From Sharpea azabuensis DSM 18934 (GTDB taxonomy: Bacteria; Bacillota_I; Bacilli_A; Erysipelotrichales; Coprobacillaceae), in the NCBI RefSeq assembly GCF_000702165.1, contig NZ_JNKU01000016.1, positions 1 through 48,561 on the forward strand: a stretch of DNA of 48,561 bases, in the 5' to 3' direction. The position numbers were made by a program, and so were the translations under genes. This document shows positions 1 to 48,561 of the stretch, piece after piece (the first letter of the stretch is position 1; each line of letters begins with the position of its first letter). The notes beneath the pieces were generated by a model, which was given only the letters and a program-made list of their open reading frames with translations, was not told the origin of the DNA and searched no databases.

Positions 1-233
1 TTTCTCATGGAATGGTATCCAAAAATTATATTGATGAACATCATCTTGAACAGGACTACAGGATCGACTCTATTGGTTCCTCTATTTGAATATAGCGGAT
101 CACAGATATCATAGATAAAACTCCAGTCTACATATCTATCAAGTTTTCTTACCAGGTGGTCCTCTGGGACCAGGTCATCAAGCAATGCACAGATCATGTA
201 CTGTTGCTTCTGTTCAGTCTTATTCTTAGCCAT
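1..233 (-). CDS. IS1182-type transposase, N-terminal part (runs off window)
   Basis: Seen: an open frame from ATG at 231-233 to the window edge, about 77 codons, with no stop. It starts MAKNKTEQKQQYMICALLDD and continues with LVPEDHLVRKLDRYVDWSFI, then DPLYSNRGTNRVDPVVLFKM. Family knowledge: this is the DUF772 N-terminal region of IS1182/IS5-like DDE transposases (the pattern LxPxDHLxRxID...GRPxxDPxxLxKxxxxxxL). The catalytic DDE part lies outside the window, so integrity cannot be judged. The hairpins at 305-368 may be part of its terminal region. Identification is firm; whether it is an intact copy is unknown. Confidence 0.85.
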   Translation of the reverse strand, partial: MAKNKTEQKQQYMICALLDDLVPEDHLVRKLDRYVDWSFIYDICDPLYSNRGTNRVDPVVLFKMMFINIIFGYHSMR

Positions 234-304
234 GCCACATCAGCTCCTTCATGCATATATTATACCATATATGAAGTATCATCTTGATATTTCTATTCTC
301 CATA

Positions 305-368
305 CAAAAAAAGACTGTCCACAATCATTTGATTGTCAACAGTCTGTAGGTCCTTCGGACCTATTTTT
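305..368. terminator. Back-to-back hairpins between the IS and crh-like gene
   Basis: Two hairpins with opposite polarity. At 312-345 AGACTGT pairs with ACAGTCT and ACAATC with GATTGT, giving a T-run on the minus strand. At 347-363 TAGGTCC pairs with GGACCTA around a TTC loop, followed by TTTTT on the plus strand. They could insulate the IS from its surroundings or belong to the IS end. The outer IS boundary cannot be fixed without the other end. Confidence 0.6.
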
Positions 369-378
369 CTTCTGCAAT

Positions 379-407
379 AAAAAAGACAAACCACTAGGAT
401 TTGCCTT
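379..407 (-). terminator. Intrinsic terminator of the crh-like gene
   Basis: On the minus strand AAGGCAAA(T)CC pairs with GGTTTGTCTT around a TAGT loop (one bulged T) and runs into six T. It begins about 11 bases after the stop codon of the HPr-like gene. Confidence 0.75.
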
Positions 408-417
408 CAAGCACCTG

Positions 418-681
418 CTAAATGATTTCTTCATCAGCTAAGATGCGTTTAATTTCTTTAATAGCCCTTTCTTCATCAGGCCCTTCTGCTACAATTTCTA
501 CAGCTGCCTTATTAGGAATTCCCAATGACATCACACCCATCATTGATTTTAAATTTACTGTGCGATTACCGTATGTCAAAGAGAGATTACTTGTAAAGCT
601 AGAAACATTATTGACAATATTGTTGATTGGTGTTGCATAAAGACCGTTAGGATTATTAACTGTGAAAGAATACTTTTCCAT
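418..681 (-). CDS. HPr-family protein lacking the PTS histidine (Crh-like)
   Basis: 87 residues, the normal HPr/Crh length, with an SD (GGAGGGG) before ATG. Seen: the PTS site that normally reads GLHARP is GLYATP, so His15 is Tyr15 and Arg17 is Thr17. The regulatory site is intact: Ser46 in NLKSMMGVMSLG. Family knowledge: HPr needs His15 to carry phosphate from EI to EIIA, whereas Bacillus Crh lacks it and acts only as a CcpA corepressor after HPr kinase phosphorylates Ser46. Inference: this protein is a regulatory HPr paralogue, not a PTS phosphocarrier, and another ptsH must exist elsewhere in the genome. It stands alone, with its own promoter, a cre box and a terminator. An automatic call of ptsH would be misleading. 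Confidence 0.85.
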   Translation of the reverse strand: MEKYSFTVNNPNGLYATPINNIVNNVSSFTSNLSLTYGNRTVNLKSMMGVMSLGIPNKAAVEIVAEGPDEERAIKEIKRILADEEII

Positions 682-694
682 AATTTCCCCTCCT

Positions 695-714
695 TTGTAT
701 TCGCTTACATTATA
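695..714 (-). promoter_or_regulatory. -10 box and overlapping cre (CcpA) site of the crh-like gene
   Basis: Minus strand: TATAAT (709-714) runs into ATGTAAGCGAATACAA (695-710), which fits the cre consensus WTGNNARCGNWWWCAW at every position. The site covers the -10 edge and start point, just before the SD at 686-692, a position where CcpA would repress. No good -35 is visible. Confidence 0.7.
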
Positions 715-768
715 TCATATTTTACTATAATATTGTATTAAAGGTTATACAAAAAGGTGATAAACAAG

Positions 769-1230
769 CTATTTTACAGGTACACAATGTTTATCGTTGA
801 TTTCTTTCACTTTGTTGACACGACGACGATACTTCTCTTCCATGAGTGGTTCTGTTGTCAGCCAAGTCTTGACAATTTCACTAGCCATCATATCACCAAT
901 AATCTTTGCCCCAATGCAAAGAACATTTGAATCAGTATGTTCTCTAGCTAGCTTCGCACAAAATGGATCCTGGCAAACAGCGGCATAGATGCCATAAATC
1001 TTATTTGCAATTAGCGCACTGCCATAGCCCACGCCATCAACAAAAATACCGCGATCACATTCACCTTTAGCTACTGCTAGCGCTGCTGGATAAACATAAT
1101 CAGAAAGATCGCAGGATGTATCATCATAAGTTCCAAAATCAACAACTTCATACCCCTCTGATTCTAAATATGCCTTGATTTCATTTTTCATGCGTGTTCC
1201 CGCATGATCATTAGCCATTGCTATTTTCAT
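769..1230 (-). CDS. RpiB/LacA/LacB-family sugar-phosphate isomerase
   Basis: 153 residues, typical for the family. Starts MKIAMANDHAG, the conserved N-terminal strand and phosphate loop (cf. FGCDHVG in E. coli RpiB), with SD GGGGAT. Family knowledge: these enzymes interconvert aldose and ketose phosphates (ribose-5-P/ribulose-5-P, or galactose-6-P/tagatose-6-P) through an enediol base, a Cys in ICGTGVG in E. coli RpiB. Seen here: that loop is VDGVGYG, with Asp65 replacing Cys. Other conserved parts remain: ANK at 75-77 and the DxNVLxxG segment near 100-107. The mycobacterial enzyme uses a carboxylate base, so the protein may be active, but its substrate cannot be assigned. No sugar operon surrounds it; leuS lies upstream beyond a terminator. 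Confidence 0.8.
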   Translation of the reverse strand: MKIAMANDHAGTRMKNEIKAYLESEGYEVVDFGTYDDTSCDLSDYVYPAALAVAKGECDRGIFVDGVGYGSALIANKIYGIYAAVCQDPFCAKLAREHTDSNVLCIGAKIIGDMMASEIVKTWLTTEPLMEEKYRRRVNKVKEINDKHCVPVK

Positions 1231-1300
1231 ATTATCATCCCCTTCATATCTATTTTATCCATCTCATATTTTTGGAGCAATCTTTGATTGATTTCTTGAT

Positions 1301-1329
1301 AAAAAAAGCGAGCACTCTAAGAGTGCTCC
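1301..1329 (-). terminator. leuS intrinsic terminator
   Basis: GAGCACTC (minus strand) pairs with GAGTGCTC around a TTA loop, then GC and a run of seven T. It begins 8 bases after the leuS stop codon. Confidence 0.9.
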
Positions 1330-1336
1330 TTGCTTA

Positions 1337-3736
1337 TTATTTAGGTACAACAATATTAACAATCTTGTTAGGTACAACAATGATTTTCTTAATTTCTTTA
1401 CCTTCAGTAAACTTCTTGACGTTTTCTTCTGCTAAAGCTATTTCTTTTACCTTTTCCTGATCTTCGTCTTTCGCAACAGTAATCTTAGCTCTCAGCTTGC
1501 CATTAACCTGTACAGCCATTTCTACTTCCGCAACAACAAGCTTGCTTGGATCATATGTAGGCCATTTAGCATAAGAAATACCTTCATCATGTCCAAGTTT
1601 CTGCCACATTTCTTCACCTACGTGAGGGGCAATACAGCTTAGCATCTGGACTAAGCCTTCAGCATAGCCTTTATATAATGTCTTTGCTTTATAAGCTTCG
1701 TTAACAAAAATCATCATCTGTGAAATTGCTGTATTGAAGGCAAGTGCTTCATAATCTTCGGTAACCTTCTTCACTGTAGCATTGTAGATATAGTCTAATT
1801 CACCATCATTTTCATTGACAACCTTATCGCTCTCCACAATCAAACGGTATACACGATCCAGCCAGCGACGGCTACCTTCAACGCCAGTTTCGCTCCAAGG
1901 CTTGCTTGCATCAAGAGGACCCATAAACATTTCATAGAGTCTTAATGTATCAGCTCCATATGCTTCCACAATTTCATCAGGATTGATAACATTGCCACGA
2001 GACTTTGACATCTTGACCCCATTAGGTCCAAGAATCATACCCTGATGGAATAATTTCTGGAATGGTTCTGGTGAGCTAACAACACCAATATCATATAAGA
2101 ACTTATGCCAGAATCTTGCATATAATAAGTGCAATACGGCATGTTCAGCACCACCAATATATAAATCAACTGGCAACCAATGATCAAGAAGACGCTTTTC
2201 ACCAATCTCATCATTATTATGTGGATCAATATAGCGAATATAATACCAGCAGCTGCCTGCCCATTGAGGCATTGTATTGGTTTCACGAACACCCTTGACA
2301 CCATCAATCTCCACATTTAACCAATCAGTAACACGTGCTAATGGTGATTCTCCTTCTTCTGAAGGCATATAGTTATCTGTTGCAGGTAATTCAAGTGGTA
2401 AATCCTGTTCATTAACGGCACGTAATGTACCATCACTCATATGGATAATAGGAATTGGTTCACCCCAGTATCTTTGACGAGAGAATAACCAGTCTCTAAG
2501 CTTATAAGTAATTTTCTTTTCACCACAATGATGTTCTTCAAGCCATTTGATCATCGTATCAATAGCTTCCTGCTTACCCATACCATTTAAGAAGTCAGAA
2601 TTGATATGCTTGCCATCACCAGTGAAAGCTTCTTTTTCAATATCACCACCTTCTAGAACAGGGATGATAGGTAAGTCAAATTTCTTTGCGAATTCATAGT
2701 CTCTTGTATCATGGGCTGGAACGGCCATGATTGCACCAGTACCATAAGTAATTAAAACATAGTCTGAAATCCAGATAGGAATCTTCTTACCATTAATTGG
2801 ATTAATTGCATAAGCCCCTGTAAAGACACCTGTTTTATCTTTATTTAAGTCCGTACGCTGTAAATCACTCTTTGTCGCAATTTCTTTCTTATAGGCAGCA
2901 ACAGCCTCTTTTTGTTCTGGTGTTGTGATTTCATCAACAAATGGATGTTCTGGTGCCATTACGCAATAAGTTGCACCAAATAATGTATCGCATCTTGTTG
3001 TGAACACTGTAAATTCTTTATTTGTGCCATCGATTTTGAAAACAACATCAGCACCAACAGATTTACCAATCCAGTTACGCTGCATTTCTTTTGTCGATTC
3101 TGGCCAGTCAATATCATCTAGACCATCAAGAAGCTTTTCAGCATAATCTGTAATCTTTAAGACCCACTGTCTCATCATCTTACGATAAACAGGGAAGCCG
3201 CCACGTTCACTCTTGCCATCAATAACTTCTTCATTCGCAAGTACAGTGCCTAAGCCAGGACACCAGTTTACAGGCATTTCTGAGATATAGGCAAGTCCAG
3301 CATCATACATTTTCTTGAAAATCCATTGTGTCCATTTATAGTAATCCGGATCACATGTACGAATTTCACGATCCCAGTCATATGAGAAACCTAAGCTCTT
3401 AATCTGACGTCTAAAGTTATCAATATTTTTATAAGTAAATTCTGCAGGATGATGACCTGTTTTAATAGCAAACTGCTCAGCTGGCAAACCAAAGGCATCA
3501 AATCCCATTGGATGAAGGACATTAAAGCCTTGCATACGTTTATAACGGCTGACAATATCCGTAGCTGTATAACCTTCAGGATGACCTACATGAAGTCCCT
3601 GTCCACTTGGATATGGGAACATATCAAGGGTATAGTATTTAGGTTTCGAGAAGTCATTCGTATCTGTTTTGAATGTTTTGTTTTCTTCCCAGTACTTTTG
3701 CCATTTTGGTTCAATCTGTTTGTGATCAAAAGACAT
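1337..3736 (-). CDS. leuS: Leucyl-tRNA synthetase
   Basis: 799 residues, normal for bacterial LeuRS (about 800-880). It charges tRNA-Leu with leucine in the cytoplasm. Seen: class I HIGH signature HVGH at residues 49-52 inside [17 protein letters not shown] at about 575, an editing CP1 insertion between them with the TTRxDTLFG motif near 250, and a C-terminal anticodon-binding region. SD GGAGG precedes ATG. The gene is monocistronic with its own promoter, a T-box leader with a leucine specifier and a terminator, so expression should rise when uncharged tRNA-Leu accumulates. Confidence 0.98.
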
Positions 3737-3757
3737 AAATTCAATTCCTCCTATAAA

Positions 3758-3973
3758 TAAAAAAGTCCTCAGAATCTAAGGACGACTAGCGCGGTACCAC
3801 CTTAGTTCATGAAGACAAAATTCATGCTCTTAGCCTCTTAACGCGAGTAAACGACTTAAGCTTATCACCTAAGCATCTTACAGGTGAGTTCACAGTTATC
3901 CATTACTCATTTCCACCAGCCATGAGTTCTCTATAAATGGCATACCCATTACTATTCCTGATCATCGATTTAT
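3758..3973 (-). promoter_or_regulatory. T-box leader of leuS (Leu specifier)
   Basis: Seen on the minus strand: the T-box core AAGGTGGTACCGCG at 3791-3804, then the terminator hairpin GTCCTTAG-ATT-CTGAGGAC plus T-run at 3758-3783. The specifier-loop context GAA-CTC-ACC is at 3883-3891, with CTC (Leu) at 3886-3888. The start is set about 7 bases after the -10 box. Family knowledge: uncharged tRNA pairs with the specifier and the T-box bulge and stabilises the antiterminator. The pheS leader in this window has the same layout with TTC at the equivalent place. Confidence 0.92.
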
Positions 3974-3979
3974 ACACGT

Positions 3980-4008
3980 ATCTTAGCACATAAAGCCATC
4001 TAACGCAA
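3980..4008 (-). promoter_or_regulatory. leuS promoter
   Basis: Minus strand: -35 TTGCGT (4003-4008), 17-base spacer, -10 TAAGAT (3980-3985) preceded by TGC (extended -10). It sits just past the stop codon of the upstream ABC gene. Confidence 0.7.
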
Positions 4009-4028
4009 ACACTTTAAAAAATCCATCC

Positions 4029-5831
4029 CTAACGTTTTAAAACATCAGCTACATTCAAATGACTGATACGAAGAAAAGATGCCAAAGCAGAAATGATAAC
4101 GAGTATAAATGCACCAGCAAGCGTAACAGATACTAACATGAAAGGGATGGATATATAAAAGGAGGACGCAAAGAGCTTTGGCAACACAATTTTATTCAAG
4201 ATCGTAACGAAGCCATAGAGGAGATTAACGCTTACAACTCCACCAACCACTACAACAATGATGATGCTATAGAATAACTGTTTAAAAAGCTGAAAGCGTC
4301 TAGCCCCATAGGCACATTCAATGGCATAATCCTTAACATGACTTTCTACAAACAAATACATAATTTCCCCAATCATAAAGCATGATGACAATATCGCAAT
4401 CAGTGCAAAAAGGAAAAGGATAAACTCAATCTTATCAATAGTCTTATTCATGTTCTGTTTTGTTTTTTCACCGACAATCTTAAATTGTATGGATGGATAT
4501 TGCTTTTCCAATTCTTTCATCACTTTCTTATGATTTCCTTTGTAATAAAGGATGCCAAGCGTGCACTTTATGTTATCTGAAAACAAGCTCTTGAGATGCT
4601 TAATATTCGCCTGATCATTTTGATAAAAGGCATCATAGCTTAAACGCTCCATGATGATACCAGCGATTTTCACTTCCACACCTTTCACAAGATTGCGATA
4701 CTTATAATAAATATAAAAATGCTTACCAATTAATTGATGGACACTATCATTACCAGCTAGCTTTCTTGCCGTATTATAAGGCAGGATGATTTCATCATCG
4801 GAACTAATAAGATGACCATAATTTACTTTATTGGTATAACCTGTTTCATCATTAATAAAAAGTGTTTCATTTTTTAAATAGTGTTCCCCATTTTCTGATA
4901 ATCCCAGCAATTCAATATCATCAACATAATAGAAAACATGGGGGATGTTATCTTGTTTAGTAATCTTTGTTGCCTTAGCACTTTTGAAGCTGATTGTGCT
5001 TTTAGGCAACATACTATCAATATAATCGAGAATTGCATAGCGTAAGGAAAATGAAAGCGTGAAAACAAGCATGATGGATACGAGAGCAAGACTTAAATAA
5101 AAGCACATCTGGAAAAAGCGCTTTTTATAACATTTAAGTGCTAGCACTGATAAACGAAAAATCGCAAAGGGATGAAAATGGCGTTTAATCGGATGATGTT
5201 GATGTGGCTGCTGATGACATGTCATTGTGTTGGTGATTTCACCATCTTCCATGTGATAAATATAATCACTATATTCGTCAACAAGATGTCGATCATGGGA
5301 AACAAAGATCACTAAGGCATTGTAAGAAATCTCTTTGAGGGCATTCATGACCAATGCTTTATTTTGTGCATCTAGGGATGCTGTAGGCTCATCACAAAGA
5401 ATAATATCAGGTTCAGGATATAAGGCACGTAATATGGCAACACGCTGTCTCTGCCCTAGCGAGAGCTTTGTGACTGGCACCTTTTGAAAGCCTTCCATCA
5501 TCTTGTTGTTGTAATCCGGGAATTTGGTTTTATGAAAGTCATCATAGAGATGGATATTATGAAGATTGCTTAGGTAATGAATGAGGTGATAGCTTTGAAA
5601 GATCATCGTTACCCGCAGGACGCCTGGAAGAGATTTTACTTCTTTACCATCAAGCATGATCTTTCCCTGATAGTCATGATCAATCCCACCTATAATATTC
5701 AGTAAAGTACTCTTGCCACATCCTGAAGGACCTACTATGCTGACAAATCCATGAGCAGGAAAAGTCATATTGACATCTGTAAGAGCACTCTGGCTAAGAT
5801 AGCGTTTATTTATATTTGATAGAGTAATCAT
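4029..5831 (-). CDS. ABC exporter fusion: ATPase plus FtsX/MacB-type permease (partner 2)
   Basis: 600 residues. N-terminal ATPase: Walker A GPSGCGKST at 34-42, signature LSLGQRQR near 123-130, Walker B IILCDEPTASLD, H-loop SHDRH. Then a MacB/FtsX-like half: one membrane helix at about 240-262, a soluble extracytoplasmic domain of roughly 200 residues, and three helices near 467-490, 513-540 and 560-590. Family knowledge: MacB-type mechanotransmission ABC systems export peptides, antibiotics or lipoproteins without passing them through the membrane core. Its ATG shares one base with the stop of the preceding fusion (TGATG), so the two are translationally coupled and probably heterodimerise. 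The substrate is unknown; no peptide or two-component gene is adjacent. Confidence 0.88.
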   Translation of the reverse strand: MITLSNINKRYLSQSALTDVNMTFPAHGFVSIVGPSGCGKSTLLNIIGGIDHDYQGKIMLDGKEVKSLPGVLRVTMIFQSYHLIHYLSNLHNIHLYDDFHKTKFPDYNNKMMEGFQKVPVTKLSLGQRQRVAILRALYPEPDIILCDEPTASLDAQNKALVMNALKEISYNALVIFVSHDRHLVDEYSDYIYHMEDGEITNTMTCHQQPHQHHPIKRHFHPFAIFRLSVLALKCYKKRFFQMCFYLSLALVSIMLVFTLSFSLRYAILDYIDSMLPKSTISFKSAKATKITKQDNIPHVFYYVDDIELLGLSENGEHYLKNETLFINDETGYTNKVNYGHLISSDDEIILPYNTARKLAGNDSVHQLIGKHFYIYYKYRNLVKGVEVKIAGIIMERLSYDAFYQNDQANIKHLKSLFSDNIKCTLGILYYKGNHKKVMKELEKQYPSIQFKIVGEKTKQNMNKTIDKIEFILFLFALIAILSSCFMIGEIMYLFVESHVKDYAIECAYGARRFQLFKQLFYSIIIVVVVGGVVSVNLLYGFVTILNKIVLPKLFASSFYISIPFMLVSVTLAGAFILVIISALASFLRISHLNVADVLKR

Positions 5832-7552
5832 CAGTCTTCCTCCCGCAATATATCAACAATTTCATTTTTCTTCACATATCTTATGCCCCTCGCATCCATA
5901 ATTCCCACTAATAAAATATAGATGAAAGCAACAGCCAGATAGAAATCACCATTATAGAAAATAACGAATGGTGTAAACTGAAAATGATATGTCTTAATAA
6001 AATCTGTCATCGTATGAATATATTCTCTTATCCCATAACAACATAAATAACTCATCAAAATGATCAACATGCCAATAATCATACCTTCCTCAAAGAAGCG
6101 GATAATCAGCTGTCTAAATTCCATTCCTAAAGTCATTAAAATAGCATTTTCTAGCTTTCGAGCTAGGGCAATTGACTGGAAGACAATTTTCATCAACGAG
6201 AGTGATGTAAATAGGCTAATAACGATAAAAAGACTTCCAACAAGTTTTCCCATTCTGACAAGTTCCTCATAGTTTTCCTTTTCTTGCAAGACATCGTTTG
6301 TAACAACATATTGTGAATCCTTAGGAAGATTTACCTTACCTTCTACTTCATAGAGGCTGCTTGATAAATACTCTTGATGCTGATTCGTGAATTGATCTGG
6401 CAAATAAAAAGTGGGATGACGAAAGAAATACTCCTGTACAACGCCAACCACTTGCAAAGAAATGGCTTTATCAAGCATATAAGTGACATTTTTCTTCTTC
6501 AGCTTGCTTTCAAGCGATGAACTGATTAGACATTCATTTTCTTTTTCTGGCATTCGTCCACTTTTAAGAACAATATGGCGATGATTTTCAGGCAATACAT
6601 CTATCATCGTCTCAGGAAATTGTGAAATTGTTCCATATTCACCCTGGAAGTGTGGACGTATATGAGAGCCAGTTAATCTAAAATCTTCCTGATCCTTTCT
6701 TGAAACAAGATAAACATTTTTTAAGGGTGCATGTTCAACACTTTGATTAATGGCGAAATTTAAACCATGAAGCCCCTCCACCATAAATAAAAGACAGGAC
6801 AGCAGGATAATTTGAAAACATATCAAAGATATCAATCTTTTCGCTCTAAACCTCACTTCCTTGATGGCATAGGGTAATAAGGAATAATGTTTCTTTTTTC
6901 TTTCAGGGATGATTTCATAATGAGCTTCATGTGTTGTGCCCTTAAGCCGTCCATTTTCTAAAATCACAATTTCATCACAATATGTTTTAAGAAGATCCTC
7001 ATCATGAGAAACAATTAAGACAAGTGCCTGACTACTGGCCTTTTTTAGCATCTGCATAACCTCATGCCCTGCTTCTTGATGTAAAGCACCGGTTGGTTCA
7101 TCACAAAGAATGACATCTGATGCCTTCAATAAAGAACGGGCAATACTGACGCGTTTTCTTTGCCCAACTGATAAAGCGCTAGGATACTTTTTTAAGCAAC
7201 GCTTGATATCTAGCTGATAGACAATGCCAGGCAATTTCTCAAGCCCACTTAAATTGGCAATCTTGCAACCTATTTCAATATTATCTTCGACATTCAAGGA
7301 GGCAATCATATCATTGTTTTGTCGGATGAATGTGACATGTTTCGCAAGAAAGTCTTGATCAAGAGGCACATTATTGAAATATATTTCTCCCTGATCAGGC
7401 TTTAATAAGCCTGATAGGATATAAAGCAAGGTTGTTTTCCCACAGCCACTAGCTCCAACAATGCCAATAAAGCCAATGGATGGAAATATATAGGACTGAT
7501 CAATCAGGATATCTTTCTCAAAACGTTGTGAGACATGACGCATTTCAAGCAT
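5831..7552 (-). CDS. ABC exporter fusion: ATPase plus FtsX/MacB-type permease (partner 1)
   Basis: 573 residues if started at ATG 7550-7552, which has SD AAAGGGG 8 bases upstream; the longer frame to 7585 has no SD. ATPase: Walker A GASGCGKTT at 33-41, signature LSVGQRKR, Walker B VILCDEPTGALH, H-loop SHDED. The D-loop reads GALH, whereas the partner has the usual SALD-like ASLD, hinting at unequal ATP sites. A permease half follows with helices near 240-265, 440-465, 485-510 and 530-555 and an extracytoplasmic domain between the first two. It is the first gene of a two-gene unit with the 600-residue fusion and is transcribed divergently from the radical-SAM gene. Each protein alone has the 4-helix MacB layout. 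Confidence 0.86.
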   Translation of the reverse strand: MLEMRHVSQRFEKDILIDQSYIFPSIGFIGIVGASGCGKTTLLYILSGLLKPDQGEIYFNNVPLDQDFLAKHVTFIRQNNDMIASLNVEDNIEIGCKIANLSGLEKLPGIVYQLDIKRCLKKYPSALSVGQRKRVSIARSLLKASDVILCDEPTGALHQEAGHEVMQMLKKASSQALVLIVSHDEDLLKTYCDEIVILENGRLKGTTHEAHYEIIPERKKKHYSLLPYAIKEVRFRAKRLISLICFQIILLSCLLFMVEGLHGLNFAINQSVEHAPLKNVYLVSRKDQEDFRLTGSHIRPHFQGEYGTISQFPETMIDVLPENHRHIVLKSGRMPEKENECLISSSLESKLKKKNVTYMLDKAISLQVVGVVQEYFFRHPTFYLPDQFTNQHQEYLSSSLYEVEGKVNLPKDSQYVVTNDVLQEKENYEELVRMGKLVGSLFIVISLFTSLSLMKIVFQSIALARKLENAILMTLGMEFRQLIIRFFEEGMIIGMLIILMSYLCCYGIREYIHTMTDFIKTYHFQFTPFVIFYNGDFYLAVAFIYILLVGIMDARGIRYVKKNEIVDILREED

Positions 7553-7569
7553 AATTATTCCCCTTTCTA

Positions 7570-7578
7570 TGTTATAAT
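7570..7578 (+). promoter_or_regulatory. Extended -10 promoter of the radical-SAM gene
   Basis: TGTTATAAT (TGn plus perfect TATAAT at 7573-7578) on the plus strand, with no clear -35. It lies 22 bases before the TTG start. Confidence 0.6.
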
Positions 7579-7599
7579 GCCCCAAGTGAGGTGATTAAT

Positions 7600-8535
7600 T
7601 TGAATAATCCATTTCCCTATTCATTCGATAACAAGCGTTATCATACATATAATTATTTCTTAAAAACGAGATATCATAAGAAGATTGCAAAAGTAGCTTT
7701 GAATGCCGACTTTACTTGCCCTAACCGCGATGGCAAAGTTGGTGTAGGGGGCTGTCTTTTTTGCAGTGAGAGTGGTTCAGGTGATTTTGCCGGTAATGTA
7801 AACGATTCTTTAACAATGCAGTTTGATAAGCAAGCACAGATGATGCTACACAAATGGCCTGAGGCAAGCTTTATCGCCTATTTCCAGGCCTTTACGAATA
7901 CATATGCACCTGTAGCTGTGCTAAAAAGTCGTTTTGAGCCATTTGTCGACAAAGAAAATGTTGTTGGCATAGCCATTGCAACAAGAGCAGACTGTATCAC
8001 CGAAGAAATTGCTAGCTACTTAGAAGACCTCAATACGCGTACAGATGTCTATATTGAACTCGGCTTACAGACTATCCATGACGAAAGTGCCAAACGTGTT
8101 AATCGTGGTGAAGACTTTGCGACATTCAAGAAAGGTCTAGCCATTTTACGCCAGCATCATCTTGAAGTATGCGTCCATATCATCAATGGATTACCTTATG
8201 AAAGCGAAGAAATGATGCTTGAAACGGCCAAAGCTGTTGGACAGCTCAATATTCAGGCATTAAAGATTCACTCCCTCTACTTGATGAAGCATGCCCCACT
8301 CTACTATCAATATCTCAAAGAGCCATTTCCAATAATGAGCAGGGATGCTTATATTCATTTAGTTGTAAAACAGCTTGAATATATTCCTGCCAATATTGTC
8401 ATCGAGCGTTTAACTGGTGATGCTCCCGGTGATGACCTCTATGAGCCGCAATGGTCACGTAATAAGACAACCATTCTCAATGACATTGACAAGCTCATGA
8501 AAGCTCATGATATTATTCAAGGAGACAAGTTATAA
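7600..8535 (+). CDS. TIGR01212-family radical SAM protein (YhcC/YtqA-like)
   Basis: About 311 residues from a TTG start at 7600 with SD GAGGTG six bases upstream. A GTG at 7591 in frame would give 314 residues but has no usable SD. Seen: the start NNPFPYSFDNKRYHTYNYFL, typical of this family, and the cysteines FTCPNRDG...GGCLFC that bind the 4Fe-4S cluster, followed by a SAM-barrel with GLQTIHD and VHIINGLPYE. Family knowledge: members are conserved in many Firmicutes and the biochemical role is not settled (links to tRNA or ribosome modification have been suggested). It is a single gene, divergent from the ABC pair, with its own terminator. Confidence 0.88.
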   Translation: MNNPFPYSFDNKRYHTYNYFLKTRYHKKIAKVALNADFTCPNRDGKVGVGGCLFCSESGSGDFAGNVNDSLTMQFDKQAQMMLHKWPEASFIAYFQAFTNTYAPVAVLKSRFEPFVDKENVVGIAIATRADCITEEIASYLEDLNTRTDVYIELGLQTIHDESAKRVNRGEDFATFKKGLAILRQHHLEVCVHIINGLPYESEEMMLETAKAVGQLNIQALKIHSLYLMKHAPLYYQYLKEPFPIMSRDAYIHLVVKQLEYIPANIVIERLTGDAPGDDLYEPQWSRNKTTILNDIDKLMKAHDIIQGDKL

Positions 8536-8603
8536 CCCTCTTATCTATTTATTCGTAAAAAAAATAGAAATTTCTCACTTAATTTTCATATTTTTTTCAA
8601 ATT

Positions 8604-8623
8604 GCCCTATTTAGGGCTTTTTT
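8604..8623 (+). terminator. Terminator of the radical-SAM gene
   Basis: GCCC(TA)...(TA)GGGC hairpin followed by six T, 69 bases after the stop. Confidence 0.8.
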
Positions 8624-8656
8624 ATGATATTTTTTGAAAATACAAGTACAGACATA

Positions 8657-8686
8657 CAAAAAAATGCTGGCCTTTCTGCCAGCATT
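8657..8686 (-). terminator. Terminator of the PTS IIB gene
   Basis: Minus strand: ATGCTGGC-AGAAAG-GCCAGCAT then seven T. The 70-base stretch before it holds only the convergent plus-strand terminator. Confidence 0.85.
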
Positions 8687-8731
8687 ATGATCACATTATA
8701 AATAATGAAAAGCAGGTATGCAACTGCATAC

Positions 8732-9025
8732 CTACTGTAAAGCTTCGTCCAATACTTTCTTAGCATTAAATGTCTTAAAGTCATCATCACTAATTAATAA
8801 TACAGGTGTACCTGGATCTGCTAAATCTTCAAATCTTGATAATGAGCTTCTTAATTGTGGTGTAACAAGAATGACATCGGCAGACTGTGCTGAATATTCA
8901 GCATCAAATTCTGCTGTTGCCCAGATTGTAACTTCAATATTACGCTTCTGAGCCTCATCTTTTAATGCTGCAGCAAACATATTAGAAGTCACACCAGCCT
9001 TACAGCATAATAAAATTCTTTTCAT
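8732..9025 (-). CDS. PTS IIB component, lactose/cellobiose type (orphan)
   Basis: 97 residues from ATG 9023-9025, chosen because SD AAAGGAG sits 7 bases upstream; the ATG at 9043 overlaps that SD. Seen: MKRILLCCKAGVTSNM, the P-loop-like start of IIB-Lac/Cel with the phosphoacceptor cysteine (Cys7 or Cys8). Family knowledge: IIB passes phosphate from IIA to sugar bound at IIC. No IIA, IIC or glycosidase is nearby and it has its own terminator, so it either serves a transporter encoded elsewhere or has a regulatory role. A weak cre-like stretch (two mismatches) lies near 9092-9107. Confidence 0.85.
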   Translation of the reverse strand: MKRILLCCKAGVTSNMFAAALKDEAQKRNIEVTIWATAEFDAEYSAQSADVILVTPQLRSSLSRFEDLADPGTPVLLISDDDFKTFNAKKVLDEALQ

Positions 9026-9110
9026 ATACAAATCTCCTTTCAAATACTTATCTTGATAACTCTATTCTAACAAACATCACTACAATTGTTAAAGAAAACG
9101 CATACATTTC

Positions 9111-9143
9111 AAAAAAAGAGAGGATGCTTCATGCACCCTCTCT
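9111..9143 (-). terminator. hpf terminator
   Basis: Minus strand GAGAGG-GTGC-ATGAA-GCAT-CCTCTC followed by seven T, just after the hpf stop. Confidence 0.9.
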
Positions 9144-9154
9144 ATAAAATATCA

Positions 9155-9688
9155 TTATTCAGTTTCAAGTAAGCCATAACCGCCATGGAGACGTTTATAT
9201 ACAACGGATACTTTATTTGTTTCTGTATCTAAATAAACAAAGAAATTATGTCCAGAAAGCTCCATTTCAAGAATTGCTTCTTCAAGATCCATTGGTTTAG
9301 GATTAATTGTCTTTGTTTTAACAACTTCATCCATTTCTTCTTCTTCAAGATTCTCTAATTCCGCAAAATTAAATGAAAGCTTATTATTATCCTTTGTTTT
9401 TCTACTTAATCTTGTTTTCTGTTTTCTGATTTGTCTTTCAAGCTTATCGATAATTAAATCGATTGCATCATACAAATCTTCATTAGTTTCTTCAGCACGA
9501 AGTAAAACTAATTTTGTTGGAATTGTCACCTCGATTTTTTGTCCATATGGGTAAGTTCTTACTAATACACTTGCATTAAGATCTTCACCCTCTAAAAAGT
9601 ACTTATCAAGTTTTGAAAGCTTCTTTTCGACCTTTTCCTTAATACCATCAGTAATGTCGATGTTCTTTCCTCTAATTGTGACCTTCAT
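9155..9688 (-). CDS. hpf: Ribosome hibernation promoting factor, long form
   Basis: 177 residues, the length of long HPF. The N-terminal S30AE/YfiA fold (about 1-100) starts MKVTIRGKNIDITDGIKEKV. A charged linker (about 105-125) is followed by the C-terminal dimerisation domain, including NPKPMDLEEAILEMELSGHN and FFVYLDTETNKVSVVYKR. Family knowledge: the protein binds idle 70S ribosomes near the decoding centre, and the C-terminal domains pair two ribosomes into 100S particles during slow growth. SD AAAGGAGG precedes ATG. It is single, with its own promoter and terminator. Confidence 0.96.
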   Translation of the reverse strand: MKVTIRGKNIDITDGIKEKVEKKLSKLDKYFLEGEDLNASVLVRTYPYGQKIEVTIPTKLVLLRAEETNEDLYDAIDLIIDKLERQIRKQKTRLSRKTKDNNKLSFNFAELENLEEEEMDEVVKTKTINPKPMDLEEAILEMELSGHNFFVYLDTETNKVSVVYKRLHGGYGLLETE

Positions 9689-9712
9689 AAGTATACCTCC
9701 TTTACTAACTCC

Positions 9713-9741
9713 ATTATACTATAAGCCTATTTAATTGGAAA
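9713..9741 (-). promoter_or_regulatory. hpf promoter
   Basis: Minus strand: -35 TTTCCA (9736-9741), 17-base spacer, -10 TATAAT (9713-9718). Confidence 0.6.
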
Positions 9742-9829
9742 TAAGAAACGCATCTTGAAAAATAACTCGTTAAAATAATGATGAATTCATGCTGATAAAA
9801 TAGAAAAAATATTTTTCATAAAGAAAGAC

Positions 9830-10432
9830 TTAAACAACAATATCTCTCTTAAAAGCAAGCCAGGCATCTCTATGACGAACATAATAGAGCGGACAAAGCT
9901 TACCGGTGACATCATAATGACGAATGACGTCATCCCTGCTTAAATGATATGTCTGACATAGACCACTCACTAACTTAACGAGTGATTGATATGTTGCATC
10001 GGTAAATTTTCCCGATTGATCTAAATGACAGCATTCAATAGAGATCGTATCTTTATTGCGCTGATTGCTAGCATAAGCAATCTCATTAAGGGGGATAATC
10101 TGCATAATGGACCCATCAGTCCCAATGACGAAGTGAGCAGAAGCATGAGTCTTATGATTATCCTTTAGGCTTTCAAAATAGTCTTTGTTATTTTTGGGAG
10201 TTGAGCCAGGATTAGCTGTATAATGGACAACAATGCCTTTCACCTGTCTTAGCGGAATTTGTGGCCTTGAATAGGGATTAACACTGAGGTATTCATGCGT
10301 AATTGTGCGATCAGGTAAACTGTAGCCTTCTGTATCATTCTGAGGTGAACGATGCTTTTGTCCAATGATAAAAACCACTAAACAAATAACCAAGAAAACA
10401 ACTATTTTTCTCAATAATGGATGTTTTTTCAT
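9830..10432 (-). CDS. Membrane-anchored N-acetylmuramoyl-L-alanine amidase (Amidase_2/PGRP fold)
   Basis: 200 residues. Residues 8-24 form a hydrophobic signal anchor with no signal-peptidase site visible, so the catalytic domain probably faces outward while tethered. Seen zinc ligands: His70 in GIVVHYTANPG, His172 and Cys180 in IRHYDVTGKLCP. The catalytic region HASAHFVIGTDG lies at 96-107. Family knowledge: this fold cleaves the amide between MurNAc and the stem peptide. The start codon comes one base after the ldh stop (TAATATG), so it is co-transcribed and likely coupled to the dehydrogenase gene, an unusual pairing with no obvious functional link. Confidence 0.9.
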   Translation of the reverse strand: MKKHPLLRKIVVFLVICLVVFIIGQKHRSPQNDTEGYSLPDRTITHEYLSVNPYSRPQIPLRQVKGIVVHYTANPGSTPKNNKDYFESLKDNHKTHASAHFVIGTDGSIMQIIPLNEIAYASNQRNKDTISIECCHLDQSGKFTDATYQSLVKLVSGLCQTYHLSRDDVIRHYDVTGKLCPLYYVRHRDAWLAFKRDIVV

Positions 10433-10433
10433 A

Positions 10434-11387
10434 TTAATCTTTTAAAGCATCATAATAGCTGCTGACAACATCAGCACTTGCTTTTAAAGCATCTTCTTCT
10501 TTAGAATCCAATTTGATCTCAACAATTTCTTTTGCCCCTATCTGATTAATAATTGTTGGAACAGAGAGATAAACATTGTTGATGCCATACTCTCCTTCAA
10601 GGAGTACGGATACAGGTAAAATTCTATTTTCATTGAAGAGAATGGATTTAACTACTGCTGCTACACTTGCAGCAATGCCATAGGTTGTAGCACCCTTACG
10701 ATGGAAGATTTCCCATCCGGCAGCAGTTGTTTTCTTTCTTAGCTTTTCAAATGTTTCATCACGTGTACGCTCTTTATTATCTTTCATGACATCCTCAAGG
10801 TTCTTGCCACCAATCGTTGCTGAATGCCAGCTGACAATCTCAGAATCACCATGTTCTCCCATAACGAAGGCTGATACAGATTTACTATCAAGATCATAAA
10901 GATTAGAAATTTCTACTGCCAATCTTGCCGTATCCAGTGTTGTTCCTGTGCCAATAACCTGATTCTTAGGTAACCCAGAAAGCTTATAGGCATAATATGT
11001 CATAACATCAACTGGATTAGAAATAACCACAATAATACCATTAAAGCCACTTGCCATCACGCTCGTAATGATTGACTTCATAACCTTCTTACTGCCATCA
11101 AGCATACTTAAACGGTCATTCGCATTTGGATCCATTGGTACACTTGCCGTAATAATGACGACATCGGCATCTTTACATTCTTCATAGTCACCCGCATGAA
11201 CATTGATATTACGATTCATGAAATAAATAGAATGCTGCATATCTAACGCTTCACCAAAAGCTTTTTCCTTATTGACATCAATCAGTACAATCTCTTCACA
11301 TAATCCCTGATTAATAAGTGTATAGGCTGTTGTTGCACCAACATTACCAACACCAATAATAGCTACTTTAGAATTCTTAAAACTCAT
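10434..11387 (-). CDS. L-lactate/L-2-hydroxyacid dehydrogenase (LDH/HicDH-like)
   Basis: 317 residues from ATG 11385-11387, eight bases after SD GGAGG; the ATG at 11402 overlaps the SD. Seen: the NAD-binding GVGNVG at 12-17, LDTAR at 151-155, and the catalytic His179 in GEHGDSE. The mobile substrate loop (81-92) reads ASVPMDPNANDR instead of the canonical AGxxQKPGETR of lactate dehydrogenase: the specificity Gln is missing, while the catalytic Arg (DR) remains. That loop resembles L-2-hydroxyisocaproate dehydrogenase (NPTGDRF) more than classical LDH. It probably oxidises NADH while reducing pyruvate or a longer 2-oxo acid. It is the first gene of an operon with the amidase; an IS605 copy abuts its promoter. 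Confidence 0.85.
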   Translation of the reverse strand: MSFKNSKVAIIGVGNVGATTAYTLINQGLCEEIVLIDVNKEKAFGEALDMQHSIYFMNRNINVHAGDYEECKDADVVIITASVPMDPNANDRLSMLDGSKKVMKSIITSVMASGFNGIIVVISNPVDVMTYYAYKLSGLPKNQVIGTGTTLDTARLAVEISNLYDLDSKSVSAFVMGEHGDSEIVSWHSATIGGKNLEDVMKDNKERTRDETFEKLRKKTTAAGWEIFHRKGATTYGIAASVAAVVKSILFNENRILPVSVLLEGEYGINNVYLSVPTIINQIGAKEIVEIKLDSKEEDALKASADVVSSYYDALKD

Positions 11388-11414
11388 TTTCATTTCCTCC
11401 ATTCAAGTATCACT

Positions 11415-11444
11415 ATTATATCACTAATTATCCAATATGGTGAA
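11415..11444 (-). promoter_or_regulatory. ldh promoter overlapping the IS605 right end
   Basis: Minus strand: -10 TATAAT (11415-11420), 18-base spacer, -35-like TTCACC (11439-11444). The TTCAC comes from the IS right end, so the element supplies most of the present -35 hexamer. Confidence 0.6.
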
Positions 11445-11600
11445 CTACTACAACTTATAGAAGTCGGAGCTTCCTGATTCATTCACCACTGCGTATGCTG
11501 CCAAAGCAGCTCAACGTCTTACACGATGTCCACAGGCGTATAAGTTCGGGCTATTCCATCCCTACTGCATATTTAATTTTAGACTGTTTCAGTCAGTATG
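11440..11600 (-). ncRNA. Omega-RNA (reRNA)-like right end of IS605 copy 1
   Basis: A 61-base stretch (11506-11566) differs from the same stretch of copy 2 (45473-45533) at only two positions although it is non-coding, while the neighbouring tnpB genes have diverged and collected indels. Downstream is a hairpin (CTCCGACTT/AAGTTGTAG) and then the element tip. Family knowledge: TnpB guide RNAs lie here and take their guide from the sequence just past the tip. That guide would start CATATTGGATAATTAG, inside the ldh promoter. Confidence 0.7.
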
Positions 11601-12711
11601 CGTAATCCTTCGTTCAGGATATTGATGGCTGCGTTATGGTCAGGCTTATCGTGAGTCCGTAATCACATATCATTTTGCGCTTAGATAAATCCCTCATATC
11701 GGGATGCAATGTATTGCATCAACTGCAGATTTGTGATGACGGAAACCACTTATCTACCTTTACAAGACACTTATTTCTGTCAGACAGCTTATATTCGAGC
11801 ATGTTAAGCAACATGCCGTATCCATTATCAAGTGTAGCCTTGCCGTTACCGAAGCTGCGATTTGCCATAGAACGCATATTTAAAGATTCCACACATACAA
11901 CATCATACTGATTGGCTATCTCAGTAGATATTTTATGCAGGTTATCCAGACGCTGATTAGCAATATGTCTATGAATTATGTTCACTTTACGGAGCTGCTT
12001 CATATAGTTATTAGACTTTACTTCATATTTTTTAGAGTCTTGCATACGAGGCAGCTTGCGTTGTGCTTTGACAAGTTTATCATGACTTTCACGGTAATAT
12101 TTTCGATCAGTACCCACATTGCCATTGCTGTCTACATATAAGCCATCAGAAACGTAATCTAATAGCGTTGGTTTTATCTACGACATAAGTATTTTCTGCG
12201 TTATCAAACTCAAAAAGCCCAGAGATATAATACTTGCCATCTGATTCCTGTGATACAGTAGCAGATTTGATAACCCAACTGTCGTCAGGATTACGATGAA
12301 TAAAAGCTTTCACCTTACCAATTTTAGGCAACTTAATATATTTATCATCTATGATGGCAACAGTGTCTTTCTGATTGTTTGTAGTATGTGCTTTACAGCT
12401 ATGCTTTGACGACTTGAATTTAGGAAATCCATTTTTCTTTTTCATGGATTTGCTGAAACAATTTCTGAACGCAGACTGTAAGTTAAGCTGTACGTTTGCC
12501 AAGGCAAGGCTGTCTACTTCCTTTAAGAACGGATAATCGTTTTTGTATCTTGCGGGCATTACTGATGGAAATTTGCCAGTTGCCTTGTAACCTTCAATCC
12601 TTTCGGAAAGCATGAGATTATAGACCTTACGGCAGCAGCCAAGGTCTTTGCAAACATAATAGATTGTTCGGCTGTAGGATATGCTCTGTAATTAATTGCT
12701 TTGTTTGCCAT
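11579..12711 (-). pseudogene. tnpB: tnpB (IS605 OrfB) pseudogene, copy 1
   Basis: Homologous throughout to copy 2 but broken at least four times. A T is lost in the TTTGG of the KTFGCC codons (about 12640). One GATTA repeat unit is lost after AIRL (about 12160). A TGC-to-TGA change (11719-11721) hits the first zinc-finger Cys. A base is lost in the SRDQNAA motif (about 11650), which carries the RuvC-III Asp. Remaining readable parts are MLSERIEG to AIRL (12146-12613) and the block with VCVESLNMRSM (RuvC-II Glu), 11719-12117. No functional nuclease can be made. Confidence 0.9.
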
Positions 12712-13108
12712 CTTTCTTACCCTGCGATTGAAAGTATTGCTTGATAATGTCTACGGTAGCTTTGCCTGTGGTCTACAGACAGAAGCTTTGTGACCAGAAC
12801 ATCTCTTTCCAGAGAGATTTACGTATCTCAGGAAATTCCTTTTTTATGATACGGCTGCTTGCTGATTTGTATGCATTGATAAACTTGCTGATTTCGGTAT
12901 TAGGTTGCCCTCGAACCAGAATATGTACGTGGTCTACGTCATGATTCCATTCTTCTAGCGTAATGTTATATGCAGGAGCAATCTTTACAAATATCTCTTT
13001 TAGTCGATTAGAGATAGTATCATCTATTACTTCATTGCGATATTTAATATACATGATAAGATGATAATGCAGCATGAATACTGAATGATTATTTGTATCT
13101 GGTTTCAT
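12692..13108 (-). pseudogene. tnpA: tnpA (IS200-like Y1 transposase) pseudogene, copy 1
   Basis: The first 111 codons are intact and almost identical to copy 2, including the HUH motif DHVHIL. Codon 112 is TAG (12773-12775) where copy 2 has CTG. After the stop the frame continues with TTGKATVDIIKQYFQSQG, which holds the catalytic Tyr (in KQY), and ends at TAA 12692-12694. The truncated product therefore keeps the metal site but lacks the nucleophile. The tail overlaps the start of tnpB. Confidence 0.9.
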
Positions 13109-13205
13109 ATTATTTATAAATCTTATAATATATACGACTGATTTATAAATAGACTGTAATAATATTAGTTACAATAGTCAAGAAAACGCCGTGTTTATTG
13201 CATGA

Positions 13206-13233
13206 AATCCCACCGCTTATAGAAGTGGGAAAT
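13206..13233 (-). repeat. Left-end hairpin of IS605 copy 1
   Basis: TCCCAC pairs with GTGGGA around a loop containing CTTATAGAA, the same loop type as in the right-end hairpin. Such subterminal hairpins are the TnpA recognition structures of this family. Confidence 0.7.
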
Positions 13234-13252
13234 TTCTTGTTCATGGCGTGTT

Positions 13253-13279
13253 AAAAAAGGCAAGAAATTATTTCTCGCC
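13253..13279 (-). terminator. Terminator of the GNAT gene, abutting IS605
   Basis: Minus strand GGCGAGAAA-TAA-TTTCTTGCC then six T. The TAA in the loop is the GNAT stop codon. The IS605 copy begins three bases after the T-run. Confidence 0.85.
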
Positions 13280-13804
13280 TTCCTTATATAACACTGGGTC
13301 GTATCCCATCTTGAGTAATTGTTCAAGTATATCTTGAAATGCCTTGAGACGAAGATTAGCATGTGTACACATGATCTGGTAAGGATTTCCTCTAAAGATA
13401 TCTTCATAGTGAGATAAATGTAAATGATGGGCAAGATAGAATCTTCTACGACGCATCTTGAGCGATTCATAAGGTGTCTTACGATCAACTTTTTCTGTTT
13501 CAATAACAAGCTGTCTAGGGGCATAAGTCTCTTTGATCAGCTCAAGTGCTTGACCCCCTAAACCATGTCCACGTTTTGAGGCATCTATCGCGAAATAACC
13601 CATATAAGCCACTTCATTGTTAACAGAAATTACGGCATAACCAACCGGCTCACTTGTCTCAATCGCTAAAATGTCTAATAATCCCTCATCCTGTGCTTTG
13701 AGAAATTCCTGGATAGAAAATGTTTCTGAAGCGTCAAAAGCCTCATCATTCAACATTTCAAAGAAAGATAAGTCTTCATCTTTTGTAAGTTTTCTTAACT
13801 GCAT
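13268..13804 (-). CDS. GNAT-family N-acetyltransferase
   Basis: 178 residues. Starts MQLRKLTKDEDLSFFEMLND with SD AAAAGGAG. The acetyl-CoA-binding motif A appears as KRGHGLGGQAL (about 77-87), preceded by the usual strand VAYMGYFAIDAS. The C-terminal part carries an unusual basic run, MRRRRFYLAHH. Family knowledge: GNAT enzymes move an acetyl group from acetyl-CoA to amines of proteins, antibiotics or small molecules; the acceptor cannot be read from the sequence. It lies downstream of metK on the same strand but behind a terminator, so it is at most partly co-transcribed with it. Confidence 0.82.
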   Translation of the reverse strand: MQLRKLTKDEDLSFFEMLNDEAFDASETFSIQEFLKAQDEGLLDILAIETSEPVGYAVISVNNEVAYMGYFAIDASKRGHGLGGQALELIKETYAPRQLVIETEKVDRKTPYESLKMRRRRFYLAHHLHLSHYEDIFRGNPYQIMCTHANLRLKAFQDILEQLLKMGYDPVLYKEGEK

Positions 13805-13816
13805 TTTTTACTCCTT

Positions 13817-13841
13817 TTAAAAAGGCTCCTAAGAGCCTTTT
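13817..13841 (-). terminator. metK terminator
   Basis: Minus strand AAAGGCTC-TTAG-GAGCCTTT plus T-run, starting two bases after the metK stop. Confidence 0.85.
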
Positions 13842-13842
13842 A

Positions 13843-14991
13843 TTAATCTAAATATTTCTTTAAAGTATCAACCTTATCAAGATGTTCCCAAGGTAAATCA
13901 ACATCACTACGTCCCATATGTCCATAGGCAGCAGTTGCCTTATAAATAGGTCTTCTTAAGTCCAATGTCTTAATAATACCAGCTGGAGTTAAATCAAATT
14001 CTTTTCTTACAGCTGATAAAATCACATCTTTAGAAACCTTTCCAGTACCATATGTTTCTACAAAGACACTTGTTGGTTCCTTGACACCAATTGCATAAGA
14101 AGCCTGAAGTTCACAGCGATCTGCTAAGTGAGCAGCAACGATATTCTTTGCGATATAACGTAACATATAAGCTGCACTTCTATCAACCTTTGTTGGATCT
14201 TTTCCTGAGAAAGCTCCTCCGCCATGTCTAGCGACTCCACCATAAGTATCAACGATAATCTTACGACCAGTTAAGCCAGTATCACCATGAGGACCACCGA
14301 TGACAAAACGTCCTGTTGGGTTAATCAGTACCTTAAAGTCAGTATTCATGCCATAGTCTAAAGCGACCTTTTTCATGATATTTTCTTTAACAAAAGTCTT
14401 AAATTCTTTTTCATTGAAATCAGCATCATGTTGTATAGACATAAGAACTGTATCAATTCTTGGGTTAGCTGCATCTGTATAATCTACAGTAACCTGAGAT
14501 TTCATATCAGGACGAGCCCATTTGAATTCACCCTTATGTCTAAGTTCACTTGCATAGCGTACCAATTCATGTGCCATATCGATAGTAAGTGGCATATAAT
14601 TCTTTGTTTCATTGCAGGCATAACCAAACATAATACCTTGGTCACCAGCACCACCTACTTCATTATTTGTACCCATGGCAATATCAGGTGATTGTGTATC
14701 CATCACAACCTGAATCTTACAATGATCAGCATCAATACCTAATTCATCCTTAGTATAGCCAATTTCTTTCATTGTCTTTCTTGCGATTGCTTCATAATCT
14801 ACATTAGCAGTTGTTGTGATTTCACCCCCAATAACAACTAAGTTTGTTGTTGCGAAAGTTTCGCAAGCAACACGTGCATTCGCATCTTCAGCTAAGCATG
14901 CATCAAGAATAGCATCTGAGATCTGGTCACAGAGCTTATCAGGATGTCCTTCAGAAACTGATTCTGAAGTAAATAAAACTTTTTCACTCAT
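13843..14991 (-). CDS. metK: S-adenosylmethionine synthetase
   Basis: 382 residues from ATG 14989-14991 with SD GGAGG; an in-frame extension to 15048 would run into the riboswitch terminator and is rejected. Seen: [20 protein letters not shown] at the start (ATP/Mg site), [10 protein letters not shown] (the ATP-binding hexapeptide GAGDQG with neighbours), the P-loop-like [16 protein letters not shown], and DLPWE near the C-terminus. It makes SAM from methionine and ATP as a tetramer. It is controlled by the SAM-I-type riboswitch directly upstream, i.e. feedback by its own product. Confidence 0.97.
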
Positions 14992-15013
14992 AACATTTCC
15001 TCCATATATTAAT

Positions 15014-15150
15014 AAAAAAAGCTTCCTTAGGAGGAAAGCTTTATGCATTCCTCTTATTGTTCAGATTACTCTGCCAGGTTCAGGCACCTTCTACTAAGAG
15101 GGTTGCCACCACTTTAAAACGATCCGCATCTATGTGGTTCTTAATAAGAG
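15014..15150 (-). promoter_or_regulatory. SAM riboswitch (SAM-I/S-box type) of metK
   Basis: Minus strand, in order. P1 is CTCTTATT (15143-15150) with AATAAGAG (15051-15058). P2 is ACCAC/GTGGT, then the invariant GGCAACC, then AAGGTGCC..AA.CC..GGCAGA (P4 region). The terminator AAGCTT(T)CCT/AGGAAGCTT plus T7 follows at 15014-15042. It matches the S-box plan, though the P2 internal loop (ATAGATGCGGATC) is less typical than the core. Binding of SAM should favour termination before metK. Confidence 0.82.
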
Positions 15151-15172
15151 CTTTTTTTATTGTCCATTTAGC

Positions 15173-15201
15173 ATCATAACATAATCATCTAGACAAAGCA
15201 A
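15173..15201 (-). promoter_or_regulatory. metK promoter
   Basis: Minus strand: -35 TTGCTT (15196-15201), 17-base spacer, TGT plus -10 TATGAT (15173-15178). It ends five bases short of the stop of the nfu-like gene. Confidence 0.7.
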
Positions 15202-15206
15202 GATAA

Positions 15207-15458
15207 TTACACTACACGTACCTCAGTAACACCAGGTACTTCTTCAAGCATGATTTGTTCTACACCATCTTTAATCGTAACATCAACTAAACCACAGCCA
15301 TTACATGCTCCAAATAATTGTACATAAACAATACCATCCTGGAACATTACAAACTGTATATCACCACCATCACGCATTAAATAAGGTCTGATCTTTTCAA
15401 TAACTTCTTTACAAGCCTCTTCAATGTTTTTTGGTTCTGTATTCACATTATTATCCAT
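15207..15458 (-). CDS. NifU C-terminal-domain Fe-S scaffold (Nfu)
   Basis: 83 residues, a stand-alone NifU C-terminal domain. Seen: IRPYLMRDGGDIQFVMFQDG and the cluster-binding CNGC with Cys52 and Cys55, then IKDGVEQIMLEEVPGV. Family knowledge: Nfu proteins bridge a 4Fe-4S cluster between two monomers and hand it to apo-enzymes. It could serve the radical-SAM proteins of this genome, but that link is an inference. SD GAGGTG precedes ATG. It is upstream of metK on the same strand, separated by the metK promoter and riboswitch. Confidence 0.92.
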   Translation of the reverse strand: MDNNVNTEPKNIEEACKEVIEKIRPYLMRDGGDIQFVMFQDGIVYVQLFGACNGCGLVDVTIKDGVEQIMLEEVPGVTEVRVV

Positions 15459-15592
15459 AATATATACACCTCACGCTAGAAATTCTAACATACATGTGAG
15501 ATTTTGAAAAGAAAGATGCTCATGAAGCGTGATATTGTTTTTCTTAGAATCATATTCAAAAAACGAAATGTATTTTCTATAGAAAGTAAATA

Positions 15593-15601
15593 TGCTATAA
15601 T
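15593..15601 (+). promoter_or_regulatory. Extended -10 promoter of the S1-domain/pgi operon
   Basis: TGC plus TATAAT (15596-15601) on the plus strand. The -35 position is poor (TTTTCT). Confidence 0.55.
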
Positions 15602-15622
15602 GCACGTGATTGGAGGTAGTAA

Positions 15623-16000
15623 ATGAGCTATCCTATCGAACCAGGTGACATCGTAACTGTCACTATCACTGGAATACAGCCATATGGTGCTTTTGCAGTG
15701 CTACCCGATCATACCAATGGTCTGATACACATTTCAGAAATCAGTGATTGCTTTGTTGCTGATGTGCATAGTTTTGTAGATATAGGCGACGAAGTGAGGG
15801 TCAAAGTCTTAGATATTGATCATCAATCGCATCAAGCTAAGCTTTCTCTAAAAGCAATGCATCGATATAAACGTCGTTACCGTCGTGCTGCTTCATTTAA
15901 GCGCTCACCGATTGTTGAAACACCAAAAGGGTTTGCTCCACTGAGAGAACAATTACCTCGATGGATCAAAAGAGGTATAACTAAGGAGGAAGATATATGA
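15623..16000 (+). CDS. S1-domain RNA-binding protein (YugI/CvfD-like)
   Basis: 125 residues: one S1 domain (about 5-75; [40 protein letters not shown]) and a basic tail with [20 protein letters not shown] precedes ATG. Family knowledge: small S1 proteins of this type bind ribosomes or RNA and act as post-transcriptional regulators in Firmicutes (general stress protein 13, CvfD). Its stop overlaps the pgi start (ATGA), so the two are translationally coupled, an arrangement known for this family next to pgi. Confidence 0.88.
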
Positions 16001-17277
16001 TCCAGATTGATTTAAGTCAGGCTAAATTACCAGAATCAGTTGAATCCTATAAGGATAAAGTTGCCGAAATCCATAAAATGATTCACGAAAAAACTGGTGC
16101 TGGTAACGATTTCTTAGGTTGGGTTGAATTACCTACTGACTATGATAAGGATGAATTTGCAAGAATCCAGAAAAAGGCTAAGGAATTATCAGAAGAGATT
16201 GACGTATTACTCGTTTGTGGCATTGGCGGAAGTTATTTAGGTGCTCGTGCGGCAATCGAAGCAATCAATGGTTTATATCCTACTAATAAAGTACAGATTA
16301 TCTATATTGGTAATACATTCTCATCTACTTACTTAGCTCAGGTTAAGAACTATGTAAAAGACAAGGAATTTGGTATCAATGTCATTTCTAAATCTGGTAC
16401 AACAACTGAAACATCAGTAGCTTTTAGAATCTTCAAGGAATTACTTGAAGAAACAAAAGGCAAGGAAGTTGCTTCAAGACGTATTGTTGCAACAACTGAT
16501 GCACATAAGGGTGCCCTTAAAACTTTAGCTGATCAGGAAGGCTATGAAGAATTCGTAGTACCTGATGATGTCGGTGGTCGTTATTCAGTATTGACTGCTG
16601 TAGGTCTATTCCCTATCGCTGTTGCTGGTATCGATATTGCTGAAATGATGAGAGGCGCAAAAGATTCTCAGGATAAATATAACGATGCCAATATCGAAAC
16701 AAACGATGCTTACAAATATGCAATCGCACGTCAGCTTCTACACAAGAAAGGCTATGCAGCTGAAATGTTCGTTACATATGAATTACAGTTACAGCAGACT
16801 GCAGAATGGTGGAAACAGTTATTTGGAGAATCTGAAGGTAAAGAAGGCAAAGGTGTTTTACCAACATCTGGTACATTCTCTACAGACTTACACTCTTTAG
16901 GCCAGTTCATTCAGGAAGGAAGCAAAGTGCTTTTCGAAACAGTTTTAAAGGTTGCACAGCCTCAGTTAGACTTAACTGTTCCTAGTGATCCTGATAACTT
17001 AGACAACTTAAACTACTTAGCCGGCAAGACTGTTGACTATGTCAATAAGAAAGCTTGTGAAGGTACAATTGATGCACATTCAAATGTTGGTAACGTTCCT
17101 AACATTCAGCTTACAATTGACAAGATTGATGCCTATAACTTTGGTTACATGGTTTACTTCTTTGAAATTGCCTGTGCAATGAGTGTATACTTCTTGGGTG
17201 TTAACCCATTCAACCAGCCTGGTGTTGAAGTCTACAAGAAGAACATGTTCAAGTTACTTGGAAAACCTGGTTATTAA
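15997..17277 (+). CDS. pgi: Glucose-6-phosphate isomerase
   Basis: 426 residues, slightly shorter than the Bacillus form (about 450). It interconverts glucose-6-P and fructose-6-P in glycolysis. Seen: the sugar-phosphate loop [12 protein letters not shown] at 75-86, [16 protein letters not shown] near 125-140, and the catalytic Glu region LGQFIQEGS near 305. The C-terminus has the usual [16 protein letters not shown] signature. SD AAGGAGG lies in the end of the upstream gene. It is followed by a strong terminator. Confidence 0.97.
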
Positions 17278-17280
17278 AAT

Positions 17281-17307
17281 AAAGGAGCATTTCTGCTCCT
17301 TTTCTTT
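17281..17307 (+). terminator. pgi terminator
   Basis: AAGGAGCA-TTTC-TGCTCCTT followed by T-rich sequence, four bases past the pgi stop. Confidence 0.9.
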
Positions 17308-17404
17308 TACCTATTTTTCTTTTAAACAATTTGCTTTTGATCGTCCTACGCCATCAATATCATAAAACAGCAAATACCAGTTACATTAAATAGAATTTGT
17401 ATCA

Positions 17405-17518
17405 TCCTGCTGGTAATACATCCCCTAAGCTCAGGATAATAAGCAGCATAGCCTCCCTCTTGCAAATCTTTATGATTCCTAAGCGATATGGTAATTGCAT
17501 GTAATCATTTAATTCCAT
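17405..17518 (-). pseudogene. hicB-type antitoxin remnant with frameshift
   Basis: Not an open frame overall. From ATG 17516-17518 (SD GGGAGG) it reads MELNDYMQLPYRLGII. A one-base shift (about 17470) continues KDLQEGGYAAYYPELRGCITS, ending near 17405. Together this is the conserved N-terminal half of HicB-like antitoxins (MELxxYMxLPYxxxI...DEGGYxAxYPELPGCxT). No hicA-like sequence could be recognised next to it. The rest of the 17308-17646 stretch holds nothing else I recognise. Confidence 0.75.
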
Positions 17519-17646
17519 ATTTTCCTCCCTATCATTACCACTTCAAATTAGGTAAATATGTACGATTCCTATCTCAATATCAGTCTAAAAAATAAAAATA
17601 ATTATCTTTCTTCTATGCATCTTCTATCATAAAAATCTATATAAAC

Positions 17647-17671
17647 AAAAAAAATTCTCCAATCAGGAGAA
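17647..17671 (-). terminator. Terminator of the tRNA operon
   Basis: Minus strand TTCTCC-TGATT-GGAGAA followed by eight T, 16 bases after the tRNA-Gly CCA end. Confidence 0.9.
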
Positions 17672-17686
17672 CTTGAACATTATAAG

Positions 17687-17760
17687 TGGAGCGGGTGATG
17701 GGAATCGAACCCACGTAGTCAGCTTGGAAGGCTGGAGTTCTACCATTGAACTACACCCGC
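17687..17760 (-). tRNA. tRNA-Gly (TCC)
   Basis: Minus strand GCGGGTG ... anticodon arm CCAGC-CTTCCAA-GCTGG with TCC, T arm GTGGGTTCGATTCCCAT, acceptor CACCCGC-T-CCA. CCA is encoded. Last gene of a six-tRNA operon. Confidence 0.97.
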
Positions 17761-17766
17761 ATAAGA

Positions 17767-17842
17767 TGGTGACTCGCAGGAGATTCGAACTCCTGACCCT
17801 CTGATTAAAAGTCAGATGCTCTACCGACTGAGCTAGCGAGTC
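17767..17842 (-). tRNA. tRNA-Lys (TTT)
   Basis: Minus strand GACTCGC acceptor; anticodon loop CTTTTAA in CTGAC/ATCAG context, giving TTT; T arm AGGAGTTCGAATCTCCT; encoded CCA. Confidence 0.97.
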
Positions 17843-17854
17843 ATGATATAAAAG

Positions 17855-17930
17855 TGGCTGGGCTAGCTGGATTCGAACCAGCGAAATGACAGAGTCAAAG
17901 TCTGTTGCCTTACCGCTTGGCTATAGCCCA
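17855..17930 (-). tRNA. tRNA-Gln (TTG)
   Basis: Minus strand TGGGCTA acceptor; anticodon loop with TTG (CAGAC-TTTGACT-CTG); T arm GCTGGTTCGAATCCAGC; encoded CCA. Confidence 0.96.
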
Positions 17931-17934
17931 AGGA

Positions 17935-18018
17935 TGGTGGGGAGGGACGGATTCGAACCATCGAACCAAAAGGAACTGAGTTACAGTCAGCCGCGTTTAG
18001 CCACTTCGCTACCTCCCC
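17935..18018 (-). tRNA. tRNA-Tyr (GTA)
   Basis: Minus strand GGGGAGG acceptor; anticodon loop CTGTAAC with GTA; long class II variable arm, which explains the 84-base length; T arm with GGTTCGAATCC; encoded CCA. Confidence 0.96.
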
Positions 18019-18024
18019 AGTATA

Positions 18025-18100
<76 letters not shown>

Positions 18101-18111
18101 AAATAAACAAA

Positions 18112-18187
18112 TGGTGGGAGCTAACGGGCTCGAACCGCTGCCCCTCTGCTTGTAAGGCAGACGCTCTCCCAACTGAGCTAAGCTCCC
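18112..18187 (-). tRNA. tRNA-Val (TAC)
   Basis: Minus strand GGGAGCT acceptor; anticodon loop CTTACAA with TAC; T arm with GGTTCGAGCC; encoded CCA. First gene of the operon, 18 bases after the -10 box. Confidence 0.97.
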
Positions 18188-18205
18188 ATCACCAAGTGCT
18201 CACTT

Positions 18206-18234
18206 ATAATACCATTAGATACTCTAAGTGTCAA
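18206..18234 (-). promoter_or_regulatory. Promoter of the six-tRNA operon
   Basis: Minus strand: perfect -35 TTGACA (18229-18234), 17-base spacer, -10 TATTAT (18206-18211). It drives Val-Thr-Tyr-Gln-Lys-Gly. Confidence 0.85.
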
Positions 18235-18239
18235 TAAAA

Positions 18240-18540
18240 AAAGAAAGATACTTTGAATTTTTTGTTACTTCTTTACCAAAACCAACATGGCTCATTGATA
18301 AGTTTTCCACCACCAAATCTTCACGACTTTGTGATTCCCGTTTACTTAAAGCCTTTTTTATGTCTAGGCATCTCTCTCAGATTCTTTATCATTTACTCTC
18401 ATGTCCTATGTACACAAGTATTTCGACTCACTTGAGCCCCTTTTATTTTGCTTCCTAGACTTCATCAAACCCTTTGTAACATTATCCAAAGTATCTTCTT
18501 AATACCTAGAAGGAATTCTTTTTCCTCTTCCTTCTTTCTG
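18240..18540. other. Stretch without a recognised gene
   Basis: About 300 bases between the tRNA promoter and the cre-bearing promoter. The open frames on either strand are short, start without SD and match nothing I know. A minus-strand segment (about 18240-18375) reads KKALSKRESQSREDLVVENL without a start codon and could be a gene remnant. No good terminator was found before the tRNA promoter. Confidence 0.5.
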
Positions 18541-18545
18541 ACTAA

Positions 18546-18574
18546 ATAATAATATAAATTGTAAGCGATTACAA
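18546..18574 (-). promoter_or_regulatory. Orphan promoter with perfect cre (CcpA) box
   Basis: Minus strand: -35 TTGTAA (18569-18574), 17-base spacer, -10 TATTAT (18546-18551). A near-palindrome TTGTAAGCGATTACAA (18559-18574, plus-strand reading) fits WTGNNARCGNWWWCAW at every position and overlaps the -35. It points into the gene-free stretch 18240-18540. Confidence 0.55.
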
Positions 18575-18599
18575 GTATATTTATCGTTTTTCATAAAAA

Positions 18600-18625
18600 G
18601 AAAAAAGTAGGATGCAATCCTACTT
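18600..18625 (-). terminator. Terminator of the SARP-like gene
   Basis: Minus strand AAGTAGGAT-TGC-ATCCTACTT then T-run. The TAG stop codon (18620-18622) lies in the upstream arm. Confidence 0.88.
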
Positions 18626-19795
18626 TGACATTTTCTTGATGTCCTCATAAACATAGGAAATATCAGCTCTATGGTATTTGTCAAGTTCATAGAGCTTCTT
18701 AGTAATGCGTTCCATAATCTTAGGAATATACATTTCACTAGCTTCAATTAAAATCAAATAATGATCTTTTCCTGCCACACTTATACAATCCTCAGAGCGT
18801 AAGCCTGCTAACAATGCATTACGCAGCAAAGACATCGTTGATTCAAGGATACGATCCACCAAATCTTCATTCAGGCCTTTGTTATGTGGTGTCAGTTGCA
18901 CATCAATGACATAGACGTCTTCATTACTACGCTTTATCCTTCTTGCTTCAAGCTGACAAAGTCTTGTAAATTCATCATTGGAACATTCAAAAGCAGTTTC
19001 TTCATTATCTTCAGCTAGTATTTCTTTAATATACGCAAAACCCTGCGTCCTTTTTTTGGCATCTAACAGTTTTGTAAGTTTCTCGCTAGGCTTTATTCCA
19101 AGATTCTTCGCAAAAAGCTTCTCGATTTGAGCATAGTACTTTCTTGCAATATCTTCATGCCCTTCATCCATATAACGTGAAATACCATAATAATATACAC
19201 TCTCATTATATGGATCAATTTTCAAAAATTTCTTATAGATTTCTTCGAACTTATTATCAATCTTATTTTCATAATAATATTTAATTAAGGAAAGCATAAC
19301 AGATAAAGCTTGTGTTTCAAGATATTGGTTCTCAGAATCTATCCAGTCATCCCCAGCAAGCATCGGTAACATTCTCCCCTTATAAAGAGCACTTGCCTTT
19401 TCATAAAATGTATGAACATCCTGCTTATCAGCAAATTTTGCACATTTAAGTGTATCAATGAATTCTTCTGCATCAACCAATACATCAATATTAGGATTCC
19501 AGTAATAAGAGCCTTTGGCATTCAAGATAAATTGCTCATCACCAAAGCTTTTCTTCAAAACACATCTGACCCTATATACCAATGCCTTTAAAGCATTAAT
19601 GGGATCATTAGAATCATGATCATTGAACATAATATCAGCAGTTGTCGTATTGAAGATTTGTTTCTTTCTATTCAATATCAAATACGTCAGTAGTTTTGTG
19701 ATTTGTTTTGACCGATAATCGTGATAAAGCAGTTTTTTTCCATTATATTCGATCTCAAATGATCCAAGAAGACTTACCTTCATTTTGTCGCCCAT
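18620..19795 (-). CDS. SARP/BTAD-type regulator with degenerate GGDEF-like tail
   Basis: 391 residues from ATG 19793-19795, six bases after SD GTGAGG; a GTG at 19807 is part of that SD. N-terminal OmpR-like winged helix (about 1-100, starting MGDKMKVSLLGSFEIEYNGK, with DPINALKALVYRVRCVLKK as the recognition-helix region). Then a BTAD helical-repeat domain (about 105-255: DAEEFIDTL, YKGRMLPML, DPYNESVYYYGISRYM). C-terminal segment (about 285-391) has the secondary-structure pattern of a GGDEF domain, but the signature is AGKDHYLIL, so cyclase activity is not expected. Own promoter and terminator. It lies directly downstream of divIB, so a role in envelope or growth control is conceivable but unproven. 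Confidence 0.78.
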   Translation of the reverse strand: MGDKMKVSLLGSFEIEYNGKKLLYHDYRSKQITKLLTYLILNRKKQIFNTTTADIMFNDHDSNDPINALKALVYRVRCVLKKSFGDEQFILNAKGSYYWNPNIDVLVDAEEFIDTLKCAKFADKQDVHTFYEKASALYKGRMLPMLAGDDWIDSENQYLETQALSVMLSLIKYYYENKIDNKFEEIYKKFLKIDPYNESVYYYGISRYMDEGHEDIARKYYAQIEKLFAKNLGIKPSEKLTKLLDAKKRTQGFAYIKEILAEDNEETAFECSNDEFTRLCQLEARRIKRSNEDVYVIDVQLTPHNKGLNEDLVDRILESTMSLLRNALLAGLRSEDCISVAGKDHYLILIEASEMYIPKIMERITKKLYELDKYHRADISYVYEDIKKMSK

Positions 19796-19819
19796 ATTAT
19801 GCCTCACCTCATGTATTCT

Positions 19820-19848
19820 ATTTTACACAGTTTGCATCTTTTAGGCAA
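19820..19848 (-). promoter_or_regulatory. Promoter of the SARP-like gene
   Basis: Minus strand: -35 TTGCCT (19843-19848), 17-base spacer, -10 TAAAAT (19820-19825), in the 79-base gap after divIB. Confidence 0.65.
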
Positions 19849-19874
19849 TATCTCTTACAATACTGAATAAGTCC

Positions 19875-20669
19875 TTACTGACAATTTGTGATATAAATAC
19901 TATCCCCCTCAAAAGAAAAGATACATGCATCACTGTATTCTGTCATATAAGCTTCATAATCAAATTTCTTCTGACTAAGAACCTTACTTATATCATTTAA
20001 TCGAACAATGAGCTGTTTACCATTGTCCATAACAAAGCGGATACTTGTTGGATCAGCTGCTTTTGGAGAAAAAATAACATCGGATATCGAATTTCTTAAA
20101 ATATAGGGTAATTGAATATATTGATCTGCAAAGGTCTGAATATGTTCCAAACTATCAAATGACATAAGACGTGGTGTTGATTCAAGCTTTTTTATAAAGT
20201 TGACATTGCTAACTTCTTCTACATGCGCCAGCTCATCTATGACATAGGTCTTATTTTGGAAAATTGCATAGGCAACAGGCTTAGCTTCCTGTATTTCAAT
20301 ACGCAAGCCTCCTGCAATTGTCTTGCTGACATGACATTTCTTGATCAGAGCATGTTTTTTAAGTTTGTTTTCAATATTCTTTGTACTTGTAAATAAGTAA
20401 TATCCAGATGTTTCTTTTTGAATGGATGCTTTTACTTCATCTGCTTTTAAATTTACAAGACCTTTAACTTGTATAGACTGAATTTTTGATACGGGGCTAA
20501 CAAAGTAAACAACAATAAGTCCAATAATAATACAGCTTATCAATAAATGACGACGTCTTCTGGCCTTTTTCGCTTTTACTTCAGCAAGATACTGCTTACG
20601 AGGATCATCATCATATTCATTATAATGAACTGCTGAAATTCTCGTTTTTCTTCTCTTGTGCTTACTCAT
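19875..20669 (-). CDS. divIB: Cell division protein DivIB/FtsQ
   Basis: 264 residues. A highly basic cytoplasmic tail (1-41, ending KKARRRRH), one membrane helix (42-58), then a POTRA domain (about 62-132: IQSIQVKGLVNLKADEVKAS) and the beta domain. Family knowledge: it forms the DivIB-FtsL-DivIC subcomplex at the septum that activates FtsW/PBP2B synthesis. It is the last gene of the dcw unit, three bases after murB, and is followed by the separately promoted SARP-like gene. Confidence 0.93.
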   Translation of the reverse strand: MSKHKRRKTRISAVHYNEYDDDPRKQYLAEVKAKKARRRRHLLISCIIIGLIVVYFVSPVSKIQSIQVKGLVNLKADEVKASIQKETSGYYLFTSTKNIENKLKKHALIKKCHVSKTIAGGLRIEIQEAKPVAYAIFQNKTYVIDELAHVEEVSNVNFIKKLESTPRLMSFDSLEHIQTFADQYIQLPYILRNSISDVIFSPKAADPTSIRFVMDNGKQLIVRLNDISKVLSQKKFDYEAYMTEYSDACIFSFEGDSIYITNCQ

Positions 20670-20672
20670 AAG

Positions 20673-21584
20673 CTACTCCCAATTGACTAATATGACTTCT
20701 TTATGTAATTTCACACCAAACTGATCTTCAACTTTAGCTTGTACTAAATGAATAAGATCAAGAATATCTTTTGCTGAAGCATAGCCATTATTGACAATAA
20801 AATTCGAATGCTTAGGTGACACCTGCGCACCACCTATTTCAAATCCTCTTAAGCCTGCTTCATCAATATACTGCCAGGCCGACTTTCCTTCAGGATTACG
20901 GAATACAGAACCAGCACAGGCAAAATTCCAAGGTTGCGATGTCATGCGTCGTTCCTTACGTTTATCAAGCACGCTCTTGATAGCTGCTGGATCTTTGATT
21001 GTCATTTCAAATGTTGCATCAATAAGAATCCATTCTTTATGTTTCTGCAAGATGGATTGACGATAGCCAAATGCCATTTCTTCCTTATTGAGAATCATTA
21101 ATTCATTATTTTCATTTAGAATTGTTGCTTCCTTAAACACATCAGCAATACAGTATTTATACGCGCCAGCATTCATATAAAGGCCACCGCCCATAGCCCC
21201 AGGAATACCACCCATAAATTCAAAGCCTGATAAGCCAAGTTTAGCAGCCTGATAGCTAAGTGCAATCATGCTGACACCAGCCTGTGCCTTAATAATATTC
21301 CCATTGACCTGATACTGATTAAAGCCATTTAACGAGATAATGATACCTTCATATTCACGATCACTAAATAATAAATCACTACCTCTACCAATAACCATAT
21401 GTCTAATATGATTCTTTCTCACAAACTCCAAAAGTCTTTTTAAAGCTTCCATATCCTTTACTTCAATAAAGAAGCGCGCAGGACCACCCACTTTATAAGT
21501 CGTATGCTTATACATTGGTTCATTTTCTACAACCTTGCCAACATCATTATCTCTTAGAAATTCTTTTACCAGCATTTCATCCAT
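20673..21584 (-). CDS. murB: UDP-N-acetylenolpyruvoylglucosamine reductase
   Basis: 303 residues, type II MurB (Bacillus-like, without the C-terminal insertion of type I). It is a flavoprotein that reduces UDP-GlcNAc-enolpyruvate to UDP-MurNAc with NADPH. Seen: KVGGPARFF, GRGSDLLFSD (FAD loop), GIPGAMGGGLYMNAGAY, FGYRQS, and ACAGSVFRNPEG carrying the active-site Ser. The C-terminal GFEIGGAQVSPKHSNFIVN is the family hallmark. One base separates it from the murG stop, so the genes are co-translated. Its position between murG and divIB matches Bacillus. Confidence 0.97.
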   Translation of the reverse strand: MDEMLVKEFLRDNDVGKVVENEPMYKHTTYKVGGPARFFIEVKDMEALKRLLEFVRKNHIRHMVIGRGSDLLFSDREYEGIIISLNGFNQYQVNGNIIKAQAGVSMIALSYQAAKLGLSGFEFMGGIPGAMGGGLYMNAGAYKYCIADVFKEATILNENNELMILNKEEMAFGYRQSILQKHKEWILIDATFEMTIKDPAAIKSVLDKRKERRMTSQPWNFACAGSVFRNPEGKSAWQYIDEAGLRGFEIGGAQVSPKHSNFIVNNGYASAKDILDLIHLVQAKVEDQFGVKLHKEVILVNWE

Positions 21585-21585
21585 A

Positions 21586-22671
21586 TCACTTTTCCACCAA
21601 TCTTAAAATTTCTTGATAAATATCACGACATGCATTTGGCTTGCCAAGTTTGCTTGCTGCCTCTTTCAATGCATACTGCTTTGCCTTATCATTCATAATC
21701 TGATCAATTGCCTTCACAAGACGATCACCATCCAAATCTTTTTCAAGAATCATTTCGCAAGCACCTTGATCACAAAGCTCACGTGCATTATATTCCTGAT
21801 GATTCGCAACAACATAAGGAGAAGGAATGAGTATTGCAGGTGTACCTAAAGACGTAATTTCTGCAAGAGTCGTTGCTCCCGCACGGCTGACTGCTAAATC
21901 ACTTGAAGCAAGGACACTTGGCATATCATCAATATAAGGAACAATATGAATGGATGCATTTAATGGCCCGCACATTTCCATCATCTCATCAAAATGTGTC
22001 TTGCCTGTAGCATAAATGACATCATATGGCGCATTTTCCATCTTTTTAAGGGCATCAGCCATGGCTTTATTAATGGATGCTGATCCCAATGATCCCATGA
22101 CAATAACAACCACCTTGCGATCAAGATCAATATGATAGATATCATGAACATCTTTTAACACTTTATTATGTACTGTTGAAGCACGTGGATTACCGAGCAA
22201 TTTTGTCTTTTCTTTTGGAAAGCTCTCCAATGCTTTTTCATAACAGCAAATTATTTCATCAACCTTATTAATGAGGATTTTGTTTGTCAAACCAATGATG
22301 GAATTCTGTTCATGAATCATTGTCTTAATATGCTTTTGGCTTGCCGCTAGAACAATGGATGCACTAGGATAACCACCAAAACCAATGACAATATCCGGCT
22401 TAAATTCTTTCAATATTTTCTTACTCGTAGATAATGATTTTAAGAATAAGAAGGCATTTTTTGCCTTTTGCAAAGGATTTCCAACCATTCCTTTTACATG
22501 CAGTCCTCTATAGGCATAGCCAAGCTGAGGTACAACCTCACTTTCAAGACGGTCCGTTGTTCCAACAAAAAGAAACTCAGAACTTGGATCCTGTTCCTTT
22601 ATATAGTCCACTAACGCCAAAGCAGGATAAAGATGTCCACCTGTTCCTCCTGCACTTACAATTATTCTCAC
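21586..22671 (-). CDS. murG: UDP-GlcNAc:lipid I GlcNAc transferase
   Basis: 361 residues, normal for MurG, with a GTG start (22669-22671) and SD GGAGG. It makes lipid II on the inner membrane face by adding GlcNAc to lipid I. Seen: GGTGGH at 8-13 (lipid/phosphate loop), GFGGYPS near 96, HEQNSIIG, and the UDP-GlcNAc-binding SRAGATTLAEITSLGTPAIL with NARELCDQGAC. It is immediately preceded by a hairpin plus T-run that overlaps the murD end, so its transcription may depend on read-through. Confidence 0.97.
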   Translation of the reverse strand: MRIIVSAGGTGGHLYPALALVDYIKEQDPSSEFLFVGTTDRLESEVVPQLGYAYRGLHVKGMVGNPLQKAKNAFLFLKSLSTSKKILKEFKPDIVIGFGGYPSASIVLAASQKHIKTMIHEQNSIIGLTNKILINKVDEIICCYEKALESFPKEKTKLLGNPRASTVHNKVLKDVHDIYHIDLDRKVVVIVMGSLGSASINKAMADALKKMENAPYDVIYATGKTHFDEMMEMCGPLNASIHIVPYIDDMPSVLASSDLAVSRAGATTLAEITSLGTPAILIPSPYVVANHQEYNARELCDQGACEMILEKDLDGDRLVKAIDQIMNDKAKQYALKEAASKLGKPNACRDIYQEILRLVEK

Positions 22672-22683
22672 AGTATACTCCTC

Positions 22684-22712
22684 CTTAAAAAAAGCAGCTA
22701 GTTTAGCTGCTT
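22684..22712 (-). terminator. Strong intrinsic terminator/attenuator between murD and murG
   Basis: Minus strand AAAGCAGCTA-AAC-TAGCTGCTTT, a perfect 10-bp stem with a 3-base loop, followed by more T (seven in a row). The TAG stop of murD lies in the downstream arm and the murG SD starts two bases after the T-run. Confidence 0.8.
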
Positions 22713-24041
22713 TACGATTTCCTTAAACATTTCACCACGTTCTTCCATATTATGGAATTCATCGAATGAACTTGTTGATGGTGAAAGCAATACAATATCG
22801 CCATTTTCAGCAATCTCATAGGCTTTCATGATAGCATCTTTCATATGTTTTTCACAGTATGTATGAGGATGATGCATGTCTTTTGCGAAACGTTCACCAG
22901 CTTCACCGAAAGTTATTAATGCCTTAATTGAATCATTATATTGAGCAACATCATCGAGCGGTAAACCCTTTTCATGACCACCCATTAAAAGGATGACCGG
23001 CTTTTCAAAAGCCTTAACAGCAATGACTGTTGCATCCGTATTTGTACCTTTTGAGTCATTATAATACTGTACACCATTAACTGTTGTAACATACTCAATA
23101 CGATGTTCAACACCAGGGAATTCAGCAATACCATCATGAATCTCTTTAAGGCTTAACCCTCGATGAGCTAAGACAATAATAGCAACCATAATATTAGCAA
23201 CATTATGCAAACCAACAATCTTGATTTCATCACGGTCAATGACCTTTTCACCATGATAATAGATTGTTCTATCTTTCAGCATACAATCCGCATTTTGCAT
23301 TAATGAGAATGTCTCAATTGTACTTGGGATTGGAAAGCGTCCTGTATAAGTTTTTAAGTTTTCATCATCAAGATTGAGAATATAGAGATCATTTGCATCC
23401 TGATTCTCATAGATGCGCATCTTACTTGCATAATATTCATCAAGTGAATCCATATAATCAAGATGATCAGGTGTTAAATTTAAAACAGAAGCAATCTCTG
23501 GATGAAATTGATCAATATCTAGTAACTGGAAATTACTCATTTCAATGATAACTTCGTGCATGCTTTCCTCATATAGCTTGTAATCCATCACTACATCACA
23601 ATAAGGAATACCATAATTACCACAGATATGAACATTCTTATGATATTGATTTAAAATATCATAGATGAGCTTAACTGTTGTTGTTTTGCCATTTGTTCCT
23701 GTAATTGCAATATAGTGTTGTTTTTTAGCAACTTGATAGGCAAGCTCTATTTCTGTATAGACAGGAATGCCACGTTCCTTTAAACGCAGGATAAATGGCT
23801 TATGGTAGTTGATGCCAGGATTCTTAATCGCTAAGTCATAGTCGCCTTCAACAACCTCATCGACATGACCAGAGATGACTTGAATGCCACGTTTCTGATA
23901 CTCCTCGACACCTTCAATATCTTCAAGCTTCTTTGATTCACTAATCGTAATCTGTGCACCAAAATGTTCTAGCAAGCGCACTGCTGCCTTACCACTTTTA
24001 GCAAGCCCTAAGACAAGCACTTTTTTATTCTTGAGATCCAT
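22698..24041 (-). CDS. murD: UDP-MurNAc-L-Ala:D-Glu ligase
   Basis: 447 residues, usual for MurD. It adds D-Glu to UDP-MurNAc-L-Ala with ATP. Seen: N-terminal Rossmann-like domain (VLVLGLAKSGKAA at 8-20), ATP P-loop GTNGKTTT at 115-122, the Mg/carbamoyl-Lys region LNLTPDHLDYM, and the C-terminal NDSKGTNTDATVIAVKAF and LSPSTSSFDEF motifs. The start directly follows the mraY stop (TAAATG). The 3' end is embedded in the terminator-like hairpin before murG. Confidence 0.97.
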   Translation of the reverse strand: MDLKNKKVLVLGLAKSGKAAVRLLEHFGAQITISESKKLEDIEGVEEYQKRGIQVISGHVDEVVEGDYDLAIKNPGINYHKPFILRLKERGIPVYTEIELAYQVAKKQHYIAITGTNGKTTTVKLIYDILNQYHKNVHICGNYGIPYCDVVMDYKLYEESMHEVIIEMSNFQLLDIDQFHPEIASVLNLTPDHLDYMDSLDEYYASKMRIYENQDANDLYILNLDDENLKTYTGRFPIPSTIETFSLMQNADCMLKDRTIYYHGEKVIDRDEIKIVGLHNVANIMVAIIVLAHRGLSLKEIHDGIAEFPGVEHRIEYVTTVNGVQYYNDSKGTNTDATVIAVKAFEKPVILLMGGHEKGLPLDDVAQYNDSIKALITFGEAGERFAKDMHHPHTYCEKHMKDAIMKAYEIAENGDIVLLSPSTSSFDEFHNMEERGEMFKEIVKQLN

Positions 24042-25016
24042 TTACATCACCCCTAAAAGAATACCAGCAATACCAGCAATAAAACCAACAAGATAGAAAA
24101 CAATAACAACCTTTACTTCTGACCAGCCACACATTTCAAAATGATGGTGAACAGGCGCCATTTTAAAGACACGTTTTCCTCTTGTCTTAAAACTTACAAC
24201 CTGAATAATAACAGATAATGTTTCAAGAAGTGGCACAATACCAATGATAAGTAATAGTAATTCTTGCTTTGTCACAATCGCCATAGCTGCTAAAAAGCCA
24301 CCAAGGGCAAGCGAGCCACAATCACCCATAAAGATCCTTGCTGGATGATAATTGAAATATAAGAAGCCAACAAGTGCACCAAGTAATGTTACAGCTGTAA
24401 TTGCTACATCAGTTTGCTTGTTCATTAAAGCAAATAAGACAAATGGTGCAATGGCAATCATTGAAACACCTGTTGCAAGGCCATCCAAGCCATCCGTTAA
24501 ATTGACTGCATTACTTTCTGCTGTAAACATAAAATAGACAAGAATAGGATAGAACCAGCCAAAGTTCACTGTTGTGTTGATAAAATGTAAAGTCACTTCG
24601 GTATTAAATCCTGGTAGGAATGCTTTTGCAAGAAAATAGAAAGCAATCGCAAAGATTGACTGTAAGCCATATTTATAAGCTGGCTTTAAGCCAATATTTG
24701 AATGTCTAACGACAATTAAGAAATCATCAATAAAACCAATAAAACCAAATGATATAAGTGCAAATATCAATAGATTCACAGCAGCTGACTGAATGAAAGT
24801 AATATTAATAAGATATGTTACGACTGCTGTGACAAGAATAAAGGCAATACCACCCATTGTTGGTGTTCCACCTTTTTTCTTATGTGAGGCAAGTCCTTCC
24901 TCCCTTTCAACCTGCCCAAATTTAAGTTTATGCAAATAAGGAATGAATTTTGGCATCACAATAAGCATCAAAACCATCGCTACTGCAAAGCTTAAAATCA
25001 TTTTAATCGTTGTCAT
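24042..25016 (-). CDS. mraY: Phospho-MurNAc-pentapeptide transferase
   Basis: 324 residues, about ten membrane helices. It transfers phospho-MurNAc-pentapeptide to undecaprenyl phosphate, making lipid I. Seen: KKGGTPTMGGIAF, the catalytic GFIDDFLIV (DD pair), NLTDGLDGLA, FNYHPARIFMGDCGSLALGG and APVHHHFEMCGWSE, all MraY signatures. It sits between pbpB and murD, as in Bacillus, but murE and the spoVD and spoVE paralogues are missing from this cluster. Confidence 0.97.
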   Translation of the reverse strand: MTTIKMILSFAVAMVLMLIVMPKFIPYLHKLKFGQVEREEGLASHKKKGGTPTMGGIAFILVTAVVTYLINITFIQSAAVNLLIFALISFGFIGFIDDFLIVVRHSNIGLKPAYKYGLQSIFAIAFYFLAKAFLPGFNTEVTLHFINTTVNFGWFYPILVYFMFTAESNAVNLTDGLDGLATGVSMIAIAPFVLFALMNKQTDVAITAVTLLGALVGFLYFNYHPARIFMGDCGSLALGGFLAAMAIVTKQELLLLIIGIVPLLETLSVIIQVVSFKTRGKRVFKMAPVHHHFEMCGWSEVKVVIVFYLVGFIAGIAGILLGVM

Positions 25017-25077
25017 TTTCCCCTTCTCCTTTTAACGCGTTTAATATAGCACAATTTTTAAGAAGAAACAATGTCTA

Positions 25078-27204
25078 TCACTTTGCATGAAGCTTGATTG
25101 TCATACCTGGTGTCAGCTTTGTCCCTTTATTGACATCTTGCTGATAAATAGTACCTACACCCTCTATTTCAATCTTTGTATTCGATAATTCTCCAAAAGC
25201 TTCAGCATCCTTACGACTCCAGTTCAGCATTGAAGGCATTGTGATATTTGCGCCATCCGTTCTTAGCATGACATGAGTGCTACTTGCCACTTCATTACCA
25301 GAAGCTGGATATTGGCCGATAACACTTGTGCCATCACCAATGATAATCGGTGTTACTGAATGCTTACCCAATTCCTGCGAAACAAAGTTCGTTGACTGAT
25401 TGATATAGCTCTTTAGCTTATATGTTGTTGATTGAATCGTTTTCTTATTACCAGCAACAACATTTAGTGATGATTTCATCATATCTTTGACAATTTGACC
25501 AGCTTCATCTGTACCACTTGCATCATTTTGCCACCAGATAATAATTTCGACTCTTGGATCATCATATGGTGCCAAGCCAGCAAATAAATGTGTATGGAAG
25601 TCAGCAGAGTAGCCGCCCTTGACAGCAATCTGACCAGTACCTGTTTTCCCAATGATTTCTACTTCATCACTTTTATATGGAGTACCAGTGCCTTCTCCGC
25701 TATTGACAATCCCGCTTAATAAGCTACGCATCTGATCAATCGCACTGTCCGTGAAAATTTGCTTAGATGTCGTTGTTTTCCCTTTATAAAGCGTTTTATT
25801 TGTATCAGGATTAACAACCTTATCTACAATATAGGGTTCAACAGTGCGTCCCTTATTCGCAAAGACAGAATAAGCTCTTAAAAGTTGCAAGGCAGTTACA
25901 GAAGAGCCCTGACCAAAGCCAGTTGTCACATAGCTCAAGCTCTTGCTTTTACCATCAAAGCCTCTAACACCAGAACCACTCACTAAGCCATCAATCTTGC
26001 TTGCTTTAAAAAAGCCTAGATCACTGTAGTCCTGAATCAATGATTGCATATCACTCTTTTCTAACAAGATATGACAAATAGCTGTATTAGAAGAATGATA
26101 GAGACCTTGTTCATATGTGATGGTACCCCAGCCTACTTTATTATGATCATGAATTGTCGCAACGAGCTTATTTGCCGACATAAAATTAAAATGTCCCGAT
26201 ACATATGTTTCTTTTAAATTCAGTTTGCCATCACTTAAGGCATTGGCATAGACAAAGCTCTTGAAAACTGATCCTGGCTCAATAGCCATATTCATGAATT
26301 TATCTTCATAACTTGTAAAGTTTCTTTTATTAGGATCAAAGGATGGATAATTGCTGATGGCAAGAATACGTCCCGTCTTGGCATCCATGATGGCACATGC
26401 TGATGCTGATGATTTGACATTTTCAGAAAACTCTTTCATGGCACTATCTAATTGTGTCTGCAATGAAGAATTGATTGTCATATAGACATCATTACCATCA
26501 GTAGCCTTCGTTGTTAAAAGTGGATCACCAGGTAACTGGTTCTTGTTTGCATCAGCAAGATAGACTGTTTTTCCGTTTTTGCCAGAAAGCCAGCTATTAT
26601 ATGTTTTTTCAATGCCCATTTGTCCCACGATTGTATAGGGATCATTAGCATCCTTCAAGCCAGCATAGCCAACTTCATAAGATGCGAAATCTCCAAATTC
26701 ATAGTTACGTGATGTCACTTCAGTCCATTCTAACCCTGTTAAATTCTGGGCATCAATTTGTTTTTTTGTCAACGCCGATACATTCTTACCAACATTACCA
26801 AATTCTACCTGATAAGATGTTTTCTTCAGCTTATTGTAAATATAGTCATAGCTTGTACCAAGATATTTTGCGAGAACTCGTGCTGTTTTTTCTTTATCCT
26901 GTACATATGCAGGTTCTTTTTTGGCCGTTAGATGTTTTGTTGACAATATAGCAACAAGATTATATTTCTTGACATCTGTCGCAATTACCTTTTTATCAGA
27001 TGTGTAAATCGTCCCACGTCGAGCCTGAATAATTTTTGTTGTCTGTGATCCCCCTCTTGCTTTTGCAAAGTCCCTGATATGTGCCTGTGAGACAAGTGTT
27101 TTGCCCGTCACAGTTAAATAGACAATATTAAAAGCAAGCAATAAAACAATAAAAGCAAAGAGATAATAAATCATCTTTGCGTACTTAAATTTGGATTTTT
27201 TCAT
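25078..27204 (-). CDS. pbpB: Class B penicillin-binding protein 2B/FtsI with PASTA domains
   Basis: 708 residues. N-terminal membrane helix (about 11-33), a PBP dimerisation domain, then the transpeptidase with SxxK in EPGSVFKSF (about 310), SxN in SSNTAIC and KTG in GKTGTGQIA. The C-terminal part (about 575-708) holds two PASTA-like repeats (IGQYPASGNEVASSTHVMLR; MPSMLNWSRKDAEAFGE). Family knowledge: it cross-links septal peptidoglycan with FtsW, and PASTA domains bind cell-wall material. Its start overlaps the ftsL stop by four bases (ATGA). It is a Bacillus PBP2B-type rather than SpoVD, judged by context only. Confidence 0.95.
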   Translation of the reverse strand: MKKSKFKYAKMIYYLFAFIVLLLAFNIVYLTVTGKTLVSQAHIRDFAKARGGSQTTKIIQARRGTIYTSDKKVIATDVKKYNLVAILSTKHLTAKKEPAYVQDKEKTARVLAKYLGTSYDYIYNKLKKTSYQVEFGNVGKNVSALTKKQIDAQNLTGLEWTEVTSRNYEFGDFASYEVGYAGLKDANDPYTIVGQMGIEKTYNSWLSGKNGKTVYLADANKNQLPGDPLLTTKATDGNDVYMTINSSLQTQLDSAMKEFSENVKSSASACAIMDAKTGRILAISNYPSFDPNKRNFTSYEDKFMNMAIEPGSVFKSFVYANALSDGKLNLKETYVSGHFNFMSANKLVATIHDHNKVGWGTITYEQGLYHSSNTAICHILLEKSDMQSLIQDYSDLGFFKASKIDGLVSGSGVRGFDGKSKSLSYVTTGFGQGSSVTALQLLRAYSVFANKGRTVEPYIVDKVVNPDTNKTLYKGKTTTSKQIFTDSAIDQMRSLLSGIVNSGEGTGTPYKSDEVEIIGKTGTGQIAVKGGYSADFHTHLFAGLAPYDDPRVEIIIWWQNDASGTDEAGQIVKDMMKSSLNVVAGNKKTIQSTTYKLKSYINQSTNFVSQELGKHSVTPIIIGDGTSVIGQYPASGNEVASSTHVMLRTDGANITMPSMLNWSRKDAEAFGELSNTKIEIEGVGTIYQQDVNKGTKLTPGMTIKLHAK

Positions 27205-27506
27205 TTATGCTCATCAACTCCTACAACATTTGCTGAAACAGAAGACTGCTGATATGTATAGCCCTTCTTTTCAGCAATTTCCTTTACGCGTGAAAAGGAA
27301 GAGAGTTTCTGCTTCTGAATTTTTAGACCGTCGATATCTGTTTTTAGTGTGGTCATTTCTTCCTGTACTTTCTTACTCTGAGCATTGATATTAATCTCTT
27401 GTGAATTTAAGAAAATTGTACTCACCAAAAAAAGAATAAATGAACATACTAATAATCTCATCGCAAATCTAAAAATTTTTGGATTTCTTTTCTTACTCTT
27501 TCTCAT
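27201..27506 (-). CDS. ftsL: Cell division protein FtsL
   Basis: 101 residues with the FtsL plan: a basic cytoplasmic start (MRKSKKRNPKIFRFAMRL), one membrane helix (about 15-34), and a coiled-coil (about 38-72; KVQEEMTTLKTDIDGLKIQK) ending near VKEIAEKKGYTYQ, the typical FtsL C-terminal motif. It overlaps rsmH by 14 bases and pbpB by 4. Sequence identity in this family is low, so the call rests on position, size and topology. It partners DivIB and DivIC at the septum. Confidence 0.9.
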   Translation of the reverse strand: MRKSKKRNPKIFRFAMRLLVCSFILFLVSTIFLNSQEININAQSKKVQEEMTTLKTDIDGLKIQKQKLSSFSRVKEIAEKKGYTYQQSSVSANVVGVDEHK

Positions 27507-28440
27507 CTTCCTTTACCCTCTCAACGACGCGCAATTTAGCTGAATGCGAACGATAGTTTTCTTGTAATTCTGCCTCTGTTGCTGTAATCGGTTTTCTTGT
27601 CACTTTCTTAAATCTTGGCTGCATGTTATCTGGAATAACTGCAATATTTTTTGGTATTTCTGGCATGCTGGTAATCTCATTAAAGGTGTATTTCGCAATC
27701 TTGTCTTCTAGCGATTGGAAAGTTATAACGCTTACACGTCCACCAATATTAAGCATGCTTAATGCATCATTCAAACTTTTCTCAAAGACATTGAGCTCAT
27801 CATTCACTTCAATACGGATAGCCTGAAATGTGCGTTTGGCTGGATGCCCGCCCGTTCTTCTTGCCCTTGCAGGGATTGCCTGCTTGACAATTTCAACAAG
27901 TTCAAACGTTGTTTGAATTGGTTTTTTTGCACGTTCCTGCTCAATATGTCGAGCGATGCTCTTTGCAAATTTCTCGTCACCATATTTATAAAGAATACGC
28001 ACAAGATCACTATAGCTATAGTTATTTACAACATCATAAGCTGATAAGCTCTGATGCTGATTCATGCGCATATCCAACGGTCCATCAAAGCGATAAGAAA
28101 ACCCTCTTGACTCTTCATCAAACTGTGGCGATGAAACACCTAAATCATAGAGAACACCATCAACCTTCTCAACACCTAGTTCATGCAGTTTGGTTTTGAT
28201 ATTGACGAAATTGCTATTGATGATGGTGAAATGATCGGATATGTCTTGTAATCTTGTCGTTGCCGCCTCAATAGCATGATCATCCTGATCAAAGCAATAG
28301 AGATGGCCAGTTGTTAGTCTTTTAAGGATTTCTTCTGAGTGACCCCCACCACCCAAAGTACAATCCACATAAAGACCATCTTCTTTAATATTCAGCGATT
28401 CAATTGCTTCATTCAACAATACACTCTTATGTTCAAACAT
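27493..28440 (-). CDS. rsmH: 16S rRNA (cytosine1402-N4)-methyltransferase
   Basis: 315 residues (MraW). It methylates N4 of C1402 in the 16S rRNA P-site using SAM. Seen: SVLLNEAIESL, SAM-binding DCTLGGGGHSEEIL at 26-39, LYDLGVSSPQFDEESRGFSY, and KRTFQAIRIEVNDEL. Its ATG shares a base with the mraZ stop (TAATG), giving translational coupling. It is the second gene of the dcw operon. Confidence 0.97.
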   Translation of the reverse strand: MFEHKSVLLNEAIESLNIKEDGLYVDCTLGGGGHSEEILKRLTTGHLYCFDQDDHAIEAATTRLQDISDHFTIINSNFVNIKTKLHELGVEKVDGVLYDLGVSSPQFDEESRGFSYRFDGPLDMRMNQHQSLSAYDVVNNYSYSDLVRILYKYGDEKFAKSIARHIEQERAKKPIQTTFELVEIVKQAIPARARRTGGHPAKRTFQAIRIEVNDELNVFEKSLNDALSMLNIGGRVSVITFQSLEDKIAKYTFNEITSMPEIPKNIAVIPDNMQPRFKKVTRKPITATEAELQENYRSHSAKLRVVERVKEDEKE

Positions 28441-28874
28441 TACTCTTCTTCCATTTCATCTAGCATTTCTGACAAACTATCAAAATCATCATTATTGGCA
28501 TCAATATACTGATCCCAAGCTTCCTCATTCCATATTTCCATATGATCGCCTGAGCCAACAATGACACAGGCTTTCTCTAAATGCGCATGTTCTCTTAATA
28601 AGGCAGGAATATTTATACGTCCCATCTTATCAAATTCACATTCAGAGACACGCGAAGTGACTAAACGCAAGAATGCACGGGCACTTTTCTTGTTCTGTTT
28701 GAGCTTAGAAAGCTTGGCGTAGTAATTTTGCCACCCTTCCTCATTATAGACATTCAAACAGCCATCATTACCAATCGTGACATAGACATTACCTGGACAC
28801 TGAGCACGTAATTTGGCTGGAATACTTAATCGACCTTTTGCATCTAAATTGTGTCGGTATTCCCCAAAGAACAT
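28440..28874 (-). CDS. mraZ: Transcriptional regulator MraZ
   Basis: 144 residues from ATG 28872-28874 with SD GGGGAG; an in-frame extension to 28907 would run across the operator repeats and is rejected. Seen: two SpoVT/AbrB-like swapped-hairpin halves, each with the DxKGRxxIP motif (NLDAKGRLSIPAKLR near the start and FDKMGRINIPALLREHA in the middle). Family knowledge: MraZ forms a ring that binds repeated boxes at the dcw promoter and controls the operon. Matching boxes precede the gene here. Confidence 0.96.
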   Translation of the reverse strand: MFFGEYRHNLDAKGRLSIPAKLRAQCPGNVYVTIGNDGCLNVYNEEGWQNYYAKLSKLKQNKKSARAFLRLVTSRVSECEFDKMGRINIPALLREHAHLEKACVIVGSGDHMEIWNEEAWDQYIDANNDDFDSLSEMLDEMEEE

Positions 28875-28881
28875 ACTCACT

Positions 28882-28918
28882 CCCCACTTCCTGACATTTT
28901 TTGACACTTCATGCCACT
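28882..28918 (-). promoter_or_regulatory. MraZ operator: four boxes at exact 10-bp spacing
   Basis: Minus strand AGTG, AGTG, AATG, AGTG, occupying plus-strand positions 28915-28918, 28905-28908, 28895-28898 and 28885-28888. This fits the published AAAGTG-type MraZ box with one helical turn per repeat. The array covers the start point and 5' UTR. Confidence 0.75.
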
Positions 28919-28947
28919 ATTATACCAATTACGCCCACCCTTGTATA
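28919..28947 (-). promoter_or_regulatory. dcw operon promoter
   Basis: Minus strand: TGG plus -10 TATAAT (28919-28924), 17-base spacer, -35 TATACA (28942-28947). It directly adjoins the MraZ boxes. Confidence 0.75.
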
Positions 28948-28971
28948 GATTTGATGGTCAATTTCAAAAAA

Positions 28972-29033
28972 TAAAAAAGTCTATTCACATATATCATGCA
29001 AATAGACAAAAAAAGAGTGGCGCAAAGCCACTC
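28972..29033 (-). terminator. Double terminator after rpmF
   Basis: Minus strand, first GAGTGGC-TTTGC-GCCACTC plus T7 (29008-29033), then GTCTATT...AATAGAC plus T6 (28972-29008). They isolate the dcw promoter from rpmF transcription. Confidence 0.85.
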
Positions 29034-29054
29034 AGATATTCATTATGTTTACGA

Positions 29055-29222
29055 TTATTTTACTTTAACACCATCGTAAGAACCACAATGCTTACATACT
29101 CTATGAGAAAGTTTTAACTGTCCACATTCTGGACATACAACAACAGTTGGTGCCTTTAACTTGTCATGAGTTCTTCTCTTATCTCTTCTTGTGCTTGATA
29201 CTCTTCTAGCTGGTACTGCCAT
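29055..29222 (-). CDS. rpmF: 50S ribosomal protein L32
   Basis: 55 residues: [20 protein letters not shown] at the start, then [20 protein letters not shown] and GSYDGVKVK. This is the zinc-ribbon form of L32 with both CxxC pairs (CPEC, CKHC); some bacteria carry a zinc-free paralogue. SD GGAGG precedes ATG. It lies 12 bases after yceD, the classic yceD-rpmF pair, and ends in a double terminator. Confidence 0.97.
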
Positions 29223-29234
29223 AGTTCTACCTCC

Positions 29235-29741
29235 TTATTTGTCCTTAAAGTAATCTTTAAGCTTTGCAAGCCTTGGATCGATTGGATCCTCTTCTTCTAG
29301 ATCTTCTTCGTCAAGGACTTGCCATCCCTGACCATTACGTTTCATTGTTGCGCCTTCCTTGACTACACGCATTGGGACTTCCATCATGATTTCTGTCCAA
29401 ATGACAGATGTTAGATCAGCAACATTCTTTCTTGCTTCAATAACCTCTTCGTCTTCTTCCGGCTTATAAAAGGCAAATGTTTCCATTTCATTAATCTCAA
29501 AAGGATAATCAACATCTTCCAATGAGATTGCGCAAGGAACAATCATTGTACCCTTTACATGCAAGTCTACATAAAGACGATCCGACTTAATGTCATAGCG
29601 CCCATGCCCTCTTGCTTCAACGTCCTTTAAGCCATTGATTCTAGATAAGTTATAGAACATTTCTTCAGGGAATGTTAATGACTCTTCAAAATCGAATTCG
29701 CCGTTCTTCTGTTTTTGTAACCACTGTTTATTCCATTTCAA
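29235..29741 (-). CDS. YceD/DUF177 family protein
   Basis: 168 residues if begun at TTG 29739-29741 (MKWNKQWLQKQ), which lies six to seven bases after SD GAGGGTG; a GTG at 29750 overlaps that SD. Seen: GHGRYDIKSDRLYVDLHVKG, TMIVPCAISLEDVDYPFEIN and the C-terminal DPIDPRLAKLKDYF, which are YceD hallmarks. Family knowledge: YceD is nearly always encoded before rpmF and has been linked to 23S rRNA maturation. It is the first gene of the yceD-rpmF operon. Confidence 0.92.
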   Translation of the reverse strand: MKWNKQWLQKQKNGEFDFEESLTFPEEMFYNLSRINGLKDVEARGHGRYDIKSDRLYVDLHVKGTMIVPCAISLEDVDYPFEINEMETFAFYKPEEDEEVIEARKNVADLTSVIWTEIMMEVPMRVVKEGATMKRNGQGWQVLDEEDLEEEDPIDPRLAKLKDYFKDK

Positions 29742-29770
29742 AATCGTCACCCTCTATAACTGCATGTCTC

Positions 29771-29799
29771 ATTATAAGCAAAGCGCCTCTATAAGTCAA
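29771..29799 (-). promoter_or_regulatory. yceD-rpmF promoter
   Basis: Minus strand: -35 TTGACT (29794-29799), 17-base spacer, -10 TATAAT (29771-29776). Confidence 0.8.
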
Positions 29800-29902
29800 T
29801 CAAAAAATACATGATTATAGGGCGACTTGTCAAGTTTTTCCTCCTTCTCTTCTACTCTTTTTTTATCTTTCATGCTAAACTGATACAAGCGAGGTAAAAA
29901 GC

Positions 29903-31048
29903 ATGAGAATTCTAGGAATTGTTGCTGAATATAATCCATTTCATAAAGGCCACCTTTATCACTTAAAGCAGGCTCAAGAACGCATCAAACCCGAGGTTAC
30001 GATTGTTGTTATGAGTGGCAGCTTTGTACAAAGAGGAGAAGTGGCAATTGTTGATAAATGGATCAGAAGTCAGATTGCTGTGGAATATGGTGTGGACTTA
30101 GTTGTTGAATTGCCAACAGTTTACACTCTTGAATCAGCCGATTATTTTGCCAAAAGCAGTATTGCACTTCTTCATCTCTTAGGTGTCACAGATATCGTCT
30201 TTGGCAGCGAGACAGGAGATATCCAACAATTCAATGATATCGCCCATACTATCCAAAATCATAACGAAGAATACAACACACTTGTCAAAGAAGCGATGCA
30301 AAAAGGTTTGCGTTATCCCGATGCATGCAATCAGGCTTTAAGCACACTCATGCATAAAGAAGTCAGAACGCCCAATGACCTACTTGCCCTTGCCTATACA
30401 AAGGAAGTTGTTTTCAATAACTACCCTATTCACCTTCATGCCATTAAGCGCACCAGTGATTATCACAGTGAAACAATCGAAACATTTGCAAGTGCTACAG
30501 CACTTAGAAAAGCCCTTAGAGAAAAGAAAGATGTCTCTTCCCAGCTTCCTGGCTATGTATATTATAAGGATAGGGTTTTACTTGATATGGATGCTTTCTT
30601 CCCCTATCTCAAATACAATATCCTCATGAATGATCAGCTTGCTAACATACATTTAGTTGATGAAGGGATTGAGAACTTGCTGAAAGAATCAATTCAAAAA
30701 GCAAAGACGATCAATGAACTCATTGACCTTCTTTCAAGCAAGCGTTATACAAGAGCACGCATTGCAAGAATGCTATCCCACATTCTTCTCAACAATACAA
30801 AAGATGAAGTTATAAAGGCGATGCACTTTTCACAAATTCGTCCTCTCGCCTTCTCGAAAGAAGGAGCACGCTATCTTAGACAAATCAAGAAAAGCTGCCC
30901 GCTTCCTATTACGACAAAGATTCTTAATAAAAAAGACCCGATGTATCATATCGAAGCTAAAGCAACCAGTCTGATTGGTCTTGTTGATCCTGAATTGATT
31001 GCAAAAGAAAAGAAAAGCATTCCCTATATAAAAAGGACTCATGAGTGA
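29903..31048 (+). CDS. tmcAL: tRNA(Met) cytidine acetate ligase
   Basis: 381 residues. Starts MRILGIVAEYNPFHKGHLYH, with the nucleotidyltransferase HxGH motif as HKGH at 14-17, followed by MSGSFVQRGEVAIVDKWIRS and DLVVELPTVYTLESADYFAK, all YlbM/TmcAL signatures. Family knowledge: the Bacillus enzyme activates acetate with ATP and acetylates the wobble C34 of elongator tRNA-Met. It is divergent from yceD-rpmF, near which it is found in many Firmicutes. SD GAGG precedes ATG. Its last ten bases overlap the end of the convergent transporter gene. Confidence 0.95.
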   Translation: MRILGIVAEYNPFHKGHLYHLKQAQERIKPEVTIVVMSGSFVQRGEVAIVDKWIRSQIAVEYGVDLVVELPTVYTLESADYFAKSSIALLHLLGVTDIVFGSETGDIQQFNDIAHTIQNHNEEYNTLVKEAMQKGLRYPDACNQALSTLMHKEVRTPNDLLALAYTKEVVFNNYPIHLHAIKRTSDYHSETIETFASATALRKALREKKDVSSQLPGYVYYKDRVLLDMDAFFPYLKYNILMNDQLANIHLVDEGIENLLKESIQKAKTINELIDLLSSKRYTRARIARMLSHILLNNTKDEVIKAMHFSQIRPLAFSKEGARYLRQIKKSCPLPITTKILNKKDPMYHIEAKATSLIGLVDPELIAKEKKSIPYIKRTHE

Positions 31049-31057
31049 GTCCTTTTT
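31030..31057. terminator. Bidirectional terminator shared by convergent genes
   Basis: AAAAGGACTC-ATGAGT-GAGTCCTTTTT, with A and T runs on both sides. The hairpin contains the stop codons of both tmcAL and the DMT transporter gene. Confidence 0.88.
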
Positions 31058-31926
31058 GGTGCTGATAAGAGAAATACAGTAATCATAATCATCATAAAGC
31101 CTACACCATCAATCCAGCTTAATGGTGTATGCAGCCAGACCAGGCCAAGAATTGCTGCTGTTAAAGGTTCAAGCGAGCCAATGATGCTGCCATAGACAGG
31201 ACCAATTTCCTTTACGCCAGTTAAGAAGAATGTAAAGGCAAAGGCTGTTCCCACAACGACCATCAAGATGACACCTAGCCAGCCAGCAAAATCAAGAGGC
31301 ACATAGAGCTTCCATGACTGGACAAAGAGCGTCATGATGATGCCGCCCACAAGCATGCCTATGCCAATAACAGGCATTGAGCCAAACTTCTTCATAAGCT
31401 GAACTGGTAAAATCGTATAGACACAACAAGCAAAAGCCGTCAACAAACCAAAGAAGAGCGCTTTTGGTGAAATGGAGAGTGAAGTCAATGAACCATGTGT
31501 AGCCACAATAAAGGTGCCTGCAATGGCAAGAATGATACAGATGAATTCGACAAGTGTTGGAAGCTTACGATGGGTAAGACATACAAAGATCATGATCATT
31601 ACCGGATTGAGATTTTGAAGAACGGTCGCTGTAGCAGCATTGGATAGACGAATAGTTGTCAAATAGGCTAGTTGTACAAAGGCAAGACCTGCTAAGGCAA
31701 AGACGATCTCAACAGCCATATCCTTCTTACTTTTAAGTAAGTTTCTTGTAGCATGAGGCATGGTCATCATTGAAACTATACATAAGATAATCCCGGCAAA
31801 TATCATACGCACACTCACTAGCCAAGGCGCATTGACATGATAGGTTTCAAAGAGATGCTGTCCCATCGAGCCAGAAAACCCCCAGCTTACTGCACCAATA
31901 ATTGTATAAAGAAATCCCTTTTTCAT
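31039..31926 (-). CDS. EamA/DMT-family transporter
   Basis: 295 residues from ATG 31924-31926, nine bases after SD GGGGGA; an extension to 31998 lacks an SD. About ten membrane helices in two EamA repeats: MKKGFLYTIIGAVSWGFSGS at the start, RLSNAATATVLQNLNPVMIM closing the first half, and VYGSIIGSLEPLTAAILGLV in the second. Family knowledge: drug/metabolite transporters export or import amino acids, nucleosides or similar small metabolites. The substrate cannot be told. It stands alone on the minus strand after the pheT terminator, convergent with tmcAL. Confidence 0.9.
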   Translation of the reverse strand: MKKGFLYTIIGAVSWGFSGSMGQHLFETYHVNAPWLVSVRMIFAGIILCIVSMMTMPHATRNLLKSKKDMAVEIVFALAGLAFVQLAYLTTIRLSNAATATVLQNLNPVMIMIFVCLTHRKLPTLVEFICIILAIAGTFIVATHGSLTSLSISPKALFFGLLTAFACCVYTILPVQLMKKFGSMPVIGIGMLVGGIIMTLFVQSWKLYVPLDFAGWLGVILMVVVGTAFAFTFFLTGVKEIGPVYGSIIGSLEPLTAAILGLVWLHTPLSWIDGVGFMMIMITVFLLSAPKRTHS

Positions 31927-31999
31927 TGATATGTCCCCCATTGCCTTTAAATTATACATAAGCTTTCTCAAATTACTAGATATATTATGAGAAGTCATG

Positions 32000-32032
32000 A
32001 AAAAAGGACTAGCTGAGATGCGCTAGTCCTTT
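32000..32032 (-). terminator. pheST terminator
   Basis: Minus strand AGGACTAGC-(8-base loop)-GCTAGTCCT plus T-run, a few bases after the pheT stop. Confidence 0.9.
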
Positions 32033-32038
32033 GTTATG

Positions 32039-34429
32039 TTATTGTCTGATCACCGCATTGAATTCTTTCTTGACTCTTTCAAGAATCGCATGCATAGCTT
32101 TTGTAATGGATTCTTCATCAAGTGTCTTTGCAGGATCCTGGAAGCGTAATGAAATGGCAATAGATTTCTTGCCTTCTTCTACATGTTCCCCTTCATAGAC
32201 ATCGAAGATCTTTGCATCAACAAGAATTTTCGCTGACTTGAGAATCGTCGTTAAGATGTCCTGAGCAGGTGTTGTAGCATCGACAACAAGCGCCAAGTCA
32301 CGGCTTACTTCAGGATATGTAGGAATAGCTGTAAACTTAAGCGCACTTGTACGTAAGTTCAAGATTTCTGTTAAGTTCAATTCTGCTACATAGACTTCAC
32401 CAACGCCATAAGCTTTGGCCTTAGCTGGATGTACTTCACCAATCACACCAACGATTTTCTTACCAAAGCGAATATAGCCACTTCTTCCTGGATGGAAGTC
32501 TTTGTTTTCTCTTTCAACCTTTGTGAATGTATAACGCTTATTTGAAATACCAAGCTTATCAAATAACGTTTCCACAAAGCCTTTGACAAGATAGAAATCA
32601 ACTGGCTTGCTTTCATTCAACCAAGGAATATCGACATAATGTCCTGTGCAAGCAATCGCTAAGTTAGAGATTTCTTTATCCTGACGTGAATATGTATTGG
32701 CTAATTCAAAGATATTGACATCCTTATTAGAATGATCAAGGTTATATTTAATTGTTGATAATAAAGCAGGCAATAATGACTTTCTGACTACAGCACGTTC
32801 TTCATTGAGCGGTGACATGAGGGCAACTGTTTCTTCATTGTCATGGAAGAGATTGAAGTCGTTGACTGTTTCTGTACTTGTAAGTGTATATGTCAAAACT
32901 TCATGTAAGCCTAGATCAGCCAATGTCTTTCTGATCATCTTTTCCTTGGCCTGCTTATCTGACAAGATACCTTCGGTCATACTCATGAATGGTAATGTGT
33001 TAGGAAGGTTGTCATAGCCATAAAGTCTCGCAACTTCTTCTGTTAAATCAGCATCCATGGAAATATCATTACGATATGTAGGAATTGTGACTTTGAAGTT
33101 TTCTCCATCACTTTCATATGAGAAATGTAGGCGATCAAAGACATCAGCAATCTCCTGAGCAGTAAATGATGTACCCAGAAGACCATTTGTACGGGCAACT
33201 GAAGTTTCAACAACCTTTGGTTCAATAGAAAGTGGAGTATGAACGCTCTTATAGACTTCTTTTGCATCAGCAAGCTGAACAAGCAAGTCAGCACAACGAT
33301 CGAGTACATGAAGACTGTTGGCTGTATCAATAGCACCCTTGATATAATGCTGAGAGGCATCGGTTAAAAGATTAAGACGTCTTGCTGTGGCACGTAGGGT
33401 TGCTCCATCGAATGTTGCGGCTTCAATGACGATATTTGTTGTTGTATCATCAATCTTGGTACTTTCTGCACCCATCACACCAGCAATACAGCCAATACCA
33501 TCATCAGTAGAAACAATGATATCACTTGGTTCAATCTTGTAAGATTCGCCATCAAGCATTGTTTCTTCTGTGTCAAAGCCAGTTTTAATTGTGAAAGCTT
33601 TCTTAGTAAGCTTGTCATAATCATACATATGAATAGGCTGACCTGTTTCTACCATGACAAAGTTAGAAATATCAACGATGTTGTTGATTGGTTTAATACC
33701 TGAAGCAAGCAGGTAGTTTCTAAGCCAAGCAGGTGATTCATGTGTGCTTACGCCCTTAACAAGCTTTGCACCAAAGAAAGGACATAAATTTGTTTCAACA
33801 TGAACCTCAATTTCACTTTCTTTTTCATCATACTTCTTGACTTCTGGATAAGTCACTTCTCTATTTAATAATGCAGCTACTTCATGAGCTAGGCTTGTCA
33901 TTGCCATACAATCACTACGGTTAGGTGTTAAGCCAATATCCATAATAAAGTCATCAAGACCTAAATAGCTTAATGCTTCAACACCTACTGGTGCATCCTG
34001 GTCTAATACATGAATACCAGCCTTATCTTCTTCTCTTAAGAGTCTCTGGTCTTCAATTAATTCTGCAATCGAACAAATCATTCCATTCGATTCAGCACCA
34101 CGGATCTTGCCTGCAGAAATCTTACCGGCATGAAGTTCACAGCCAGGTAATGCCACAATAACCTTTTCACCAGCAGCAACATTAGGTGCACCACAGACAA
34201 TCTGTGTCACTTCACCAGGTGCCACTTCCACCTGACAAATATGTAAATGATCACTATCAGGATGATCAATACATTCCTTGACATAACCAACAACTAACTT
34301 CGTACCAAGCGCTAATGGATAATGTCCTTCTACTTCATGACCAATTCGAGTAATCTTTTCAGCTAATTCTTCAGGATTCTGATCATCAACCTTAACATAT
34401 TGATTCAATAATTTATAACTTGCTAACAT
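32039..34429 (-). CDS. pheT: Phenylalanyl-tRNA synthetase beta subunit
   Basis: 796 residues from ATG 34427-34429 with SD GGGGAGG. Seen domains: B1 start MLASYKLLNQYV, an OB/EMAP tRNA-binding domain (about 40-150; VGYVKECIDHPDSDHLHICQ), B3/B4 editing domain (about 205-400), B5 (about 405-475), a catalytic-like core and the C-terminal anticodon-binding domain (about 700-796; IPTYPEVSRDLALVV). It forms the alpha2-beta2 enzyme with PheS; the beta chain edits Tyr-tRNA-Phe. One base follows the pheS stop. Confidence 0.97.
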   Translation of the reverse strand: MLASYKLLNQYVKVDDQNPEELAEKITRIGHEVEGHYPLALGTKLVVGYVKECIDHPDSDHLHICQVEVAPGEVTQIVCGAPNVAAGEKVIVALPGCELHAGKISAGKIRGAESNGMICSIAELIEDQRLLREEDKAGIHVLDQDAPVGVEALSYLGLDDFIMDIGLTPNRSDCMAMTSLAHEVAALLNREVTYPEVKKYDEKESEIEVHVETNLCPFFGAKLVKGVSTHESPAWLRNYLLASGIKPINNIVDISNFVMVETGQPIHMYDYDKLTKKAFTIKTGFDTEETMLDGESYKIEPSDIIVSTDDGIGCIAGVMGAESTKIDDTTTNIVIEAATFDGATLRATARRLNLLTDASQHYIKGAIDTANSLHVLDRCADLLVQLADAKEVYKSVHTPLSIEPKVVETSVARTNGLLGTSFTAQEIADVFDRLHFSYESDGENFKVTIPTYRNDISMDADLTEEVARLYGYDNLPNTLPFMSMTEGILSDKQAKEKMIRKTLADLGLHEVLTYTLTSTETVNDFNLFHDNEETVALMSPLNEERAVVRKSLLPALLSTIKYNLDHSNKDVNIFELANTYSRQDKEISNLAIACTGHYVDIPWLNESKPVDFYLVKGFVETLFDKLGISNKRYTFTKVERENKDFHPGRSGYIRFGKKIVGVIGEVHPAKAKAYGVGEVYVAELNLTEILNLRTSALKFTAIPTYPEVSRDLALVVDATTPAQDILTTILKSAKILVDAKIFDVYEGEHVEEGKKSIAISLRFQDPAKTLDEESITKAMHAILERVKKEFNAVIRQ

Positions 34430-34430
34430 G

Positions 34431-35474
34431 TTATTCCTCCCCACTAAACTGATTTAAGAATCTCAAATCATCATTATAGAAATCTCTAATATTATCAATG
34501 TCATATTTCAGCATTGCTACTCTTTCAAGACCAATACCAAAGGCAAAGCCCTGCCACTCTTTAGGATCATAGCCACACATTTCAAGAACATGTGGGTTGA
34601 CCATACCAGCACCTAGGATTTCAATCCAGCCGGTACCCTTACACATCGAACAGCCCTTGCCGCCACAGTTACCACAGCTAATATCAACTTCAACTGATGG
34701 TTCAGTAAATGGGAAATAAGAAGGTCTTAAACGAATTTCACGCTTTTCCCCAAACATCTTTTTTACAAATAATTCCAATGTTCCTTTTAAGTCAGCCATT
34801 GTAATATTCTTATCAACAACCAATCCTTCACACTGGGCAAACTGATGAGAATGTGTTGCATCATCATCATCACGACGATAAGTCTTACCAGGACAGATGA
34901 CTTTAATTGGCTGTGCTCCACCATTAGCAATCTTATCCAACATAACATGGGCCTGTACTGGTGATGTATGAGTACGCATAAGTGTATTTTCATCAATATA
35001 GAATGTATCCTGCATATCTCTAGCAGGATGACCCTTAGGGAGATTCATTAACTCGAAGTTATAATGATCAGTTTCTACTTCAGGTCCTTCAGCTACTTCA
35101 TAACCCATTCCTAAGAATAAGTTCTCCAAGTCATTCTTGACAATGGTGATAGGATGCAATGAGCCAGCAGGTAATCTTCTTGAAGGTAAGGAAATATCAA
35201 TATCTTCACTTTCAATCTTTGCTTCAAGAGCTAAAGCTTCAAGTTCAGCTTTCTTAGCTTCAACCTTCTTCGCAATGGATTGCTTAACTTCATTTGAAAT
35301 CTTACCAAAGTTAGCTCTTTCTTCCTTGCTCATGTCACGCATTTGTTTCATTGCTGCCTGAATTGGTGATTTCTTACCAAGATAAGCAACACGTGCATCA
35401 TTCAGTTCTTTCAGATCAGCAGCTTCCTGAATCTTTTTCAGGGCTTCTTCACCGATACGTTTCAACTCGTCCAT
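34431..35474 (-). CDS. pheS: Phenylalanyl-tRNA synthetase alpha subunit
   Basis: 347 residues from ATG 35472-35474 with SD GGAGG; the in-frame extension to 35492 is rejected. It has an N-terminal coiled coil (about 1-85, Lys/Glu rich) that contacts tRNA, then the class II catalytic core: [45 protein letters not shown], and the C-terminal [14 protein letters not shown] (motif 3). Cysteine pairs [16 protein letters not shown] form a zinc-ribbon-like insertion. It is expressed from a Phe-specific T-box leader together with pheT. Confidence 0.97.
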
Positions 35475-35495
35475 ATTCTTCCTCCTAGACAAAAT

Positions 35496-35707
35496 AAAAA
35501 AGTCGCTCCAGCTAGGAACGACTGATATCGCGGTACCATCCTAATTCATGTCAATAGACATGCTCTTGATTGACTTTAACGCAGTTTCACGGCGAGGATT
35601 GGTCGCTCTCCAAGATGAATTCAGTAATCTATCTCATAGAAGATTTCCACCAGCCTCTTCCTCTCTGTACGCCTTTAATTACTTACTACTTCTCTTCATC
35701 GATTTAT
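35496..35707 (-). promoter_or_regulatory. T-box leader of pheST (Phe specifier)
   Basis: Minus strand: specifier context GAA-TTC-ATC at 35614-35622, with TTC (Phe) at 35617-35619; T-box core TTAGGATGGTACCGCG (35529-35544); and terminator AGTCG(T)TCC-TAGCT-GGA(G)CGACT plus T-run (35496-35523). The layout matches the leuS leader in this window. Confidence 0.92.
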
Positions 35708-35713
35708 GTGACT

Positions 35714-35742
35714 ATTATAATCAAAAGTTTAGGCTTTATCAA
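35714..35742 (-). promoter_or_regulatory. pheST promoter
   Basis: Minus strand: -35 TTGATA (35737-35742), 17-base spacer, -10 TATAAT (35714-35719), starting nine bases before the stop of the next gene's frame. Confidence 0.82.
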
Positions 35743-35750
35743 GCCATTAT

Positions 35751-36461
35751 TTAACGCTTGATAGCTTCATCCTTCTTAAAATAGTGTCCTCTAAACTCCG
35801 CATTGATCTGAGAGAGTTCTTTCAGCCCTTCAACATAATCATCATACATATCTGCCAAACCACCATCAAAGCCTTCACAGTCAACATCAACACCTAGTGA
35901 TTCTCTGACAATTCTAAGACGTTCTTCGCGAGTAGTATTCTTGATAAGATAGCGATCAGCACTTGTTGGTGTGACGAAGGTTGTCTCTTCTTGAATAGCG
36001 ACTTCTTCAACATGTGGTTCTTCTCTTGGTGCAACAGGCTGATTAACAGCTACACTCTCCCCTTCTGTATCATAAATCATATGACCTGTATGAACAATGG
36101 AGAGCACAAATTCTCTTTCTTTCTCACCTTTATGATAGATACCTTTATAAAGAGAGAGATAATCATTATATGTTTCTTCAATAATCTCTAAATCAAATGA
36201 TTCATGTTTATTGATAAACTTCACTAAGTCATGACGTTTACCTTTAATCTTGTCCCCATCAATCTTATAGATTGTAAGTTCACTAGCTTCTAAATCAACA
36301 TCTTCAAAGAAGACTTTGCCTTCAAGCTTTTCTTCTCCTTTATAATATCCATCTTCAAATAAGATTCTTAAACGATTACCCACAAGATCCATATGTTCCA
36401 TATGGGCCTTTTCTAATGTATAGGGTAATTGATAATGAATCTTCTTTCTAATTGTCTGCAT
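35751..36461 (-). CDS. Unrecognised acidic cytoplasmic protein
   Basis: 236 residues, which I do not recognise. No signal peptide or membrane segment. The N-terminal part (about 1-135) is predicted beta-rich with many charged residues (NRLRILFEDGYYKGEEKLEG, KVFFEDVDLEASELTIYKID). A Pro/Glu-rich stretch (about 142-165) looks like a linker. The C-terminal part (about 165-236; TTREERLRIVRESLGVDVD, DMYDDYVEGLKELSQINAEF) is helical. SD GGGAGG precedes ATG, and codon use is like that of its neighbours, so it is a real gene. It lies 13 bases after dgkA and is probably the last gene of the srtB-dgkA unit. Function unknown. Confidence 0.8.
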   Translation of the reverse strand: MQTIRKKIHYQLPYTLEKAHMEHMDLVGNRLRILFEDGYYKGEEKLEGKVFFEDVDLEASELTIYKIDGDKIKGKRHDLVKFINKHESFDLEIIEETYNDYLSLYKGIYHKGEKEREFVLSIVHTGHMIYDTEGESVAVNQPVAPREEPHVEEVAIQEETTFVTPTSADRYLIKNTTREERLRIVRESLGVDVDCEGFDGGLADMYDDYVEGLKELSQINAEFRGHYFKKDEAIKR

Positions 36462-36474
36462 TGTTTTGCCTCCC

Positions 36475-36834
36475 TTATAGTTTTGAAAGTAAATGTGGTA
36501 TGAATATGGCTAGGCCAATGATTGCTGAAGCAATAGCACTCACTAAGACTGCTCCTGCCGCTCCGTCTTTAGCCAGTTTCGCAAGTTCATGATAGTCAGG
36601 TGAAGCTAAGTCAACAACGGCTTCTATAGCTGTATTGACAAGCTCAAGTGAGATCACTAAGCCAAACAAGACCATACAGATCAGCCATTCTGTCTTTGTC
36701 AGCTGAAAATAAATACCACATAGAATAACCGCAATCATAAATCCTAAATGTATCTTGATATTACGCTCCTTCTTGATTGTCGCTACAATGCCCATAAAGG
36801 CATGATAGAAACTCTTGCTTAATGGCTGTCTCAT
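36475..36834 (-). CDS. dgkA: Diacylglycerol/undecaprenol kinase
   Basis: 119 residues with three membrane helices. Seen: the DgkA signature ELVNTAIEAVVDLASPDYHE followed by LAKLAKDGAAGAVLVSA, holding the catalytic Glu and the Asn of the lipid-kinase fold. Family knowledge: in Firmicutes the enzyme mostly phosphorylates undecaprenol, feeding the wall-lipid carrier pool; E. coli DgkA uses diacylglycerol. The ATG overlaps the sortase stop by four bases (ATGA), so the two are coupled. Confidence 0.92.
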   Translation of the reverse strand: MRQPLSKSFYHAFMGIVATIKKERNIKIHLGFMIAVILCGIYFQLTKTEWLICMVLFGLVISLELVNTAIEAVVDLASPDYHELAKLAKDGAAGAVLVSAIASAIIGLAIFIPHLLSKL

Positions 36835-37559
36835 GAAATCACCACATTTCTATCCAATCTCGCACCTAGTACATAACGTCTTGGATCATCATGGGTTAAG
36901 CATGTTGAAAGCATGAGTAGTGGTGCTTCTTCTTTACTGACTTCGCTAACCTGCGCTGCTTTGTTCTGCATTGCCGAAATAACTTCCTGATAACTTGCAT
37001 TGTTGTAATAAAGTGGACTATTGGCATTGAGGACACGTCCAACATAAGTTGTATAGACATTGACACTACCATCTGGTAAATACAAATAGACTTTATTATA
37101 TTTCTTAAACGTATCACTTTCGACAAAATATCTTAAGTCATGAAAACGTGAGCCATTTTTCATATTATGCCCATAGATGACTGTCTGGACATCTTTGAAA
37201 TTGGCATTATTGACATTTTCCACAAACAGTTCTCCGGCAAAGGAATACTGTTTATCAATATTGTGATGTAAATAGGTATCATTGTTGGCACCCTTAAGAA
37301 CAACTTCATCAATCTTTGTCCCTGGGATATAAAGCCAGCCTACGACATCCGCATTCTTTTGTTTTAAGGCTGTAAAGTCTATTTTACGCTTTAAAGGGTC
37401 ATTGGAATCGTCAATTTGTTTGACATAAGTCTCTTTAACAGCTTTTGTATCTTTGTCCACCTTATAATATTTAAAGCCAATCGTTACGAGATTATAGGCG
37501 GCATAGAGAAAAATTCCTAAAAAGATGACCAGCAAGATTTTTCTGATAACTTCTTTCAT
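36831..37559 (-). CDS. srtB: Class B sortase
   Basis: 242 residues from ATG 37557-37559, seven bases after an AAAGG SD. One N-terminal signal-anchor helix (about 7-28), then the sortase barrel. Catalytic residues seen: His131 in IYGHNM, Cys220 in LSTC and Arg227/228 in DPRRYV. The family-B feature is the long GWLYIPGTKIDEVV region near 74-87 and the helix insertion before Cys. Family knowledge: class B sortases attach NPxTx-motif proteins (often haem uptake) or build pili. No sortase substrate lies in the window, so the target is unknown. Confidence 0.92.
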   Translation of the reverse strand: MKEVIRKILLVIFLGIFLYAAYNLVTIGFKYYKVDKDTKAVKETYVKQIDDSNDPLKRKIDFTALKQKNADVVGWLYIPGTKIDEVVLKGANNDTYLHHNIDKQYSFAGELFVENVNNANFKDVQTVIYGHNMKNGSRFHDLRYFVESDTFKKYNKVYLYLPDGSVNVYTTYVGRVLNANSPLYYNNASYQEVISAMQNKAAQVSEVSKEEAPLLMLSTCLTHDDPRRYVLGARLDRNVVIS

Positions 37560-37577
37560 ACAATAACCTTTCACGCT

Positions 37578-37850
37578 CTAATAAGTGATATTAAAGCCCT
37601 TTTCTCTTGAATCTACTGGCATTTCGTGCATTTCAACATTTGTGATATCAATCCAGCGTTCATTACGCATACGGACAATAAAACGGTTGATGACGGACTG
37701 TTCACCCTGGAGTTCACATTCAACACGCCCATCATAGAGATTACGACACCAGCCAGTTAGTCCTAGTTCATTGGCAATCATGCTGGCACGAAAACGAAAG
37801 CCAACACCCTGTACTTCGCCACTAAAATAAATATGTTCTCTTACCATCAT
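37578..37850 (-). CDS. Acylphosphatase
   Basis: 90 residues, the standard size. Seen: GEVQGVGFRFRASMIANELG with the phosphate-binding Arg in GVGFR, and GWCRNLYDGRVECELQGE with the catalytic Asn. It hydrolyses carboxyl phosphates such as acetyl phosphate. Start and preceding stop share a base (TAATG), so it is co-translated with the TrmH-type methyltransferase, a pairing common in Firmicutes. The second Met is one codon later and could also be used. Confidence 0.95.
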   Translation of the reverse strand: MMVREHIYFSGEVQGVGFRFRASMIANELGLTGWCRNLYDGRVECELQGEQSVINRFIVRMRNERWIDITNVEMHEMPVDSREKGFNITY

Positions 37851-38572
37851 TATTCCTCCCGATATGTATACATGACAATTGCTGCGGCAATGCCAACATT
37901 GAGTGATTCCATATTGTTGATAGGAATATAAAGTCGTTCATCACAGAGATCTGCAATCTCATCATGCATGCCATTACCTTCATTTCCCATCACAAAAGCC
38001 ATATAATCTTTCTTCTTGATATCATGAATATCTTTCACATTTCTGAGTGCTGTACCAACGACTTCAACACCATCCTGCTTGAGTTGAGGGATGATTGTCT
38101 TCAAGTCTTCGACAATAATAGGAAGACGGAAGATGGCTCCCTGGGTCGCTCTTAAGACCTTTTCGTTATAAAGATCCACTGTATCAGGTGAAAGAATTAC
38201 CTGATCATAGCCTAAGGCAAGGGCTGTTCTTAGGATGGTGCCAAGATTGCCTGGATCTTGAATACAGTCTAAAAGAAGTGAACGCTGTTGTTTTTGATAA
38301 GTGTAAGCCAGTTTCTTGCAGACAGCCATATAAGGCTGCGGTGTCTTCGTCGTAGCGAGTTTATGCATGACTGCATCACTCACATAAAGCAGTTCACAAT
38401 CAGCCTGATAGTTTTGATCAGTTGTAATGATTGTTATGGCTAGGTTATGTTTAATAGCTTCTTCAACCATATGTTTGCCTTCCACAAGAAAAAGGCCTTT
38501 TTCATCACGTTGTTTTTTCTTATGCAAGGCATTAATTTCCTTAATGCGTGGATTATTAACTGAAGTAATCAT
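37850..38572 (-). CDS. TrmH/SpoU-family RNA methyltransferase
   Basis: 240 residues. An N-terminal substrate-binding domain (ITSVNNPRIKEINALHKKKQ, LFLVEGKHMVEEAI) is followed by the SPOUT knot: LDCIQDPGNLGTILRTA (motif 1, with catalytic Arg), MGNEGNGM (motif 2) and IPINNMESLNVGIAAAI (motif 3). Family knowledge: it 2'-O-methylates rRNA or tRNA with SAM; the target nucleotide is not predictable (RlmB- and TsnR-like members differ). It is upstream of and coupled to the acylphosphatase. Confidence 0.92.
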   Translation of the reverse strand: MITSVNNPRIKEINALHKKKQRDEKGLFLVEGKHMVEEAIKHNLAITIITTDQNYQADCELLYVSDAVMHKLATTKTPQPYMAVCKKLAYTYQKQQRSLLLDCIQDPGNLGTILRTALALGYDQVILSPDTVDLYNEKVLRATQGAIFRLPIIVEDLKTIIPQLKQDGVEVVGTALRNVKDIHDIKKKDYMAFVMGNEGNGMHDEIADLCDERLYIPINNMESLNVGIAAAIVMYTYREE

Positions 38573-38574
38573 AT

Positions 38575-39231
38575 TTATAAAGCTCCCCTTAATTGTTCAT
38601 GCCAGTAGTCATAATCAGGCATCCGTTTATAGACTTCTTGATAGAAAGTTTTGGAATGATTAGAAACAAGGAAATGGCACAATTCATGAATAATAACACT
38701 ATCAATCACTCTTGTATCAAAGTGCACCAGCATGCAGTTAAAGGCCACTTCCTGACGTTCATAATAGCAGCTCCCCCATCGTGAGCGATAAGGCTTAACG
38801 ATAATACGGGGCATACTCAAAGCAAAGTCATGTTGAAGATAATAGCTGATGCGTGTTTGAAGATAGCCATAAAGCTTCCTAGCTAAATACTGACTTAAGG
38901 TCTTTTCAAAATCATAAGAATGAATATCAAGACAATTGCCATGTTCTTCAACAATAGCACGCTGATCAACAACATGTTTTAACGCATAGCGTTTCCCAAA
39001 TACATAGACAAAGCCCCCATCTTGGAAATCATAGAGTGGCTTGAATGCTTCAATTGCTTTTACAAACTTCTCCTCATGTTTCTTCAAAAACGCTTCTACC
39101 ACGGAAGTCTCAACATGGTAAGGCGCATGAACTTCTATGACGCCACCACGCACCGTGGCACTCATGGAACGCATTTTACGCCTGCTTAAATAATATGGAT
39201 ATTGTTTCCCTTTTAATTCTATATAACTCAT
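38575..39231 (-). CDS. DUF45/YgjP-type zinc metallohydrolase
   Basis: 218 residues if begun at ATG 39229-39231; this start has GGAGG only one base upstream, which is too close to be ideal. A GTG at 39273 with GAGGT directly before it is the alternative. Seen: SRRKMRSMSATVRGGVIEVH near the start, YRSRWGSCYYERQEVAFNCM, and the zinc site VIIHELCHFLVSNHSKTFYQ (HExxH-type HELCH plus a distal His). Family knowledge: UTP-pyrophosphatase/metal hydrolase fold, poorly characterised. It lies between the ABC ATPase and the methyltransferase. Confidence 0.85.
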   Translation of the reverse strand: MSYIELKGKQYPYYLSRRKMRSMSATVRGGVIEVHAPYHVETSVVEAFLKKHEEKFVKAIEAFKPLYDFQDGGFVYVFGKRYALKHVVDQRAIVEEHGNCLDIHSYDFEKTLSQYLARKLYGYLQTRISYYLQHDFALSMPRIIVKPYRSRWGSCYYERQEVAFNCMLVHFDTRVIDSVIIHELCHFLVSNHSKTFYQEVYKRMPDYDYWHEQLRGAL

Positions 39232-39276
39232 ACCTCCATTATAAAGAAAAATAAGACAAAAAGAAAGAGACACACC

Positions 39277-40056
39277 TCATTGTGCCTCTTTCATGAAATA
39301 GCTTTGTGCTTCATTAGAATTGATATCAACAATCCGATTGAAATAATCTTTCTGTTCAAGCGCTTCTTTATGAATTGTATGTTCAATCATCCCATCCTTG
39401 ATATAAAGCAGCTTACTTGAATAAGATGCAATAAGAGGATCATGGGTCACCATTAAGACTGTGACACCTTCCTCTATATTCAGTTTACTAAAGAAGTCTA
39501 ATACTTCATGACTATTGGCACTATCAAGATTACCGGTTGGTTCATCAGCAACAATAATCTTCGGATGATTGATAAGAGCTCGTGCTATCGCAATACGTTG
39601 TCTTTGTCCCCCGCTACACTCATAGGGATATTTCTCTAAAAGTTTTTCAATATTAAGCTTGCTTGCAATACTGATAATACGCTCATCAATCTCTTGCCTA
39701 TTAACTGAAGCTAGTGATAATGGTACAGCAATATTTTCTTTTACCGTCAAAGCATCAAGCAAGTTGAAATTCTGAAAGATAAAGCCTAATCGTTCATAGC
39801 GTAATAAGCCAACTTGATGACTAGAGAGCGTTCTGACTTCTTCTCCATCAATAAAGACCTTACCCTTTGTGGGGAAGTCAATGGTCGTCAACACATTCAG
39901 CAACGTGCTCTTGCCTGCCCCACTTGGCCCCATAATACAAACAAACTCTCCCTCATTTATTGTCAATGTGATATCATTTAAAGCCTGATAGGGATGCTTT
40001 GAACCAAGCCCGTAGATTTTTGAAACATGTTCTGCTTTAATTATTTCCTTACTCAT
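39277..40056 (-). CDS. ABC transporter ATPase, BceA/MacB-type
   Basis: 259 residues from ATG 40054-40056, placed after an AAGGTG SD; the upstream in-frame extension overlaps the permease gene. Seen: Walker A GPSGAGKST at 43-51, Q-loop FIFQNFNLLD, signature CSGGQRQR, Walker B IIVADEPTGNLD and H-loop VTHDP. It has the sequence style of BceA/LolD ATPases that drive FtsX-like permeases. It overlaps the permease stop (ATGAGTAA, eight bases), so the two are coupled. No BceRS two-component genes are adjacent. Confidence 0.92.
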   Translation of the reverse strand: MSKEIIKAEHVSKIYGLGSKHPYQALNDITLTINEGEFVCIMGPSGAGKSTLLNVLTTIDFPTKGKVFIDGEEVRTLSSHQVGLLRYERLGFIFQNFNLLDALTVKENIAVPLSLASVNRQEIDERIISIASKLNIEKLLEKYPYECSGGQRQRIAIARALINHPKIIVADEPTGNLDSANSHEVLDFFSKLNIEEGVTVLMVTHDPLIASYSSKLLYIKDGMIEHTIHKEALEQKDYFNRIVDINSNEAQSYFMKEAQ

Positions 40057-41332
40057 CTTTGACACCTTCTTCAAGTTCAACAATAATAGACTGACGATAA
40101 TATCTCCATGTCATCAACGCCATAATAACAGGAGGCAGGATATTTATAACCATCACAATCATTACAAATGACAAAGAAATAGTATGATTCATTAACAGCA
40201 GTAACAGCATAATAATGATATAAAGACCAGGCAAAGCAATCAGCAGCCCAAAAAAGCTCATAACTTCCTGCTTAATGATTTTCTTGAACTGATCAAGCAT
40301 ATAGCCAACCTTATATAAATTGATAATAGCCATCTTTCTCTTTAAAATCATACTGCGATAGAGATACATCATAGAAACAGATAGCAGTAAAGAAGTGATA
40401 ATATAAGCATGAGCTGCAACAAGACTTTCCACAGGGTCATCCTTCAATGTCATAATCATATGAATCATCATGATTGTGGCAATGCAATAAATAGTGATAA
40501 TATGTTTTGCCTTCTTTAATACTTCACTAAGAAAGCTCATACTTATAAGAGCAATCTTATCATCGATCAAACGCAAAGACGTCTGTTTCTTTAGGAAATG
40601 GGGGATTGTTTTAACAAGCATCCCAGCACTGCCAATTGCCCCAACCATGCACGGCATTGCGTAGCGATCTATGTCTACAGGCACTGTCAAAAACATGACG
40701 ATGGCAAGCAAGGCAATAATAATATAGGCAGAACTAGGTAAATGGAGCATCACAACATTGGAATCATTCCTTATATGATCTTCATGCAATAGATCTGCAA
40801 TATTATGACGATAAACAAAACCAGCATCTATCAAAAGAATAACCGGAATAAGAACAAGAAAGAACAAGCCAGTATAAAGAAAGCAATGCAAAGGTTGAAA
40901 GAAAGGCGAAGCATGAATATGCATCAAGATAAACATCACTTTATTGATACCTACTGCCATAAAATAGCCAGTGCATAATCCCAAGGGTAAAAAGGCTATC
41001 AACAACATCATGATTTGTAACCAGAGATAAGATGTAATGGCTAGAAAGCTTTGCCCACTCATCCCCATAATGAGTAACTCTTCTGATTTTAGTTGAAGAA
41101 AAGCATCATTCGCAAAGTAGAGCATGACTGATGAAAAGCAAATAACAATAAAAATAATAAAGGTTATGAGAAAATCACCCATATAAGCTTCCCCGTGTCT
41201 GATAGAGGGATTATTGACAACATCGCTTAAGATAACAGTTGTAATAACGAGAAAAAATAGCATTAAGCCATATGCCAATGACTCTTTCCGTTTTCTTAAA
41301 AGCATTTTGTAAGCAAATCGTACCAGCCCCAT
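40049..41332 (-). CDS. ABC permease, FtsX/Bce-like but without the large extracellular domain
   Basis: 427 residues with about ten membrane helices in the BceB-like 4+6 arrangement (first helix about 19-38, last about 390-412). Start MGLVRFAYKMLLRKRKESLA is typical of this permease group. Family knowledge: BceB proteins are about 650 residues and carry a large extracellular domain between helices 7 and 8 that senses peptide antibiotics. Seen here: no such domain; the helices follow each other with short loops. It pairs with the downstream ATPase. It could be an efflux, lipid or antibiotic-defence module; the substrate is unknown. Confidence 0.85.
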   Translation of the reverse strand: MGLVRFAYKMLLRKRKESLAYGLMLFFLVITTVILSDVVNNPSIRHGEAYMGDFLITFIIFIVICFSSVMLYFANDAFLQLKSEELLIMGMSGQSFLAITSYLWLQIMMLLIAFLPLGLCTGYFMAVGINKVMFILMHIHASPFFQPLHCFLYTGLFFLVLIPVILLIDAGFVYRHNIADLLHEDHIRNDSNVVMLHLPSSAYIIIALLAIVMFLTVPVDIDRYAMPCMVGAIGSAGMLVKTIPHFLKKQTSLRLIDDKIALISMSFLSEVLKKAKHIITIYCIATIMMIHMIMTLKDDPVESLVAAHAYIITSLLLSVSMMYLYRSMILKRKMAIINLYKVGYMLDQFKKIIKQEVMSFFGLLIALPGLYIIIMLLLLLMNHTISLSFVMIVMVINILPPVIMALMTWRYYRQSIIVELEEGVKDE

Positions 41333-41355
41333 AACAAACCTCCGTAAGCTCTTAC

Positions 41356-41384
41356 ATTATACTACTAAGATATGATTATATGAA
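41356..41384 (-). promoter_or_regulatory. Promoter of the permease/ATPase/DUF45 unit
   Basis: Minus strand: -35 TTCATA (41379-41384), 17-base spacer, -10 TATAAT (41356-41361), 24 bases before the permease start. Confidence 0.65.
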
Positions 41385-41397
41385 AGAAAAAGATGCG

Positions 41398-41997
41398 CTA
41401 GGCATCTTGGGGTTGCATGATATAGCTTGTCAGACAGGTTAGAAGTGAAAAAATGAAACTTCCTAATGGAATTGAAAGAGCTAAGAAGTAATTAAATGCG
41501 GTAAGGACATCATAACTATTAATTGCATTTGTAAGAGAAAGAAGGGTGAGAGCTGCCTGTATTAAGAACATGATGAAATAATACTGTTCATATTTATGAT
41601 TATGATAGCCATAAAAAATAACAATATACAAAACTAATCTCAATAATGTCAATGTAATCATCATACCATGACTCATGAATGTTGATGTCTGAATATGATA
41701 AATTGCATTAATAATGGCATAGAGTAGCTCAAGCAAGCTAGCAGTTCCACTAGCTAAGATAGCTGTACGAAATTTTGCATTCTTATTTTCTTTTAAGTAA
41801 TCACTTAAACCAAAAAAGAGAATGATAAATGACATGATTTCTAATAGAGACGTAATGGCAATAAGTTCAGTTGTCATATATTTCTGAACAAGAAGACCAC
41901 TATAGACTGTTTTGAAAACATAAATCAATCCAAATATTGAAAATATGAGCAACAAATATTTCATATTATTAACTATTTTCATGAGATTTTTACGCAT
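41398..41997 (-). CDS. Predicted integral membrane protein, unrecognised
   Basis: 199 residues with about six predicted membrane helices (near 12-32, 43-63, 78-97, 107-127, 137-157 and 168-190) and very short loops. A charged segment DYLKENKNAKFR sits after helix 2. No conserved catalytic or transport motif recognised. SD AGAGGTGG precedes ATG. It has its own promoter (TTGGCA-17-TAAAAT) and lies upstream of the ABC unit on the same strand, so a shared envelope role is possible but only suggested by proximity. Confidence 0.75.
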   Translation of the reverse strand: MRKNLMKIVNNMKYLLLIFSIFGLIYVFKTVYSGLLVQKYMTTELIAITSLLEIMSFIILFFGLSDYLKENKNAKFRTAILASGTASLLELLYAIINAIYHIQTSTFMSHGMMITLTLLRLVLYIVIFYGYHNHKYEQYYFIMFLIQAALTLLSLTNAINSYDVLTAFNYFLALSIPLGSFIFSLLTCLTSYIMQPQDA

Positions 41998-42019
41998 AAC
42001 ATTCCACCTCTATGCATCC

Positions 42020-42048
42020 ATTTTATCACACTTGATATAGTTTGCCAA
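42020..42048 (-). promoter_or_regulatory. Promoter of the six-helix membrane protein
   Basis: Minus strand: -35 TTGGCA (42043-42048), 17-base spacer, -10 TAAAAT (42020-42025). Confidence 0.7.
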
Positions 42049-42103
42049 AAGAAAGCCTTCTTACCTTCTTTCCCTCACTAAATACTCATCAAAACTTACT
42101 AAT

Positions 42104-42133
42104 AAAAAAATCCAGCTTCCTAGGAAACTGGAT
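42104..42133 (-). terminator. infC-rpmI-rplT terminator
   Basis: Minus strand ATCCAG(T)TTCC-TA-GGAA(G)CTGGAT followed by T7, after the rplT stop. Confidence 0.88.
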
Positions 42134-42139
42134 CTTGAA

Positions 42140-42499
42140 TTACTTATTTAATGCTTCTTTAGCAGTATTGCAGATTGCAGTGAATCCTTCTGGATCAGCA
42201 ATTGCGATTTCAGATAACATCTTTCTATTGATGTCAACGTTAGCTAATTTTAAACCATGCATTAATACAGAGTATGATAAGTCATTCATTCTTGCTGCAG
42301 CGTTAATACGAGCAATCCATAACTTTCTCATTTCTCTCTTTAAGTTTCTTCTATCTCTATATGCATATTTTAATGAATGCATTACCTGCTCATGAGCAGT
42401 TTTATATAAAGCATGCTTACTTCCAAAATAACCCTTAGCAAGCTTTAATGTTTTCTTTCTTCTACGTCTAGTTGTGTAACCGCCTTTTACTCTTGCCAT
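42140..42499 (-). CDS. rplT: 50S ribosomal protein L20
   Basis: 119 residues, full length. Starts [20 protein letters not shown], the basic N-terminal tail that threads into 23S rRNA, followed by [20 protein letters not shown]. Family knowledge: L20 is an early assembly protein and represses its own operon by binding a leader RNA that mimics its rRNA site; a leader of that type precedes infC. It is the last gene of infC-rpmI-rplT. Confidence 0.98.
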
Positions 42500-42512
42500 T
42501 TACATGTCCTCC

Positions 42513-42707
42513 TTACTTACCTAATCTAGATTTAATTCTCTTCATATCTGATGGATGCACTAAAGTTGCTTTTGCTAAATGCTTCTTCTGCTTGTGAGTT
42601 TTGTTGTGTGATAAGTGTGAAACATAAGCATGAGATCTTTTGAATTTACCTGAACCTGTTTTCTTTAAACGTTTCTTTAGGCCACTGTGTGTTTTCATTT
42701 TTGGCAT
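42513..42707 (-). CDS. rpmI: 50S ribosomal protein L35
   Basis: 64 residues: [20 protein letters not shown] and [20 protein letters not shown], typical L35. SD GGAGG precedes ATG. Middle gene of the operon, 13 bases upstream of rplT and 13 downstream of infC. Confidence 0.98.
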
Positions 42708-42720
42708 AACTAAATTCCTC

Positions 42721-43263
42721 CTATTTATTCTTCTTAGGGGCTAGAATCGCAATAAGCGTTCTGCCTTCCATTTTAGCTGGCTTTTCGATAACACAATATT
42801 CACTACATTCTTCAACGAAATCATCAAGAATCTTCTGTCCAATTTCAATATGTGCCATCTGTCTTCCTCTAAATCTTACTGCAACCTTGACTTTATCGCC
42901 ATCTTGCAGCCATTTGAGAGTTCTCTTCAGTTTTACATTTTTGTCATGGACATCAATAGTTGGAGAAAGCTGAGTTTCCTTTAGAGAGACAACCTTAGAA
43001 TTTCTTCTCTGTTCTCTTTCTTTCTTCTGTTTCTCAAAACGATATTTACCATAGTCCATGATTCGACATACAGGTGGTTTTGCTTTTGGCGCAACGCACA
43101 CTAAGTCTAAATTTGCATCATTTGCCTTGTTCTGGGCATCTCTGCTACTCATAGTTCCAAGCTGATCTCCGTTCTGGTCAATCACAAGAACTTCTCTAAA
43201 GCGAATTTTTCCATTAACTAAATCATCATTTGGTTTTGGTTTAGTTCTATCGTATTTTCTAAT
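42721..43263 (-). CDS. infC: Translation initiation factor IF-3 (probable AUU start)
   Basis: 180 residues from ATT 43261-43263 ([20 protein letters not shown]). This start is chosen because SD GGAGGTG lies six bases upstream; the in-frame ATG at 43278 contains that SD and cannot use it. Two IF3 domains are seen: N-terminal [19 protein letters not shown] and [16 protein letters not shown] (linker), C-terminal [18 protein letters not shown]. Family knowledge: IF3 blocks subunit joining and rejects non-AUG starts, so an AUU start gives negative feedback, as known for E. coli infC. First gene of infC-rpmI-rplT. Confidence 0.96.
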
Positions 43264-43288
43264 AAAAGCCACCTCCATTGCTTAACAA

Positions 43289-43424
43289 TAAAAAAGCAGG
43301 TGCATAAGCACCCGCATAAACATCCCAAAGAATTAATACATTAATATCTTCAGTGACATTTGCCTACCAACATCCATCAGTCAGGCGAGAAGCGAGCACT
43401 TCTTCTTTCCACTACTTTATTTAC
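43289..43424 (-). promoter_or_regulatory. L20-type leader with terminator before infC
   Basis: About 135 bases of structured 5' UTR ending in GCGGGTGC-TTAT-GCACCTGC plus T6 (minus strand, 43289-43315). Position, operon and terminator agree with the L20-responsive leader of Firmicutes. The internal L20-binding pseudoknot was not folded, so the assignment rests on context. Confidence 0.75.
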
Positions 43425-43430
43425 TTGCTC

Positions 43431-43459
43431 ATTCTATAAAATTTCTTAATCTATGTCAA
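43431..43459 (-). promoter_or_regulatory. infC operon promoter
   Basis: Minus strand: perfect -35 TTGACA (43454-43459), 17-base spacer, -10 TAGAAT (43431-43436). It overlaps the stop codon of the pseudouridine synthase gene. Confidence 0.8.
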
Positions 43460-44280
43460 TGCTTTTTTACAACTTTCTCGAACGAATCAGGAATAGCAGT
43501 CGTAAATGTCATTTTCTGATGAGTAAAGGGATGAATAAAGCTAAATGTATCTGCATGCAAGGCTAGTCTTTTGAGTTCATTGCTTCTTGCCCCATATTTC
43601 TTATCCCCCATAATAGGATGATGCAATGAAGCCATATGCACACGAATCTGATTCTTGCGCCCTGTATCAAGAAGAACATGGACGAGAGAACAATGCTTGT
43701 TAGAAGCTATTGCTTCATAATGGGTAATCGCACGCTGGCCACCCTTTTTCGTTATATAGACTTCCTGCCCTCTGCTTTCTGCTAAATAATTATCAATTGT
43801 GCCTCGCCCAATCATCTTTCCTTCAACAACAGCATAATAACTGCGCATTGTCACACAATCATTCCAATGATGAGTAAGATATTCATAGAGCTTCTTGTTC
43901 TTCACAAACATCAGGACACCAGAAGTATCCTGATCTAAACGGTGAACAAGATAGAGCTGTTCATGCTTCTTGCCAACATAGTTCTTGACCATCATATAGG
44001 CTGTACGCTTGGATTCTTTAGCTGTACGTTCTGATAATAATCCACTTGGTTTATTAATGGCGATGATTTCATCATCTTCATAGATGATATCAAAAGGCAG
44101 TAAAGAAGGTGCTATCTTGCTGATGGAAACATCATCACCTATCTTAAGAACATAGTCATATTGCGTAATAATTTTGCCATTAACTTGAACTTCCTTATAT
44201 TTAAGCAGATTCTTAGCTTTCGTACGATTATAGTTCTGTAATAAATAATCCATCAATATCATTTCTTTAACAATTTTCAT
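43456..44280 (-). CDS. RluA-family pseudouridine synthase
   Basis: 274 residues from ATG 44278-44280, seven bases after an AAGG SD. A short N-terminal S4-like segment (YNRTKAKNLLKYKEVQVNGK) is followed by the catalytic core with HRLDQDTSGVLMF (catalytic Asp in RLDxxTSG), and GRKNQIRVHMASLHHPIMGD near the C-terminus. Family knowledge: RluA/RluD enzymes convert uridines in 23S rRNA or tRNA to pseudouridine; which site is not evident. It overlaps the glycerate kinase gene by 14 bases, so the two are co-translated. Confidence 0.93.
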   Translation of the reverse strand: MKIVKEMILMDYLLQNYNRTKAKNLLKYKEVQVNGKIITQYDYVLKIGDDVSISKIAPSLLPFDIIYEDDEIIAINKPSGLLSERTAKESKRTAYMMVKNYVGKKHEQLYLVHRLDQDTSGVLMFVKNKKLYEYLTHHWNDCVTMRSYYAVVEGKMIGRGTIDNYLAESRGQEVYITKKGGQRAITHYEAIASNKHCSLVHVLLDTGRKNQIRVHMASLHHPIMGDKKYGARSNELKRLALHADTFSFIHPFTHQKMTFTTAIPDSFEKVVKKH

Positions 44281-45367
44281 CAAAATACCTTCTTACAGCC
44301 CTTTCTAGATGCATTGGACCTTCTTTCAGCATTGTGGCAAGATCCTTTATTTCCTCATTAATACAAATAACATCCATAAAACCTGCCTCCTTAAGCAAGG
44401 CAACATCTTTCACCTTACCGGCAAAGACCACAACCGGTTTGTGATATCTTTTTGCATGCATCAAAACACCATAAGGTGTTTTTCCCGAGAGTGTCTGTTG
44501 ATCTATGCTGCCCTCGCCTGTCACAACAACATCCGCCTTCTTAATCGCCTCATCAAGATGAACCATCTGACTGACAATCTCAAAGCCCTTTTCTAAACGT
44601 CCACCTAGATAACTAACAATCGCATAGCCTAAACCGCCTGCTGCCCCTGTTCCAGGTATCTCACGATAACACTTCCCAAGCGCTTCTTCACTTAATAAAG
44701 CATAATGCGCCATGGCTTGATCAACACATTCTAACCTTTCTTCTTGTAAGCCTTTTTGTGGACCAAAGACATAGGTTGCGCCATGAGGACCTAATAATGG
44801 ATTTTCGACATCACAGGCAGCGATAAAGCTCACATCTTCATTTCGAAAAAGATAATGGCTTCTATCAATCGCTGTAATCTTGCCAAGGCCTTGTGCACTT
44901 GGTGATACAGGCTGATGATGGGCATCAAGAAAGCGTATGCCTAAGGCAGTAAGCATGCCAATTCCGCCATCATTTGTTGCTGACCCGCCAAGAGTAATCA
45001 TAAAGCGTCGTGCACCATGATGAAAAGCATCAACAATCATCTCACCAACACCTAGACTTGTTGTATGCAACGCATTCTTTTCCTCTTCTTCAAGAAGATC
45101 TAACCCACATGCCTGGGCGCATTCAATAACAGCAAACTCACCAGCCACCATATATCTCGCCATAACATGCTTAAAGTTAGGCGAAGTCACTTCAACTTGA
45201 TAATACGTCCCCTTAAGCCCATCACTTAATGCCTCAAGCGTCCCTTCGCCCCCATCTGCCAATGGTATAATCTCCACATCATCATCTAAGGCTCTTTGAA
45301 CTGCTTCACCAGCACTTTTCGCACTCATTGATTCTTTAAATGAATCAAAACAAGCCAATACCTTCAT
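44267..45367 (-). CDS. glxK: Glycerate kinase (GlxK/GarK type)
   Basis: 366 residues from ATG 45365-45367, eight bases after SD GGAG. Starts MKVLACFDSFKESMSAKSAG, then PLADGGEGTLEALSDGL, TTSLGVGEMIVDAFHHGAR, LGGSATNDGGIGML, PGTGAAGGLGYA and TGEGSIDQQTLSGKTPYGV, all signatures of the family I glycerate kinases that make phosphoglycerate from D-glycerate with ATP. An extended -10 TGTTAAGAT (45391-45399) precedes it, and the right end of IS605 copy 2 lies four bases further upstream, so the -35 region is now IS sequence. Confidence 0.93.
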   Translation of the reverse strand: MKVLACFDSFKESMSAKSAGEAVQRALDDDVEIIPLADGGEGTLEALSDGLKGTYYQVEVTSPNFKHVMARYMVAGEFAVIECAQACGLDLLEEEEKNALHTTSLGVGEMIVDAFHHGARRFMITLGGSATNDGGIGMLTALGIRFLDAHHQPVSPSAQGLGKITAIDRSHYLFRNEDVSFIAACDVENPLLGPHGATYVFGPQKGLQEERLECVDQAMAHYALLSEEALGKCYREIPGTGAAGGLGYAIVSYLGGRLEKGFEIVSQMVHLDEAIKKADVVVTGEGSIDQQTLSGKTPYGVLMHAKRYHKPVVVFAGKVKDVALLKEAGFMDVICINEEIKDLATMLKEGPMHLERAVRRYFDENC

Positions 45368-45390
45368 ACACTTCACTCCATTTCCTATTT

Positions 45391-45399
45391 ATCTTAACA
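45391..45399 (-). promoter_or_regulatory. Extended -10 of the glycerate kinase gene, next to IS605
   Basis: Minus strand TGT plus TAAGAT. The element tip at 45403 leaves no native -35, so only the extended -10 or an IS-borne promoter can drive the gene. Confidence 0.5.
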
Positions 45400-45402
45400 C
45401 AA

Positions 45403-45560
45403 GTGAACTGCTCCGACTCATAGAAGTCGAAACTTCCTGCTTCAACCACTACTGCATTGGCTGCATTGTTACGCAGCTCAACGTCTTACACAATGTCCAC
45501 AGGCGTATGAGTTCGGGCTATTCCATCCCTACTCTATATATTTTGTTTATGCTACTTAAC
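45403..45560 (-). ncRNA. Omega-RNA (reRNA)-like right end of IS605 copy 2
   Basis: Holds the 61-base conserved block (45473-45533; two differences from copy 1), then a hairpin and the element tip. The guide, if transcribed past the tip, would begin TTGTGTTAAGATAAAT, i.e. the -10 region of the glycerate kinase gene. Confidence 0.7.
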
Positions 45561-46685
45561 TAAGCAGACGTAATCCTTCGTTTAGTATATTGATAGCAGC
45601 GTTCTGGTCACGGCTTATCGTGAGTCCGCAATCACATATCATTTTGCGCTTAGATAAATCCTTCATCTCGGGATGCAATGTACCGCAGCAACTGCAGATT
45701 TGTGATGACGGAAACCACTTATCCACTTTGACAAGATACTTATTTCTGTCAGACAGCTTGTATTCGAGCATGTTAAGAAACATGCCGTATCCATTATCAA
45801 GTGTAGCCTTGCCGTTTCCGAAGCCGCGATTTGCCATAGAACGCATATTTAGAGATTCCACACATACAACATCATACTGATTGGCTATCTCAGCAGATAT
45901 TTTATGCAGGTTATCCAGACGCTGATTAGCGATATATCTATGAATTCTGTTTACTTTACGGAGCTGCTTAATATAGTTATTGGATTTATCTTCATGCTTC
46001 TTAGAGCCTTGCATACGGGACAATCTACACTGTGCCCTGGCAAGCTTGTCATGGCTTTCACGATAATATTTGTGATTAGTACCCGCATTGCCATTACTGT
46101 CAACATATAGACCATCAGAAGCATAATCTAATCTAATGGCGTTAGTTTTATCCACTATGTAAGCATTTTCCCTTTATCAAATTCAAAAAGCACAGAAATA
46201 TAATACCTGCCATCAGATTCCTGAGATACAGTAGCAGATTTGATAAGCCAACCACTTTCAGGAACGCGATGGATGACAGCTTTTACTTTACCAATCTTAG
46301 GAAGTCTGATGTACTTATTGTCTATGATAGCAACTGTGCCTTTCTGATTGTTTGTCGTATAAGACCTGCGAAAGTGCTTTGCAAACTTGAACTTAGGAAA
46401 TCCGTTATTCTTTTTGTGAGATTTGCGAAAAGCATGACGGAAAGCAGCCTGCAGATTCATCTGCACGTTTTCAAGGGCAAGACTATCTACCTCCCTAAAA
46501 TATGGATATTCATCCTTATACTGGACAGGCGTAACAGCAGGAAACTTACCTGTGGTCCTGTAGCCTTCAATCTTATCGGAAAGCATAAGATTATAGATCT
46601 TACGGCAGCAGCCAAAGGTCTTAGAGAACATGGTGCTTTGTTCAGTTGTAGGATACACCCTGTACTTGATTGCTTTGTTTGCCAT
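45556..46685 (-). pseudogene. tnpB: tnpB (IS605 OrfB, RNA-guided nuclease family), single frameshift
   Basis: N-terminal frame from ATG 46683-46685 (MANKAIKYRVYPTTEQSTMF) to TAG 46155-46157; C-terminal frame from about 46155 to the stop at 45556. Alignment with copy 1 shows one base missing at about 46170 (GATAAAG-GGAAAATG), which joins the two frames. All nuclease marks are present: RuvC-I Asp (IRLDYASDG), RuvC-II Glu (VCVESLNMRSM), zinc finger CCG...CDC and RuvC-III Asp (SRDQNAAINIL). As it stands, no full-length TnpB is made unless the ribosome shifts. Confidence 0.88.
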
Positions 46686-47091
46686 CCTTCTCTCCCTGTG
46701 ACTGTATATACTGCTTAATAATATCTGCTGTGACACCTCCAGTGGTCAGCAGACAAAAGCTCTGTGACCAGAACATCTCTTTCCACAAGGATTTACGAAT
46801 CTCAGGAAATTCTTTCTTTATGATGCGGCTGCTCGCTGATTTGTAAGCATTGATGAACTTGCTGATTTCGGTATTAGGTTGCCCCCTAAACAAAATGTGA
46901 ACATGGTCCATATCGTGATTCCATTCCTCCAGCGTAATGTTATACGCAGGGGCAATTTTTACAAACATCTCTTTCAGACGGTTAGAGATAGTATCATCTA
47001 TTACCTTATTACGATATTTTACACACATGACAAGGTGATAACGTAATATAAATACCGAATGATTATTTGTGTCTAATTGCATGGTGTTCAT
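46642..47091 (-). CDS. tnpA: IS200-like Y1 transposase TnpA (copy 2, apparently intact)
   Basis: 149 residues (ATG 47089-47091; an internal ATG nine bases later is possible). Seen: HUH metal motif DHVHIL with His63 and His65, and the catalytic Tyr128 in DIIKQYIQSQ. Family knowledge: the dimer nicks single-stranded DNA at the hairpin-marked ends and transposes the element by a peel-and-paste route on the lagging strand. It overlaps the tnpB start by 44 bases. It could in principle act on the ends of copy 1 as well. Confidence 0.92.
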   Translation of the reverse strand: MNTMQLDTNNHSVFILRYHLVMCVKYRNKVIDDTISNRLKEMFVKIAPAYNITLEEWNHDMDHVHILFRGQPNTEISKFINAYKSASSRIIKKEFPEIRKSLWKEMFWSQSFCLLTTGGVTADIIKQYIQSQGEKDGKQSNQVQGVSYN

Positions 47092-47202
47092 GACCTTTCT
47101 AATTATTACGACTGATTATATTTAGATTATAAAATTAAAGGATACAAAAATCAATAAAACGCCGTGTTTATCGCAATTCATCCCACCACCTATAGCTGGG
47201 TG

Positions 47203-47397
47203 TACGTAAGACAGTATTGCGCCGAGATTGACGAAGCGGCACGAAACCGCATGGAGCTGATCGTGCGGTCACTGGCAGAGCAAAACGGTGTGACCGAACA
47301 GCTGAAAGCCGAAAACCAAATAGAATGGGTGCGGCAGATGAACGCTTACAAGGCACAGGCAGAGGAAGTTGTGTAGTTTGAGCTGATTTATGACTGA
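47203..47397 (+). pseudogene. tnpV: tnpV 3' remnant (transposon-encoded TnpV)
   Basis: Plus-strand frame YVRQYCAEIDEAARNRMELI, then VRSLAEQNGVTEQLKAENQI and EWVRQMNAYKAQAEEVV up to TAG 47374-47376. After the stop the same frame reads FELIYD before TGA 47395-47397, matching the usual (Y)xELIY end of TnpV, so the TAG replaces a tyrosine codon. The 5' half is lost at the IS605 insertion. The stretch is clearly richer in GC than its surroundings, consistent with transfer in a Tn4451/Tn5397-type element. A GTG start inside the IS (47164) is not a real start. Confidence 0.8.
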
Positions 47398-47481
47398 TAC
47401 TGAGAGCGTCCGGACGAAAAATGTTTGGGCGCTCTTACTGTATGAATAAATTGTAATTTTCCCATGATAAAGAAGCAAATG

Positions 47482-47543
47482 TTGTAAAGGAAACTTGACA
47501 AGATAAATATGTCATACTATAGTAAGTTTGTAAAGGAAACTTG
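47482..47543 (+). promoter_or_regulatory. xre promoter with duplicated operator
   Basis: -35 TTGACA (47495-47500), 17-base spacer, -10 TATAGT (47518-47523). The 16-base direct repeat TTGTAAAGGAAACTTG occurs at 47482-47497 and 47528-47543, one copy overlapping the -35 and one at the start point, ideal for autorepression by the downstream HTH protein. Confidence 0.85.
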
Positions 47544-47563
47544 TCATGCAAGGAGGCGTTTTT

Positions 47564-47779
47564 TTGAAGAATAAAGTTGAGCAGTTACGAAAGGAGCGAG
47601 GATTAAATCAAGATGATTTTGCAAAAATGCTTCGTGTTTCAAGACAAACCATTAGTTCAATCGAAACCGGAAAGTATAATCCATCATTGGAATTAGCTTT
47701 TGCAATTTCAGACTTTTTTGGCAAGCGGATTGAAGAAATCTTTATCTATGAAAGAGGTGCAGAAAATGAAAAAAAGTAA
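47564..47779 (+). CDS. XRE-family HTH regulator
   Basis: 71 residues from TTG 47564-47566, seven bases after SD AAGGAGG; the ATG at 47546 contains that SD. The whole protein is a Cro/CI-type helix-turn-helix: KVEQLRKERGLNQDDFAKML, RVSRQTISSIETGKYNPSLE, then FAISDFFGKRIEEIF. It belongs to the YgzD/ImmR-like small regulators that repress their own promoter. Its 3' end overlaps the membrane-protein gene by 14 bases. The pair looks like a mobile-element cargo cassette. Confidence 0.92.
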   Translation: MKNKVEQLRKERGLNQDDFAKMLRVSRQTISSIETGKYNPSLELAFAISDFFGKRIEEIFIYERGAENEKK

Positions 47780-48209
47780 TTTGATAACCGGGATACTATA
47801 TGTGCTTTTCGGTGTGGCTTGTTTGATTGTTGCGCTGTTGATTGAAACAAAGTTAGAGGGCATTTTATGGGGCTTTGCTGGCGCAGGTATCTTCCCAGGA
47901 ATTATGATGATATGCAAATATTTTTATTGGAGTTCCCCAAAAAATAAAGAGCGATACGAAGAGCGTTTGGAAAACGAACGAATTGAACAGCATGACGAGT
48001 TAAAAACAAAAATCAGAGATAGAGCCGGAAGATATACTTACAGCTTAGGACTGCTGGTTATTTGTTTCTCTATTTTGGTTTTCGGTATTCTCGGAGCATT
48101 GGAAGTCATTGATAATACTCGCATGATTGTACTCTATCTCAGCGGATATTTACTGTTTCAAGTTATCGCAGGAATTGTCATTTTTAATAAGCTGATGAAA
48201 AAGTATTAA
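47766..48209 (+). CDS. Four-helix membrane protein coupled to the XRE regulator
   Basis: 147 residues from ATG 47766-47768, six bases after an AGAGGTG SD. Four hydrophobic segments: about 7-24, 30-47, 93-112 and 120-140. A highly charged cytoplasmic stretch (about 54-85; SSPKNKERYEERLENERIEQ) lies between helices 2 and 3. I do not recognise the family. Small XRE plus small membrane-protein operons are frequent in conjugative and mobilisable elements of gut Firmicutes; the function is unknown (signal sensing or immunity are guesses). Confidence 0.8.
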   Translation: MKKSNLITGILYVLFGVACLIVALLIETKLEGILWGFAGAGIFPGIMMICKYFYWSSPKNKERYEERLENERIEQHDELKTKIRDRAGRYTYSLGLLVICFSILVFGILGALEVIDNTRMIVLYLSGYLLFQVIAGIVIFNKLMKKY

Positions 48210-48246
48210 GGAAAATGCAAAAGTCAATATAATAATGCAGGTTTTG

Positions 48247-48288
48247 GACAAAATAAGAATGTAGGTTTTCCTACATTTTTATTTTGTC
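48247..48288. terminator. Bidirectional terminator between the xre cassette and istB
   Basis: A long inverted repeat: GACAAAATAA-G-AATGTAGG, loop TTTT, CCTACATT-T-TTATTTTGTC, about 18 paired bases. It serves the plus-strand xre unit and the minus-strand istB, whose stop is three bases away. Confidence 0.88.
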
Positions 48289-48291
48289 TTT

Positions 48292-48561
48292 TTAATCATC
48301 ATCAGTCATTAGCTGAAGCTGATCTTTTAATCTGTAGGAAGGACCATTAATGTTCAATACCTGACTGTGGTGTAACAGTCTGTCAAGGAGTGCATTCGTA
48401 AGAACAGGATCTCCAAAAACCTCTGGCCATTTGGAGAATGTCAGGTTAGTCGTGATGAGAGTGCTGGACTTCTCATATCTCTTCGCAATGAGATTGAAGA
48501 AGAGATTGGCTGTATCCACATCCATCTTCTCGTAGCCAAGCTCGTCTAGTATCAGCAGCCT
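48292..48561 (-). CDS. istB: IS21-family ATPase IstB, C-terminal part (runs off window)
   Basis: The frame is open from the window edge to TAA 48292-48294. Seen: RLLILDELGYEKMD (Walker B, LDELG), ANLFFNLIAKRYEKSSTLIT, TNLTFSKWPEVFGD (sensor region TTN) and ALLDRLLHHSQVLNINGPSY, the C-terminal IstB/DnaC-like motifs ending in SYRLKDQ. Family knowledge: IstB is the AAA+ helper that loads the IstA transposase of IS21. Walker A and istA would lie to the right. Integrity unknown. Confidence 0.93.
   Translation of the reverse strand, partial: RLLILDELGYEKMDVDTANLFFNLIAKRYEKSSTLITTNLTFSKWPEVFGDPVLTNALLDRLLHHSQVLNINGPSYRLKDQLQLMTDDD

Follow-up and report, generated by a model that had tools for sequence, protein, structure and literature searches.

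Close to the start of the window, the whole stretch of 48,561 nucleotides from Sharpea azabuensis DSM 18934 that was analyzed, lies hprY, an intact minus-strand gene for an HPr paralogue. The gene, its signals, and its upstream neighbors are:

382 to 408, minus strand, intrinsic terminator directly 3′ of the hprY stop codon
418 to 681, minus strand, hprY, intact 87-aa HPr-fold paralogue with Tyr15, Thr17, and Ser46; stop codon at 418 to 420
544 to 546, minus strand, hprY codon 46, TCA (Ser), invariant in 34 of 34 distinct orthologues
637 to 639, minus strand, hprY codon 15, TAT (Tyr) replacing the phosphocarrier His, invariant in 34 of 34 distinct orthologues
687 to 694, minus strand, ribosome-binding site AGGAGGGG, read from the sequence
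694 to 710, minus strand, cre (putative CcpA operator) ATGTAAGCGAATACAAA, a perfect match, −29 to −13 from the ATG
709 to 717, minus strand, extended −10 element TGATATAAT
769 to 1230, minus strand, rpiB-type sugar-phosphate isomerase gene, the upstream neighbor of hprY, also present in S. porci
1337 to 3736, minus strand, leuS, next upstream of rpiB, named from a reading of its translation

The translation of hprY contains MEKYSFTVNNPNGLYATPINN followed by VNLKSMMGVMSLGIPNKA, and carries Y15, T17, P18, K45, S46, and M48 in canonical HPr numbering. The protein scored 80.7 bits against Pfam PTS-HPr (PF00381; cut-off 23) and 74.5 bits against TIGR01003 (cut-off 47.9), placing it in the HPr family and bearing out an earlier note that had read this stretch as an HPr paralogue with Tyr15, Thr17, and Ser46. 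The fold predicted by AlphaFold2 was the open-faced β-sandwich of HPr (pLDDT 93), and the model superimposed on Enterococcus faecalis HPr (1ptf) with a TM-score of 0.97. Against the PTS phosphocarrier HPr model NF010352, HprY reached 85.7 bits, under the cut-off of 110, and the phosphocarrier active-site pair of His15 and Arg17 is missing from the protein, which has Tyr15 and Thr17 in these positions. Ser46 of canonical HPr is the residue phosphorylated by HprK.

A PF00381 search of the S. azabuensis genome returned four matches, including hprY. The genome encodes a canonical HPr (L001, contig C22) with GLHARP and Ser46, so hprY is not its only HPr-like gene. It also encodes HprK (C33) and a CcpA candidate (C2), completing the set of second HPr, hprK, and ccpA that the earlier note had proposed searching for. 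Across the family, HprK was found in 42 of 43 genomes, the exception being a genome that is 72% complete. The best CcpA candidate, L037, scored 244 against TIGR01481, under the cut-off of 442, and has the gene order murC-ytxH-ccpA and a IYDMGAVAVRMITKML motif; we take this motif, together with the synteny with Bacillus ccpA, to identify it as the CcpA orthologue. Another paralogue (L004:1495-1752, on C64) adjoins a PTS EIIC-EIIA gene and differs from HprY in retaining His15 and Arg17 (GMHARP) with Lys at position 46. This His-only HPr is the mirror image of the Ser-only HprY, and it has relatives in G011, G019, G020, G027, and G031. An HPr domain without Ser46 (GVHARP) was also seen at the N-terminus of a D-2-hydroxyacid dehydrogenase (L002:1450-2799, on C1). 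HPr-matching frames of 430–460 aa, comparable to this fusion, are present in several other family genomes, and a literature search for such a fusion gave no description.

We then examined whether the Tyr15 form occurs elsewhere. A scan of genome contigs with HprY gave a sole match, an orthologue in Sharpea porci with 87% identity carrying Tyr15 and Lys17, and dN/dS between the two Sharpea copies was 0.12. Within Coprobacillaceae, the Tyr15 form was present in 34 of 43 genomes and 15 of 20 genera; 32 of these carriers were recovered with a DNA pattern, and the other two were G009 (with Thr47) and G006 (with GLYLTP). An assembly error, or an oddity of one genome, is therefore ruled out as the source of Tyr15. 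Gene decay toward a pseudogene, or a mistake in sequencing, would fit the loss of the catalytic His and the absence of the gene from 9 of the 43 genomes; we give this explanation almost no credence, as both Tyr15 and Ser46 are invariant in 34 sequences, dN/dS is low, the extended −10 and terminators are conserved, and the HPr fold is confidently predicted.

Outside Coprobacillaceae, the same DNA pattern detected no Tyr15 form in 251 further genomes from the order, and none was found in 721 distinct genomes sampled from the order, class, and phylum. The phylum sample consisted of genomes of the same class only, and so probably did not reach Bacillales and Clostridia. A broader pattern, allowing any non-C first base in codon 15 and hence blind to Gln15, revealed no additional HPr of the His-less, Ser46 type within the order. 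It gave nine extra matches, one in the family itself and eight in a sister family, which we read as chance. In an HPr/Crh tree of 76 rows and 87 columns, with a long Crh branch and bootstrap values that had not settled, the Tyr15 proteins were monophyletic (94/91, 97% of bootstraps) and joined the His15 HPrs of Coprobacillaceae, and Bacillus Crh grouped apart from them, with the HPrs of Bacillus and Staphylococcus. This placement, and the absence of the Tyr15 form from the 721 genomes outside the family, argue for a single loss separate from that of Crh. The Tyr15 form thus appears to have arisen once, in the ancestor of Coprobacillaceae, after duplication of HPr and independently of Crh. Searches of the open-access literature turned up no account of a Tyr15 HPr.

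The likeness to Crh is nonetheless close. Like Bacillus Crh (PDB 1mo1 and 1zvv), HprY has the HPr fold, a replaced His15, and a retained Ser46 neighborhood, and each protein exists beside a canonical HPr, HprK, and CcpA. The PDB sequence of Crh reads GLQARP, confirming the Gln15 attributed to it by the earlier note, with Arg17 retained, whereas HprY reads GLYATP, with Tyr15 and Thr17. Against the Crh model NF010354 (cut-off 123), HprY scored 56.9 bits and Crh itself 165.1. The two fall in separate clades, at a resolution limited by the 87 columns and the long Crh branch, and HprY also differs from Crh in its gene context, which is leuS-rpiB, mraY, or nrdD. Membership of the Bacillus Crh family is ruled out by the tree and the NF010354 score, in agreement with the suggestion that Tyr15 marks a separate loss of PTS function. 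By these tests, HprY is a conserved Crh-like protein outside the Crh family. Its closest tree relatives are instead the canonical HPrs of Coprobacillaceae such as L001, with which it shares 55% identity and the same Ser46 loop; it departs from them by the replacement of His15 and Arg17, by changes at positions 21, 27, 47, and 51, and, in Sharpea, by a promoter of its own that is overlapped by a cre.

Across the 34 Tyr15 sequences, Y15, K45, S46, and M48 never vary, and all but one have G49. Arg17 is replaced in 33 of the 34, position 17 being Thr in 23, Ser in 4, Lys, Gly, or Ala in 2 each, and Arg in 1 (L088). The loop around Ser46 that HprK is expected to read is thus retained, and the active-site pair is gone. 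In most of the 34, Ile21 is changed to Glu or Lys, Ile47 to Met or Leu, and Met51 to Leu, substitutions predicted to alter the face by which canonical HPr contacts its partners. Arg17 has been linked to CcpA signaling (Horstmann 2007, by its title as cited in PMC4591507). The loss of Arg17, together with the changes at 21, 47, and 51, may therefore have weakened binding to CcpA and perhaps affinity for HprK. The proposal that HprY is a dedicated CcpA cofactor is accordingly supported only in part: in its favor are the retained Ser46 loop and the presence of a CcpA orthologue, and against it are the replacement of Arg17 in all but one of the sequences and the changed residues at 21, 47, and 51.

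Two features went beyond the earlier note, namely the family-wide spread of the Tyr15 form and the cre in front of hprY. This cre is the only perfect match in the window to the stricter consensus WTGNNARCGNWWWCAWW (0.13 expected), and S. porci has ATGAAAGCGGATACAA at the equivalent position. The cre consensus quoted in PMC8359418 is matched perfectly by the hprY cre in both Sharpea species. Genome-wide, there were 13 perfect matches versus 1 in a reversed control, and one of the 13 lies upstream of a BglG-type antiterminator/PTS operon. A second, palindromic cre, TTGTAAGCGATTACAA, was observed in the window at 18559-18574, just downstream of a minus-strand ORF at 18620-19807. In a scan of 36 HPr paralogue genes, 31 had TGNTATAAT upstream, against 0.38 expected from shuffled sequence. 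In both Sharpea species, the last part of the −10 element of this extended −10 promoter falls within the cre. The position of a perfect cre over the promoter in both species suggests that CcpA probably represses hprY in Sharpea; no cre was found upstream of the Tyr15 genes checked in other genera.

A terminator hairpin also lies 3′ of hprY in S. porci and of most orthologues, and its position just past the stop codon indicates that hprY is probably monocistronic. Gene order leuS-rpiB-hprY is conserved in Sharpea, and elsewhere the context varies by genus, with mraY-murD in four genera and nrdD in five. An mraY-murD or nrdD operon as a clue to function is weakened by the extended −10 and hairpin that most orthologues have of their own, and because hprY is mostly monocistronic its varied neighbors say little about what it does. 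No partner-indicating gene was seen near hprY in the contexts across genera. In several genera, hprY is adjoined by a gene for a 117–121 aa protein (MFGFGKKIEIK...; L095:3381-3743 and L082:2613-2963), which had no NCBIfam or Pfam match. In the window, a minus-strand fragment at 3-233 is the start of an ORF (MAKNKTEQKQQYMICALLDDLVPEDHLVRKLDRYVDW) that is also found at the end of contig C64 (L004:1893-2093). This fragment, which had no Pfam match, is probably a transposase at which the contigs break.

The mechanism that we propose builds on what the analysis established, namely that the protein is intact and conserved, that it arose once, and that HprK, CcpA, and the cre accompany it. We consider it probable that HprY is a PTS-dead, Ser46-only signaling protein under HprK/P, Crh-like but of single, independent origin. 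With His15 changed to Tyr and Arg17 lost, HprY would no longer carry PTS phosphate, and at high glycolytic flux HprK/P would phosphorylate its Ser46. By analogy with Bacillus Crh, the two forms of the protein would bind a regulatory partner differently. In Sharpea, CcpA would repress hprY via the cre when preferred sugars are present, so that the level of HprY would peak once catabolite repression is relieved. Since the Ser46 loop is retained but Arg17 and the nearby surface are changed, the partner may be CcpA, through an altered contact, or another protein. Among single candidates, CcpA, bound through a changed surface, is the most likely, a choice that we hold tentatively and at somewhat under even confidence. 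The loss of Arg17, the restriction of the cre to Sharpea, and the lack of a partner from gene context all count against the mechanism.

The same observations can be arranged differently. HprY could act mainly in its unphosphorylated form, at low flux, by binding an enzyme or regulator, with Ser46 phosphorylation as the off state and CcpA upstream rather than downstream. CcpA-type repression in Sharpea would make HprY scarce exactly when HprK is active, the loss of Arg17 favors such a role, and there is a precedent in unphosphorylated Crh, which binds and inhibits MgsA (PMC13130090). MgsA, however, was found in only 7 of the 20 Coprobacillaceae genera, being absent from the other 13 and from both Sharpea genomes. 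This sets HprY apart from the setting of Crh and rules out MgsA as its target in Sharpea; an unphosphorylated HprY would thus need another target, and none emerged from gene context. As the cre is also not conserved outside Sharpea, we regard this arrangement as unlikely, at perhaps one chance in several.

Expression bears on a further alternative. Between the two Sharpea species, synonymous divergence was 0.017 for canonical hpr (L001 and L045) and 0.43 for hprY, which suggests that hprY is less strongly expressed; the 8 kb surrounding canonical hpr are only 86% identical between the species. A decoy drawing HprK or CcpA away from canonical HPr, and so dampening catabolite repression, would retain the Ser46 neighborhood and lose the PTS residues, as HprY has, and repression of its gene by CcpA would form a damping loop. 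Such a decoy would need high expression, at odds with the synonymous divergence, and would have no need of an invariant Tyr15; we find it highly improbable.

If the proposed Ser46 signaling role is true, a PTS-dead, serine-only HPr has been invented at least two times, and this would be a recurrent way to split regulation from sugar transport. Sharpea has no MgsA, which is a described Crh target other than CcpA, so setting Crh and HprY side by side would reveal the purpose of a stand-alone Ser46 protein. A bolder reading, which we think doubtful, is that the invariant Tyr15 is itself functional, as a partner contact or a phosphorylatable residue, and that the partner is not CcpA, in which case HprY would be a third HPr-based regulator, belonging to one gut family. 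The bacteria that carry the Tyr15 protein are common anaerobes of the gut, and their carbon control has received little study.

Follow-up and report, generated by a model that had tools for sequence, protein, structure and literature searches.

Internal terminators of the dcw cluster are already on record in the Bacillus cereus group (PMC3762067), where the predicted sites, as that paper describes them, lie between mur and fts genes rather than between two mur genes, and where RNA coverage in B. anthracis is reported to break at the predicted terminators with one exception (PMC3762067). In B. subtilis, terminators are described as sitting just a few nucleotides downstream of stop codons (PMC7858274), and the gene order murD-spoVE-murG is reported together with an internal sigma-E start before spoVE-murG (PMC1925097). 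The window analysed here, a stretch of 48,561 nt from Sharpea azabuensis DSM 18934 (NZ_JNKU01000016.1), holds a dcw cluster with the minus-strand order mraZ, rsmH, ftsL, pbpB, mraY, murD, murG, murB, divIB, and a hairpin with a T tract stands at the murD-murG junction. Since the dcw genes lie on the minus strand, the putative terminator would have the same orientation; the original prediction had left its strand unstated. The features of the site are as follows.

22698-24041, minus strand: murD (TIGR01087, 386.7 bits against a cut-off of 211.95)
21586-22671, minus strand: murG, GTG start (TIGR01133, 282.8 bits against a cut-off of 250.25)
20673-21584, minus strand: murB, 3′ of the putative terminator (TIGR00179 and NF010480, above cut-off)
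19875-20669, minus strand: divIB/ftsQ-like gene, 3′ of the putative terminator (cluster position and a weak NF004039 FtsQ match of 37.5 bits, under the cut-off of 353)
22691-22713, minus strand: putative terminator hairpin (fold, score and shuffles; core kept in loci L054, L055 and L056)
22713-22704, 22703-22701 and 22700-22691, minus strand: 5′ arm of the hairpin (murD coding), loop AAC and 3′ arm
22687-22693, minus strand: T7 tract, its first three T also paired in the stem (sequence read directly)
22678-22686, minus strand: murG Shine-Dalgarno sequence AAGGAGGAG, adjoining the T run (sequence read directly)
22828-22855, minus strand: candidate promoter in murD, GTGAAA-16-TATCAT with TG before the -10 (promoter score and synonymous conservation)

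Read on the minus strand, the 3′ end of murD runs AAAGCAGCTA-AAC-TAGCTGCTTT and is followed by TTTT, AAGGAGGAG, TATACT and the murG GTG. The elements first predicted are all present: a perfect 10-bp stem, a 3-base loop, T7 (four T after the full stem) and an overlap with the murD stop codon TAG (22700..22698), with which the 3′ arm opens. The predicted placement at 22684-22712 is right for the hairpin and T7, except that the stem reaches one base further, to 22713, and the two-base distance from the T run to the Shine-Dalgarno sequence is borne out by its GGAGG core, AAGGAGG (22686..22680) following the T run directly. The murG GTG lies 26 nt past the murD stop, compared with gaps of 0-3 nt at mraY-murD, murG-murB and murB-divIB. 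This wider gap, with the Shine-Dalgarno sequence just outside the stem, would suit an RNA-processing or 3′-end-protecting stem, or a spacer uncoupling murG translation from murD, but we regard such roles as improbable given that T7 directly after the stem fits termination better and that similar hairpin-T tracts are found at murD ends with no close downstream gene.

Without its three A-U pairs, the stem comprises 7 bp with 4 GC pairs, followed by T7, and has a terminator score of 19.7 (d'Aubenton-Carafa-type formula); a first, stricter terminator scan did not list the site because the full stem has just four T behind it. Folding 61 nt of the plus strand (the complement) gave the stem alone (z = -3.38), and the overall stability of a 91-nt sense-strand fold was ordinary (z = -0.04). 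None of 5,000 dinucleotide shuffles of a 76-nt segment reached 19.7, and four scored above 0. A chance inverted repeat, for which one might cite the shortness of the stem and the 65 of 5,000 shuffles that hold some qualifying hairpin, is extremely improbable and was ruled out by the shuffled scores and by the conservation of the hairpin in three genera. In a background sample consisting of the window and 20 stretches of 20 kb (gene calls approximate, from our own ORF script), 14 of 192 same-strand junctions with gaps of at most 60 nt scored above 0, murD-murG ranking third, and shuffled versions of the 192 junctions gave no score above 0 in any of 20 sets; at convergent gene ends, 5/66 scored as high as the murD-murG site. 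Hairpin terminators thus occur at about 7% of the short junctions of this genome, far above chance, and the murD-murG site is a strong one.

No further hairpin was found in a scan of the junctions from mraZ to divIB. Two consecutive terminator-like hairpins lie at 28979-29033 (minus strand), upstream of an mraZ promoter-like site at 28947-28919, and the gene after divIB (18620-19807, minus strand; BTAD domain PF03704, 37.6 bits; no NCBIfam match) is followed by a strong hairpin with a T tract (18604-18626). Rfam at gathering score gave nine matches in the window and none at 22650-22740, so a known riboswitch or leader at the site was rejected. Elsewhere in the window there are two T-box leaders and one L20 leader (3775-3974, 35511-35708 and 43282-43413, minus strand) and a cluster of six tRNA genes (17690-18187, minus strand).

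The nearest relative genome (G001) has a murG 93% identical to that of S. azabuensis, as has the Sharpea porci record. A core, AAGCAGCT..GCTGCTTTTT, is found at the murD-murG junction of S. porci (L054), Eggerthia (L055) and a further genus represented by genome G009 (L056), with varying loops and stop codons; the Eggerthia junction is identical in L055 and L002. Any match to the hairpin pattern was found in 13 of 43 family genomes, and the four genomes that carry the hairpin at this junction, from three genera (G000, G001, G020 and G009), each have a single occurrence of the pattern, always at murD-murG. Between S. azabuensis and S. porci the stem is identical and the one difference falls in the loop. 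Only the stop codon of the 3′ arm belongs to the murD reading frame, so coding constraint cannot account for the conservation of this arm. Compensatory changes in the core were absent across the relatives; the support thus comes from the fact that an arm under no coding constraint is conserved, and not from covariation. Absence of the hairpin from close relatives had been named as a point against the site, and on this the outcome is divided: S. porci, Eggerthia and G009 retain it, and four genomes of the same clade (G017, G025, G016 and G011) do not have it. With structure, score and conservation across three genera in agreement, the terminator reading of the original prediction stands, and the hairpin with T7 is best read as an intrinsic terminator, a well-supported assignment from sequence.

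The ends of murD were read in 40 of the 43 family genomes, G032, G014 and G062 being dropped as they hold no whole murD. In nine of the 40, murG adjoins murD (≤53 nt), with the hairpin in four and none in five (G017, G025, G016, G011 and G005). In the other 31, murG is not next to murD; a hairpin with a T run was found under strict criteria at 23 of these 31 murD ends, 21 of the 23 scoring above 0, and a relaxed scan recovered two of the remaining eight. The original prediction called this junction plain in most Firmicutes; within the family, murG is usually not adjacent to murD, and a terminator-like hairpin at the end of murD is the common state. In the MurD tree, a single clade (support 100/99) takes in eight of the nine adjacent genomes, with G017 and G025 nested beside G009 (support 100/95), so the hairpin was either lost in G017 and G025 or gained twice.

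In relatives, murG is preceded by a SEDS gene, for which the SpoVE model TIGR02615 scored best in 4/4 tested cases and over its cut-off in one; FtsW, at first a candidate for the gene between murD and murG, was replaced by SpoVE on these scores. The two SEDS genes of Sharpea share about 30% identity with the SpoVE-type gene of the relatives. In the sister family, murD was not found within reach in the 20 murG loci fetched, and two of these (L156 and L157) have a SpoVE-type gene upstream of murG. SpoIVA and Spo0A_C were both without an over-cut-off match in all nine genomes in which murG adjoins murD, and one or the other was present in all 31 other genomes (both in 27). Since the two sporulation markers are missing together only where murG adjoins murD, spoVE was probably lost with sporulation, and this loss probably placed the murD terminator against murG. 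We caution that eight of the nine adjacent genomes belong to one clade, so that the correlation with sporulation amounts to one or two independent events.

In six genomes (G004, G063, G065, G018, G033 and G030), spoVE is split at one codon position, with codons 1 to ~330 on the murD side and ~325-356 before murG (L176:1870-3575, L178:5023-12723, L180:1302-3034, L184:1898-3688, L177:3519-4508 and L179:1354-2349). Spo0A is present in all of the first five. The distance between the two pieces is 6.6 kb in G033, 35 kb in G063 and 47 kb in G004, where their orientations are opposite. The two edges have ACAGG or a longer sequence in common, and in the four scanned cases (of five genomes) the 3′ piece lies beside an ORF carrying Resolvase, Recombinase and zinc-ribbon domains. 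The arrangement looks like a skin-type intervening element; our literature search on such elements found none in spoVE.

Where murD is not adjacent, murG has a promoter-like site of its own, TATAAT or TATACT ending 18-34 nt before murG in 22/22 loci (L030, L031 and L033-L052, which cover 21 of the 31 non-adjacent genomes, and G014). G009 carries TTGAGA-16-TACAAT between terminator and murG, and no promoter-like site was found in the murD-murG gap of Sharpea (26 nt) or Eggerthia. The TATACT just before the murG GTG was rejected as a promoter, having no -35 and no conservation in S. porci. In these two genera murG-murB-divIB would thus need either read-through or a promoter inside murD.

It is plausible, though somewhat less likely than not, that the terminator is efficient and that murG-murB-divIB has its own promoter in the last 180 nt of murD, at a candidate extended -10, TGCTAT(C/T)AT, near 22828; the hairpin would then separate two units and set no ratio. 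Between the two Sharpea species, synonymous identity in the last 60 codons of murD is 48/56, against 1553/2437 pooled, among the highest for any window of that length across seven dcw genes (the maximum, 49/57, starts one codon earlier), and the candidate falls within this most conserved stretch. Shuffles reached the murD value in 2/5,000 cases for gene ends but reached the maximum anywhere in 337/5,000, so the peak is not significant if searched for anywhere; it hints at a hidden promoter. The promoter-like sites of the relatives and the internal sigma-E promoter reported for B. subtilis spoVE-murG (PMC1925097) point the same way, as does TTGATA-17-TATAAT in Eggerthia murD, 257 nt before murG, which scores 13.4 against a coding-bin maximum of 12.5, but whose TATAAT, judged by position, falls on Tyr-Asn codons. 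In Sharpea murD itself, the best site reaches 9.7, a value within the coding background range of 5.2-12.5 (28 window bins), and the -35 and spacing of the candidate differ in S. porci, which speaks against such a promoter.

An alternative interpretation, which we hold to be plausible but somewhat doubtful, is that murG has no promoter and that a fixed fraction of read-through sets murG-murB-divIB below the upstream genes. This is the view of the original prediction, under which the hairpin may set the ratio of lipid II to earlier steps. The promoter-free gap, the lone hairpin among the dcw junctions and a stem kept unchanged in both Sharpea species are consistent with such a partial terminator, but the score is high, unlike that of a weak site, and the four same-clade genomes without the hairpin argue that there is no conserved need for this expression ratio. 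Far less likely, in our view, is that an old terminator was co-opted after spoVE loss as a translation-sensing switch for read-through into murG. Because the 3′ arm begins with the murD stop codon, a ribosome close behind the polymerase at that stop could mask the hairpin and permit read-through, and a lagging ribosome would allow termination; murG-murB-divIB output would then track murD translation.

The explanation that we favour, and think likely, is that the hairpin with T7 works as a murD-end terminator kept after the loss of spoVE and that murG is fed by read-through, by a promoter within murD, or by both. In this family, murD would ordinarily close the first dcw transcription unit and be followed by a terminator, with spoVE next and then murG-murB-divIB as a unit under its own promoter. 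The non-sporulating clade to which Sharpea belongs would have lost spoVE, so that murG became the gene after murD; Sharpea, Eggerthia and G009 would have retained the terminator and G017 and G025 would have lost it. In Sharpea, murG-murB-divIB would be supplied through the terminator, from the 3′ end of murD, or both. Against this explanation, parsimony ties three losses with a loss, a regain and a further loss, and so does not decide for direct descent of the hairpin, and the arm sequences differ outside the genera of Sharpea, Eggerthia and G009. The gene products of murG and murB are expected to be essential, and a strong terminator with no promoter before such genes is puzzling unless the terminator is leaky or a promoter is hidden. 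Operon fusion after gene loss can leave a terminator before probably essential genes, and the clade presents alternative outcomes, its genomes having retained both terminator and promoter, the terminator alone, or neither. This makes a natural series in which to test how an internal terminator of a cell-wall cluster is tolerated or exploited.

Compared with the stop-proximal intrinsic terminators of Firmicutes, the Sharpea site likewise has a GC-containing stem, a short loop and a T run within a few nucleotides of the stop codon, but here another start codon on the same strand comes just 26 nt later, and the interval holds no promoter-like site. The B. subtilis arrangement, in which spoVE separates murD from murG and an internal start is reported, resembles that of Sharpea's relatives, whereas Sharpea itself has no spoVE. 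As described for the B. cereus group, the putative terminator lies within the dcw cluster; in contrast to the sites described there, it is flanked by two mur genes, murD and murG, a position that would be explained if spoVE once lay between them.
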